Positions 1 through 64,000 of a stretch of DNA of 64,000 nucleotides are shown here, in pieces. The first letter of the stretch is position 1; each line of letters opens with the position of its first letter. The stretch is from Saccopteryx bilineata. Taxonomy: Eukaryota > Chordata > Mammalia > Chiroptera > Emballonuridae. The translations under genes were made by a program, and so were the position numbers. The stretch lies in contig NC_089490.1 of the NCBI RefSeq assembly GCF_036850765.1, positions 125,764,522-125,828,521 on the forward strand, written 5' to 3'. The notes under the pieces were generated by a model that saw only the letters and a program-made list of their open reading frames with translations, was not told the origin of the DNA and searched no databases.

Positions 1-240
1 TCAGTGCTCACTCCAATTCCAGCCTTTTCTGCCATTTGATTTGCAATTCATACTGAAGCTTTTGACCTCAGGCAGCTTCTCGCACAGAACTCCTGGTTTT
101 CTCTTGCGTAAAAAACACGTAGCCCATGGCCCCTAAAAGGACAGCCATGGGGAGCCAGAGCAGCAAAAACTCTTCTACCCCACTTGTCAAGGGTGGCGAC
201 CCCATACCAATCTCTGAATCCTGCCACAAACTATGCCAGT
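1..240 (-). other. Possible internal leader of a minus-strand ERV
   Basis: This stretch lies directly beyond the U5 end of LTR A on the minus strand, where a provirus would carry its primer-binding site and leader. The five bases on either side of LTR A (236-240 and 765-769) do not match, so A is not a simple solo LTR with a TSD. A minus-strand open frame runs from about 208 to 68 and includes a hydrophobic run (residues like LLLWLPMAVLLGAMGYVFF). I do not recognise it and cannot identify a primer-binding site. It could equally be flanking DNA. The window edge cuts it off. Confidence 0.3.
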
Positions 241-764
241 TGTAAGGCCAGGAGCCACCATCATGGCCATTCACATGCAGGTTCCCATTGGATTTGGGCA
301 GACGGTAAAGAAATGGCAGAGTCGGAGGATGGTGGGCCATTCTGTTTATTGGTGTCTCACCAAGACAGGCAAACCACAAGAGAAGACAAGGGAAACGCAG
401 AAAACCAGCTTTTCCCATGAAGGGCAAGGGATCAGGGAGGCCCTGCAATGGTGATAGCAGGAACCAAGTGAGAGCAAGCTCTCAGTCTGCCCCACTTTAT
501 TATATAGAAATCCAAACCTTTAATCTAATATACAAACAAGGAAGTCTCTGATACAAAGTCACTTATCTGAGGCATAATGGGATTCCTCATTAGAGTGCAT
601 CACCCACATCATGCAATCAGTCAAGGGTGTGGGGAAAAGCTTAGTCTTAAAACTAAGCCTTAGGCTATAACCACCCTGCCTATTTACAGCCTGTCCCCCA
701 CACCCAATGCAAACTATAAGTGAGCAAATATATATATCATATTTACAAACTTATTTGACCAACA
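241..764 (-). repeat. LTR A (ERV long terminal repeat, minus strand)
   Basis: Read on the minus strand, it starts TGTTGGTCAAATAAG (from 764) and ends CTGGCCTTACA (241). Both ends are shared with LTRs B, C and D in this window. The U3 portion (about 500-764) aligns well with C and D, while the middle is divergent, making this a different subfamily member. A TATA-like TATATAATAAAG sits near 500-510 and AATAAA lies near 340, followed by the shared U5 start ATGGCCCACCA. At 524 bp it is shorter than its relatives. No matching TSD is present. Confidence 0.75.
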
Positions 765-1627
765 TGGAGGTACCTTAGTTGTTCATTGATTGCTTTCTCA
801 TTATGTGCCTTGACTGTGGCTACAGCATACTGAATGACCCCTTGCTCAAGCCAATGACCTTGAGGTTTTGAACTTGGGTCTTCTGGGTTCCAATCGGATG
901 CTCTATCCATGTTGGGCAGATAAAATGTATTATGCTCACTTTGTTAAAGATAACATGAGGAGGCCATTGCCCAGGTGATATTAATGTGTGTTGGGGATCG
1001 TTGCAGCCTGGGCTTGGTTTTGGGATTAAGCCTTTCCTACCCTTTTTGATGTGGGGCGGTACAATCCAATCATGCCTCAGAGAAGTGACTTTGTATTAGA
1101 GACTTCCCTATTTTGTATATTGGATTAGAGATTGTGAAGCTACTATAAAATGGGGGCAGAAGGGGAGCTGGGGCGCTTGGTTCCTGGGAGATTATCATTA
1201 GAAGAGAGAGCAGAGGAGAGCAGAGAAAGGCCACGTGGAGGAGGCCAGGAGAAGCAGCCAAGATGACGGAATGCTGAGTGAGATGCCAGTTTGTGTAAAG
1301 TTTGTATCTGGGATAAGGAAGGAGATGGGGAATAGAGGTGAATAAGTCTGGTGATCTAGAAACCTTTTGATTCTAGGAAACTCGGATAAGTCAGTAGCTT
1401 TGTGAGCACTGAATGTGACTGGGTTTTGGAGCCCAGTGTGTATTTTTACTTGCCCGCTGGGTGCAAGCTAGAATTAAAGACTATGGCCCACCAGTTTGTG
1501 GCTCCACTGTTTCTTTACCGACTGTTCAAATCCAATGCGAACCTGCATGGGCCAGAAGGCTGCTGTGATAGTGGCCCTAGCCGTGCCTGCTGGCTTTACA
1601 ATCCATTTCACCACCACCTGGTCAGGC
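765..1627 (-). repeat. tRNA-derived bat SINE split by LTR B
   Basis: The pieces 765-909 and 1,606-1,627 join into one minus-strand SINE. The tail side reads gttgttcattgattgc at 778. The tRNA side reads ggatgctctatcca and resumes after the LTR as ttcaccaccacctggtcaggc. The break is exactly the TSD of LTR B (atcca on both sides), so the SINE is older than the LTR. It belongs to the longer SINE type also seen at 17,779-18,123. Confidence 0.75.
910..1600 (+). repeat. LTR B: solo LTR with 5-bp TSD
   Basis: This is a 691-bp element with TG...CA ends (TGTTGGGCAG... to ...TGGCTTTACA), flanked by the identical 5-mer atcca at 905-909 and 1,601-1,605. It carries a TATA box (TATAAAA, 1,144-1,150), an ATTAAA polyadenylation signal (1,473-1,478) and a U5 segment beginning atggcccacca. 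No retroviral internal sequence is attached, so it is a solo LTR left by LTR-LTR recombination. Its R-U5 matches C and D closely, but the first ~150 bp of U3 differ. A 5-bp TSD is used by several ERV groups, so it does not fix the class. Confidence 0.88.
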
Positions 1628-1803
1628 TCCCTCCTCTCTTGACAACAGTTTGTGTCTTGAGCAGTTTTTCCACATGACACCAGTAGTTCCCAGTAGGCTT
1701 GAGGACTACAGACCATCTAGGCAGTGGTGGGACTCAATTTAATAACCAGTTCTCTGCCCTAACAACCATGTTAAGTATAAAAAATGATATGCCAAAAGGT
1801 AGT

Positions 1804-2436
1804 TGTTGGTCAAATAAGTTTGTAAATAAAATATATATGTTTACTCGCTTATAGTTTGCATTGGGTGTGAGGGACAGGCTGTAAGTAGGCAGAGTCATTA
1901 TAGCCTAAGGCTTAGTTTTAAGACTAAGCTTTTTTCCACACCCTTGACTGTTGCATGATAGGGGGTGGTGCACTCTTATGAGGAATCCCATTATGCCTCA
2001 GATAAGTGACTTTGTATCAGGGACTTCCTTGTTTGTATATTGGATTAAAGGTTTTGATTTCTACACAATAAAATGGGGCCGAGGAGCCCATGCTGAAGGG
2101 GAGCAGAGAAAGGCCATGTGGAGGAGAGCCAAAATGGCAGAGTGCTGAAGAAGAAACTTTGTGCAGATTTTGAGCAGAGAGAAGGAGATGTGGAACAGAG
2201 GTGAATAAGGCTGGTGAGATACAAACCTTTGATCCTAGGAAAACTCAGATAAGTCAGTGGCTTTGGGATCCCTAAATGGAAAGGGAAGTGTTTTCCCACT
2301 GTGTGTATTTCTTGCCCACCAGGTGCAAGCTAGGATAAAGATAATGGCCCACCAGTTCTTGGCTCCATTGTTTCATTACCGTCTGTCCTGCGTGGGCCAG
2401 GCGGCTGTGATGGTGGCCGTGGCTACTGGCCATGCA
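1804..2436 (+). repeat. LTR C: solo LTR with 5-bp TSD
   Basis: This 633-bp element begins TGTTGGTCAAATAAG and ends CTGGCCATGCA. It is flanked by gtagt at 1,799-1,803 and 2,437-2,441. It has the same U3-R-U5 layout as LTR D. The TATA box is degraded to AATAAAA (about 2,067), and the U5 starts at atggcccaccagttcttgg. No internal viral DNA is attached. It sits inside the hAT element at 1,722-7,538. Confidence 0.88.
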
Positions 2437-2463
2437 GTAGTTTATTATTTCAAGCATTTAATA

Positions 2464-2515
2464 CTTAAATAAAAACAATAAAAGGTATTCCTATGTTATT
2501 ATTCCTATGTTATAA
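2464..2515. repeat. Short tandem duplication (about 14 bp)
   Basis: The unit tattcctatgttat is present twice in tandem (about 2,487-2,514), immediately before the long direct repeat at 2,506. The second direct-repeat copy (6,001) lacks the extra unit, so this slippage is private to the left side. Confidence 0.6.
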
Positions 2516-2659
2516 GGAAAAGCTTTAAAATATTAATGAAAAAATACTAAATAATAACTGACAAAAACCAATAAAACTATTATTTAAGATATTTCCACGT
2601 CACCCCCTGGTTGTTGGGGCTTTTTCTCTTTACATTATGTAAAGCCAGTAGCCACGGCC
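2506..2659 (+). repeat. 154-bp direct repeat, left copy
   Basis: 2,506-2,659 matches 6,001-6,154 over its whole length with scattered mismatches. Both copies contain hAT-body sequence (ttaatgaaaaaatactaaataat, ggggctttttctcttt) followed by the first bases of an LTR in minus orientation. Here only 22 bp of LTR remain (2,638-2,659, tgtaaagccagtagccac...). The repeat pair flanks the gamma-ERV fragment. Since both copies hold the LTR edge, the duplication is younger than LTR D. Confidence 0.85.
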
Positions 2660-3109
2660 TTGTAGAATGTCCCAACTCAGGAGGGGTACAGGGCATGAGG
2701 GCATAACTAAGAAGGAGTGCGAAAAGGGGATTTTGTCCAAACTGCATGTCAGGAGTGGCGTGTGAAGAGGAAAAAAGGGGTCCCATCAACTCCCATAACC
2801 GAGACTTGTGAGGGAACTAGAGTGTGATGGCAAAACAGAGAAGGAAGCCCCAGTGTCCACAAGAAATGAGACGGACTTACCCGCTACCTGCAGCATTACC
2901 CTGGGTTCGGCGAGGGTGATGGGAGTCTTCGAGTCCAGGCCACGTCAGTCATCCATGAGGCCAAGAAGTTCGAGCAATGGGCCCACCTGGCTGGCTTGGC
3001 TTCCCATTCAGGTGGCTTGTCCTCCACGTGGAGACGCTGAGGAAAAGCCTGTTACTCAAAAGGGGCAATCGCCACCCTTCTTAACTTCCTTGCCGTGAAA
3101 GGGTAGCGT

Positions 3110-3970
3110 GTCTTCTCTACTAAGGCTCAACTTTACTCTCAGTCTGCAGTCTGTCTGGGCATCGCCTTAACACCCACCACCCGAGGTCTCTAGATCAAAC
3201 TCAGACCCTCCACAGTCTCCAGCCACCTACCACTGCTGATCAGATTCTTTCTTTCCTCAGTCTAATAGGCTTCTTTAGGCACTGGATTCCTAATTTTGCT
3301 CTCTTAGCCAAACCCATCTACAAGGCTGCAAAAGAGACTCCCACAGGACCTCTCACATCCCCCAACGCCATCAAAAGGGCTTTCTCTACCCTTTGAGACA
3401 CCCTCATCTCCTCTCCCCCTCTCGCTTTACCTGACCCCAGATGCCCTTTCCACCTTTACACTGATGAAAAACACGGTAATGCAATTGGAGTACTGACTCA
3501 ACCTGTGGGGCCTACATACCACTACGTGGCATATCTCTCTAAACAATTAGACACCACTGACAAAGGTCGGCAACCTTGCCTCCAGGCACTGGGCGTGACA
3601 GCCAAACTCACCAGGAAGGCTACCAAACTCACCCTTTCTCAACCCATCACTGTCTTCTCCTCCCACAGCCTCACTGACCTCCTTTCGCACAAATCTCTTT
3701 CTCTATTAAGTCCTTCCCACCTATAAGAATTTCACCTCCTGTTCATTGAAAACCCTTCAGTCACTCTTTTGCCCTCTCCCAAACTCAACCCAGCCACTCT
3801 ACTGCCAGCTCCAACGACACTTCTGAAACCCACCCACTCTTGTACAGAGCTAATAGATTTCCTCAACAGACCCCGAGATGGATTATCAGATTCTCCTTTC
3901 AAAGATCCAGATCTAATTAATACTCTTTGTAGATGGGAGCTCCGTACAGGGACCCAACAGATGACAATGG
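3110..3970 (+). pseudogene. ERV pol remnant: reverse transcriptase end and connection
   Basis: Short open pieces in several frames resemble the C-terminal part of a gammaretroviral reverse transcriptase and its connection to RNase H. They include a segment around 3,260-3,400 (words such as ALLAKPIYKAAKETP) and one at 3,450-3,700 (FHLYTDE, then HYVAYLSKQLD). Stops and frame changes separate them, for example a TGA near 3,393 and the stop at 3,724-3,726. The polymerase active-site part is absent. Class I assignment follows from the word order and the downstream integrase. This is a dead remnant. Confidence 0.7.
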
Positions 3971-3982
3971 GCAGCCTATGCA

Positions 3983-4342
3983 GTGGTCACTACCTTCTCC
4001 ACCCTGGAAACCCAACAGCTGCCAGAGGACACCACCTCCCAGAAGGCAGAGATAATTGCCCTCACGCTGGCACTCACTCTGGCCCAGGGAAAACATGTAA
4101 TCATATATACTGACTCTAAATATGCTTTTTTTTTTTTTATCACCCACAGCCACTCTACCCTCTGGAAGGAAAGGAGCTTCCTCACTACCAAGGGCTCCCC
4201 CAAAATCAATGCTACCCTCATTTCTAAACTTTTGCAGGCATTACAGCTACCCATTGAGGTGGCTGTGGTACAATATATGGGCCATCAAACCTCTCAGGAC
4301 CCGGTGGCCTTAAGAAATGCTTGGGCCAACGTGGAGGCTTGA
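3983..4342 (+). pseudogene. ERV pol remnant: RNase H
   Basis: One frame of about 119 codons carries RNase H landmarks in order: SQKAE (about 4,037), the YTDSKYAF segment (4,106-4,130) and a C-terminal stretch ending in a stop at 4,340-4,342. A run of 12-13 T (about 4,127-4,138) interrupts the domain just after YTDSKYAF and replaces expected residues with a phenylalanine tract. The same frame continues past the stop into the integrase N-terminus. In a live virus this domain would degrade RNA in RNA:DNA hybrids. Here it is clearly inactive. Confidence 0.75.
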
Positions 4343-4375
4343 AACCTTACCACGGGGACCTCCCCAACTCCTCTC

Positions 4376-5616
4376 ATGTTTTGCTCCACCTCCTTGAAAC
4401 CTTCTTACACTCCTGAGGAAGAGCAGGCCCTCCTCAGAAAAGGTGGGGACGTATGCAACCAGGGATGGATATTTCTCAGAGATAAAATTGCCTTACCAAA
4501 AGGACAGGCTGAAATTCTCCTTTCTGATATCCACTGTTCCTTACACATAGGGCCCAAAGCTCTCTATCGGTTCTTACATCCAGGCCTCCAGCAGACTATC
4601 GAAAAGGTACACGCAGCATGTGCTGTCTGTTCCAAAGCCTCCACACAAGGGGGACTCCGCCCCCACTTCCCTACTCATCAGCTGAGGGGCATGTGCCAGG
4701 CCAGGATTGGCAAATCGACTTCACTCACGTGACCCCTCACAAAAAACTCCCTTATTTCCTAACTTTTGTTGATACCTTTTCAGGGTGGATAGAAGCCTTT
4801 CCCACCTCTCATGAGATGGTAGACACCGTTGCCTCCATTCTCGCTGAAAACATCATCCTGTAGTTTGGACTGCCGACTACCATCCAGTCAGACAACGGCC
4901 CGGCCTTCACTGCCCAAATAGTCCAGCAGGATGCCACCTCTCTCAACATCACCTGGAAGCTCCACATACCCTATCACCCTCAATCGTTGGGTAAGGTGGA
5001 AAGGGCCCATGGCATCCTGGAGGGTCAGCTAACCAAACTTTCCATGAAGACCAGACTCTCCTGGCCAAACCTCTTGCCCCTGGCACTCACCAGAATCAGG
5101 GCAACCCCGCGAAACCCCACTGGACTCAGCCCCTTTGAGCTGGTTTATGGTAGACCATTCCTAATCAATCACAGCTTACTTGTCAACCCCCCTCCTCTTG
5201 CCACATACCTCCTCTTTCTGTCTTTACTTCACCATCTTCTTAGGGAACACACAGATCAGACTCTCCCTCCCATAAAGGGTCCAAGTGAAGTTTATCCAGT
5301 GGTCCCCCTCCAGCCAGGAGACATGGTTCTTCTGAGGGAGCTCCAGCCCGGCTCCCTACAGCCCAGGTGGACGGGACCCCATACGGTAATATTGATTACT
5401 CCTACCACAGCCAAGCTTTTAGGGCAAACACCTTGGTACCATGTTTTCCGCCTCAAGCTTGCCCCCATGCAGGACCAATGGCAGTCAGAACCACTGGGCC
5501 CCACCTGTCTTCAGCTTACTATAAAGTTGGACCCTGCACATCCTCCTGTTACTCCTGTCCCTCCCACAGGGAATTTCCCACCATCTTCCAACCTCCCTTC
5601 CCCACAATGCCTCTAA
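4376..5616 (+). pseudogene. ERV pol remnant: integrase
   Basis: The N-terminal zinc-binding HH-CC module is visible in one frame (IHCSLHIG, then CAVC near 4,624). A frame shift around 4,680-4,700 leads to the catalytic core. The catalytic triad is present and in one frame: D (4,717-4,719, in WQIDFT), D (4,891-4,893, in SDNGPAF) and E (4,999-5,001, in GKVERAHG). The last two are separated by 35 residues, the classical spacing. A C-terminal domain follows, with WTGPH and a W...H...RLK ending typical of gammaretroviruses. An amber codon at 4,861-4,863 interrupts the otherwise open frame from 4,618 to 5,616. No env follows. Confidence 0.85.
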
Positions 5617-5699
5617 CCAGCAGGAAGTAGCCAGATGAATAGCGGTGCCCCTATCTAACACAAAAGATTGGAATGTGAGATCGGTTGGCAATGGGGGAA

Positions 5700-5970
5700 G
5701 GTCACATGAGGAACCACCCATGCCCATGACCACCAAAAGAAACAGCCCAGGAGCATTTTGAAACTGTCAGCCAATGAAATTTCGCCATGACCTATCACAC
5801 CACACCACTCCACCAACGCTATAAATTACCCCACCCCCACCCCCTGGGCAAGAGAAGCTGCGTGACTTCCCTGGCCCCTGTCTTGTGGACTAGTGAACCT
5901 CACCCAGGAGCACTCTAAATAAAGCTTTTGCTTGTCCACACTTGGTGGCTACGTCTTTCTTTCTTCCTCA
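5700..5970 (+). promoter_or_regulatory. 3' LTR-like region of the gamma-ERV
   Basis: A purine-rich run (about 5,689-5,700, aatgggggaagg) is followed by a possible TG start near 5,707. Promoter-like signals come in the expected order: CCAAT (5,771-5,775), TATAAAT (5,820-5,826), then AATAAA (5,918-5,923), followed by a T-rich U5-like end at about 5,970. This resembles a short gammaretroviral LTR. No matching 5' copy exists in the window, so the boundaries are estimates. Confidence 0.6.
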
Positions 5971-6000
5971 GTAGAAAATACCTTATACACAAAACTAGAC

Positions 6001-6154
6001 TATGTTATAAGAAAGAGTTATAAAATATTAATGAAAAAATACTAAATAATACCTGAAAAAAACAATAAAACTATTATTTAAGATATTTCCTTGTCACCCC
6101 CTGGTTGTTTGGGGCTTTTTCTCTTTGTGTTAAGTAAAGCCAGTAGCCACAGCC
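6001..6154 (+). repeat. 154-bp direct repeat, right copy
   Basis: Partner of 2,506-2,659. This copy runs on without a break into the complete LTR D, so it is probably the original and the left one the truncated duplicate. Mismatches between the copies include a changed base pair at a CpG, so the duplication is not recent. Confidence 0.85.
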
Positions 6155-6834
6155 ACCATCACAGCTGTCTGGCCCATGCAGGTTCGCACTTGATTCGAAC
6201 AAGTGGTAATGAAACAATGGAGCCAAGAACTGGTGGGCCATTACATTTAATCCTAGCTTGCACCCAGCGAGCAAGAAATACACACAGTGGGAAAACACTT
6301 CCCTTTCCATTCAGGGATCCCAAAGCCACTGACTTATCCGAGTTTTCCTAGGATCAAAGGTTTATACCTCATCAGCCTTATTCACCTCTGTTCCCCATCT
6401 CCTTCTCTCTGCACAAACTGAGGAAACTGACTTCTCCTTCAGCAGTCTGCCATTTGGCTGCCTCTCTTCTGCAATGCTAGTTTTAGGAACCGAGAGAGAG
6501 AGAGCCCCTGGTCTATTTCATTTTATAATGTAGAAATTTAAACCTTTAATCCAATATACAAATAAGGAAGTCTCTGATACAAAGTCACTTATCTGAGGCA
6601 CAAATGGGATTCCTCATAAAAGTGCACCACCCCCTATCATGCAGCAGTCAAGGGTGTGGGGAAAAGCTTAGTGTTGAGAAGATCTTAGTATTAAAAGGGC
6701 GGGGAAAGGCTTAGTTTTAAAATGAAGCCTTAGGCTATTAGGATACTGCCTGATTACAGCCTGTCCCCCACACCCGGTGCAAACTATAAGCAAGCAAACA
6801 TATACATCATATTTGCAAACTTATTTGACCTACA
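6133..6834 (-). repeat. LTR D: solo LTR with decayed 5-bp TSD
   Basis: On the minus strand it starts TGTAGGTCAAATAAG (from 6,834) and ends at the shared CTGGCTTTAC edge (6,133), about 702 bp. The flanks are tgtta (6,128-6,132) and cgtta (6,835-6,839), equal except for one CpG-type change. A TATA-like element lies near 6,520 and the U5 segment near 6,190-6,245. No internal viral DNA is attached. It is inserted in the hAT element at 1,722-7,538. Confidence 0.83.
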
Positions 6835-6842
6835 CGTTATAT

Positions 6843-7173
6843 CAGGGGTCCCCAAACTATGGCCCGCGGGCCGCATGTGGCCCCCTGAGGCCATTTATCC
6901 GGCCCCCACCGCACTTCCAGAAGAAGCACCTCTTTCATTGGTGGTCAGTGAGAGGAGCATAGTTCCCATTGAAATACTGGTCAGTTTGTTGATTTAAATT
7001 TACTTGTTCTTTATTTTAAATATTGTATTTGTTCCTGTTTTGTTTTTTTACTTTAAAATAAGATATGTGCAGTGTGCATAAGAATTTGTTCATAGTTTTT
7101 TTTATAGTCTGGCCCTCCAATGGTCTGAGGGACAGTGAACTGGCCCCCTGTGTAAAAAGTTTGGGGACCCCTG
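6843..7173. mobile_element. Non-autonomous hAT element (331 bp)
   Basis: The termini are CAGGGGTCCCCAAAC and GTTTGGGGACCCCTG, a perfect 15-bp inverted repeat. The flanks are cgttatat (6,835-6,842) and cattatat (7,174-7,181), an 8-bp TSD with one CpG-decay mismatch. Internal text such as tggcccgcgggccgcatgtggcc and ggccctcc is typical of mammalian hAT miniature elements. No coding capacity. It landed directly on the outer TSD of LTR D. Confidence 0.9.
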
Positions 7174-7718
7174 CATTATATGTTTCTTTACTGAAGTAAC
7201 AAACATGAGGGAATTAAAATGTAGTATTTCATCAAAGGTATAATGAGTTTTTTAAATAAATAAATAAATATTATAAACATAGTTCTGTCAAACTTTTTCA
7301 CCTATGGATAGAATGAACATTACCACTGGTGCTTAGAATATGCTATTGTGCAGATGAACATTTAAAAAAGGGTAAGAAATGTAAATTTGTGATTTCCACA
7401 TTGAGCAGCTACCCAGGCACCCACCTTAGAGAGAGCCTTGATTACAAGTGTCATTTTAACAACCAGATTGCCAAACTCAACAAAAAATTAAGTATCAGTT
7501 CTGTTGAACCAGTGCAAACCAGCCAAATCCCACCAATGCATCTAGGTTTGTGTAAGTGCATTCTCTGATGTTCACACAATGAAGAAATTGCCTAATACTG
7601 CATTTCTCAGATCAAAACCCTGTTACTAAGTGGCATATGACCATAATAATAAAATGATAGAATTGAAAAATATATACGGTAGTCCATGCATTATTTTTTA
7701 ATACCAGAGAAAGTACTA

Positions 7719-7925
7719 GAGGTGGACTAAAATTCAAGATTCTGGAGCCAACTTTATGAGTTCAAATCTTGGTTGTCACTTATTAGCTATGTGATCATAG
7801 GCAATTTATCTAATTGCTCTGTGTCTCAATTTCCTCATCTTTAAGCTATGGATAATAATATTATGTAGCCCATAGGATTGTTGTAAAGAATAAGTTAGTT
7901 AATAAACATAAAAATTTTAAACAAT
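7719..7925 (+). repeat. MIR SINE
   Basis: A clear match in order to the MIR core: tctggagcca, acttattagctatgtgatcataggcaa, tctcaatttcctcatctttaa, ggataataatatt, ataggattgttgtaaag. It is an ancient tRNA-derived SINE, well diverged. Confidence 0.85.
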
Positions 7926-8394
7926 CTTTTTTATATACTATGTGCTAAGTTTTGCTGTTGTTCTTTGAGAGTTATTTTCAAAAAGATATGTCATTAATTA
8001 TTACACTCTTTTCTGGTTTTAATAGTACTCATAAAACTAAGAATAGGAAAAAAAGTGTTAACTTGAAGTATTGGTAAGAATGCTTCTGGTGAAAAGTAAC
8101 AGAAAACTATGAATGATGGTTTCAGCTATAAAACATTTTGTGTTTATTTTACAAGAATTTCCATAACAGTCTCAGAACTGGGTCAGAGAGCCAAAAATAT
8201 AACACAGGACTCAGGCTCATCCCAGCTTTGGGGTTTGAACAAACTGAGTGTCAGCTCTTCATTTTCAGGCTGGCTGCTAATGATCAAAGGGACTGCCACC
8301 ACTCTAGGCAGCAAGACTGGATGTAGGGAAAAGAATTGCCAACAAGTTCTCCATTCATATACTCATAGACATCTATTCCTTTTTTTATACATAT
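7926..8394. other. No gene or recognisable repeat
   Basis: AT-rich sequence. The short open frames at 8,109-8,396 have no recognisable domain and look like chance. Confidence 0.5.
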
Positions 8395-8828
8395 AAATAA
8401 ATTTTTATTTTAATGGGGTGACATCAATAAATCAGGGTACATATATTCAAAGAAAACATTTCCAGGTTATCTTATCATTTAGTTCTGTTGCATACCCATC
8501 ACCCAAAAAGAGATTGTCCTCCGTCACCCTCTATCCAGTTCTCTCTGTACCCCTCCCCCTCTCCCTCACCCTCCTTCCCTCCCTCCACACCCCATAACCA
8601 CCACACTACTGTCCATGTCTCCTAGTCTCGTCCTTATGTCCCACCAATGTATGGAATCCTGCAGTTCTTGTTTTTTTCTGATTCACTTATCTCACTCCAC
8701 ATAATGCTATCAAGATTCCACCATTCTGCTGTAAGTTATCCGATGTCATCATTTCTTCTAGCTGAATAGTATACCATGGTGTATATGTGGCCCATCTTCT
8801 TTATCCAGTCTTCTATTTTTTTTTACAG
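8395..8828 (-). mobile_element. 5'-truncated L1, 3' end only
   Basis: Begins with a T-rich tail followed by ggggtgacatcaataaatcagg, the complement of the L1 3' end seen at 26,660-26,700. Next comes the C-rich (G-rich on the sense strand) 3' UTR tract (8,550-8,590), then the last part of ORF2 (complement of the IRNDD... end). Only about 430 bp remain. Confidence 0.85.
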
Positions 8829-10170
8829 TGATTAAAAGCCTTTAAGCAAACTCTTGGCCAATACAGAAAGAATCCATAAAAGAGTAGTGTCCTTAACATG
8901 TTCACCAAGTCCAAGTTGGCCCCATCACCATGCCAAATCCCTGAAAAATGCAACCCAACTACAGTTCAGTCTGTTAGGAGCTGTCAAAGGGAGCAGGAGT
9001 CCAGAAAAAGTACACATCCAGGAAAAGTCCGCATGGCACTGGAATTGTTGTCACCATTCTATACTTTGCAGCTCATGTCCAAGTCCCAATGACCGCTGCT
9101 TCTAGCTGGTAATGATTCAGGTAGACTGGAAAAGCCATTTGCAGCATGCATGGATATGGAGCTTCTGTTCTCCTCTCCCTGGAGAGATGAGACCAGGTTG
9201 CTTTTCCCTGGAGCTCTGCAACTGTGGCATGGTAAAGAGAACCTTGGGATACACTAAGCTGGGTGGCAAAGGTAGATTCATAATAGAAGTTGGCAAAAAG
9301 GGGAAAGAGAGCTCTAAATTAGGAGTAGGTCCCAGCCTGAAATATGAGTGGGGCACTGAGTTAGGAGGGATAAAGGAAACACTATATATTAAGCAAAGCA
9401 GCAGAAAATAGGACTATCAACACCCACAACAGAGATCTTTGAGGGGAGAATAAAAAACCTGACTATTCAGGCAAAACATAGTTAAGTTGCCCTTGTGCAA
9501 ATGATATCAGTTTACCTGCTTCTTGGAAGAAATACCCTAGTCTTGTCCACAGTGTCGTAGATAGGGCCAATGGCCCTGGGCACCTTCAGCCTTCAGTGGC
9601 AAACCCCAGCATTCTGGGCAAGGTTAGGTCATAGGTGGCTGGAACAGGGCTGGAAGAGACTGAACCCTCCCTTAGAGGAGCGAGGGGGAAGCCTACCTTC
9701 CAGTGTCCCTGTTTCCTCACAGCAGAGGCATGTAAGCCTGGCAGGCTTTAGCTTAATGACCTTCCTTTCCACTATTGAAGCAGGACCCAGATGGCATCCT
9801 ATGAGACCCCTTTGGGGTGTTGGAGCCTTTAAGGGTGTATCCTAAAAGCTGGTAGTTCCCCTGATCTCTATTGGGCTTTTTCTGCCTCTAGGTGTCTTAA
9901 AAGCCATGCTCAGAAGATCTCGCTGAGGGGTTGAGGATCCCCATCCGCCTATATAAATCTTTTCCATATATCTGGAGCTATTTGGAAAAAGACAAAACAG
10001 TGTTATTAGCTGGATCTAATAAAGAAGGTAGTAGTTTGCAGGCAAAAAAGATTTGGTGTCTCCTGTTCATCAGCATTCAAAAGAAATGTAAATTTTTTTT
10101 TAAGTAAAAAGTATGATATGGTAGACCCATAGGAGTTCCAGGATATGACTACCCCCTTTAAAAAAAAAAT
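8829..10170. other. Unassigned sequence
   Basis: No convincing gene or repeat was recognised. Base composition is less AT-rich than the flanks (9,100-9,900), with several open stretches up to about 99 codons. None shows a domain. The 9,850-10,170 part may continue the class II ERV remnant on the minus strand (downstream of its integrase), but I cannot show this. Confidence 0.4.
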
Positions 10171-10174
10171 TTTT

Positions 10175-11340
10175 TTTTAATTGACCTTAAAATGTTTGCT
10201 GAGTACACTTTAATAATACCTTAACTTTAAAGATTGTAAGCATGACAAAATACAGTGAATGCTTTTGCTCCATATGCAGGAGCATTTTCAGTTTAGCCAG
10301 TTTAGGAAATCCAATAATAGAACAATGCATACAGACAATGAGCTATAACATGCTTAGCAGCCTCTCCTGTTCTGACAGAGGTTACTGTAGATCGTAATAT
10401 GTATCCACTGTAATGTGGACATATGACTGTTTGCCAAATGAAGGTATATGAGTAACATCCATCTGCCAAAGTTGTCCTGGTAGGGGTCCTTGAGGGTTAA
10501 CTCTAAATGAAGGGGCAGTATAGGACCCCTTGGACAGGATTTCGCAATCTGCCGTGCTGCTTCCCGAGAAAGTTGAAAATGTTTACACTGGGCTGCAGCG
10601 TTCTGGTGATGAGACTGACTTGCTCGGTCTGTCATGGTTGCTCTATATAATTTTCTTTTGGGTAGCTTGATCAATAAGGGCATTCCTAGGCCCTGGCTCT
10701 ACCTCAGTGGTAGAGCCTTGGCTTGGTGTGCAGGATTCCCGGGATCGACTCCCAGTCTAAGCACACAGAAGAAGCGCCCATCTATTTCTCCACCCCTCCC
10801 CCTCTCCCTCCTCCCGCCTCTCTCTTCCCCTCCCGCAGCCAAGGCTCCACCGGAGCAAAGCCACCCCGGGCACTAAGGATGGCCCCATGGCCTCTGCCTT
10901 AGTGGCCAGAATGGCTCTGGTTGCAACAGAGCAACACCCCAGATGGGCAGAGCATTTCCCCCTGGTAGGCATGCCAGGTGGATCCCGGTCAGGCGCATGC
11001 AGGAGTCTGTCCGACTGCCTCTCCATTTCCATCTTCAGAAAACTACAAAAAATAAATAAATAAAAGAAAAAATACAACAATAAAAAAAAATAAAGAAAAA
11101 AAAAGAAAAGAAAAAAAGGGCATTCCCTTGTGCTAAAGCTCCAGGGAGCATGAAGTGAGCTTGAGTATGTCCTATGAAACATGGAGCTCTATGTTGACAT
11201 ATAAGTCTTTGAAGGAGGAACTGCTGAAATAGTTCATCAGCATTTGTCCCTAAGACAGCAGTCTTTATAGTGGAAACACCATAAGTAAATATTTGCTGTC
11301 TGTCTATACATTAAAGGGGGAATATGGCAAATGCTGAAAA
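10175..11340 (-). pseudogene. Class II (betaretrovirus-like) ERV pol remnant: RNase H end and integrase
   Basis: The minus strand encodes a decayed RNase H C-terminus (about 11,120-11,175, HTQAHFMLPGAL-like), then the integrase HHCC region (SHHQNAAAQ ... [12 protein letters not shown], about 10,545-10,625). The catalytic core follows: WQMDVTH (10,448-10,468, one frame away from the preceding open frame), VRTGEA (about 10,360), and TENAPAY (about 10,278-10,294), where the second catalytic Asp is Glu. Sequence order and these words fit class II ERVs rather than the gamma type at 3-6 kb. It is interrupted by a SINE at 10,687-11,115 with an 11-bp TSD and ends where the L1 starts at about 11,347. 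Non-functional. Confidence 0.75.
10687..11115 (+). mobile_element. Rhin-type tRNA-SINE
   Basis: The tRNA-like head (acctcagtggtagagccttgg, B-box ggatcgactcc) is followed by the long body gcgcccatctatttctccacc ... gagtctgtccgactgcctctcc and a long A-rich tail. The TSD aagggcattcc is present at 10,676-10,686 and 11,116-11,126. It lies inside the class II ERV remnant. Confidence 0.92.
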
Positions 11341-11438
11341 GCCATGATCTTTGTGCCCCTCCCCTCCCCCAACCCTCTCCCTCTCCTCCCCCCACCCTGT
11401 AACCCCAACACTGTTGTCCATGTCTCTGAGTCTTATCT

Positions 11439-14400
11439 TTATGTCTCACCTATGTATGGAATCCTATAGTTCTTAGTTTTTTCTGATTTATTTCTTTCGC
11501 TCAGTATAATGTTATCAAGGCCCATCCATGCTGTTGTAAAAGGTCCTATGTCATCATTTCTTATGGCTGAGTAGTATTCCATAGTATATATATATACCAA
11601 AGCTTTTTAATCCACTCATCCTCTGATGGACACTTGGGCTGTTTCCAAATCTTTGCTATTGTGAACAATGCTGCCATAAACATGGGGGTGCATTTCTTCT
11701 TTTCAAACAGTGCTATGGTGTTCTTGGGGTATATTTCTAACAGTGGTATAGCTGGGTCAAAAGGCAGTTCGATTCTTAATTTCTTGAGGAATCTCCATAC
11801 TGTTTTCCACAGTGGCTGCACCAGTCTGCATTCCCACCAGAAGTGCAGGAGGGTTCCCTTTTCTCCACATCCTTGCCAGCACTTATTCTGTGTTGTTTTG
11901 TTGATGAGCGGCATTCTGACTGGTGTGAGGTGATATCTCATTGTGGTTTTAATTTGCATTTCTCTAATCATTAGTGATGTTGAACATTTCTTCATATGCA
12001 TATTGGCCATCTGTGTGTCCTCTTTGGAGAAGTGTCTATTCATTTCTTTTGCCCATTTTTGGACTGGATTGTTTATCTTCCTGGTATTAAGTTTTACAAG
12101 TTCTTTATAAATTTTGGTTATTAACCCTTTATCAGACGCAATGTGAAATATATTCTCCCATTGTGTAGTTTGTCTTTTTATTCTGTTCTTATTGTCTTTA
12201 GCTGTGCAAAAGCTTTTTAGTTTGATAAAGTCCCATTTGTTTATCCTGTCTTTTATTTCACTTGCCTGTGGAGACAAATCAGCAAATATATTGCTGCGAG
12301 AGATGTCAGAGAGCTTACTGCCTATGTTTTCTTCTAAGATGCTTATGGTTTCACGGCTTACATTTAAGTCTTTTATCCATTCTGAGTTTATTTTTGTGAG
12401 TGGTGTAAGTTGGTGGTCTAGTTTCATTTTTTTGCAGGTAGCTTTCCAATTTTCCCAACACCATTTGTTGAAGAGGCTATCTTTACTCCATTGTATTTTC
12501 TTACCTCCTTTGTCAAATATCAGTTGTCCATAGAGCTGTGGGTTTCTTTCTGGGTTCTCTGTTCTGTTCCATTGATCTATATGCCTGTTCTTATGCCAGT
12601 ACCATGCTGTTTTGAGTACAATGGCCTTATAATATAACTTGATATCCGGAAGTGTGACACCTCCTGCTTTATTCTTCCTTTTCAATATTGCTGAGGCTAT
12701 TCGTGTTCTCTTTTGGTTCCATATAAATTTTTGGAATATGTGTTCTATGTCTTTGAAGTAAGTCATTGGTATTTTAATCGGTATTGCATTGAATTTATAA
12801 ATTGCCTTGGGTAATATAGACATTTTAATGATGTTTATTTTTCCTAACCATGAGCACAGTATATGCCTCCACTTATTCGTATCTTCCCTGATTTCTTTTA
12901 TCAATGTTTTATAATTTTCCGAGTACAAGTCTTTAATATCCTTGATTAGATTTATTCCTAGGTACTTTATTTTTTTGGTTGCAATGGTAAAGGGGATTGA
13001 TTCCTTGATTTCTCTTTCTGACAGTTCATTATTAGTGTATAAAAATGCCTCTGATTTCTGACTATTGATTTTATATCCTGCCACCTTGCCGAATTCATAT
13101 ATCAGGTCTAGTAGTTTTTTGACTGAGATTTTAGGGTTTTCTATATACAATATCATGTCATGTGCAAATAATGATAATTTTACTTCTTCTTTTCCAATTT
13201 GGATGCCTTTTATTTCTTTTTCTTGTCTGATTGCTGTGGCTAGGACTTCTAGAACAATGTTGAATAAGAGTGGTGAAAGGGGGCACCCCTGTCTTGTTCC
13301 TGATCTTAAGGGGATTGCTTTTAATTTTTGCCCATTGAGTATGATGTTGGCTGTGGGTTTGTCATAGATGGCCTTTATCATGTTGAGGTATGTTCCCTGT
13401 ATTCTCGCTTTGCTGAGAGTTTTGATCATGAATGGGTGCTGGATTTTATCAAATGCTTTTTCTGCATCTATTGAAATTATCATGTAATTTTTCTCCTTTC
13501 TTTTGTTTATGTGATGAATCACATTGATTGATTTGTGAATATTGTACCAGCCTTGCCTCCCAAGAATAAATCCCACTTGATCATGGTGTATGATTTTTTT
13601 CATATATTGCTGGATCCGGTTTGCTAATATTTTGTTGAGGATTTTTGCATCTAAGTTCATCAGGGATATTGGCCTATAATTTTCTTTTTTTGTGTTGTCT
13701 TTGCCTGGTTTTGGAATCAGAATTATGCTCGCCCCATAAAAGAAGTTTGGAAGTCTTCCTTCCTCTTGAATTTTTTGAAATAGCTTGAGAAGGATAGGAG
13801 TTAGTTCTTCTTTGAATATTTGGTAGAATTCACTTGTGAAGCCATCAGGCCCAGGACTTTTCTTTTTTGGGAGTTTTTTGATAGCTGTTTCAATCTCATT
13901 TGTTGTAATTGGTCTGTTTAGGTTTTCTGATCCTTCCAGATTGATTTTTGGAAGATTATATGATTCAAGGAATTTGTCCATTTCATCTAGGTTGTCTAGT
14001 TTTTTGATGTACAGTTCTTCATAGTATTTTCTTACAATATTTTGTATTTCTGTTGTGTCAGTTGTTATTTCTCCTCTCTCATTTCTAATTTTATTTATTT
14101 GAGTCCTCTCTTTTTTTCTTGGTGAGTCTCGTTAAAAGTTCATCGATCTTGTTTACCTTTTCAAAGAACCAGCTCCTGGTTTCATTGATCCTCTGTATTG
14201 TTTCTTTAGCCTCTATGTCATTTATTTCTGCTCTGATCTTTATTACTTCCTTCTTTCTACTAGCTCTGGGCTTTACTTGCGCTTCTTTTTCTAGTTCTTT
14301 TAAATGCAGGGTTAAGTTGTTTATTTGAGCTTTTTCTAGCTTCTTGAGGTATGCCTGTAATGCTATAAACTTCCCTCTCAGGACTGCTTTTGCTGTGTCC

Positions 14401-15259
14401 CATAAATTTTGAGTTGATGTATGCTCATTATCGTTTGTTTCTAGGAATTTTTAAATTTCTTCTTTGATCTCAATGTTAACCCATTTGTTATTTAATAACG
14501 TACTATTTAGTTTCCAAGTGTTTGAATGTTTTTCAATTTTTCTATTGTGGTTGATTTCTAGTTTAATGCTATTGTGATCAGAGAAAGTGCTCGATATGAT
14601 TTCAATCTTCTTAAATTTGTTAAGACCGCATTTGTGCCTTAACATGTGGTCTATTCTAGAGAATGTACCATGAGCGCTTGAAAAGAATGTATATTCTGCT
14701 GTTTTAGGGTGAAAGGTTCTGAAGATATCTATTAAATCAAGTTCATCTAATATGTCCTTTAAGTCTGCTGTTTCTTTGTTAATTTTCTTTCTTGAGGATC
14801 TATCTAATGATGTTAATGAGGTATTGAAATCCCCTACTATTATAGTATTGCTGTTGATCTCGTCCTTTAAGTCCATCAAAGTCTGCTTTATATATTTAGG
14901 TGCTCCTATATTAGGTGCGTAGATATTTATAATGGTTATATCTTCCTTTTGGATTGCTCACTTTATCATTATGTAGTGACCTTCTTTATCTCTAACTATG
15001 GCCTTTGTTTTAAAGTACATTTTGTCTGATATAAGTATTGCTATCCCAGCTCTTTTTTCATTTCCATTTGCGTGAACTATTTTTCCCATCCTTTTATCTT
15101 CAGTCTGTGTGCATCTTTTGATTTAAGGTGTATCTCCTGTAGACAGCATATGTATGGGTCCTATTTTCTTATCCATGCAGGTACCCTATGTCACTTGATT
15201 GGATCATTTAATCCATTAACATTTAAGGTTATTACTGATATGTAATTGTTTATTGCCAT
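11439..15259 (-). pseudogene. L1 ORF2 (endonuclease/reverse transcriptase), inactivated
   Basis: Span of 3,821 bp, about 1,273 codons, matching normal L1 ORF2 length. The endonuclease part (15,259-about 14,450) has stops at 15,191-15,193 and about 14,956 and at the 3' side (14,451). A short A-tract length change near 14,117 shifts the frame. From 13,981 to 11,561 an uninterrupted 806-codon frame holds the reverse transcriptase: [60 protein letters not shown]. The catalytic FADD box reads FAHD (near 13,160), which removes an essential metal-binding Asp. The Cys-rich C-terminus follows ([18 protein letters not shown]), with a final frameshift after 11,561. Confidence 0.92.
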
Positions 15260-15316
15260 TTTTTTCTTTAAAACTGTTTTCCTCTTTTGCTATATTCTTT
15301 TTTTCCTTTGGTCTAT

Positions 15317-16229
15317 TTACAACAGGTCCCTTAGCATTTCTTGCAGCCTTGGTTTGGTTGTAATGAATTCCTTGAGTTGTTTTTTGTCTGTAAAGCTTTT
15401 TATTTCATCTTCAATTTTAAATTATAGCCTTGCTGGATAAAGTAGTCTTGGTTGTAGGTTCTTGTTCTGCATTACTTTGAATATTTCTTGCCATTCCCTT
15501 CTGGCCTCAAGTGTTTCTGTTGAGAAGTCAGAAGTCATCCTTATGGGGGGCTCCTTTGTAGGTGATAGTCGTTTTTTCTCTAGCAGCTTTTAATATCTTC
15601 TCTTTATCATTTAGCTTTGGTATTTTAATTATGATGTGTCTTGGTGTTGGTTTCTTTGGGTTTCTCCTTAATGGAGTTCTCTGTGCTTCCTGAGCATGTG
15701 AAATGTTTTCCTGCCTTAATTGGGGGAAGTTTTCCGCTATGATATGTTTGAACAAAGTCTCTATCCCTTGTTCTTTCTTTTCTTCTTCAGGAACCCCTAT
15801 GATGCGGATGTTATTTCTCTTCATGTTGTCACAGAGCTCTCTTAGAGTTTCCTCAGACTTTTTGAGTCTCTTTTCTTTTTTCTGCTCTGCTTCTGTGCCT
15901 TTATTTATCATGTCCTCTAACTCACTGATTTGATTTTCCGCTTCATCCATCCTGCTTTTAATTCCTTCCATTGTATTCTTTATTTCAGATATTGTATTTG
16001 TCATTTCTGACTGATTCTTTTTTATTATTTCAATGTCCTTTTTTATATTTGTTATCTCTTTATTTAGGTTTTCATAATGGCCATCTATTGTTGTTCTAAT
16101 ATCTTTGAGCATCCTAACAATTGTTATTTTAAACTCTGCATCTGGTAATTTGGTTATATCTGATTCACTTATGTCCTTTTCTGGGGATTTCTCTTGGTTT
16201 ATTTGTGTTGTATTTCTCTGCCTCCACAT
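15317..16229 (-). pseudogene. L1 ORF1 (RNA-binding protein), one frameshift
   Basis: Starts at the Met of MWRQRNTTQINQEKSPEK and ends at the TAA at 15,317-15,319. The span is 913 bp, one more than 304 codons, consistent with a single +1 change. The extra base is in the G6 run at 15,545-15,550. The order is a coiled coil rich in K/E/I (residues about 40-130), an RRM-like part (ETLRELCDNMKRNNIRIIGVPE) and the C-terminal domain (TPRHIIIKIPKLNDKEKILKAA). ORF1p normally trimerises and coats L1 RNA. The upstream in-frame Met at 16,274 is less likely, since it lies in the 5' UTR. Confidence 0.9.
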
Positions 16230-17526
16230 TTTCTCTTCACGAGAGTGGCTGTGATCACACGCTCGGGTGTACAAGCGTTGGTGGCCTTGTACAACGTCCC
16301 ATGTGTGACGTTATGCTCGGTCCTTAGGGCACTGGCGAGCACCTTTGCTCAGCTGCTGGTCTCCGCCTGTTTCTGGGCTTTCGCCCTGCCCTTGCAGGAG
16401 GAGCCTGTTCAAGGGACGGCTGCTAGCCTTGGCTCTACAGCCTGGCAGGACTGCGTGCCCAAGCCCAGCTCAGTAGTGGAACTCCGCCTCTTCTGGGCTT
16501 TTGGCTCCACCCTCGTGGGAGGAGCTGGCTACCAAGTCAGACCGCAAGCCTGGGTTGCACGGGCGGGGCAAGGCTGTGCTCCTCTGCCCTTGCTCAGGGG
16601 CTGGTCTCCACCCTTTCCAGGGTTCCTGCCCTTCTCCCGCAGGCTGGATTACAGGCTGCCAGCAGCTGAGCTTGACCACTTTTGCACACCCCTTTCTCCC
16701 CAGCCGGGCAAGATTGAGCTCACACCTGAGCCCAGTGGTGGCCAGCTGGCTTTCGCCCCTACCAGCAGAACCACGCTTTTGTCTTCTGCTGCCACCCACC
16801 CTCCGGCGAGCCCTCAGCTGAGTGGTTGGGGGCGTTGCAGCTCGGACCCTAAGACTCACTACTGTAGACCCAAAAGCTCCCTCCTTCTATGCGACTCTGC
16901 TCTGAGTGCCGCGAGGGAGCTTGTTTGGCTGCTCTTCTGCTTCCCTTTGCTGGTATTGCTGCTTCTGGGGGAAATATTCACTTCAGCTTTGGGGAGTGAC
17001 TCATTCCAGGGGTTAGGGTGGCTATCTCCCAAAATGTTTCTCCCTGTGCCTTCTAGATTACACTCTCTTCCTGTTACGCTGGTCCTCTCCTCTCTCCCCA
17101 TCCCCAGGAGCCCCGGGTGAGTGGTTGTGAGAGAGATGTTCTGCACAGTCCCTATAAGAAGAATCCTGGGTCTGAGAAATCAGACTCTTTCTCACAAACA
17201 GTATCCTGACTTGTTTCCAGCTAAATACTTTCCTTACACCTCTTCTGGGCTCTGGGGCTGCAGGCTGGGGTTTTGTTCCTGGGGCTCAGGACCCTTCCCC
17301 TTCTGCTAAACTCACTTCCCGCCACGCGAGTCTCTCCCTGCTGCCGTTCGCTCCGGGAGCTGGGCATCCCTCTCCACGTTTCCACTTTTTCTACCAGTCT
17401 CGGTGTGGCTTCTTCAGTGTTCCTTGGTTGAAGAGTCCTCTTAGTTTAGTCCAAAGTTGGTTTTTCCAGATGCTAGTTCTTAAAATTAGTTTGTAATCCA
17501 CTTTGGTTCTGGGAGGTAGATGTCTA
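16230..17526 (-). promoter_or_regulatory. L1 5' UTR (internal promoter region)
   Basis: GC-rich 1.3-kb leader, clearly homologous to 47,876-49,141 and 62,788-64,000. In live L1 this segment carries the internal RNA polymerase II promoter. The long plus-strand open frame at 16,194-17,120 is simply antisense to it. Confidence 0.8.
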
Positions 17527-17778
17527 ATCCGACATCTATTACTTAAGAGGATCCAAATTAATCTCTCTTAAAACACCGGCAGATTTCCTCTTAACAGAGG
17601 AAGTAACTGGATCTCTATCATTTATAGTGATAGACAACAGAATGGCTTTTGGGTTGGCCCACTGACAGGGTCTGTTACTTTGATAAAGACAATCTACAGA
17701 AAACAATAACAAATGTTACATATATGGTCACTCAAAGGATTCTCTAATTAAAGCTCAGAACCAGAAAGTCTGCTTAGC
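17527..17778. other. Short unassigned segment
   Basis: No recognisable repeat. It lies on the far side of the L1 from the class II ERV remnant, so it could be the ERV's continuation or host DNA. Confidence 0.35.
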
Positions 17779-18123
17779 CTGACCAGTGGTGGTGCAGTGG
17801 TTAGAGCTTCAACCTGGGATGCTGAGGTCCCAAATTTGAAACCCTAAGGTTGTTGGCTTGAGTGCAGGCTCATCCAGCTTGAGCGCAGGGTTGCCAGCTT
17901 GAGCATGGGTCATAGACATGATCCAGTGGTCACTGCTTTGAGCCCAAAGATCTCTGACTTGAACTCAAGATCACTGGCTTGAGCAAGAGGTCTCTGGCTT
18001 GGCTGGAGCTACCCTATCAAGGCACATATGAGAAGCAATCAATGAACAACTAAAGTGACACAAGTGCAATTAATGCTTCTCATCTCTCTCCCTTCCTCTA
18101 TCTCTGTCTTAAAGAAAAAAAAA
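17779..18123 (+). repeat. Long bat tRNA-SINE variant
   Basis: tRNA-like head (gcctgaccagtggtggtgca, cagtggttagagc) followed by several degenerate repeats of a ggcttgag motif, then gagaagcaatcaatgaacaac and an A tail. It is the same type as the SINE fragments at 765-1,627 and 34,338-34,515. Confidence 0.8.
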
Positions 18124-18149
18124 AGTCTGCTCATTCACAGCTATTATTC

Positions 18150-18350
18150 AATATTTTTAGGGAGGCTCTAGCCAATAGACACAAGCCAAAATAAATCAAA
18201 GACAGTCAATTGAAAAATGTACATTTAAAATGAGATAACGTTAAAATCCTACTTCTCAATCTTATCAGCAACATTTCAAGTGCTCAATTGCCTCACGTGT
18301 CCTGTGGCTTCCATATTGGACAACACAGATAGAGAACATTTCCATCATCT
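18150..18350. repeat. Ancient DNA-transposon fragment (probable)
   Basis: The words aacatttcaagtgctcaattgcc and ccatattggacaacac are typical of an old mammalian DNA-transposon family whose end reads ...tattggacagcgc. Highly diverged. I do not assign a name. Confidence 0.45.
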
Positions 18351-18929
18351 CAGAAAGTTTGATTTGACATTGCTGCAGTTGAGAAGAAAAGTTGTCAGTA
18401 TCTATCAACCTTTTAAATGTGACTATTTGTTGAATGCATGATTGCAATATTAGCAATAACCTGCTCTACTAAAATGCACAAATTCACAAAAATGTATGTA
18501 TAAAATTGCAGTATTACTAGCAGTATTCAAAAATGAAAATAAATGCCCAACAGAGGAAGGATTTAATAAATTATAGTACATTTATTTTTAACCCATCATA
18601 TGGATATTTGAAAAAAATGACATAGATCTATAATATACTCACAAGGAAAGATGCTTGCTATATATTGTTGAGTGAATCAAACAAACTTGTATACATATAT
18701 TTTTATGTTTCAGGACTAGGACTAGTGAGTAGTAAGCATGCTGCCCAGAATACCTCCTTAAATTTTACACCAAAGATGGTGCATTGACTGTACCCTAGTC
18801 CAGGACTGATATGTTTGCGTGTATGTAAAAAAGTCTTTGAGAAAAATTACATGTGAATAAAGGAGTATTTTTCTTTAACCTTAACCCTTTTCAGTTCTAT
18901 ACTATTTAATGTGTTTTGTGGTTGTTCTT

Positions 18930-18965
<36 letters not shown>

Positions 18966-19797
18966 TGAGGAAGAATATGACCTGAAGCAAGTTATTTGGT
19001 CTATACCCAAGGGGCCAATGGAAAGCACACAGCAATGAAAGACCTACAGTAGCCTAGGGACAGTGTAGCAACATGCTAAGGTTTGAGCTGCCTTTCATGT
19101 TGAGTTCCACATAATTCCTGAGGATTTTTATTTATTTTATTAATACTCTGATCTTTGAACAGAATAAGCACTGCCAGCACTTTTATAGTATAAATAATCA
19201 CACTTGCTCCTGTTTGCATTTTCTCATGTTATAGTCTCGATGCAGTTTAGGAATAGCTCTTCCAGGTCACAGTTTCTGTATAATTACCATGTAATCAGAA
19301 AATTTTAAATGACTCTACCAACACAGAAAAAGGTCAATCATTTGCCAAATGATTACAGTCTCTCAAGTCACCAGCCTATGTACCAATGATGCTGCTAATT
19401 CTGGAGTTTCCGGCACAAACATGAATGACTTCAATCTTTCTTATTCAAAGGCTATTTATATTTTCTTATGATTGATGTTCACAGCCTTGGTTGGTGTGTT
19501 TTTGCAATTTTTTAGTCTCACATAATTACTTTAAATGGGGCTAAGTAACGTTATTTTTCTAGGAGAGCATATACATTTGCTGTGTCCTGTTACCTTTAGT
19601 AAGTAAAGCTTAAAATCAGCTTGCCTTTTTTTTTGAAATTATATAAATACTTTTCACTAAAGATAAGAGTAGGAAGAGTGCCCTATGTTTTATACTGATA
19701 ATAAATTGACACAATTCTCTTGCTATTTATATATTTTATCCATACAGTGTGAGACATTTTCATTGTGTTTGTTGTTTTATAAAAAAAAAACAAACAT
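18351..19797. other. AT-rich unassigned DNA with a (TTG)n microsatellite
   Basis: About 1.4 kb without a recognisable gene or interspersed repeat. A (TGT)n run lies at 18,930-18,964. The minus-strand open frame across it is just poly-Thr from the repeat. Confidence 0.5.
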
Positions 19798-19922
19798 GAC
19801 ACCCTGACCTGTGGTGGCGCAGTGGATAAAGTGTTGACCTGGAATGCTGAGGTCACTGGTTCAAAACCCTAGGTTTGCCTGGCCAATGCACATATGGGAG
19901 TTGATGCTTCCTGCTCCTTCCC

Positions 19923-19958
<36 letters not shown>

Positions 19959-20000
19959 CTAAAATGAATAAATAGTCTTTAAAAAATAAAAATTAAAAAA
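19798..20000 (+). repeat. Short bat tRNA-SINE
   Basis: Head caccctgacctgtggtggcgcagtggataaagtgttgacc, B-box-like ggttcaaaaccc, a (CT)n block (19,927-19,953), then aatgaataaatagtcttt and an A-rich tail. Confidence 0.85.
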
Positions 20001-20805
20001 ATTAAAAAACATGTGAAATAGTTTTCTTCTCTATTTTAAAGCCTTTCAAAACTGCCATAAGAAATCCACCTAATAATCACATCATCCAGATTTGCAATTA
20101 TAAATTAGTAAATGACTGAAATAAATAACAAAGTACAGATTATCTAGTTTTTATTTTTCCCAAGTGTAATTTTTAAAGACAAATGCAGTGTCCCCAAATC
20201 CTCTGTTGTGATAACAGCATGTCACAGTAAGTTTATGGAAGAGTGGAACGTTTTTATCTCAGTCAGCCAGCTGTTTGGGATCCATGATGCCAAACAATAG
20301 ATTTGACCATTTTGCCTAATGACGCGATCAACTTTGGTAACATAAAAATACTGACAGTTGCTTAGAAATTCTAGGTAAGATGATATCACTATAATTTTAG
20401 CTGAAGTTTCATTTCAATAAGGTAACTGCTTATTAATTTCTTTGGGGAGTAACAAACTAAATTAATATTTTACTATAAAATAAACTGGTTCATGTTTTTT
20501 GATGCATATATGTTTGTAAATTTTACTTTTATTTTCAGTTGAAGGAAGACTGAAGTCACTTTTAAAGAAGTCACTTTTAAAGAAGGTTCACTTTGAGCTA
20601 TTTTTAAATTATAGATGTATTTTATTTTAGTCCTATGGTTTTTCTTTTTTTTCTTTTTTATTTATTTTTATTTTTTTGCTAGATTAGGTTGCGTGAAAAA
20701 TAATATTAATGTGTTTCCTAATATTCACAGTTGACCTTGAGAAATTTAAATTTTTTTATTTGCATTATAATTACATGGAAACATTTGCCAGTAATCTTCA
20801 ATAAA
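20001..20805. other. No gene or recognisable repeat
   Basis: AT-rich. It includes a short tandem duplication gaagtcacttttaaagaa at about 20,551-20,584. Confidence 0.5.
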
Positions 20806-23800
20806 TATTTTTTCTCTTTATTGAATTTATTGGAGAGATGCTGGTCAACAAAATTATACAGGTTTCAGGTGCACAACTTACAATCCATCAGCTGTTCATT
20901 GCAACTTTCATTCATCACCCCAAGTCAACTCCCCTTCTATCACTATTTATTCCTCCTTTACCTTCTTCTCCCTCCCCTTCCCAACCTCTTTCCCTCTGGT
21001 AATCACCATACTGTTATCTGTGTCTATGAGGTTTGGGGTTTTTTTTGGGTTTTTTGCTTAATCCCTTTACCTTTTTCACCCAGCCCCACAACCCTCCTCC
21101 CCTCTGGCAGGTTTTAGTCTGTTCTCTAGGAGTCTGTTTCTATTTTGTTTGTTAGTTTATTTTGTTCATTAGACTCCACATTTGAGTGAAGTCATATGGT
21201 ACTTGTCATTCTCTGACTGACTTATTTCACTTAGCATAATGTCCTCCCAGTCCATCCATGCTGTCACAAAGGACAGGATTTCCTTTTTTATGGCCATGTA
21301 GTATCCCATTGTGTAAATGTACACACCTTTTTTATCCACTCATCTACTGATGGATACTTGGGCTGCTTGTAAACAATGCTGCAATGAACATAGGAGTGCA
21401 TATATTTTTTCAAATTAGTGTTTTGGGCTTATTTGGATATATTTCCAGAAAAAAAAAATGCTGGGTCATAAAGCAGTTCCATTTTTAATTTTTTTAGGTA
21501 ACTTCATACTGCTTTCCACAGTGGCTGCTTCAATCTGGATTTTTACCAAAAGTGCACAAGCGTTCCCTTCTCTCCACAACCTCACCAGCACTTGTTATTT
21601 ATTGATGCACTGATGATAGCTTTTCTGACGTGTGAGGTGATATCGGATTGTGATTTTAATTAGTATTTCTCTGATGATTAATAATGTTGAGCATCTTTTT
21701 ATATGTCTATTGGCCATCTGTATGTCCTCTTTGGAGAAGGCTCTATTCAGGTCCTCTGCTAATCTTTTTATTGGATTGTTTGTGTTTTTTGGTGTTGAGT
21801 TGTATGTTATTTATTTTTTTCTGAAGTTAGAAGCTGGGAGGCAGTCAGACAGACTCCTGCATGCACCCGACCGGGATCCACCCAGCATGCCCACCAGAGG
21901 GTGATGCTTTGCCCATCTGGGGCATTGCTCCATTGCAGCCGGAGCCATTATAGTGCCTGAGGCAGAGGCCATGGAGCCATCCTCAGTGCCCGGGCCAACT
22001 TTGCTCCAATGGAGCCTTGGCTGTGGGAGCGGAAGAGAGAGATACAGAGGAAAGAGAGAGGGTAGGGTGGAGAAGCAGATGGGCGCTTCTCCTGTGTGCC
22101 CTGGACAGGAATCAAACTCAGGATTTCTACATGCTGGGCCAATGCTCTACTACTGAGCAAACTGGCCAGGGCTGAGTTGTATAAATTCTTTATAAATGTT
22201 GTATATTAACCTCTTATCAGATATATTGGCAAATATGTTCTCCCATTTTGTAAGTTTTCTTTTCATTTTGTTGGTTTCATTTGCTGTGCAAAAATTTTTA
22301 GTCTGATGTAGTCCCTTCTGTTTATTTTTTCTTTTGTTTCCTGTGCCCAAGGAAACATATCAGAAAAAAATTGCTATAAGATATATCCACTTTACTGCCT
22401 ATGTTTTTTATAGTTGTCTTATAGGATATTTATAGTTTCAAGTCTGACATTTCAGTCTTTAATCCATTTTGAATTTATCCTTGTGTATGGTATAAGAAGG
22501 TGACCTAATTTAATTTCTTTGTACATATCTGTCCAATTTCCCCAACATCATTTATTAAACAGATTATCTTTATCCCATTATATGTTTTTGCCTTTGTCAA
22601 ATATTAATTAACCATAAAGGCATGGGTTTATTTCTTGGCTATTCTGTTCCATTGATTTATATATCTGTTTTTATGCCATACCATGATGTTTTGAATCCTA
22701 TGGATTTATACTATAGCTTGGTATTAGGTAGTATAATTTCTCCAACTTTGTTCTTCTTTCTCAAGAATGTTATGGCTATTTGGAGTCTTATGTGGTTTCA
22801 TATACATTTTTGGAATTATTTGTTCTGGTTCTGAAATATACCACTGATATCATGATAGGAATTGCATTGAATCTTTGGGTAGTATAGACATTTTAATGGT
22901 GTAATTCTTTCTATCCATGAACATATTATATACTCCCACTTATTTGTGTATTCTTCCATTTCTTTCTTAAATGTCTTCTAGTTCTCTAAGTACTAGTCTT
23001 TTACAGCCTTGGTTAAATTTATTCTTAGGTATTATTTTATTCTTTTTAGAGCAATTGTGAATAGGATTGTTTCCTTAGTTTCCTCCTCTGATATTTCATT
23101 ATTGGTGTACAAAAATGAAACTAATTTCTGGATATTTATTTTGCATCCTGATAATTTACTGAATTTATCAGTTCTAGTAGTTTTTTTATGAAATATTTAG
23201 TGTTCTCTGTATACAGTATTATGTCATGTACAAATAATGACAGTTTTGCTTCTTCCTTTCTAATTTGGATGCCCTTTATTTTTTCTTATCTGACTGCTTG
23301 AGTTAGGATGACCATTACTATGATGAATAAGAGAGGTGAAAGCAGACATCCCTGTCTTGTTCCAATCTTATGGGACATGCTTGTAGTTTTGCACATTGAT
23401 TATGATGTTGGCTATGGATTTGTCATATATGGCCTTTATTTCATTAAGGTATGTTACCTCTATTTCCACTTTGCTGAGTTTGTTTGTTTGTTTTTTATAA
23501 TAAATGGATGCCAATTTCATCAAATGCTTTTATTCTGCATCTATTAATATGATCATGTGGTTATAATCCTTCGTTTTGTTTATATGATGTATCACATTTA
23601 TTGATTTGCAGATATTGTACTAAACTTGCATCTCCAGAAAAAATCCCACTTGGTCATGGTGTAAGATCTTTCTAATGTACTGCTGAATCTGGTTTGCTAA
23701 TATTTCTTTTGAGGATTTTAGCATCTATGTTCATCAGAGATATTAGTCTATAATTTTCTTTCTTTGTATTGTTTTTGTCTGGTTTTGGAATTAAGATAAT

Positions 23801-24055
23801 GCTGGCCTCATAAAAGGAGATTGGAACTTTTTTCTCCTCTTGAGTTTTTTGAAGTAGTGTGATAAGTATTGGTGTTAGTTCTTCTTTGAATGCTTGGTAA
23901 AATTCACCTGTGAAGCCATCTGGTCCAGGGCTTCTGTTTGTTGAGAGTTTTTTGATAACTACTTCAATTTTACTAGTTATGATCAGTCTATTCAGATATG
24001 TTGATTCTTCCTGGTTCAGTTTTTCATTTTATATTTTAGATGTTTCCTCTGGACC
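20806..24055 (-). mobile_element. Old L1, 3' half, minus strand
   Basis: Starts with the 3' UTR complement (tttattgaatttattggagagatg, caggtttcaggtgcacaac) and continues into ORF2. C-terminal and reverse-transcriptase regions are aligned with the L1s at 11,347 and 47,876 but much more diverged and full of stops. It is truncated in the RT fingers near 24,055 (complement of SPGPDG... at about 23,900-23,935). A SINE is inserted at 21,806-22,172. It belongs to an older L1 subfamily. Confidence 0.85.
21806..22172 (-). mobile_element. Rhin-type tRNA-SINE
   Basis: Minus-strand copy from the A-tail side (tttttttctgaagttagaagctggg) to the tRNA head (actactgagcaaactggccaggg). TSD tgagttgtat at 21,796-21,805 and 22,173-22,182. 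Inserted in the old L1 ORF2. Confidence 0.92.
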
Positions 24056-24309
24056 TTAGTTGACTTATAAATTTAAAGTAAGAAAGTTATTTAAAAAATA
24101 ACCTCTACAGCTTTAAAATCTTATCATCTTATCTAAATTTTGAAATGGTCAAATAAAAATATATTCTTGTTTCATGTGCTATTTGATGTGTATAAATTTC
24201 TTCTTTTAAAATTTATGCCTAATAATCACATTTCTCTGCCACTATTATAAATTAACTACTTATCACTGCCACTATTTGAATTAGGTGTATTAAAAAGATA
24301 CCTTATTTG
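24056..24309. other. Unassigned AT-rich segment
   Basis: Nothing recognised. Confidence 0.5.
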
Positions 24310-24880
24310 CAAGGAACAGAAACATAATATCATGTTAGTTTAAACAGAAAAAGATATAATGTAAGGCTCACACATTTAGAAAATTCCAGGGCTTACTAGA
24401 TTTGAGTAGAGTAGAATCCAAGTGTTCACATGTCCTCAAGTATTTGTCTCTCCCCACGTCTGAGTCCTTCTCTTCTTTACTTTGGGTTTACTCACAGTCA
24501 TATATTTTACATACAGTATTAAAAACAAAAATCATTAGAAACTTTTGCTCTTTACACCCCATGAACTAGGCAACCTCATTGTTGCAAAACTGTACATCTC
24601 TCCTGGTAGTTCCAGAAACTCTCAGACAAACTCAAATTGGCTTGACTCAGGCCATGTTGCCCAATCTGAACCAATTCCAGCAGCAAGAAGGATTTGTATT
24701 CTCACAAGCCAGACTGGGATCACATACACTATCCTTGATGTCAACTGCTGCGGTCACTATCGTCACTCTGATTGGAACCGTGTGGACTCAGAGTGGAGAA
24801 ATGATTTCCAGAAAGATGAAGTGTGCCATGTTTCAGGAGAAAGCACATTGGGCAGACAAAACCGCCAGACGCCCAGTGTG
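24310..24880. repeat. Probable ancient mammalian interspersed repeat
   Basis: Blocks such as gcaaggaacagaaac, gtaaggctcacac, gttccagaaactctcag, ccagactgggatcacatac and attgggcagacaaaac follow the order of a widespread old mammalian repeat that I know by sequence but cannot name with confidence. The 128- and 101-codon open frames here overlap each other in different frames and show no domain, so I do not call a gene. Confidence 0.4.
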
Positions 24881-25214
24881 CTAACTCCCAAGAGCGTTTC
24901 ATCGACCAGAATCCCTAACAACCCACTCTAGTATCCAATCTGTTTGTGCAGCTGTTGTTGATATATTCAAGTCCAAAATGTTTATTTTATGGCCTTGACT
25001 TCATCTTTTCCATGGTATAGTACCTTATATGCAGGCATGAAACATTTTTTAAAACAATATAAAGTATATTCTGTTACAGAAAGTTTCTTTATTAATATTT
25101 TATACATTGCCTTCAACTTCTCTACATATGCATCATATAATTTTAATTTAATATGATGAGTAGATCAAAACATTGTTTTAACGTTTTAACATATGGAACC
25201 CAGTAAATTTTCTA

Positions 25215-25387
25215 CTTGTTCTCAAAAAATATTTTTAATTTTTATTTATTGATTTTATTGAGACAGGAATAGAGAAAGAGAGACAGGAACATTGATCTGT
25301 TCCAGTATGATGCTGACTAGAGATCAAACTAATTATTTCTGTGCTTTGGGACGATGCTCTAGCCAACTGAGCCATCTGGCCAGGGCC
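25215..25387 (-). repeat. Bat tRNA-SINE (Ves-like)
   Basis: Complement of a short SINE: tttttatttattgattttattgaga, then the tRNA part gacgatgctctagccaactgagccatctggccagggc. Confidence 0.8.
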
Positions 25388-26034
25388 CTTACATTGTTTT
25401 ATTAATAAGCTCCTCAGAGAAAAAAACTGTAAGGTATTCTTGCTACCATATTCTCTTAAATATCTTCTTTATGAAATCCACTTAGGGCACCTACCTATTT
25501 ACAATAAATCCTAACATTATCAACTAAAGAGAATGGTATAAGATCCAAGATAGACATATACTCATTAGCAGGTAGATTCTAATGTGCTTATAAATTTTAA
25601 TAAAATTAATTTGGGGCAACTGAACCTTTTAAGTAAGTTTCTGTAAAATATATTTGAAATTGACAATAACAAAAATGAATTTAACCCCTGATTCAATGTC
25701 ATATCTCTACTTTCCTCAGCATTTTAACTATATATAATTCATCACTTTCATAATTTATCCAAAATATTTTTACTCTCAGGTACTGAGTTTTCCAGAGAAC
25801 CCTTTATTTAAGTAAGCCTCCTCAAACAAGGTCTGCTGTGCTTGAGGTGATAGTATCATTTTAGATGTCAATGAGAATAGACTAGAGTCTAACCTGACTC
25901 ACAGAGCCAGATAGTCTGAGCCTCCAAATAGTTTCATGTTGTAAGTAAGCACCACTAGATACCTTTAAACTATTATGAGGCCAATTTACCAGGATAGTCA
26001 GCATAAAGAATAAGTAACACCTTTTACTCTTTTC
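25388..26034. other. No gene or recognisable repeat
   Basis: AT-rich DNA with no supported feature. Confidence 0.5.
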
Positions 26035-26290
26035 TTTCTTTTTTTACTGAGTGTGGCATTTATTCCTCCTGGTAGTTAGTTAATCAGGTTCTGAACAAGT
26101 GACTTTTTGCTTCTAAGAGTAAAATATGTAAAGGCATTTAATAAATCAATGGTTCTAATTTGAAATATTTGTAGTGCTGGATAAAAGCCAGCCACCTCTT
26201 TTTCATGGAAGTCTAATACTCTAAGGAAAGCAATGGTAGCAGCCATCCCTTGCATATATATATATTCCTCCTGGTAGTTAACTAAATACG
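26035..26290 (-). pseudogene. Candidate processed-pseudogene 3' end, identity unknown
   Basis: On the minus strand an open frame of about 58 codons (after the Met in MQGMAATIAFLRV, about 26,254) ends with ...SKKSLVQNLIN and a stop near 26,076. Only about 12 bases later comes AATAAA (complement of 26,059-26,064), and about 18 bases after it an A-rich run (complement of 26,035-26,046). That layout fits a retrocopy of a spliced mRNA with a short 3' UTR. The segment ttcctcctggtagtta occurs at both 26,063-26,078 and 26,265-26,280, so one end has been duplicated. I do not recognise the protein. Chance is possible. Confidence 0.3.
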
Positions 26291-26317
26291 TGTATGTGTG
26301 TGTGTGTGTGTATGTAC
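26284..26317. repeat. (TG)n microsatellite
   Basis: Interrupted gtgtatgtgtgtgtgtgtgt tract preceding the L1 tail. Confidence 0.85.
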
Positions 26318-26715
26318 ATTTAATATACACTATGGAATACTACTCAACCATAAGAAATGATGACATCAGATCATTTACAGCAAAATGGTGGGATCTTGAT
26401 AACATTATACGAAGTGAAATAAGTAAATCAGAAAAAACCAGGAACTGCATTATTCCATACGTAGGTGGGACTTAAAAGTGAAACTAAGAGACATTGATAA
26501 GAGTGTGGTGGTTACGGGGGGAGGGGGGAGAGGGAGAGGGAAAGGGGGAGGGGGAGGGGCACAAAGAAAACTAGATAGAAGGTGACAGAGGACAATCTGA
26601 CTTTGGGTGATGGGTATGCAACATAAGTGTACAACAAGATAACCTGGAGTTGTTATCTTTGAATATATGTATCCTGATTTATTGATGTCACCCCATTAAA
26701 AATAAAATTATTAAA
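26318..26715 (+). mobile_element. 5'-truncated L1, 3' end
   Basis: Starts in the last codons of ORF2 (tatggaatactactcaacc; EYYSTIRNDDI...), followed by the G-rich 3' UTR tract (26,515-26,560) and the end cctgatttattgatgtcacccc plus an A-rich tail. It is the best 3'-end reference for this L1 family in the window. Confidence 0.9.
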
Positions 26716-27194
26716 AAATATTTGTTATAAAAATTGTGGGGTTATGTAGAAGGCCCCTGGGGCATCATAGTAGGAGAACTCTCAGTAAAAGTATCTAGAT
26801 GCACTGCATGGAGAAAAGCCCAAGAAGAATCCCAGAAGACGTCCCTGACCCCTCTCCAGGGGAATAAGAGATTATTGCTAAGAGAGAGCAAAGTCCCATT
26901 GGAGCAGCCTTTCTAGAAAACCAAAGGCTGTGGGCAGCAGGAGAAAGTTTGATTTTCCAGCCTATCCCCAGTTTTCTCCTTTGGAGGGTTTGCCCGTGAT
27001 GCTACATTTTCTGGTGTGGAATCCATGGTCAGGGGACTGATCCACACAGTGGGGAGTAAGAAAGAGCAGAATTTTTCCGTTTTACAGACTGAATAGACAG
27101 GATCTATTCAGACTCCAGTGGGCAGCAGCCCAGAGTAGGACCTGGGAAACCCAGCCACAGTGAAAGGAGGAAGAGGCAAACAGAGTGCTTACAA
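26716..27194. other. No gene or recognisable repeat
   Basis: Moderately GC-rich. No supported feature. Confidence 0.5.
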
Positions 27195-27360
27195 GCTTGG
27201 GCACCATCACCCTAAAATCCAAGGTGGCTTTACCATTTGCTAGCTGAGTGACTGGGGAAAGTTGTTCCACATTTCCCTGACTCTGTTTTCTCTTCTGGAA
27301 AGTAGAGATAATAATTGCACCTCTATTGTTAGGGTATTGTGAGTTCAGACACATAATTAA
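27195..27360 (+). repeat. MIR SINE
   Basis: MIR core words in order: accatttgctagctgagtgactgggg, tttctcttctggaaag, gataataattgcacctc, agggtattgtgag. Confidence 0.75.
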
Positions 27361-28169
27361 GTATTCAGTCTAGAGTGGTGGTAAAACAGTGGCCCAGAAA
27401 ACTTATAATAATAATGTGAGAAAGTTGAGTGACAGGGGAGGGGAGGAGTTGAATAAGAAAAAGGAATGTCTCTTTACTAGAGTCGGCTACACTGTGACAG
27501 CAGACAGGGAACAGGCATCTGTCCATACCCACACTGGACGGCCTGTTAGCTTGTCAACCATGTTTCTAAAACTGGAACATGTGGTTGCCTGGCGAGACAG
27601 TGCAGAGCTGACTTGAGAGTCCTCCAGCACAGCCTAGTCACAGATTTACAAATAAAATAAATAAGCGCTCTGGTTTCAAAATAATTTCTCTATATCAGCA
27701 GGTCTGTCTCTCTGGCACTAGGCAGAACTAAATGTGAATATCTCAAGAGATATAACATGACTTTAATTTCAAGTACTGTATCTGCAGAGAAATAATTTTT
27801 ACAACCTCACCTGGCAAGCTTACAATCTTTACCTCAAAAACATAAAAAGTCTGATTTGGGTATATTGTGACTATTCTAATGCATAATGACATTCCACTTT
27901 TAATGGTCAATTCTTATTCTTTTGAAAAGTTTATTTCTTTTAACCAACTTCTGGATCAGTACATTGAATCCTTCATGAGAAAAATGTGTAAGTTAGAGTT
28001 CCACACAAAACATCATATTGAGAGCATTCATGTAAATACACGGCCGTGAATTTATGGTCCAATTTCTCATTACAGTTCAGTTTGACTCAAAAAAGGTGAT
28101 AGTAAAGTCAGTCTCCTGTCCTCCCCTCCATAGCATAAATTGGTTTTATCGCCCTCAGCCCTTCTACAC
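27361..28169. other. No gene or recognisable repeat
   Basis: Nothing supported. The short plus-strand frame at 27,389-27,616 has no recognisable domain. Confidence 0.5.
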
Positions 28170-28310
28170 AGTCAAATCACCTGGGATCCTCTGATGCTAG
28201 AGCCCCAATCCCAGAGAGGCTGAGTTAATTGGCCTGGGGGTGACTTGTCATTGGTTTGTCCCCTAATTTTCTCAGATGATCCTAGCAGAGTAGAGAGCCA
28301 CTGTTCTCTG
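28170..28310. repeat. Old hAT-Charlie-type element (MER5/MER20-like)
   Basis: The words aatcacctgggatcc, agccccaatcccagag and gagagccactgttctc match the layout of these old eutherian elements. Diverged. Confidence 0.55.
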
Positions 28311-28919
28311 TGGGATTATACATGCAAAGGCATGAATCACTCTTTCTATTGTCCTTTAGTTTCACAATTTAGTCATTTTAAGAAAGATTATAAATGAACA
28401 TTATCTTTTTAATTAAGAATACTTAAATGATTGCATAATGATTCTCTTTTTTTATTTGAGTGATTTAGAGAGCAATAATATAAGTAAGTCTTACAATTAC
28501 TATAAAGTTATCTCATAAATTGTATTTTAAAATTATTTATTGAAACTGTGTTCACCAGTTAAAATTTTTTCTTTTGCTATAAACCTAGCAGACAAGAGTT
28601 TTTATAAAAATAATTACAGAGCATTTTTGACTTTCCATCAAGAGATGTCTTCTCTTTTTCTAATAATGTCACCACTAGTCTCCCAAGCACCTATGCCTTA
28701 TTTTTGCACTTCTAACACTGTGCCTTACAATAGGCAAAAATCAAGCTCATTTTATTTTTAATTTATTAGTAAAAATACCTCCGTTTGGTGGTGAGGGTTT
28801 GGGTTATCAAAGCCTCTTCCTGCTTCATGGTGACTTTCAGGTGATCCTGTTTATAAACTTCTGTCTCTGCATTTCTGGGGCTGTCTGGTTTCCTGCTTCT
28901 CCATGCTGTTCATGGACCT
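28311..28919. other. No gene or recognisable repeat
   Basis: AT-rich. Confidence 0.5.
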
Positions 28920-29065
28920 TCATTTGATAAACATTCCTAAGGTACCTAATATGTGGCAGGCACTATTTAAGACTGTGGGCCTGTGGCAGTGTGCAAGATA
29001 GGCCAGAAAAGCCAGTTCTCTCATTAAGATGATACTTCAGAAGGAGAGAAAGAGAGTAAGGGACA
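28920..29065 (-). repeat. L2 fragment
   Basis: Complement of the L2 3' end: aaacattcctaaggtacctaatatgtggcaggcactatttaag... Confidence 0.6.
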
Positions 29066-29485
29066 AATAAATAAACAAGAACGTGTACTCTTTGAAGCAA
29101 TGTAACACGACACAGTCTCACAGTCCACGGAAAGCACTTTGGAACATCGGGAGCTTAAGCCAACACAGGATGGTCTCTTATGTGCAGCTAGCTTCCTCCA
29201 CCCTGGTTACCACGAACTCTAGAATGACTTAGTTAGTTTCTCCCAAGAAATCTTTAATTTCCCCCTTCCCAACAAATGCTCACAGAATTGGGTCTAGCTT
29301 GAGCTGAGATTTTTTAGCTCCTTCCATCAACCTGGATACTCTTTCTCTTAACCCAGCTCCTGAATTCAGTGTGCCCCATAGCATTTTCACACCACCCTTC
29401 TCAAGTATTGTTGACAGGTCTAATGGCTCCCCAGTATCAGGACTCAACAGAAACACCGCTACTCTCAACTCTGTTGGCATAATAA

Positions 29486-29600
29486 TTACTCAACAAACAT
29501 TTATTGATCGTCTACTTTGTTCTAAGGTCCATAGATGATACACACATGTAAACGTAATAGAATATGGCCCCCTCTTCCTGTGGAAGTCAGAAGCTTAAGT
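29486..29600 (-). repeat. L2 fragment
   Basis: caacaaacatttattgatcgtctactttgttctaaggtcc is the complement of the L2 3' end. Confidence 0.6.
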
Positions 29601-32076
29601 CAACACAGAATGACTTTGTGGTCAGTTGGTTAAACCAAAAACTATAGAAGTAGAGAAGCATAACACATAAATAACTGAAAGGTTTAACTTCACACCCTTA
29701 AATATACATTTACTCACCAAACTTTAGACTAGAGTCAAGGCCTTTTCTTCCAGTGCTGATGGGAATTTGGCATGATCTGTCTTGCACAGCCATAACACAT
29801 CATCTATAATTTCTAGTTTCAGGTTATTTAAAATAGAGTAAAAATGCAGCAACACTGTAGAAGTATCTGAGTACTGACACCATTTGTTTTTGTGAATTTT
29901 TTTCCCCAGCCTTTTACCATCATCTTGCTCAAATGTATTCTGACAGCACTTGGTTTTAGCATCTCATTTTTATAGTCTTTCCAAACTCTTCAAATACATT
30001 TTCAAGAAACAGCTCCCTTTCACTTAATATTTCATCAGTTTAATATGTAATTAAATTACATGTTTTAAAATCTCAAGTACAATGAACATAATTAGGTTTG
30101 CATTCAAGCGCGACTGACTTTTAGTAAACACACACCCCACGTGGAGGGAGGCAAGAGGCATGAAAACAAGAGCGGGAGACCTGTGTACTGGAAGCATGCA
30201 GTGTGCCTCAAGTATACACCACGACATGTCACAGATGGCGGAATGCTCTGGTTAATCTTGCAGACTGCTTATGAGCTCTACTCAATATGTTATTGCAATA
30301 CAATATAAATGGTTTAATAGAGGCTAATGCAAGATGTGATATCATAAAAGGATTCTTCCCTGATCCCATGAGTGTGGTGTTGGCATTTTTTTCATACTAC
30401 TTTTGTCTTCGATTATTTTATCTTGTGGAATAAGCAATATAATTCCATAGTTAAAATTTCTAAAGTAAAACAAACAGTGAAAAGTTATCTCTGATATATC
30501 TGTGCCCAAGTCACCAGTCCCATTTCCCTGAAGCCAACTATGTAATCAGTTCCTCTATGGCCTTATAGAGGTTTTTAAAATGAATATACAAACATATCAA
30601 ACACATAATAATACACATTCTTCCTCTTCTTTTTTATAAAAATGCAAAGTGTGAGCATTCTAGTACTGCTGCTTCCAATATGAGTTTTGGCATTTTTTTC
30701 ACCCTCTGGAGATAGAATTTTCACTGATCAGGTCAAGAACTTGTCAAATGCTCTGTGGTTAGCTGATTAAGGCTTCTAGCAGATGGCCAGATTATACCCC
30801 CATTACTACATCTTGACTCTGAGCCAGTTTTATAAAATATATCAAGAACACATCATCTGTTTCCTCTCTGAAGTCAGTTCAACATCATTTCTGTCTCTTT
30901 AATACATTTGTAAGGTATATATTTTGTGGATTTTTCTAAAGATGTGTCCTCTTAACATAGTACTATTATAACTTTCCCTCCTGTCATATTTTGTTATTTA
31001 TTTATTTATTTGGTGCATGAGATATACTATTTCATAAAAATATTTCCAACAAGTCTTAGTATTTCCTGTTTGCTTATATAACATGTATTTATTTTATTTA
31101 AAATCCATGTGCTATACATTTGTTTTGATACTTGAATTTCTAAGTAATATTTTCAGTCTCCTCTAATTATTTTCCCATCTGAATCACTGAGAGTTCCCTC
31201 AGTCTTATTTTTCTTTCCATGTCCCTTCTGTGGTCCTCCAAAGAAATCAGCCTGATGGCCTTATCTGAGAGCTTATTTACTTTCTTTACATTTTCAATGT
31301 ACAGCCCACTTGAATAGGTCAGGCTAACCTCAGGGAAAACACATTTGTTCTTCCCCATTTTGCAATATGCATGTCACACTAGCCAAACGCCTATCACAGC
31401 AGGATATTAAGTCATGATCTAGGTATCTAAGACCATTTCATCAACACTGACTTCCCATTTTATCAACACTGACTGTAGTTCCTTTCCCAGAGTTTCCTCT
31501 ATCTTTCAAATGTCCTCCTCCTGTTAAAAAAGAACAATAGGAACATGACCTATACTCCCCCAGTTTCCTGCCTAAATATTTACAGTTCCTAATCTTTTGT
31601 CAGTGTCTATTTTCTGTCCAAGAATGAACACCTTGCTAATCTGTCAGCTTCATTAACTAATTCATTAATTTATCCAATAAATATAGACTGAATACCCAGA
31701 GACTGAGTTGTTAAGGATTAATTTACTAAATTTTAAAGTAATTTATTACTTTATGACTAGGGTGTCCATCATTTAAATTGGTAAGTATAACATAAAAGTA
31801 TGTTACAAAAGATGTGAGAGCAGCAAAGTAGAAGTGACTATCTCTGGTGGGTAGCAGAGTAGTGGAAACAAATAAGAAGGCTTTATAGAAAACAAAATCT
31901 GGCATTTTAGAAATAAGTAGGAGTCTGCCAGGCAAACAAGAAAGAAAAGCACATTTAGGTAGACAGAGGATTTTGTACAGAAGCTTAGAGGTATGACATA
32001 CTTGTAAAACCTAACCTAAGGCAACACTACTAGCAATAAAGAGGTGAATACAGAGTTAGGAGACAGTTCAGAGAGA
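29601..32076. other. 2.5 kb without a recognisable gene or repeat
   Basis: AT-rich. Several short open frames, none with a domain. A TTTA-type run lies at about 30,991-31,010. Confidence 0.5.
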
Positions 32077-32082
32077 AAATCA

Positions 32083-32465
32083 CCCTGGCTGGCTGGCTCA
32101 GCTGTAGAGTGTTGGCCTAGTGTGTGGAAGTCCCGGGTTCAATTCCAGTCAGGGCACACAGGAAAAGTACCCATCTGCTTCTCCACCCTTCCCTCTCTCC
32201 TTTCTTTCTATCTCTCTCTTCCTCTCCCACAGCCAAGGCTCCATTGGAGCAAAGTTGGCCTGGGTGCTGAAGATGGCTCCATGGCCTCTGCCTCAGGTGC
32301 TAGAATGGCTCTGGTTGCAATGGAGCAATGGCCCCAGATGGGCAGAGCAGTGCCCCGTAATGAGCTTGCTGGGTGGATCCCAGTCCAGTGCATGCAAGAG
32401 TCTGTCCCTCTGCCTCCCTGCTTCACTCTTAAGAAAAATACAAAAATAAAATGAAATAAAATAAA
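32083..32465 (+). mobile_element. Rhin-type tRNA-SINE
   Basis: Head accctggctggctggctcagctgtagagtgttggcc, B-box gggttcaattcc, full-length body, and a tail of aaaataaaatgaaataaaa. Older than the copies at 37.8 and 41.9 kb, judging by changes in the tRNA head. Confidence 0.9.
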
Positions 32466-34337
32466 ATCTATAGGGTTCACCAATCATTAGGACATGGGAA
32501 ATGAGAAAAGGTAAGATTCAAGAAGGTCTCTGATTTAGAATTTTACTAATGAATGGTGAAGACTAAGCTTAGGAATTCAAGAGATGGTAAAAGGTTTGGG
32601 TATTGGGTTGACAATAATGAATTAAATTTTGCACATATAGATTTTAAGGTAGCTTTTGAATAGCTGTAGGCTATTCAAGCAAAAGTGTCCTGTAAGCTGT
32701 GAGAACTATATCTGTCTAAGCCCAAGAAACAAAACTAATTAAAACAGAAGTATGAGAAATTCTTAAGGTCATGGAAGTAAAGTCTGCTATGGATTGGGAG
32801 ATTAATTAGACATAAATAAGTGGGGCATCATGTCTTACACACTCTTTTAAACAAGAAACCTCTTTTAAACAAGAGGTAAAACAAGAAACAATTTTTTTAA
32901 TCCATTGATCTGTCTTAACAGGCCAGTAATGAGAAAATATGTAGGAAGAGTAACAGTTATAGAAAACATTAGTAATAGAAATAAAATAGTAATGATAATA
33001 GAAAAATAACAAAGAATAGAATATAAAATTGTGGATTAGACTGGAAACTATTAGATTAGTAGACTAGAAACTATTCACTGTAAAGCAATATAAGGTTGTC
33101 CTTTAGACCAAGAACAGTCTTAGCACACTTTGTTATTATGACGCTTGATCTGAATCATTCATTCCAAATTTTTCTGTAATATTCCTCCAGATCCTCCCTG
33201 GAAATTAGATGTAGATTAAAATCAATAAGTCACTTCAGATACCTTTAACTGAATTGACCAATTCTGTGTACCCATTCATTAATTTAATGCATTGTCTGTA
33301 ACTTCTAAGTTACTGCTTTGCTGATGGACTAGCAACTGGCCACATTAGTTGGATTTTTACATTGAATATTTATTTGTGAGTGACAAAGAAATAATGGGCA
33401 AAATGTAAAATGAGTTCTTATCTATGAACAGACTATTCATTTATCTGATAATTTGGCTATAGAAGTTGCTGGTTATTTAACTTTTTGAAGTTCCTTATTA
33501 AATTTAATATAAACTAATGAGGTTTAATTTGTCCTCAAGATATCACTCTATTAAGTTGAAATAGTTTCACTCTCTTTTCAAATATTTTAACACAAACACT
33601 AAGTGGCCTAATTCATGAAGATGAGAAAGTTAAAAAAAAAACAACCCAGAGTTTCTGGAAATTCCAACACAGCCACCAAAACCCATATATGGGAAAAGGA
33701 ATTCATGCAAAGCAGAGTTGCAAAATATTGTGTTGAAAGTAAATAGGTTTCTTTCATGAGGGAAACACACCCCCAGGGGAAACTGCTTTGAATGAAGTTT
33801 CCTCTGGTTCAGTTCAGGCTCTACAGGAAGACCGCCAGGTGCATTATAGAAAGCTACACTTTCAGACATATTCCACTTCCTGGTTATTTTCAAAGCCAAA
33901 CAAGACCCGTTAAATCTTTTGGTCTCACACCATTTCTAACCCCATGTCCATTGATAGAATGGAAAATGAAGACATTAACACAAGTTACATGAAGGCAGCA
34001 TTTTTTTTATTTTATTTTAAAATTGTACCTCCAGTAGCTAGGTCAGTCATTGGTTAAATATTTGTTAAATTAAATGAATGTATTTTGTTATTTATGCCTA
34101 ACTCCATTTAGCTGCCACAGACTGTAATTGTCACAAGAAGTACTCCCATAATTCTACACTAGAATCCCAGAGCAACTGAAAGATCTTTAATCAATGCAGC
34201 AAAAGCTATTAGATGTCTAGTCTAGCCTAACTGACCAAGAGGCCACCATGATTCCTTCATATTCTTTGAAATTTTAAGATCTGATAGATGTGTGTATGTG
34301 TTGTTAAAATCTTCACTTAAAAACTAGTGACAGTGAT
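32466..34337. other. No gene or recognisable repeat
   Basis: 1.9 kb of AT-rich DNA. Nothing supported. Confidence 0.5.
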
Positions 34338-34515
34338 ACCTGGCATGTGGTGGCAGAGTGGATACTGCATCAACCTGGAATCCTGGGCTTGCCCACCGGT
34401 CAAGGCACCTACAACAAGCAAATAATGAACAACTAAAGTGAAACAACTATGTGTTGATATTTCTCGCTTCCCTGAGCCTATAAAATTTATAAATAAAATC
34501 TTTTAAAAAACAATA
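34338..34515 (+). repeat. Bat tRNA-SINE, internally deleted
   Basis: Head gatacctggcatgtggtggcagagtgg, then caaggcacctacaacaagcaaataatgaacaac and a taaataaaatctttt tail. It lacks the middle present at 17,779-18,123. Confidence 0.75.
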
Positions 34516-35045
34516 AAAAGTAGTGACGATGATAGTAAAAGCAGCTATAACTTGCAAATTCTGTTTCAATATACTCATTTTTTAAAGTAGCTAATAAATT
34601 CTGATCAAGGGAAAGTGCTGAACCATTTTCTTTTGCCTTACACACTTCAGTCAACTGCTGGCATCTTTATTTGACTTGTCTTTACAATTCAGGACAGAGG
34701 TCATTTTTATACCACATACCAATCTTCCCTCCCTACTTTGTTCTTCATGGTACTTTCCTTACCTCCTTCAAAGATCAATAATTTTTCACTGGCTACATTT
34801 TAGGTCTTAGAAATGCAAAAGCAACTAATATTTAGACTCTCCTCTCAAACAGTTTATAAACCTATTATGTAAATCAACAGTTATAATGACTGCAAAATAT
34901 ATTGTGTTTGCACATGTAAAAGGCAAGTGACCATGATTTCCCAAAAGAGGTAGCACATGGAAAGAATTTCAAATGACAAGTAGAAATGAACCAAAAAGTA
35001 GCATGCGCAAAGGCATGGAATCAGGGAAAACCACATTCAGGAAGC
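34516..35045. other. No gene or recognisable repeat
   Basis: AT-rich. Nothing supported. Confidence 0.5.
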
Positions 35046-35054
35046 TGTAAGTAG

Positions 35055-35056
35055 TT

Positions 35057-35124
<68 letters not shown>

Positions 35125-35162
35125 TATGTATGTATGTATGTATGTATGTATGTATGTATGTG
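35055..35162. repeat. (TTTC)n-(TATG)n compound microsatellite
   Basis: About 70 bp of TTTC repeats (35,055-35,124), then about 36 bp of TATG repeats, then poly-T. It lies exactly where the A-rich tail of the minus-strand SINE should be, inside that SINE's TSDs. Confidence 0.95.
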
Positions 35163-35567
35163 TGTATTTTTTTTTTTTCTGTATTTTTCTGAAGCCGGAA
35201 ATGGGGAGAGACAGTCAGACAGACTCCCGCACGCGCCCAACCAGGATCCACCCGGCATGCCCACCAGGGGGGCGATGCTCTGCCCACCAGGGGGTGATGC
35301 TCTGCCCCTCTGGGGCGTCGCTCTGTTGCGACCAGAGCCACTCTAGTGCCTGGGGCAGAGGCGGAGGAGCCATCCTCAGCGCCCGGGCCATCTTTGCTCC
35401 AATGGAGCCTCGGCTGTGGGAGGGGAAAAGAGAGACAGACAGGAAGGAGAGGGGGAGGGGTGGAGAAGCAGATGGGCGCTTCTCCTGTGTGCCCTGGCCG
35501 GGAATCGAACCTGGGACTTCTGCACGCCAGGCCGACGCTCTACCACTGAGCCAACCGGCCAGGGCTG
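35057..35567 (-). mobile_element. Rhin-type tRNA-SINE with expanded tail
   Basis: Minus-strand SINE (35,163-35,567) ending in the tRNA head cactgagccaaccggccaggg. TSD tgtaagtagtt at 35,046-35,056 and 35,568-35,578. It contains a partial internal duplication of the ccaccaggggg(c/t)gatgctctgccc unit (35,263-35,307). Well-preserved A and B boxes suggest a young copy. Confidence 0.93.
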
Positions 35568-35578
35568 TGTAAGTAGTT

Positions 35579-36299
35579 CTTAAGATGGACAAAGATATAG
35601 TGAAATAAGGTCAGCAGACTAGACAGAGGTAAGCAGGACTAGATAAGGTCATTAAGCTTCTAGGTCATCTTAGAGTTCAACTTTAAACTGAACTCTTAGC
35701 ATAGCCATTGAAACATTTTAGTTGGGAATAGCATTTCTATAATAAAAAATAGTTCTTTGATAACACAATTGAACATATACTGAAAGTAAAGCAAGACTGC
35801 AGGCAGAAAAGTAAGTAAGGAAAAGCTATTGTAATACAGTACATGAGAAAAGAAATGATATCTGAACTATGGTACTTGACAGAAGAAAAGTTTAGTTCCT
35901 AACTTGTTAGAAGGAGATTACAGCAGTGTTTCGGGGAGAAATGATGTTGCCCTGAATCAAGGCTGGGACAGTGGAGATGGGGCGGATGGATTTAGAAATT
36001 TTATCTCTCAGTTGCTATACAGCATGCCCATTGTTTTGAATTTCTCCTTAGAATAAGTATTTAGAAGTACAACCTGCAGCTTTCTTGTTCCATTAACTGG
36101 ATAAGAATTGTTTGCTATTTTCATCTGTGTTTATTTGAGATTCAAATTTAATACAAGTAAATTTTTAAATATAGTTTTTATTAATTTTTATTTGGAAGTA
36201 CATGCTATAAAAGAATTTAATACTCAGTCAAACCCTGGTGAGTTGGCTTCTCAAATGAATGAAAGCGATTGGTAGAGGAAAGAGCTTGAGGAGTGAGCT
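35579..36299. other. No gene or recognisable repeat
   Basis: Nothing supported. Confidence 0.5.
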
Positions 36300-36800
36300 T
36301 GTTAAAATGCAAATTAAATCATCTCACTCTGACTCAAAATCTTGCATTATCTTTCCACCTTGCTGAGTGAAAGTCAGTCTCAATAATGATCCCCTCTTGA
36401 CTCATTGAATTCCATTTTTCAACTCCTCCTACTCTTCCCCTCACTCATTTGGGGCAGCCAGCCCCACCTCCTTGCTGTGCCCCGAAACCTGTAGGCAGGT
36501 GCCCCTTGTTTCCCAGTTATCCTGCTGCCTTGCTGACTTGTCTCCGTCAAGTCTTTTTCTTACCTTATCACTGCGTTTAACAGTACAGTGCACTCTCGGA
36601 CCTGTTTCTATCTTTCCTTAAGAACCATCACAACCTAATAAACTTTGTATTTTACTTATTTTGTTTAGTGTCCATTTCCTAATTTCCAACAACTAAAAAG
36701 TAAGTTTCACGAGGGCAAGGACTTTTAATATTTTCCTGTATCTCTAGTGCTTAGAACAGTGCCAGGCACATGGTATTATAGAAACCAAATAAATAAACTG
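36300..36800 (+). repeat. L2 retrotransposon 3' fragment
   Basis: Follows L2 order: aaatcatctcactctgact, ttgctgtgccccgaaacc, cttatcactgcg, then the diagnostic end cgagggcaaggact ... gtgcttagaacagtgccaggcacatgg and aataaataa. Confidence 0.75.
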
Positions 36801-37196
36801 CTAGCTCAGCATGACTGTCAATCACAATATTCCAAAGACTTCACCAATTGACCAGCAAAATCATTGCCATGGGAAAATACCTGCTAGTTATTGTTTTTTC
36901 CATCAGGAAACCACTAGCAAAGCCATATATAGTCTGAACTGTTTCCATCAACATAGAATTTTGTAGAAGGCACTATAATTAGGACGTAGTTCATAAGAGT
37001 AATTACTTTATAATCAGTCTCCACCTGACATTAATGACTATAACACTGTGTTAAGTTCTTTAGCATAATACAGAATCTGTGCTTATTCATAATAACGCCT
37101 TCCTATTCTATCTGGTAACAACAAATGCTCATTGTTCATTACCACTGAGAAAACTATTTGCTGAGAGTGGTTTCATTGCCTTCATTTTCCTTTGAC
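36801..37196. other. No gene or recognisable repeat
   Basis: AT-rich. Nothing supported. Confidence 0.5.
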
Positions 37197-37372
37197 ATTA
37201 TTTAAAGATTTTATTTATTTTAGAGAGAGAAAGGGAGGAAGGAGTAAAAAGCATCAACTTGTAGTTGCTTCCTATCTGTGCCTTGGCCAGGCCAGCCCAG
37301 GGTTTCACACTGCAGGCCTCAGCATCCCAGGTGGATGCTCTGTCCACTGTGCCCCCACAGGCATTACCTTCA
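37197..37372 (-). repeat. Bat tRNA-SINE (Ves-like), diverged
   Basis: aaagattttatttattttagagagag followed by a decayed tRNA part (ggatgctctgtccactgtgcccccacaggc). Confidence 0.7.
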
Positions 37373-37755
37373 GTTTTGTAGCTAGACAGCTTAGGGTCTT
37401 TCTTCCTTGAAGGTGACCATATCAGCTGAAAAAATCTTCACAATGAACAGAACTAAATTATTAAATAATGCATCCAAATAAACTTTTTTCAATGGGCTTA
37501 ATTTTTGGAAGGTCCTATTGTTATTTGATTTTATAATATATAATTGCTGGTTATTAAAAAATACATCAATAAAGGCATAAACAGAGTTGAAAAGAACAAG
37601 TTTACCTTCACTCCTCTCCCTGGTTCTACGTTGCTTCCCAGAAGTCACCAATATTAGCAGTCTGGTATGTATTTTTCCATGCCCCTTTCTATGCATTTAC
37701 ATAAATACAAATGGAGTTTTAGTTTGAAAAAATTAAAAAATATATTTAATTTTGT
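37373..37755. other. No gene or recognisable repeat
   Basis: Nothing supported. Confidence 0.5.
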
Positions 37756-37772
37756 AAAACATTTTCTCTTTC

Positions 37773-38146
37773 GGCCCTGGCCGGTTGGCTCAGTGGTACA
37801 GCATTGGCCTGGCGTGCAGGAGTCCCGAGTTTGATTCCTGGCCAGGGCACACAGGAGAAGCACCCATCTGCTTCTCCACCCCTCCCCCTCTCCTTCCTCT
37901 CTGTCTCTCTCTTCCCCTCCCGCAGCCGAGGCTCCACTGGAGCAAAGTTGGCCTGGGTGCTGAGGATGGCTCTATGGCCTCTGCCTCAGGCGCTAGAGTG
38001 GCTCTGATCGCAGCAGAACAGTGCCCCAGATGAGCAGAGCATCGCCCCCTGGTGGGCATGCCGGGTGGATCCCGGTCGGGCTCATATGGGAGTCTGTCTG
38101 ACTGCCTCCCCATTTCCAGCTTCAGAAAAATACAAAAAAAACCCAA
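37773..38146 (+). mobile_element. Rhin-type tRNA-SINE, young
   Basis: Full-length copy from ggccctggccggttggctcag to cagcttcagaaaaatacaaa. A perfect 17-bp TSD aaaacattttctctttc lies at 37,756-37,772 and 38,147-38,163. A-box and B-box-like RNA polymerase III promoter elements are intact. Confidence 0.96.
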
Positions 38147-38163
38147 AAAACATTTTCTCTTTC

Positions 38164-38325
38164 TTTTCTTTAATGTTTATTTTATTGATTTTAGAGAGAG
38201 GAGGGGAGAGAGCAAGAGAAAGATAGGAACATCTGTTCCTGTATGTGCCCTGACTGGGGATTGAATGGCAACCTCTGTGCTGTAGGACGATGCTCTACCA
38301 ACAGAGCTATCCTTCCAGGGCTGTA
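38164..38325 (-). repeat. Bat tRNA-SINE (Ves-like)
   Basis: gtttattttattgattttagagagag, then gacgatgctctaccaacagagctatccttccaggg. It lies directly next to the young Rhin-type copy. Confidence 0.8.
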
Positions 38326-40411
38326 AAGCATTTTCTTACCTAACAGTGTGTTTTGGATATTTTTCTACATCAGTTAGTGCCCTTTTTCACTATCAAAAGT
38401 AGCCTACTTTGGACAATAAATTACATATTCCCTTCATAGAAAGCTACTTGATTAATGAATGCTAGCAGTTTATAAAGCCATAATTTTGTCATCATTACCC
38501 TATAAATCAACACTTATACATCATGTTTCTTGGTTTGTGAACCAAGGCTGCAATGAACATTATATATATTTTGTTTGTTTATTTATGAATGAATCTATAG
38601 GATAAATTCTGTAAATCTAATTGTGAGGTTCAAGGATATATAATTTGTATTTTTTATAAATTCTCATAGCATTTTACTGAAAAGCCGTACCATTTTCTTC
38701 TTCTATGAACAGCACCCATGTCCCCATATACCCTTACCAACCAACAGAAAATATTATATATTTTTTGGCCAAGTCATTGGGCAAAATATCCTATCTCATT
38801 CTTCTTTGAATTTATGTTTCACTGATTACAATTGAGATTAAATTTTTGTTTTTCATATTACTTCATATTTTTTACATTTTCAATGAGATTACTTTTTTCT
38901 CTTATTAATGTATAGATATTCATTAATATTCAAGGTGATATATGTTATAAATATTTTCTCCCAGTATTTTACTTATTTTTCTTAATAGCATGGAAGAGAA
39001 AGTGCCAATTCCACAGCTATACACACTGATATTTTGATTATACAAAAATGGTTAAAATACATATAACTCAACATACACAGGTATAATAAACTATGTACAG
39101 ACAAGGTCTGCCAACTGAGAATGTTGTGAATTATTTTATTTGTATGTATCATTTCTCCAAATTTTGTATTCCTTATATTTTAAAAGTAAACATTTTATTT
39201 AAATTTTAAATAAAATGAATATGTATTGAATGCAAATTATTCTAGCCTCTATCCATTAAAGGTCATCTTTTTAGAGAAAGCAAAATATAATCAGATTATT
39301 TTGTATTTTTCATATTTCGACTATATCTCTTAATTTTATCTTCAACAAATTTCATCAGGATCGAGCTAACCTTCACCTCAAAGTCACAAAAGATTACAAT
39401 GTATGTCATCTTACCATGAAATGGATACTTGCAGTGTTGCTTATATCACCTTTTTCAATAATGCATGAAGAGATGCATATAACAGGCTTCCTCATCTGGA
39501 GAAAACGTTTAATGGGTCCCAGAGGGACAGAGAATGATCAATTTTTTAAAATAAATAAAATTATATATGCATATATATATGCAAACAATCTATTCAATAT
39601 TATGTGAAAAAAAAAGATTTCCCTGAAACACATTTTCAGATGAATACATGCTGTTTGTCACAGATGTTTGTCAAATAATCTTTCTCTTTTGGTTGTATGA
39701 AAAAGCTATTTATTGAGAAAATAAAGCTTTTTATTTTCTCTAAATATACTGCTCATTAATTAACTTAAAATTAAGTATAAAAATAGAAATTAACCACAGC
39801 AGGAATTCTGACATAGACTCATCCTTTAGATGTACTAAGCTTTGCATTTTATCAAAATTCTATTTCAACTAAAATGAGCATTAAAATTGGATTTCAATAT
39901 TTTCATTAGAACATGATGTCTAACAGACCTCACCATTTCCATACCTTCTAACAGTTGACACAGAGGCCCAATCTGGGCTGTTCAAGCAATATCATAGGAC
40001 AGCAACTGGAAATAATTGATCTCTCAATACTAAAATTGTGATAAATTAGCTAAACTAAAAATTTTATGCCTAATTTATCATTGTATATGTACAGACATAT
40101 TCTTAAACAAGACTTTCAAATTATTAGGTAAATATTTTTATGCTAATTCCATACCTCTGTCTGGGTTGCATAAAGATAAGCTGCACTAATTTATGACACT
40201 CTTCTTACTCTAAGACTCTCTATGGGGGTTCACTAATGACAGTCTAGGTGTGAGGAATAAAACTTGATTTTCCTGAGACTTGAATTATGTAATGTTATCG
40301 CTCCCTCTGCTCAGATTCAAGTTGTAATTATATATTAGATGAGATTGGAAAGTTGGCTCCTTCTTCTGAGTATTTCAAAGCATTGTCAATTATGGCAGGA
40401 GCTTTTTAAAA
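38326..40411. other. 2.1 kb without a recognisable gene or repeat
   Basis: Strongly AT-rich. The only open frames are short and without domains. Confidence 0.5.
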
Positions 40412-40605
40412 TATTTTTTAATTTATTGATTTTAGAGAGAGAAAGAGAGAGAGAGAAAGAGAGAAAGAAATACTGATTTGTTGTTCCATTTATTTATGCA
40501 TTCATTGGTTGACTCCTATATATGCTCTGACAGAGGATCAAACCTGCAATCTTGGTGCATTGGGACAATGCTCTAACCAACTGAGCTATCTGTCCAAGGC
40601 ATAGC
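40412..40605 (-). repeat. Bat tRNA-SINE (Ves-like)
   Basis: ttttttaatttattgattttagagag with a (GA)n-rich middle, ending caatgctctaaccaactgagctatctgtccaaggc. Confidence 0.8.
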
Positions 40606-41074
40606 AAGAGTTATAATGGTAATCATGGTTCATTTGTAAAAGATTTGATTGCAAAAATTTAAAAAGCAGAAACAAATTTTTTTTAATTTCTTAGAGTAAT
40701 AAAACGTTAGTCACATTCAACCTTAGCCAAACCACAATTTGAACTAAGCTTGTTTTCATATTGAGGTTGATTTGATCACTATTTATAGAATACAATTCTT
40801 AGCAAAGAAATCATTCACATGTTTTAAAACTAGATATTGATCTAAAGGTTTTCAATAGTCTGCAATTAAGGTGAAAATTTGGCATGCTTGAATGGTTTTC
40901 TTCATCACCAATTATTAATAGCTGTATATTGAAATTGAAATCAGGAGATTGAATAGTTTATCTTGTATACCATCTGCTGATACTAAGAAAATGTTTTAAT
41001 CCTCTCTTTCATTTGAGACAATGAATAAGCCTGTTAATCATTTAAGTAAAGAAGTTCATTGTTGCTGCCCACAG
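40606..41074. other. No gene or recognisable repeat
   Basis: AT-rich. Confidence 0.5.
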
Positions 41075-41245
41075 CAAATTCATGCAAGAGATTTGGATCT
41101 AGAGAAAATTGTGACCTAAGCAAATTGCCTCCACTTTCCAAGTCTTATAAAAATGGGGACAATAATACCTCATAAGTCATTATGAAAATAAAATATTAAG
41201 TTCAGCAGAGAGCTTGCCACTTTTTAAGCATTCAAACTGTTACAT
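41075..41245 (+). repeat. MIR SINE (diverged)
   Basis: MIR-like order: ttgtgacctaagcaaattgcc, tataaaaatggggacaataataccts, then attatgaaaataaaatatt (s = ambiguous position of weak match). Confidence 0.55.
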
Positions 41246-41720
41246 TTTTTCTTTGTTGGATTAATTTACAATAAATTATGGTGATCCTTCATATCTTTCA
41301 AAACCATGATAGAAATCAATATCCATTTATAAAATTTGGAAAAATTATGAAGTCTAATTGGCTAGAGTATCTTTTCAAAGAAGTACTTTTACACATTGCT
41401 AGTAAAAGTACTTGTATGTTCCTTCTGAAAAGCAATTTGACAAAACATGTGAAGTATCTTAAATAGAGGTCAGTATTTCCTTTCCTAATAAGTTATTCTA
41501 AGGTTTTAGTCACAAAGATGTTCATTATAGAATTATATATAATGACAAAAGTTAGAATGAACTTACATACTTATTAGTTAAGCATAATGAAGTACAACTA
41601 AAGCTTTACACATTACATATAAAATAAACATAAGAAGACTTTGAAAGGTAGAAAGAAGGCAGACCTGCTCAGGACCTGAGGAAGGACATAGCATTGAATC
41701 CCCTGGTTTTATTTTGTTTT

Positions 41721-41746
41721 TGTTGTTGTTGTTGTTGTTGTTGTTG
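41721..41746. repeat. (GTT)n microsatellite
   Basis: About nine GTT units. Confidence 0.9.
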
Positions 41747-41860
41747 AACAAGTAGTAACCAATAAGTGTCAATGGGCATAGACAGAAAACAGAAAAAGAA
41801 AGCCCCAAGAAGAGCCCATTCTCTTAACCAAAGGACTAGAAAAAGAATAGCCCAGCAATA

Positions 41861-42226
41861 GGCCTTGGCCGGTTGGCTCAGTGGTAGAGTGTCGGCCTGG
41901 CGTGCAGAAGTCCTGGGTTCGATTCCCGGCCAGGGCACACAGGAGAAGCGCCCATCTGCTTCTCCACCCCTCCCCCTCTCCTTCCTCTCTGTCTCTCTCT
42001 TCCCCTCCCACAGCGAGGCTCTATTGGAGCAAAGATGGCCCGGGCACTGGGGATGGCTCCTTGGCCTCTGCCCCAGGCACTAGAGTGGCTCTGGTCGCAA
42101 CAGAGCAACGCCCTGGAGGGGCAGAGCATCGCCCCCTGGTGGGTGTGCCGGGTGGATTCCGGTGGGGCGCATGCGGGAGTCTGTCTGACTGTCTCTCCCC
42201 GTTTCCAGCTTCAGGGAAAAAAAAAA
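41861..42226 (+). mobile_element. Rhin-type tRNA-SINE, young
   Basis: Head ggccttggccggttggctcag, B-box gggttcgattccc, full body and a pure A tail. The 19-bp TSD (aaaaagaatagcccagcaa) is at 41,840-41,858 and 42,227-42,245. It is inserted in the leader of the old L1. Confidence 0.96.
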
Positions 42227-43750
42227 AAAAAGAATAGCCCAGCAAGGCAGAATAACCAAATATATCCCAACCAACTTGGCCTAGAGAGAAGTGTTCCTCA
42301 TTATTGCTCCCCAATTAGTCTCCACCAATGCTGCTATAGGGGAGGGGTGCCTTGTTACCTCTAAGTGAGGATGGCAGTTCACATGGCCTCCACAGACACC
42401 AAACCAGTGATGGTGGAAAAATATGAGTTTCTGCTTTCAATGCTCTCAGCAAAGGCTGAGTGAGAATTTAGATCTTGCTAGGCTGTAACAAGGCACACCA
42501 TCTCCCTTAGTGGAGCCAGAATTTTAATCCTTGCTTGATAGTGACAAGCCTCCTCTCTCGCGGTGTCAGTAGAGATCACAGGCGAGCTTGGACTTCAGTG
42601 CCCCTGGCAGTAATAAAGAACTCTCTCACCTCCCCATTGGGGTGGTGTCTGTGAACTGAACTCCCTTATATTAACAAGGCATCCCTCCTTAACAAGTATT
42701 GGATGAGATCAAGTGGAGAACAGTAATGACGCACCCCTCTCCCTCAGGCTAAGATGATGTCACTAGTAAAGAATATGACTCCTAGGGCCACCATCAGTTA
42801 CAGGACTCTCTCCCCACCCAACCCCCAGGTGTCAACAGAAGCCAAGCAAGGACTCTAGACTTCCACAGCCACCTGACAGTAAGGACATGACTTCCCACAC
42901 ACTTCCACTCTGGAACAGTGTCAGATAAAGTTTTCTAAACCAGAAGACTTAAGTAAGATCCAGAGTCTCACAAAATAATAATCTAAATGTCTAGGATACA
43001 GTCAAAAGTATCTAGTCATACCAAGAAGCAGAAAATTCTCAACTCGAACAAGAAAAAAAAAATCAGCAGATGCCAACACTGAGATTACACAAATGCTGAG
43101 ATTATCTGACAAAGATTTTATAGCAACCATCATAAAAGTACTTCAATAATTACAAATGTTATTAAAACAAATGAAAACAAGAAATATTCAACAAAGAAAT
43201 AAATTATATAAATTAGAACCAAATAGAAATCTTAGAACTGAAAAATACAATAACAAGAAAAAGGGAGAGAGAGAAACTTAATAAACTCAACAGAAGAATA
43301 AAGAGGACAGAGAAAATAAACTAACTTTTAAGTTAGAACAACAGAAATAACCCAATCTGAACAATAGAGAAAAATAGACTTAAAAAAATAAACACAGCCT
43401 CTGGTTGTTGAGGGAGGATAATAAAAGATCTAATATTTATGCCATTAGAGTACTAGAAAGCGAGGAGAAAAAGGCAGTACTATAAAAGCATTTTTAGATA
43501 ATGGCTGAAAAATTCCCAAATTTGGCAAAATACATACATCTTCAAGAAACTGAGCAACTCCAAATAAAAACTCAAAGAATTCCACAAAATACTTCATAGT
43601 CAAATTTATGAAAACTAAAGGTGAATAAAAAGTCATAAGAGTAGCAAGAGACAATGATACCTTACCTATATAGGGGGAGGAACTATTCAAATGACAGGAA
43701 ATTTCTCATCAAAAACTGTGCGGGCTCATAGAAAGAGGCACTACATTTTC

Positions 43751-45597
43751 TTTATATATATATATTCATGTATGGAGACCTGCTTGTGGTTCTATTTGTT
43801 GTTGTTGTTTTTGGGTTTTTTTTACTTAATTTTAATTTATTGTGTTTACATAGATTCTAGTGTTGCCCTGAATGCATCCCCCCTTCCACATATTCCCCTC
43901 TACATCTCCCTTGCCCCAATCCTATAGCGTCCTCCCCCCTTCCCTTCAGGTTTACCCAATCCTATCATCCCCTTTCCCTCTGTCCTCTTTTCCTCTGGTC
44001 CCTTTGATCTCTCCTCTGTCTCAATTCCATTCCTCAGTTCACATTGTTCATTGGATTCCTCAAATGAGTGAGGTCATATGATGTTTTTCTTTCTCTGCCT
44101 GGCTTATTTCACTTAACATAATAGTTTCCATGTCCATCCATGTTGTCGCAAAAGGTAATATTTCCTTCTTTTTCATGGCCCCATAGTATTCCATTCTATA
44201 TATGTACCACTGCTTTTAATCTACTTGTCCACTGACGGACACTTGGGCTGTTTCCAGATCTTTGCTATTGTGAACAATGCTGCCATAAACATGGAAGTGC
44301 ATTTCTCATTTTTTTTTTTTGTATTTTTCTGAAGCTGGAAACGGGGAGAGACAGTCAGACAGACTCCCGCATGCGCCTGACTGGGATCCACCCGGCACGC
44401 CCACCGGGGCGACGCTCTGCCCACCAGGGGGCGATGCTCTGCCCATCTGGGGCTTTGCTTTGCTGCTATCAGAGCCATTCTAGCGCCTGAGGCAGAGGCC
44501 AAGGAGCCATCCCCAGCGCCCGGGCCATCTTTGCTCCAAAGGAGCCTTGGCTGCGGGAGGGAAAGACAGAGACAGAGAAAAAGGAGGGGGGGGGTAGAGA
44601 AGCAGATGGGCACTTCTCCTGTGTGCCCTGGCCAGGAACCAAACCCGGGACTTCTGCACGCCAGGCCAACGCTCTACCACTGAGCCAACCGGCCAGGGCA
44701 TTTCTCCTTTTCAAACAGTGCTATGGTGTTCTTGAGGTATATTCCTAAAAGTAGGATAGCTGGGTCAAAAGGTAGTTTGATTTTTAAGTTTTTGAGGAAT
44801 CTCCATACTGTTTCCCACAGTGGCTGCACCAGTTTGCATTCCCACCAGCAGTGCAGGAGGGTTCCTTTTTCTCCACATCCTCGCCAGCACTTATTTTGTG
44901 TTGTTTTGTTAATGAGCGCCATTCTGACTGGTGTGAGGTAATATCTCACTGTGGTTTTAATTTGCATTTCTCTAATAATTAGTGATGTTGAGCATTTTTT
45001 CATCTGTCTATTGGCCATCTGTATGTCCTCTTTGGAGAAGTGTCTATTCATGTCTTTTGCCCATTTTTTGATTGGATTGTTTGTTTTCCTGGTGTTGAGT
45101 TTTACAAGTTCTTTATAAATTTTGGTTATTAACCTCTTATCAGACATATTGTCAAATATGTTCTCCCATTGTGTAGTTTGTCTTTTTATTCTGTTCATAT
45201 TGTCTTTTTCTGTACAAAAGCTTTTTAGTTTGATATAGTCCCATTTGTTTAGCATGTCTTTTATTTCACTTGCCCGTGGAGATAAAACAGCCAATATATT
45301 GCTGCAAGAGATTTTGGAGAGCTTACTGCCTATGTGTCCTTCTAAGACGTTTATGGTTTCACGGCTTACATTTAAGTCTTTTATCCATTTTGACTTTATT
45401 TTTGTAAATGGTATAATTTGGTGATCTAGTTTTATTTTTTTGCAGGTAGATATCCAATTTTCCCAACACCATTTGTTAAAGAGGCTGTCTTTACTCCATC
45501 GTATGTTCTTACCTCTTTTGTCAAATATCAGTTGTCCATAAAGGTGTGGGTTTATTTCTGGGTTCTCTGTTCTGTTCCATTGATCTATAGTTGCATG
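43751..45597 (-). mobile_element. 5'-truncated L1 in the old L1, carrying a SINE
   Basis: Minus-strand L1 3' portion: 3' UTR (from about 43,830), then the ORF2 C-terminus (complement of the Cys-rich [18 protein letters not shown] at 44,850-44,900) up to a truncation near 45,590. Flanking acattttc at 43,743-43,750 and 45,598-45,605 is a likely TSD that restores the old L1 ORF1 when joined. Between the TSD and the L1 3' UTR lie about 45 extra bases that are not L1. Confidence 0.85.
44309..44699 (-). mobile_element. Rhin-type tRNA-SINE
   Basis: Minus-strand full-length copy from the poly-T to accactgagccaaccggccaggg. The L1 sequence gcatttctc is repeated on both sides (about 44,299-44,308 and 44,698-44,706). 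Confidence 0.93.
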
Positions 45598-45605
45598 ACA
45601 TTTTC

Positions 45606-45929
45606 AAGTGCTAAAAGTGAAGAACCATCAACCTGGAATTCTCTACCCAGCAAAAAATTCTTCAGTAAAACAGAGAAAATGAAGACATTCTAAGAGTAAT
45701 TAAAAAAAAAAAAGAATGACTAAGGAAAGTCCCTGAAATAATAAATAATAAAGAAATCTTGGAATATCTGGAGGGAAGAAAGAACAATAAAGGGGTAAAA
45801 ATATGAACACATACAATAGACTATTTTTCTTGCTTTTTCTCAATTGTGTTTAACTGTTGAAGCAAAAATGGTAACACTATTTAATTTGTAAAAATATTTA
45901 TAGGCATATATAGTGTAAATATATATAAA
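45606..45929 (+). pseudogene. Old L1 ORF1 C-terminal remnant and inter-ORF region
   Basis: Translates in pieces to the end of an old ORF1 (NHQPGILYPAKNSSVKQRK-like). It continues the frame broken at 43,750. Stops are abundant. Confidence 0.65.
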
Positions 45930-47136
45930 TTTTAAATGTATGTATGTAAAAGAATAGTTAGAACTCACTTTATGAAGCTAGTATTATCTCAATACCACAG
46001 CTAGACCAAGTGATTACAGGGAAAAAAAACTGGAAAACAGTATCTCTTACGAATATACACACAAAAACCTTTAACAAAATGCTAGCTAGCCAAATTTAGT
46101 GACATATAAATATATTAACAGAATAAAAGGACAAAGACCATATTATCATCTTAATAGATGAATAAAAATCATTTGACAAACTCTGACACCCTTTCATGAT
46201 TGAAAGTTGAATAAACCAGGACTTCAAGGGTACTTTTCCAAACTAATCTAGGAAAAACCACGACTAACATATTAATGGTGAAAGACAATGCTTTCTGCCT
46301 AATATTGGAAACAAGATAAGAATGTTCACTCTCATTTCTTTATTCAATAATATTGTACTGGAAATTCTAGCCAGAGCACATAGTCAAGAAAAATAATTAA
46401 AGTAATTCAGACTGAGGAGGAAGTAAAACTATCTACAGATCTGTAAATTTAATGCAATTCCCATTAAAAACCTAGCAGAAATTAACAACTGATACTAAAG
46501 TTCATATGGAAATTCAAGGGACCCAGAATTGTCATAATAATTTTGAAAAAAAGAAAAAAATGGAGAAATGACATTAATCAAGAATGTGGTACTGGTAAAG
46601 GTAGACATATATATCAATGAAATAAAATTGGGAATCCAGAGATAAGTATATAGGCAATTGCTTTTTGACAAAGCAGTGAAGACTACTCAATGGGAAGAGA
46701 AAAGTCTTTTCAACAGATGGTGGCTGAACCACCAGATACCACACACAAAAGAAGGAAACTGGAACTTTACCTTACCCGTACATAGAAATTAACCCAAACT
46801 GGACTAGAGACCTGAATGTAAAAGTTAAAATTATAAAAATCTTAAAAGAAAACAGGGGTAAATATTTGTGACCTTTGGTTAAGCAAAGCGTTTTAAGACA
46901 TGGCACCTACAGCACAAGTGACAAAGGGAAAAAAATTAATTCATCGATTTAAAAACATTTGTGCTATGAATGATACCATTAAGAAAATGAAAGCACAATG
47001 CTTAGAATTAGAAGAAATATTAGCCATTATGTATCTAATAAAGGACTTATGTCTTGTACCCATTATAAATAAATAAATATATATATATATATCAATGACT
47101 CAATAATAAAAAGATAACCAATTTAAGAATAGGCTA

Positions 47137-47290
47137 GGGCCTGAGCTGTGGTGATGTAGTGGATAAAACATTGACCTGGAATGCAGAGGTTGCTGTTTCA
47201 AAACTTGGGACTTGCCCTCTCAAGGCACAGGTAAATGCTTCTTGCTCCCTCTCTCTTCACTCCTTTTTAAAATCAATAAATAAAATCTTT
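47137..47290 (+). repeat. Short bat tRNA-SINE heading a larger insertion
   Basis: Head ggcctgagctgtggtgatgtagtgg, end aaaatcaataaataaaatcttt. The repeat aagaataggc at 47,125-47,134 recurs not at the SINE end but at 54,386-54,395, after a second ...ataaaatctttagaaagaaaaaaa tail. So the insertion that started with this SINE extended further than the SINE itself. Confidence 0.8.
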
Positions 47291-47305
47291 GGTGGTCCTC
47301 TAAAG

Positions 47306-47578
47306 CAGTGGTCCCCAACCCCCGGGCCATTTGGTACCAGTCCACAAAGAAAGAATAAACAACTTACATTATTTTCACTTTATTTATATTTAAGTCTGAA
47401 TGATGTTTTATTTTTTAAAAAATGACCAGATTCCCTTTATTACATCCATCTAAGACTCACTCTTGACACTTGTCTCAGTCACATGATACATTTATCCATC
47501 CCACCCTAAAGGCCGGTTTGTGAAAATATTTTCTGACATTAAACCCGTCTGTGGCCCGAAAAAGGTTGGGGACCACTG
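47306..47578. mobile_element. Non-autonomous hAT element (273 bp)
   Basis: Ends CAGTGGTCCCCAACC and GGTTGGGGACCACTG form a perfect 15-bp inverted repeat. The 8-bp TSD ctctaaag is exact (47,298-47,305 and 47,579-47,586). The interior is AT-rich without coding capacity. Confidence 0.93.
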
Positions 47579-47586
47579 CTCTAAAG

Positions 47587-47875
47587 GACAAGGGCAGGAG
47601 ACAGGCAACAAAAACCAGACGGCTAGAGCTGAAGGCTGGTGGGGGCTAAGAAGTGTGGGAAAGGCCCCCTCTCACCCGCAGTGTCCTGGAGCAGAAGCTG
47701 CCCACCAAGTTGACATGATTAATAGCTGTCCTTGGGACTCTTAAATAAAAGATTAAAGAGATGGCATAGTGGAAGAATTCCTGGATTTGGATATAGTCAT
47801 CTTTGTCATCTGTGCAACTTTAGATGTATATAATATGATAGTACATGTATAGAATTTAAAAGTGAATAAATATAG
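47587..47875. other. Non-repetitive segment between SINE/hAT and L1
   Basis: About 290 bp (gacaagggcaggagacagg ... aaaagtgaataaatatag) that does not belong to the SINE, hAT or L1. It continues after the L1 as ggaaaaaaataaaatcttt (54,356 on). It lies inside the aagaataggc duplication, so it was probably brought in together with the SINE. Confidence 0.5.
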
Positions 47876-49141
47876 AGGCAGCAAGATGGTGATGTAGTAG
47901 GTGAACATACCAACTTCTACCTCCCAGAACAAAGTAGATTACAACTTAATTTTAACAACCATCATCTAGAAAAACCAGCTTTGGACTAAACTAAGAGGAC
48001 TCTTTAACCAAGGAACACCAAAGAAGCTACACTGAGACTGGTAGGAAAAGCAGAAACGTGAAGAGGGTGTCCAGCTACTGGGCACGAACGGCAGCCCAGA
48101 GGGACTCACATGGTGGGAAGTGAGTTAAACAGAGAGAGGAGGGTCCAGGGAGCCAGGACCAAAGCCCCAGCCTGCAGTACCAGAAACTAGAAGAGGCATA
48201 TGGACAGTATTTAGCTGCAAAACAAGCCAGGATACTGTTTGTGTGTGAGAAAGACACAGATTTCTCAGACTCAGGATTCTTCTTAAAAGGACCGCGCAGA
48301 AAACCTCTTTCACATCCACTCATCCAGGACTTTGAGGGATGAGGAGAGTTGAGAGAACCAAAATAGCAGAAAGAGAGTAATCTAGGAGGCACAGGGAGAA
48401 ACATTTTGAGGGACAGCCATCCTAACTCATGGGCTGAGTCACTCCCCAAATGTAAAGTGAGTATTTCCCCTGAAACCAGCAATACCAGCAAAGGGAAGCA
48501 GGATACTAGCCAAACAAGTTCTCTTGTGGCACTCAGAGCAGAGTCACTTAGAAGGAGGGAGCTATCAGGAATAGAGTATTAAGTGCTAGGGTCTGAGATG
48601 CATTGCCCCCACCCACACTGCTGAGGGCTCGCCGAGGGTGAGCAGCAGTGGGACACAAAAGCACAGTTCTGTCGGTAGGCATGGAAGCTGGGCTAGCCAC
48701 GAATGAGGCCCAGTGTGAGCTCAGTCCCACCCAGCCGGGCGGAAGTGGGGGCACGAAAGCAGCTGTGGGCCGGGTGAGCAAGAGTGATCTCACCAGCAAT
48801 CCCAATCAAAGGGGCAAGGCAAAAGCTGGGCAAAAGCCAGAGAACCAGGGGAGACCTGTGGCTGAGCATAGGTGTGCAACCCCACCCGCGGTGCTGAGGC
48901 TTGCAGACCCAGTGTGGAGCACAGCCCAACCTGAAGGTGTGGGGCGAAGTCTGAGGCTTGTAGCTTCAGCATATGAACACAGCCCACCCATGAAGGACAG
49001 ATGGAAACCACTGTCACAGCTGCAACGGGCTGGCAACGCCCATACTTGAATGCCCAAGGCAGCGGCAGAGGGAGTGGCGAGCCTGCAGACATACCACACC
49101 TAAAGAACAGAGAGGCCACACTCTTCTTATACACAGACAGA
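47876..49141 (+). promoter_or_regulatory. L1 5' UTR
   Basis: About 1.27-kb leader homologous to 16,230-17,526 on the other strand. In intact L1 it holds the sense promoter. This copy starts at what looks like the true L1 5' end (agcaagatggtg). Confidence 0.8.
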
Positions 49142-50059
49142 ATGGGAAGGCAGAGAAATGCAACACAAATGAATAAAGAGAAATCCCCAGAAAAGAACTT
49201 GAATGAGTCAGCAATAACCAAATTACTGGATGCAGAGTTTAAAATAATGATTGTTAGGATGCTTAAAGATCTTAGAACAGCAATAGATGGACATAATAAG
49301 CACCTAAATAAAAAGATAGGAAATATAAAAAGCACATTGAAATAATACAAAAGAATCAGTCAGAAATTACAAATACAATATCACAAGTGAAGACCACACT
49401 AGAAGGAATTAAAAGTGGGATGAATGAAACTGAAGATAAAATCAGCGAGTTAGAGGACAAGATAAATGAAGGCATGGAAGCAGAGCAGCAAAAAAACAAG
49501 AGACTCAAAAAGTCTGAGGAAACTCTAAGAGAGCTCTGTGACAACATGAAGAGAAATAACATCAGCTTCATAGGGGTTCCTGAATAAGAAGAGAAAGAAC
49601 AAGGGATAGAAACTTTGTTCAATCAAATCATAGCTGAAAACTTCCCTAAATTAATGCAGGAAAAAGTCACACAAGTTCAAGAAGCACAGAGAATTACATT
49701 AAAGAGACACCCAAATAAATCCACACCAAGACACATCATAAATTAAAATACAAAACCTAAAAGATAAAGAAAAAATATTAAAAGCTGCTAGAGAAAAAAG
49801 GCTATCACCTACAAAGGAGCCCCGCTAATGATGACATCTGACTTCTCAACAGAAACACTTGAGGCCAGAAGGGAATGGCAAGAAATATTCAAAGTAATGC
49901 AGAACAAGAGCCTACAACCAAGACTACTTTATTCAGCAAGGGTATCATTTAAAATTGAAGAAGAAATAAAAAGCTTCGCAGACAAAAAAAAAACAAAAAC
50001 TCAAGAAATTCAGTACAACCAAACCAGTGCTACAAGAAATGTTAAGGGGCCTGTTGTAA
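49142..50059 (+). pseudogene. L1 ORF1, disrupted
   Basis: Begins MGRQRNATQMNKEKSPEKN and ends MLRGLL-stop (50,057-50,059). The 918-bp span equals 306 codons, but the frame is broken inside: stop at 49,343-49,345, another near 49,585, and shifts around 49,745-49,800. The coiled-coil section (about 49,390-49,530), the RRM-like part (ETLRELCDNMKRNN) and the C-terminal part (TETLEARREWQEIFKVMQNK) are visible in different frames. Confidence 0.9.
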
Positions 50060-50116
50060 ACACAACAAAGGAAGAAAAGAATATAGTAAAAGAGGAAGAT
50101 AGCTTTAAAGAATAAC

Positions 50117-53100
50117 ATGGCAATAAACAACTACATATCAATAATAACCTTAAATCAGCGGTTCTCAACCTGTGGGTTGCGACCCCGGTGGGGTCGCCTA
50201 AAGCCATCGGAAAATACATAATGCATATCAGGTATTTACATTCCAAATCATAATTGTAGCAAAATTACAGTTATGAAGTAGCCACCAAAATTATTTTTTG
50301 GTTTGGGGTCACCGCAACATGAGGAACTGTATTGTAGGGTCACGGCATTAGAAAGGTTGAGAACCACTGCCTTAAATGTAAATGGATTAAATGATCCAAT
50401 CAAAAGACATAGGGTAGCAGCGTGGATACAAAAACAGGACCCATAAATATACTGTCTAAAAAGACTCACTTTAAAACAAAAGATACACATAGACTAAAGG
50501 TAAAAAGATTGAAAAAATATATCATGCAAATGGAAATGAAAAAACCTGGGGTAGAAATATTTATATCAGACAAAATGGACGTTAAAACAAAGGCTATAGT
50601 AAGAGATAAAGAAAGTCACTACATAATGATAAAGGGAGCAATCCAACAGGAAGATATAACCATTATAAATATCTATGCACCTAATAGAGCAGTACCTAAA
50701 TATATAAAGCAGACTTTGGTGGGTATAAAAGGAAAGATCAACAGCAATAATATAATAGTAGGGGATTTAAATACCCCACTAACATTACTAGATAGATCCT
50801 CAAGAAAGAAAATTAACAAAAAAAACCAGCAGACTTAAAGAACACACTAGATCAACTTGATTTAATAAATATCTTCAGGACCTTTCACCCTAAAGCTGCA
50901 GAATATACATTTTTTTCAAGTGCTCATGGTACATTCTCTAGGATAGACCACATGTTAGGGCGCAAAAGTGATCTCAACAAATTTAAGAAGACTGAAATCA
51001 TATTAAACATTTTCTCTGATCACAATGGCATGAAACTAGAAATCAACAACAACAGAAAAACCAAAAAATACTCACATATGGAAACTAAATAGCATATTAT
51101 TAAACAACAAATTGGTTAACAGTGAGATCAAAGAAGAAATAAAAATTTTTCTAGAAACAAATGATAATGAGCATACAACAATTCAAAATTTATGAAACAC
51201 AGTAAAAGCAGTACTGAGAGGGAAGTTCATAGCACTACAGGCATACCTTAACAAGCTAGAAAAAGCTTAAATAGACAACCTAACCCTGCATCTAAAAGAA
51301 CTAGAAAAAGAACAGCAAATAAAGCCCAGAGGTACTAGAAGGAAGGAAATAATAAAGATCAGAGCAGAAATAAATGACATAGAGGCTAAAGAAACAATAC
51401 AGAGGATCAATAAAACCAAGAGCTGGTTCACTAAAAAGGTAAACAAGATTGATGAACCCTTAGCCAGACTCACTAAGAAAAAAAAAGAGAGGACTCAAAT
51501 AAATAAAATTAGAAATGAGAGTGGAAAAGTAACAACTTACACAGCAGAAATTCAAAGGATTGTAAGAAAATACTATAAAAAAGTGTATGCCCCAAAATTG
51601 GACAATATAGATGAAATGGATAAATTCCTTGAAACGTGTCATCATTCAAAAATCCATCTGGAAGAATCAGAAAACCTAAACAGACCAATTACAACAAATG
51701 AAGTTGAAAAAGTTATGAAAAGACTCCCAACAAATAAAAGCCCTGGGTCCAATGGCTTCACTGGTGAATTCTACCAAAGATTCAAAGAAGAACTAACTCC
51801 TCTCCTTCTCAAGCTATTTCAAAAAATTCAAGAAGAAGGAAGACTTCCAAGCTCCTTTTATGAGGCAAGCTTAATTCTGATTCCAAAACCAGGCAAAGAC
51901 AACACAAAGAAAGAAAATTATAGGCCAATTTCCCTGTTGAATTTAGATGCTAAAATCCTCAGCAAAATATTAGCAAACCAGATCCAGTAATACATGAAAA
52001 AAATCCTACATCATGATCAAGTGGGATTTATTCTGGGGAGGCAAGGATGGTACAATATTCATAAATCAATTAATGTGATTTATTACATAAACAAAAGGAA
52101 GGAGAAAAACCACATGATAATTTTAATAGATGCAGAACAAGCATCTGACAAAATCCAGCTCCCATTTATGATCAAAACATTCAGTGAAGTGGGGATACAG
52201 GGAACATACCTCAACATGATAAAGGCCATCTATGAAAAACCCACAGCCAACATTATAATTAATGGGCAAAAATTAAGAGTAATCCCCCTAAGATCAGGAA
52301 CAAGACAGGGGTGCCCCCTTTCACCACTCTTATTCAACATAGTTCTGGAAGTCCTAGCCACAGCAATCAGACAAGAAGAAGAAATAAAAGGCATCTAAAT
52401 TAGTAAAGAAGAAGTAAAACTATCATTATTTGCAGATGATAGGATACTGTATATAAAAAACCCTAAACTCTCAGTCAAAAAACTACTGGAACTGATAAAT
52501 GAATTCAGCAAGGTTGCAGGGTATAAATAAAATTGATAAACAGAAATAGAAGGCATTTTTATACATCAGCAATGAACTGTCTGAAAGAAAAATTAAGGAA
52601 ACAATTCCCTTCACTATTGCAACAAAAAAAAATTAAGTAGCTAGGAGTAAATTTAACCAAGGAAGTTAAAGACTTATACTCAGAAAATTACAAAACATTA
52701 ATAAAAGAAATCAAGGAAGATACAAACAAGTGGAAGCATATACCATGCTCTTGGTTAGGAAGAATAAACATCATTAAAATGTCTATATTACCCAAAGCCA
52801 TCTATAAATTTAATGCAGTTTCTATTAAAATACCAATGACATACTTCAAAGATACAAAACACATATTCCAAAAATTTATATGGAACCTAAAAAACACAAA
52901 TAGCCTCAGCAATCTTGAAAAAGAAGAATTAAGTGGAAGGTATCAAACTTTCTGATATCAAGTTATACTACAAGGTCATTGTACTCAAAACAGCTTGGTA
53001 CTGGCATAAGAATTGACATATAGATCAATGGAACAAAACAGAGAACCCAGAAATAAACCCACACCTTTATGGACAGTTGATATTTGACAAAGGAGGTAAG

Positions 53101-54149
53101 AGCATACAATGGAGTAAAGACCGTCTCTTTAACAAATGGTGTTGGGAAAATTAGACAGCTACCTGCAAAAAAATGAAACTCGGCCACCAACTTACACCGT
53201 TCACAAAAATAAACTCAAAATGAATAAAAGACTTAAATGTAAGCCGTGAAACCATAAGCATCTTAGAAGAAAACATAGGCAGGATGCTCTCTGACATCTT
53301 TCACAGCAATATATTTGCCAACTTATCTCCAAGGGCAAGTGAAATAAAAGACATGATAAACAAATGGGACTATATCAAACTAAAAAGCTTTTGTACAGCT
53401 AAAGACAATATAAACAGAATAAAAAGACAAACCACACAATGGGAGAATATATTTAACAATACATCTGATAAGAGGTTAATAGCCAAAATTTATAAAGAAA
53501 TTGTAAAACTCAACACCAGGAAGACAAACAATCCAATCAAAAATGGGCAAAAGAAATGAATAGACACTTCTCCAAAGAGGACATACAATGGCCAATAGAC
53601 AGATGAAAAAATGCTCAACATCACTAATCATTAAAGAAATGCAAATTAAAACCACAGTGAGATATTACCTCACACCAGTCAGAATGGCGTTTATTAACAA
53701 AACAACATACAATAGGTGCTGGTGAGGATGTGGAGAAAGGGGAACCCTGCTGCACTGCTTGTGGGAATGCAGACTTGTGCAGCCACTGTGGAAAACAGTA
53801 TGGAGATTCCTCAAAATATTAAAAATGGAACTGCCTTTTGACCCAGCCATTCCACTTTTAGGATTATATCCCAAGAACACTATATCACTGATTCAAAAAA
53901 AAAAATTGCATCCCCGTGTTTATGGCAGCATTGTTCACAATAGCGAAGATCTGGAAACAGCCCAAGTGTCCATCAGTGGACGATTGGATTAAAAAGCAGT
54001 GGTATATACATACAATGGAATACTATGGGGCCATGAAAAGGAAGGAAATATTACCTTTTGCAACAACATGGATGACCCTGGAAACTATTATGTTAAATGA
54101 AATAAGACAGGCAGAGAAAGAAAAATATGATATGACCTCACTCATTTGA
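50117..54149 (+). pseudogene. L1 ORF2, disrupted by a hAT insertion and stops
   Basis: Starts MAINNYISIITLN at 50,117, interrupted 39 bases later by the SPIN-like element, then resumes VNGLNDPIKRHRVAAW. Endonuclease segments include HYIMIKGAIQQEDITIINIY. Stops include 50,836-50,838 and 51,988-51,990. RT motifs ([32 protein letters not shown]) are readable, and the catalytic FADD box is intact (near 52,430), unlike the copy at 11-15 kb. Ends ...KYDMTSLI-stop at 54,149. Confidence 0.9.
50156..50369. mobile_element. SPIN-like non-autonomous hAT element (214 bp)
   Basis: Ends CAGCGGTTCTCAACC and GGTTGAGAACCACTG. The exact 8-bp TSD ccttaaat is at 50,148-50,155 and 50,370-50,377. Interior landmarks ggtcgcctaaagccatcgg, ttatgaagtagcca and ggggtcaccgcaacatgagg match what I know of SPIN (SPACE INVADERS) miniature elements. 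It disrupts L1 ORF2 at codon 13. Confidence 0.85.
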
Positions 54150-55235
54150 GGAATCCAAGGAACAATGTTAACTGAGGAACGGAATGAAACCTGAAGTGAA
54201 AGGGGGAGGGAGCTATTGAGAGGTGGGAAAAGGCTATGTTGAGGGGAATACTGGGAAGGGGTGATGCAATTAGGGTGACACTAGAATCTATGTGAACACA
54301 GTAAATTAAATAAAATATAATAAATAAATAAATAAATAAAAGTAAATAAATATAGGAAAAAAATAAAATCTTTAGAAAGAAAAAAAAGAATAGGCCATGA
54401 ACCTAAATAAACATATCCTAAAAGAAGATATACAAAAGGTCAATGAATACATGCTCAACATTATTAGTATTAAAAGTGCAAAACAAAACCAATTTAGTAA
54501 AATTACTATATTCATTTATTTTAAAGAACGAAAAATAAATATTGGCAGAAATGCAGGGAAATTGCAATCTTCAAACATTGTTGGAGAGTATATAAAATAG
54601 TTTTATCAATTGGGAAAACTATTTAGCAGTTCTTTAAAATGTTAAACATATGCATATGATCCAGCTATTTCACTCTAAGGTATGTACCCAAGAGAAATGA
54701 AAACATACATCTTCACCAAACTTTTACACAAATGTCCGTAGCAGAAATAGTCATACTAGTAAAACAGTGGAAAGAATCCAAATACCCATCAACCAATGGA
54801 TGCAAAAATAAAATGTAATGTATCCATACAATGGAATATTATTTGAGAATTAAAAGAAATAAAGTACTGATATATGCCACACATGGATGAATCTTGAAAC
54901 CCTGATGCTAATTGGAAGAAACCAGTCACAAAATATTATACATTTTATGATTTCATTTACTTTATATGCCCAGAAGAGGCAAATGCATAGAGACAGAAAG
55001 TGGATTAAATAATTGCACAGGGCTGAGGAGCTGCAGAAGGTTGAGAAAGTTCAGAGCAATGGGCTGGAATTGTCAGAGTGTGAGGGTGTTTTGGTGGGCA
55101 GTGATAAAAATGTTCCATAGTTGAGTGTAGTGATAATTGCACAACTTTTTGAATATACTAAAAACCACTGAACTGACTACTTTAAGTGGGTGAATTGTTA
55201 AAAATGTCGACATAAATTAAAACAAAAATGTTTAA

Positions 55236-57180
55236 TGACATAGGCAAATTACTATATTATAACGTTAAGGAAAAATGCTAAAGCAAACTTGCTTATCTGT
55301 GTATGTTCAACTATACACAAATTATGTGCATAAAAATAAGTCTGAAAATAAATATGCCAAGCCAATTATAATAATTGTTTCTCTTTACATCTCTGTGTTT
55401 TTGCCCAAATTTTCCACAAGTATGAATATTTTACCTAAAATTAAAAACTTTAAAACAATAAAAATAATTATTGCACTCATTTTTCTTTTGAAGACAAATT
55501 GATTTATTATAAGATTCTGAGCATGCCGAACCAGGTTATTTCTGTTATGAATTTAGCTTAAAATTTCCAAATAGGCTTGGGGGTGAAGTGGGTGGTAAGT
55601 GGCCTATCAAGCCATCATATCTTAAACCTCGAAAGAACTCCCTCACCAAATGCCCTGTCAGATCTGTCAGATCCAGCTAGTAGGCCAAAGAAATTTGCTT
55701 TAATGAACTCAAATAGGCATTTTTTATAATCATCATTATTTAGAGATGCAAATGCTGTGTGGAATCTAAACTCAGCTGTGATTTAACACTACCTAAAAAA
55801 GATGTTCAAAAAGATGAATCTATAAACCCTCTAACTGATCATGTAATAGTCTTTAATAATCTGAGAGCTTCTTCAGTTATTTGAATTAAAATCAAAATTG
55901 AGAAATAAGAATTATAGCTTTTTCTTTGTAGGGGTAATAGTAAACTACCAAAGAATGTACTCATAGTAAACAGATTTCCAGTAGTTTCTATAAACAAGAC
56001 ATTATATCTGATCCAAAGAGTAATAACTCAAGAAAAAAAATGTGAATTTGTTTTACATGCAAAAGTAGACATATGATTGCAACATTAAGAAATTGGCTCT
56101 GGATTCGGCTTGTTTTGCACTAATAATGAAACAAAATACCCCTGAATCAATGTAACATCAAATCTTCTAAATATTCAATTTTTCCATTTTGGAGTTAAAG
56201 CAAGCAAGAAAGAATGTTTGCTTTTGAGTTGTTTGCTTTTTATACAACTCTAAACCAGTTCAAAGGATTTTTTTAATTTTAAAAATATTTTTAAAGATTT
56301 TAAATTATTTGTTGTCATTTAGATTAAAAAATACTTGAACTAAAGTCAAACATATTTTGTGTATGTAGACATAATCATTATCTTTACCACATGATTTTAT
56401 ATTTCTTTTCTTAAAGCAGGCATTTTCTACTCTTGAAATAAGAGTATATTTAACAAGCTACCAGAGAACTATAGTTATAATTTAAATAGATGGCAATAGT
56501 GTTGACTAAATTTCATTCCTCCTACTCCAAGTTCTTCTGATAGAACATGTGTAATTATGTGGGTTCTTTTTACTTATAGCTTCCCAATCCTGAACCCATA
56601 GATCACTATAACTTAAAAGCATGGGTTCATACTTTTTTTCTGAGATTCTAAGCATAATTACAAAGAGTTACAGAGAAAGCACACCAATAACATTGCTATA
56701 GCTTTAGTGACCATCTCTTGAGGCATTGATAATATTCTTCTTGGCATTACCAGTACTTTGTTTAAACACAGGCAGGTTGTATCTTGTTCGTCTTTCTATT
56801 CTTCTCTTCACCTAACAGCACATTCTAGATGCTCACTAAATATTTGTTAAGCAACTAGCCAAATTAAACAAAAATCTAATGACTGCATCCATACTTTTAT
56901 TCAAAAGAGAAGAGTGGAATAAACTCACCTTCTATATTTTTCCCAGATGAAATGGAAAACTAGATTCTAATGGAAGTAGTTTGGATTTAATTATGACTAA
57001 TTAAGGTCCTTCTCAATTAACTTTACTCTCAAAAATCACACATTGAAAAAAGAAAATAGTATGACTGTGCCTCAAATTTCTTAGAAAATTTTTATTATTC
57101 CTATAAAGAATGAATAACTTACAGAGTTGTGGGGAGTGTTGTTTTGTTTAAACATTGAAGAGCATTCTTTAACCTTCTTT
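55236..57180. other. 1.9 kb without a recognisable gene or repeat
   Basis: Very AT-rich. A short L2-like phrase (ctcactaaatatttgttaag) at about 56,832 is too little to call. Confidence 0.5.
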
Positions 57181-57635
57181 ACACACACACACAGAAATAC
57201 ACCCACAGGTAAAATATTACATCTGAGGTTTTAGAGTACCTTCTAATTTAAACCTGGCCCTTAAGCACTGGTGCTTCCCAGGGTTTTGTCTTTGGTGCAC
57301 TCCTCTACCTGTTCTTCATGTTCTCATTGATGATATTCACTTCTGCGGTTCTGACTTCAGCTATATATATGCTTAGTCTTTCTAAATCATTATCTCTAAC
57401 ACTGACTTTGTCTTGAACATCCAATGTAAATATCCAGCTGCTTATTAACATCTATTTATATCTGGATATTTCTTACTTTTCTAAATTAAAAACTTATTCC
57501 TCCACTCTCTGACACACCCTAACCCCCCCCCCCAAAAAAAAAAAACCTTGGCTAAATCTCTTCTCTCAAATATCAGCATTTCCATTTATCTAGTCATAAG
57601 AGACACAAAAAAAAAACCCCTACGGTTTGTTCAAA
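57181..57635. other. Unassigned segment with simple repeats
   Basis: Short (CA)n at 57,181-57,193, a C8/A11 run at 57,524-57,545, and no gene. Confidence 0.5.
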
Positions 57636-57845
57636 GTCTGTTGTTAGAAAGCTACAGTCCATGGATCTATTTTTATAAATAAAGTTTTACTGGAACACAG
57701 CAATGCCCATTCTTTTATGTATTGCTGACAGCTGCTCTCACAATACAATGACAGAGTTGAGGACAATAGAGGCTTGTATAGCCAACAAAACCTACCATAT
57801 TTGTTATCTGCCCCTTTAGCATAAAAAGTTTGCTAGGCCCTGTTT
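57636..57845. repeat. Old eutherian DNA-transposon fragment
   Basis: The words ttttataaataaagttttactggaacacagcaatgcccattc and aaaaagtttgctaggccctg are characteristic of a widespread hAT-type non-autonomous family. The name is not asserted. Confidence 0.65.
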
Positions 57846-57850
57846 TAGAA

Positions 57851-57852
<2 letters not shown>

Positions 57853-57891
<39 letters not shown>
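57853..57891. repeat. (CT)n microsatellite
   Basis: About 19 CT units. Confidence 0.95.
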
Positions 57892-57894
<3 letters not shown>

Positions 57895-58619
57895 AAAAGC
57901 ATCCTATTTTCCCTACTATATATTTCTCAAATTTATCTCTATTTAGGCCTCTCAAATTTGGGGGCTCATGATCTCTTATCTGGACAATTGCAACAATGTC
58001 AACTCCATTCTTCCCCTACCACCAAAGTGATACATTCAAAACACATTTGATTGTTATACTGTTGAAAGACAATTCTTCATGGGTCTGTAACATATCTGCA
58101 CATCTTATACACAGAAGTACTGGCAAGAAGTTTTTGATTCAGGCTGTCTTCCTGAAAATATTTGTATAGCAAACATTTTTAGAAGATACAGTATCTCTCT
58201 CCAAGATAGAGAGCAGATTTGTTTGTTGTCCAATAAAATAAAGATAATGTCTCCCTGCAGGGTAAACATTGGGTGGGTTTGCATGCATCTCCCTTATAAA
58301 ATATTGAGAAATCCAGAGCTTCAGTTTTCTTGGCAGTGATGCCACCCACTGTGTGTGTGGCATCCACCCATGTCCACCTTCCTGTTTCATCCATGGAGCT
58401 CAGAGGGCAAGGAGAACCAATATGAACTGGAACCTCACGCTGCCTTTGTGAGATGAACAAAAAAGTCTTTTGTCTTTTATCCAGGAGTCTTGTGTCCAAG
58501 TATTAAAGAAACTATAGCAACCTAACTTGTTAGCTTTAGGGGAGGTTAAAAATCTCAGACCCTTCACAGTTCTTAACATTCAGCACCATTATATTTATTT
58601 CCATCACCTATAGACTTAA
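57892..58619. other. No gene or recognisable repeat
   Basis: The minus-strand open frames at 58,139-58,499 have no recognisable domain. Confidence 0.5.
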
Positions 58620-58900
58620 ATCCAGGTGACTCAGCCTAGCATATGAGGTTCTCAGTGATCTGAGTGGACCTGTCCCACTAGCCCCATACTCTACCATCCT
58701 CCCCCCCCCCTCCATCCTCCTAATGTTTGTTCCTGGTCCATAGCTGTTTTAGTTATCCAACTGGTAAATTCTATTCTGCATCTTCCCATCACATTCATTT
58801 AGACTGAAGTACCTTCTAATCTCCCTAACTATGTTTCTTTTCACCTTCCCCACAACAGGCTTCATTAGTGTGCAACTTCCTTCTCATGGCATGAACACAA
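58620..58900 (+). repeat. L2 fragment (diverged)
   Basis: L2-like pyrimidine-rich order: gaggttctcagtgatctgagtgg, ccccatactctaccatcctcc, tgaagtaccttctaatctccc. Confidence 0.5.
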
Positions 58901-59022
58901 ACACAGTTCTGAGAGCATTCATCTGAGAATATGCATCCATACCTCTTCAGGCTGACTTCAGAGCCCCTCCTTTGGATTCCCAGAGTGCCCTGGAAGCAAC
59001 TCAGTCATATCCTTCTCATATA

Positions 59023-59262
59023 CACTGCTCACAAAAATTAGGGGATTGTGTAAGATACTCCAGTACTTTCAGCCTTTTGTATAGTGCATTTTCACCAATG
59101 AAATAAAAGTTGGTCTTGCATCTCATTTGCATAATCAAACAACTTTCTTTAACTTGTCGTTTGTTTTTCTGATGTTCTTGTTTAATAAAAAAATTAATCA
59201 AATGCTTCCTTTTCTTATCACTTCCTATTCATTTTGAAATCTCCCCTAATTTCTGTGAGCAG
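59023..59262. mobile_element. Mariner/Tc1-like miniature element (240 bp)
   Basis: Left end CACTGCTCACAAAAATTAGGGGA and right end TCCCCTAATTTCTGTGAGCAG are imperfect inverted repeats (about 21 bp), bordered by TA on both sides (59,021-59,022 and 59,263-59,264). A TA duplication is typical of Tc1/mariner elements. The interior is noncoding. Confidence 0.8.
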
Positions 59263-59264
59263 TA

Positions 59265-62052
59265 TGTTTGGAGGTGTGCATTGTGTGCCTCTTTTATCCA
59301 TTAGGGGCTGAGCCCCAATGCCCTTAATTTTCACTTTGGAGGAAAAAAAAATTCTTTATATTTGTATTCTTAAAATGAGAAAATTGCTTTCCTGCTTCCT
59401 TTTTAAACACTATTTTCCCTTTTAGAATATCATTCATTATGACTCACCTTCAGAAGAGGTAAGAATTTAAGAAACTATTCTATAGGATTGATATTTCTCC
59501 AAATCTAGTTTTATTTTCCCAACTATATTGAATTAGTGAGATGACTCCCAATAGCAGTAACTGAAAACTAGTTCAAGATTTTAACACTAAGCACAAGAAG
59601 AGTACTGAATGATGCCAGAGAACATGGGCCATGTGGTAGACCCAGCATGGCCCGAGTGCTCTGACTCCTGGGAAGACATTGTCCTATCAGCTATAGAGGA
59701 AATAATTTCCAGTCTTTAGGTAACTGGGTGGGACAAGGTGTTGCACCGTGAGAAGGTTGCCCCCATAAGATTTGTCAGGGCCATATTATGTGAAGTGTGT
59801 GTTTAGAAATTCATTTCTGAAAAGCACACAGAGAGCTCTGTCACCTTTTAGAACATCCCCAAATCCATTGTTGGTAGCATTTAAGGAGTAAATAAATGGT
59901 GGAGATTGTTTATCACTCCCTTGATTGCTCTAGGGAAGGATTTATGTGTTTAAAAAAAATGAAGGGGGAAGAAAAGAAGGATGGGGAGGAGAAAAAACCA
60001 TTGTTGGCATCCTAAATATTTTAAAGCTCTTATATATGGTCTCACTGATGCAAATAAAGTAATCCCAGGCAATGTAGTTTCTCCTCTATAGGCTAAAATT
60101 GGTATGCTGAAGCATTCAGATAATCCCTGCAAACTCAGATGAACCATCCACAATGCCACGCATTCTAACCAAGGAATGCAATGCCTAATGCAACTTGGTT
60201 GAAATATCTCTACATGGAATATTTTATTAGGTATAGAATTTTTGCACACCTTAGGGTAAAATCCTGTCTCTCAGCTTTTCATTGACCTTTTCAGATAATA
60301 TATTCTCTGGTCCCTCTGCACCTGGGTTAAGAAATTTAACCAGACAGGTCATACATAAATATAATCTGCCACTGTGTTAACAAATCAATGACTTGAGAAA
60401 TACATATTTAGACTTCAGATAAGTGAGAGTGATTACAGAATTTAAAATATATTATTGAAACATTTGGCTATAAAAAATAACAAAGTATTTACTATGAGAA
60501 CAGATTTCTCAGCATCTTGTGAATATTTTGGTATTGGATAGACAGTCTGAAAATTCCTAGTCTCTTTTGCTTTCTTATAAAATTTTATAGTTTGCATATC
60601 TTTTTGAAAACAGCAGGAGAAAACTTTCAATAAGCTTATGGCAAAAATAAAATTTTATTATCTATTTCAAAAGCTATAAAGCTATTAGTAGTGATATACA
60701 CACATATCAAACATTTTTTGTCTATTCTTTAAAATCAAAATTTTATGAAAGAAAATGTTCAGGATCTTGGAAACTACTTAATGTAGTCATCATCAAAATT
60801 CTAAGTGGACAGATGCTCAGTAGAGAAATATGTTCAAAATAGCTAGAAAGTAGCTTTCCAATAATGTTGACAATGCAAGATTATCAAAATACTTGCAAAA
60901 GAAAATTGCAACAAAAAAAGACTTGCATATATTATTCATCAGTTTTAATTTCTCCCTGAACATCAAGGGGATTAAATTAATTTGTATCAGTCTTTGGAAC
61001 TAATCCTGAAGAATTTATTAGCCCCTTTCCAGCATTGTGTCACAAGTACTTACTCTTTTTCTTTGTAGATGGTCTGAGGTTTTTAACCTCACATATGCCA
61101 GAAGTTTTTTGCAGACTATTGACGTAAAATCACCATGCTTTCAGCCTTGGACTCTGAGGCAGCTGAAACCAGGTTTGTTGTGGGTTGTCACAGGCAGTGG
61201 CTGTGCTGATAGTTACAGCAGGGAATGTTCTTCATTAAATCGAGCATGGTTAATTGCATTAGGTATGAGTAAATAATAGGCAAGGTTGAAGAGCCACTGC
61301 GTTCAAAGCATTTATTGTATGAATGTTCGTGCTTGACTGGCTCAAGTATGTTTATTATAATAGATGAAGAAAAAATATTCATATGGTATCAGGTCGCAGA
61401 AGTACAGTGGCAGTTGAGTAATCTGTACTTTATCTTTATTCTGCAGATCACTATCCACCTTCCTGACTACAATCTCCTTTGTTTTAAGAAGGATGGCCAT
61501 CTTAAGATAAAAGTTCTGGGCTTGTAAGATACGTGACATAAAAGGTTGTTTATCCATTCCACTATCTCAGAGACACAAATTCTTGAACTCATTGCTATTT
61601 GTTTTTCTCTCTCAAGAGTTCTACCATATTGTACATTAAGTTTTCAGTACGTTGATGTTTTCAGTTTTATTTTACAGATCTATTTTATATTTAAATTCCT
61701 ATCATAGTTGCATCCTTTAGTTGTCGCTTGGTATTGCAGCATTTCCAGCACAGATAAAACAAGCAGGGGTTTCAGCACTTCTGTGAACACTCTTCTTTGA
61801 AGTGAGATCCCAATCATACTAAAAGGGGGGCTTTAATGACAAGACTTATTCCAAAACAAGGATTTAAAGATTTGCAAATGACTCACAAAAAAAACTGGGA
61901 AAATATTCTATTTATAGTCAGTGCTTCAGATAGAAGAATTTGGTGTTTATATCTATTTTTTATAAGAAAGGAAACATGAATATAACTTAGCCCTTTGTTT
62001 CTTAGGGGGAAAACAGTGGTTGTCTATAATTAAGGACTACATATTTTTATTT
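59265..62052. other. 2.8 kb without a recognisable gene or repeat
   Basis: AT-rich. No domain in any open frame longer than 60 codons. Confidence 0.5.
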
Positions 62053-62787
62053 AATTCCCTTCTGGCCTCAAGTGTTTCTGTTGAGTAGTCAAATGTCATC
62101 CTTATGGAGAATCCTTTGTAGGTGATAATCTTTTTTTCGCTAGCAGCTTTTAATATTTTTTCTTTATCACTTATCTTTGGTACTTTAATTATGATGTGTC
62201 TTGGTGTAGATTTCTTTGGGTTTCTCTTTAATGGAGTTCTCTGTGCTTCTTGAACATGTGAGATGTTTTCCTGCCTTAATTTAGGGAAGTTTTTAGCTAT
62301 GATATGTTTGAACAAAGTCTCTATCCCTTGTTTTTTCTCTTCTTCTTCAGGGACCCCTATGATGCGGATGTTATTTCTCTTCATGTTTTCACAGAGCTCT
62401 CTTAGAGTTTCCTCAGACTTTTTGAGTCTCTTTTCTTTTTTCTGCTCTGCTTCTGTGCCTTTATTTATCTTGTCCTCTAACTCGCTGTTTCAAATCTCAG
62501 CTTCATCCATCCTGCTTTTAATTCCTTCCATTGTGTTCTTATTTCTGATATTGTATTTGTCATTTCTGACTGATTCTTTTTTATTATTTCAATGTCCTTT
62601 TTTATATTTGCTATCTCTTTATTTAGTGTTCGTAATGACCATCTATTGTTGTTCTAATATCTTTGCACATCTTAACAATCGTTATTTTAAACTCTGCATC
62701 CGGTAGTTTGGTTATATCTGACTCATTCAGGTCCTTTTCTGGGGATTTCTCTTGATTCATTTGTGTTACATGTCTCTGCTTTCTCAT
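62053..62787 (-). pseudogene. L1 ORF1, partial
   Basis: Starts MRKQRHVTQMNQEKSPEKD, with frame breaks around 62,490-62,640. The part from 62,384 to 62,053 (MKRNNIRIIGVPEEEEKKQG ... TETLEARRELNK) is open. The C-terminal about 70 codons are missing. Same protein as 15,317-16,229. Confidence 0.88.
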
Positions 62788-64000
62788 TTTGTCTGTGTAA
62801 AAGAAGGTTTTGGTCACTGGAGTCCACTGGGTGTGGCCTCGGTTCCCTAGGTATGATCTGTCTGTAGGTCCATCACCCCCTCTGCTGTTGCTGCCCAGGG
62901 CGTTTGCTTATGGGCGTTGCCAGTGCCTGCCTACTGGGGCTGTTGCTGTGGTTTCAGCCTCTCCTTCATGGGAGTGGCTGTGATCACGTGCTCGGTTGTA
63001 CAAGCCTTGTTGGCTTTGGCCTTTGCCCTGCCCCTGCGGTGGCGTTATGCTTGGCCCTGAGGACAGGGGTGAGTACCTTTGCTCAGCTGTGGGTCTCCAT
63101 CTGATTCTGGGCTTTCGCCCCGTCCCTTCAGGAGGAACCTGCTTGTAGGACAGCTCCAAGCCTTGGCTCCACAGGCCAGGCTGGACTGCATACCAACACT
63201 CAGTAGCGGGACTCTGCCTGTTCTGGGCTTTTGGCTCCACCCCCTTGGGAGGAGCCGGCTCCCAAGTCAGGTCACAAGCCTGGGTTCCATGGGCAGGGCA
63301 GGGCTGTGCTTCTGCGCCCTTGCTCAAGGGTGGGTCTCCACCCCTTCCGGGGCTCCTGCCTTTCCCCCGCAGGCTAGATTGCAGGCGGCCTGCAGCTGGG
63401 CTTGACCTCTCCTCCCCAGCTAGGCAAGACTGAACTCACACCTGGGCCTCAGTGGTAGCCAGCTGGCTTCTGCCCTTGCCGACAGAACCACACTTCCGTG
63501 TCCCACCACCACCCATCCCCGGACGAGCTGTCAACCATGTGGATGGGGGCTCTGCAGCTAAGACCCTAATACTCACTACTGTAGCCCCGAAAGCTCCCTC
63601 CTTCTAAGCTACTCTATTCTGAGTGCCTAGGGAGAGTTTGTTTGGCTGGTGTCCTGCTTCCCTTTGCTGGTATTGTTTCCAGGGAAAATATTCACTTCAG
63701 ATTTGGGGAGTGACTTGTCCCAGGGGTTGGGGTGGCTGTCTCTCAAAATGTTTCTCCCTGTGCCTCCTAGATTACACTCTGTTCCTGCTACTCCAATCCT
63801 CTCCTCTCTCCCCATCCCCTGGAGCCCCAAGTGAGTGGTTGTGAAAGAGGTTTTCTGCGCAGTCCCTTTAAGAAGAATCCTGGGTCTGAGAAATCTGTCT
63901 CTTTCTCTTAAACAGTATCTTGACTTGTTTCCAGCTAAATACTGTCCATATGCCTCTTCTAGGATCTGGGGCTGCAGGCTGGGTCTTTGTTCCTGGGGCT
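62053..64000 (-). mobile_element. L1 5' half, 3'-truncated, runs off the window
   Basis: The minus strand carries a 5' UTR (64,000-62,788) and most of ORF1, then stops abruptly at 62,053 after gaggccagaagggaat (complement). It is followed by an A/T-rich aaataaaaatatg. The other L1s continue here with gcaagaaatattc. A copy that has its 5' region but lacks everything downstream is the reverse of normal L1 truncation. The true 5' end is outside the window. Confidence 0.88.

Follow-up and report, generated by a model that had tools for sequence, protein, structure and literature searches.

Nested insertions within a single hAT element of Saccopteryx bilineata and a possible template-switch repair of the enclosed provirus

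Comparison with described systems

Mammalian non-autonomous hAT elements (MITE-like) are characterized by an 8-bp target-site duplication (TSD) and by short TIRs, which in hAT transposons belong to the CAGNGG-type motif class. The outer element of the locus described here, hAT1, has the same TSD length and TIR type, is about 650 bp long and occurs in high copy, and in itself shows no difference from that class. The two long terminal repeats inserted in it, LTR C and LTR D, are like other solo ERV LTRs with 5-bp TSDs in having TG...CA ends and no internal part. A partly inverted provirus is known in HERV-K124, for which LTR inversion and template switching were invoked (PMC3625200). It is the LTRs that are inverted in HERV-K124 (PMC3625200), whereas in our locus the inversion affects an internal NC-protease piece and is accompanied by a duplication of flanking transposon sequence. 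Templated insertions ascribed to MMBIR in a cancer-cell study are alike in their short-homology junctions and copied-in pieces (PMC8421209), but ours would be an old germline event inside a provirus. The locus is a well-resolved case of known processes.

The window, i.e., the whole stretch of 64,000 nucleotides that was analysed, contains one such nested site between positions 1714 and 7546. In our reading, hAT1 inserted first, nested insertions and a provirus followed, the provirus would have been altered by template-switch repair, and a second hAT element, hAT2, would have been added; we assign this history as a whole a probability of roughly 70%.

The outer hAT element and its target site

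Two copies of the 8-mer CATCTAGG, at 1714–1721 and 7539–7546, border opposed termini that read CAGTGGTGGGA at 1722 and CATTGGTGGGA (reverse complement) ending at 7538, and that agree at 10 of 11 bases. The first-pass annotation had proposed from these identical 8-mers and inverted termini, 5.8 kb apart, that one hAT insertion site had grown by nesting, and both were found where it placed them. With up to 2 mismatches allowed, the window holds 10 forward and 10 reverse TIR-like sites, among which this is the only pair within 10 kb with identical flanking 8-mers; no similar pair arose in 30 first-order Markov simulations.

The element is present in pieces, all on the plus strand. A consensus of 650 columns, built from a 22-copy alignment for which copies of 595–690 bp were taken, places the left arm (1722–1803, including the TIR) at consensus 1–86, the left copy of the middle (2442–2637) at 87–290, and the right arm (7182–7538) at 293–650; a right copy of the middle lies at 5988–6132. 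Of 29 fetched relatives, 28 have the left arm, some or all of the middle, and the right arm in order and on one strand; L015, the exception, lacks the left arm. Because the pieces at 1722–1803, 2442–2637, and 7182–7538 are ordered and adjacent in relatives, both ends belong to one family, and the concern that genome copies might assign the two termini to different families did not materialize. The right arm with its TSD (7183–7546) has 39 matches elsewhere in the genome (of 5368 candidates, 40 were scored), which end at 7538–7539 in 20 cases and between 7532 and 7546 in the remaining ones. The 8-bp TSD is matched at 7 or 8 of 8 bases in 16 of 28 relatives, a count flattered by a register freedom of ±4. 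Divergence from the consensus is unequal, with 9.9% for the left arm, 13.5% for the left middle (including a scar, see below), and 7.6% for the right arm; the value of 89.4% for the piece 5973–6132 covers some LTR bases and does not measure hAT1 alone.

As the TIRs are short, the outer termini could be imagined to stem from different hAT copies paired by chance, but the identity of the 8-mers, the end-to-end mapping of the pieces on one 650-bp family element, and the read-through of the target in paralogues leave this a negligible probability, and the collinear relatives refute it. Judged from its sequence, hAT1 is one high-copy hAT element of ~650 bp, and apparently non-autonomous. A second genome match to CATCTAGGCAGTGGTGG (L002) has no hAT1 continuation and was dismissed as chance.

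The site that received hAT1 lies in an older, putatively MER2/Tigger-like host repeat (7547–7650, plus strand), recognized by matches of the right flank to paralogues. In 6 of 7 fetched paralogues the right flank is joined to a single CATCTAGG-like word, exact in 2 and with one mismatch in 4. In the BLAST hits, similarity of the left flank to the older repeat stops ~2 bp past the TSD, so the paralogous empty sites are defined from the right flank; by these, the target word is intrinsic to the older repeat. Exact-pattern scans for target read-through found nothing in viral and prokaryote contigs. The comparisons thus far demonstrate a single hAT1 insertion that grew at one site; the nested insertions with their TSDs and the LTR-end junction are demonstrated below.

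Nested LTRs and the second hAT element

LTR C (1804–2436, plus strand) is flanked by GTAGT at 1799–1803 and 2437–2441, and LTR D (6133–6834, minus strand) by TGTTA at 6128–6132 and CGTTA at 6835–6839. The latter five bases open the word CGTTATAT (6835–6842), which also serves as the left TSD of hAT2 (6843–7173, plus strand, 331 bp, TIR CAGGGGTCCCCAAACT), paired with CATTATAT at 7174–7181. Since the family consensus has ACGTTATATG once, LTR D and hAT2 have a single target word in common. Both orders of insertion give the same words, and the TSDs were therefore rejected as an indicator of which came first.

The boundaries agree with those of genome copies: among 39 copies of LTR C, 38 begin at 1804 and 36 end at 2429–2436, LTR D extends over 6134–6834 in many of 39, and hAT2 over 6843–7173 in 36 of 39 full-length matches. 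By eye, at least 9 of the 20 LTR relatives that were fetched have an exact 5-bp TSD, with no clear TSD in L074, L083, and L086 among the fetched LTR C and D relatives, and perfect 8-bp TSDs flank all three printed hAT2 relatives. The assignment of own TSDs to LTR C, LTR D, and the second hAT is thereby borne out, each having a duplication and ending at its family termini. LTR C and LTR D are two solo LTRs of one LTR superfamily in opposite orientation, without a second LTR or internal part in hAT1. Their private divergences are 4.8% (30/623) and 7.2% (50/693), respectively, and supersede values of 8.3% and 11.0% that were based on too few relatives. For hAT2, divergence is 2.8%, with 97–98% pairwise identity to the 39 full-length relatives scored; because this divergence is much below that of the LTRs, hAT2 was probably the last to insert.

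The provirus remnant and its 3′ junction

Between the two copies of the hAT1 middle lies an ERV with RVP, RNase_H, rve, and MLVIN_C domains in separate pieces. An NC-protease segment (2660–3071, right edge ±1–3 bp) with the retroviral protease on the minus strand is inverted relative to the rest of pol, which occupies 3072–5673 on the plus strand and runs from the RT C-terminus through RNase H and integrase, with stops, to a 3′ pre-LTR stretch; env was not found in this stretch. The 3′ LTR follows at 5674–5987 (plus strand), and ends with ...AAAATACCTTA and then TA. The pol and integrase are of gamma type, as in a gammaretrovirus-like ERV, with at most 74% identity to mammalian gag-pol entries, and tblastn found no relatives of the integrase in viral contigs. 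Divergence of the ERV pieces is 6.7% and 5.3%. Instead of two LTRs and a short TSD, only the 3′ LTR is left and the left side is a rearranged junction, for which reason we regard the ERV as a damaged provirus remnant.

In relatives, the LTR ends at positions corresponding to 5985–5987. The printed relatives end in ...CCTTACA in 14 of 17 cases, after which either a TTTGGTGCC-like stretch or other DNA follows, and in ...CCTTATA in 2. The junction in the window reads ...AAAATACCTTATA joined to CACAAAACTAG, where hAT1 reads GGTACACAAAACTAG. With TA in the place where 14 of the 17 printed relatives have CA, a 2-bp loss is indistinguishable from mutation. The 3′ LTR ends at a clean hAT1 junction (~5987), which is what integration of a provirus at this point would produce; because the left TSD has been lost, only one side documents the integration. 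An L1-type 5′ inversion was rejected, as the relatives' LTR match runs to the very end, beyond the point at which an mRNA would end, poly(A) is not seen, and the flanking repeat is 155 bp.

The rearranged left side

The first-pass annotation had singled out the gamma-ERV as the exception among insertions with their own TSDs, and its flanks are indeed of another kind: a 155-bp direct repeat, not a TSD, at 2505–2659 (plus strand) and 6000–6154. Each copy combines hAT1 middle sequence with a 22-bp LTR D tip (2638–2659 and 6133–6154). The exception is likely a provirus whose 3′ junction is clean and whose 5′ side has been rearranged. The copies differ by 13 substitutions and two 1-bp indels, the substitutions (13/154) amounting to 8.4%, or ~4.2% for each copy, and because they differ at 13 sites, an assembly fault is unlikely. 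Both carry the hAT1 changes T189C and C270G, each seen in 0 of 22 relatives, and a 9-bp deletion matched in full by 0 of 22; these private marks establish that the two copies share ancestry. A count of private changes (14 left, 2 right) was not used, since a 1-bp gap puts its final columns out of register.

Such a duplicated tract with shared private changes might also stem from a segmental duplication, in which two paralogous hAT1–LTR D loci supplied the left and right sides. If a paralogue of the age of the repeat had survived, ~92% identity would be expected of it, but the best outside match scored reaches at most 87% over the right arm and at most 90% over 69 bp of right flank (40 scored per search, out of many candidates). 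The hAT1–LTR D join occurs in none of the scored outside matches, and LTR D extends into hAT1 by at most 8 bp in all 39 others scored, which makes this origin very improbable.

The left copy further bears a scar with a 14-bp tandem repeat at 2486–2513, at the ERV integration point. The scar is found in 0 of 22 aligned relatives, three of which are otherwise changed there. This bears on an unequal exchange between a provirus allele and an empty allele, by which the hAT1–LTR D tip of the empty allele would have been joined to the provirus interior. The left copy spans the integration point and both copies derive from the same hAT1, as such an exchange would have it, but an empty allele should read GGTACACAAAACTAG in place of the scar, and a further event is needed for the inverted piece; we consider it unlikely.

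Absent from the left side of the ERV are the 5′ LTR, gag, and ~750 bp of RT, and the inverted NC-protease piece comprises ~412 bp. With 2640–3160 as query, the 39 other matches end at 3063–3073 and none extends beyond (40 scored of 2639 candidates); with looser scoring, the alignment of one relative (L053) continues across the inversion junction to 3080. Of 29 relatives, 11 have RT resuming at 3070–3072 in the same sense, 698–753 bp after the NC-protease piece. The inversion junction is accordingly absent from the other places scored.

These observations also bear on the proposal that an already rearranged ERV served as filler DNA at a staggered hAT1–LTR D break, whose overhangs of ~155 bases were filled to give a long target duplication. 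A block flanked by a direct repeat of target sequence is what such filling would produce. It would not account for a right end at most 2 bp from the LTR terminus, the position of an integrase-made junction, or for a left copy scarred at that same hAT1 point, and a prior rearranged source would have to differ from the 39 other scored matches, 0 of which has the inversion junction. Filler DNA is therefore an improbable explanation.

Template-switching repair of the MMBIR type fits the left side, because the junctions share 0–3 bp (none at 2659/2660 and at most 3 bp around 3070–3072, both judged by comparison with a single relative, L050) and the left copy is scarred at the integration point. Zero to a few bp of microhomology is what MMBIR/FoSTeS junctions show, and zero homology also fits plain end joining. 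The template for the hAT1–LTR D tract lies ~3.5 kb away, and the window yielded no second copy of the inverted NC-protease piece. Templated repair has no diagnostic signature, and the same structure could arise through several events.

Proposed history and implications

From these comparisons we infer the mechanism of template switching, its being one event, and part of the following order. The ~650-bp hAT1 entered CATCTAGG of the older repeat by cut-and-paste, duplicating this word, and the solo LTRs C and D landed in hAT1 afterwards. A gammaretrovirus-like provirus presumably integrated near hAT1 consensus position 133. After the arrival of LTR D, the 5′ side of the provirus would have been broken and repaired by short-homology template switching, in which the left end of hAT1 was lengthened by a 155-bp copy of hAT1 and LTR D tip taken from beyond the provirus; copying may then have taken ~412 bp of NC-protease on the other strand before resuming in RT. 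Through this repair, the 5′ LTR, gag, and ~750 bp of RT would have been lost and an apparent giant direct repeat created, and the young hAT2 would have inserted last, beside LTR D at the same target word. Whether one replication-based repair both erased the 5′ half of the provirus and wrote in the copies of transposon, LTR tip, and inverted viral piece is evenly balanced in our estimation.

Five events had been thought to be orderable at this site, of which part holds: hAT1 came first, and the rearrangement postdates LTR D and the ERV, while the order is otherwise only partly decidable. That LTR D necessarily preceded the ERV was rejected, since only the rearrangement must postdate LTR D, and the divergences, being upper bounds for multi-copy families, give no firm order of LTR C, ERV, and rearrangement.

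Comparison with copies elsewhere in one genome allows a nested site to be read a long way, nearly every boundary in 5.8 kb being accounted for, and an ERV without a TSD is plausibly explicable as an integrated provirus followed by a local copying accident, for which the direct repeat provides an internal clock that places it after one LTR insertion. If this is true, repeat annotation and ERV dating would be misled by what only looks like a “giant target-site duplication”, and other ERVs without TSDs may carry similar, unrecognized scars; the frequency of such events is testable via ERVs that have long direct repeats of host sequence on both sides.

As a separate observation, L041 likewise has a copy of the hAT2 family within an LTR that belongs to the family found here, so the nest is not unique in kind.

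Results

The block at 1714–7546 is bounded by opposed termini, CAGTGGTGGGA and CATTGGTGGGA, each adjoining a copy of the 8-mer CATCTAGG (1714–1721 and 7539–7546), and thus has the identical borders 5.8 kb apart that the first-pass annotation described. It is the only terminus pair with identical flanking 8-mers in the window (G000:C1:125764522-125828521, from a 2.61-Gb genome), and none arose in 30 first-order simulations. The annotation also took the block for one hAT insertion (hAT1), a reading that we probed by asking whether the termini come from different families, and it holds. In 28 of 29 relatives fetched from the same genome the two arms flank all or part of the middle, in the same order and on one strand; the exception, L015, has no left arm. 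In an alignment of 22 copies, restricted to those 595–690 bp long and spanning 650 consensus columns, the separately aligned window pieces map to columns 1–86, 87–290 and 293–650. Because the relatives are collinear and the pieces fit one consensus, we assign both termini to one family by sequence. The right arm has 39 other genome matches of at most 87% identity (best 40 of 5368 candidates); 20 end at 7538–7539 and the remainder within 7532–7546. Since its length is just 650 bp, hAT1 is probably non-autonomous. Two relatives, L006 and L031, share a middle that differs from the other aligned copies and constitute a subfamily.

A query of the right flank, opening with the target-site duplication (TSD), gave 39 other matches, 34 of them beginning within the first three bases (best 40 of 632 candidates). 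In six of seven fetched copies a CATCTAGG-like word is present once and continues directly into the right flank (two exact, four with one mismatch); the seventh is diverged. The left flank agrees with these relatives for only about 2 bases past the TSD, and the paralogous empty site is therefore shown from the right side. The older repeat that received hAT1 presumably resembles MER2/Tigger.

As also proposed, the two solo LTRs and the smaller hAT inside hAT1 each carry their own TSD: GTAGT for LTR C (1804–2436), TGTTA/CGTTA for LTR D (6133–6834, on the strand opposite to LTR C), and CGTTATAT/CATTATAT for hAT2 (6843–7173). Among the best 40 of 8562 matches to LTR C, 38 of the 39 others start at 1804 and 36 end at 2429–2436; for LTR D (best 40 of 10591), many of the 39 others span 6134–6834 and none reaches left of 6126. 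Judged by eye, at least 9 of 20 fetched LTR C/D copies have an exact 5-bp TSD, and L074, L083 and L086 do not. The 39 full-length relatives of hAT2 are 97–98% identical (best 40 of 1463), with perfect 8-bp TSDs in all three that were printed. Since the hAT1 family has ACGTTATATG once at the point holding LTR D and hAT2 (22-copy alignment), both used the same target word; mismatches among its copies look like CpG decay, and the TSDs alone are compatible with either order. A short way upstream of hAT1 come LTRs A (240–765, minus strand) and B (1030–1601, plus strand), both kin of C and D; LTR C is 91% identical to LTR A over 280 bp. A parallel nest occurs in L041 (2195–3237), where a hAT2 copy (2302–2631, perfect 8-bp TSD CCTTAGGC) sits within a C/D-family LTR beside a relative of the provirus described below.

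The damaged provirus inside hAT1 (ERV), searched in separate pieces, has its protease on the minus strand (2786–2944) and its RNase H and integrase on the plus strand. A Pfam MLV-type integrase domain and protein matches, with up to 74% identity of the integrase ORF to mammalian gag-pol entries, assign it to the gamma class. Query 2640–3160 has 39 other genome matches (best 40 of 2639), of which 33 start at 2660–2661, five at 2652 and one at 2675, and all end at 3063–3073. These limits delineate an inverted piece of about 2660–3071, with junctions private among the scored matches; relaxing the scoring lets one relative, L053, align as far as 3080. Eleven of the 29 ERV relatives fetched have pol picking up at 3070–3072 in the same sense, 698–753 bp further on, and two more, L040 and L045, have it picking up at 3048, so reverse transcriptase of that length is missing from this ERV. 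The 3′ LTR starts at 5674 (four matches begin at 5672–5674) and ends at about 5987. Of 17 printed relatives, 14 end in ...CCTTACA and two in ...CCTTATA. In the window ...AAAATACCTTATA runs into CACAAAACTAG, a stretch of hAT1 (GGTACACAAAACTAG), and by this comparison the junction falls where an integrated provirus should end. Eight of the 29 relatives (L034, L041, L046, L049, L051, L054, L055 and L056) join NC-protease to a stretch matching about 4169–4227 and then 5438 onward, which suggests a deleted proviral lineage that spread. In five others (L038, L043, L048, L053 and L061) NC-protease is followed about 90–110 bp later by sequence that matches the window from 3429–3448 onward.

Discussion

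The ERV is flanked by a direct repeat (2505–2659 and 6000–6154), whose copies differ by 13 substitutions and two 1-bp indels; each holds hAT1 sequence together with the first 22 bp of LTR D. T189C and C270G are common to both and absent from the 22 aligned relatives, as is the full extent of a shared 9-bp deletion, whose first five bases are missing in two. Because of these shared changes, both are copies of this same hAT1. At the proviral integration point the left copy is scarred, the scar including a 14-bp tandem repeat (2486–2513) and being absent from all 22 aligned relatives (there L006 and L031 have other sequence and L016 a deletion). Likewise, hAT1 joined to LTR D recurs in none of the 39 other scored matches (best 40 of 10591). 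In the course of events that we infer, copying from a template beyond the provirus lengthened the left end of hAT1; synthesis would next have moved to the opposite-strand protease region and from there to reverse transcriptase. One template-switching event would explain all three junctions. Several separate events could possibly have produced them instead, as could end joining; junction 2659/2660 has no shared bases and that near 3071 up to three (against one relative, L050).

The nesting makes hAT1 the first arrival and places the rearrangement after both LTR D and the ERV. Private divergence is 7.6% in the hAT1 right arm, 9.9% in the left arm and 13.5% in the left middle, scar included; 50/693 (7.2%) in LTR D, 49/727 and 21/394 in two ERV pieces, 30/623 (4.8%) in LTR C and 9/324 (2.8%) in hAT2. 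The direct-repeat copies differ at 13/154 (8.4%), about 4.2% each. In statistical terms, divergence favours hAT2 as the last insertion and points to LTR C as late.

Nested transposons and solo LTRs are known kinds of structure. Rearranged proviruses are too, HERV-K124 (PMC3625200) being an example, as are templated insertions (PMC8421209). Among the titles listed in a literature search, none concerned this locus, which is a well-resolved new example and not a new kind.

Elsewhere in the window, two tRNA-model matches of 36–37 bits (35490–35560, minus strand; 41867–41937, plus strand) are possibly heads of tRNA-derived SINEs, and two sequences of some 100 bp in inverted orientation, 87% identical (8400–8500 and 26609–26709), lie outside the hAT1 block.
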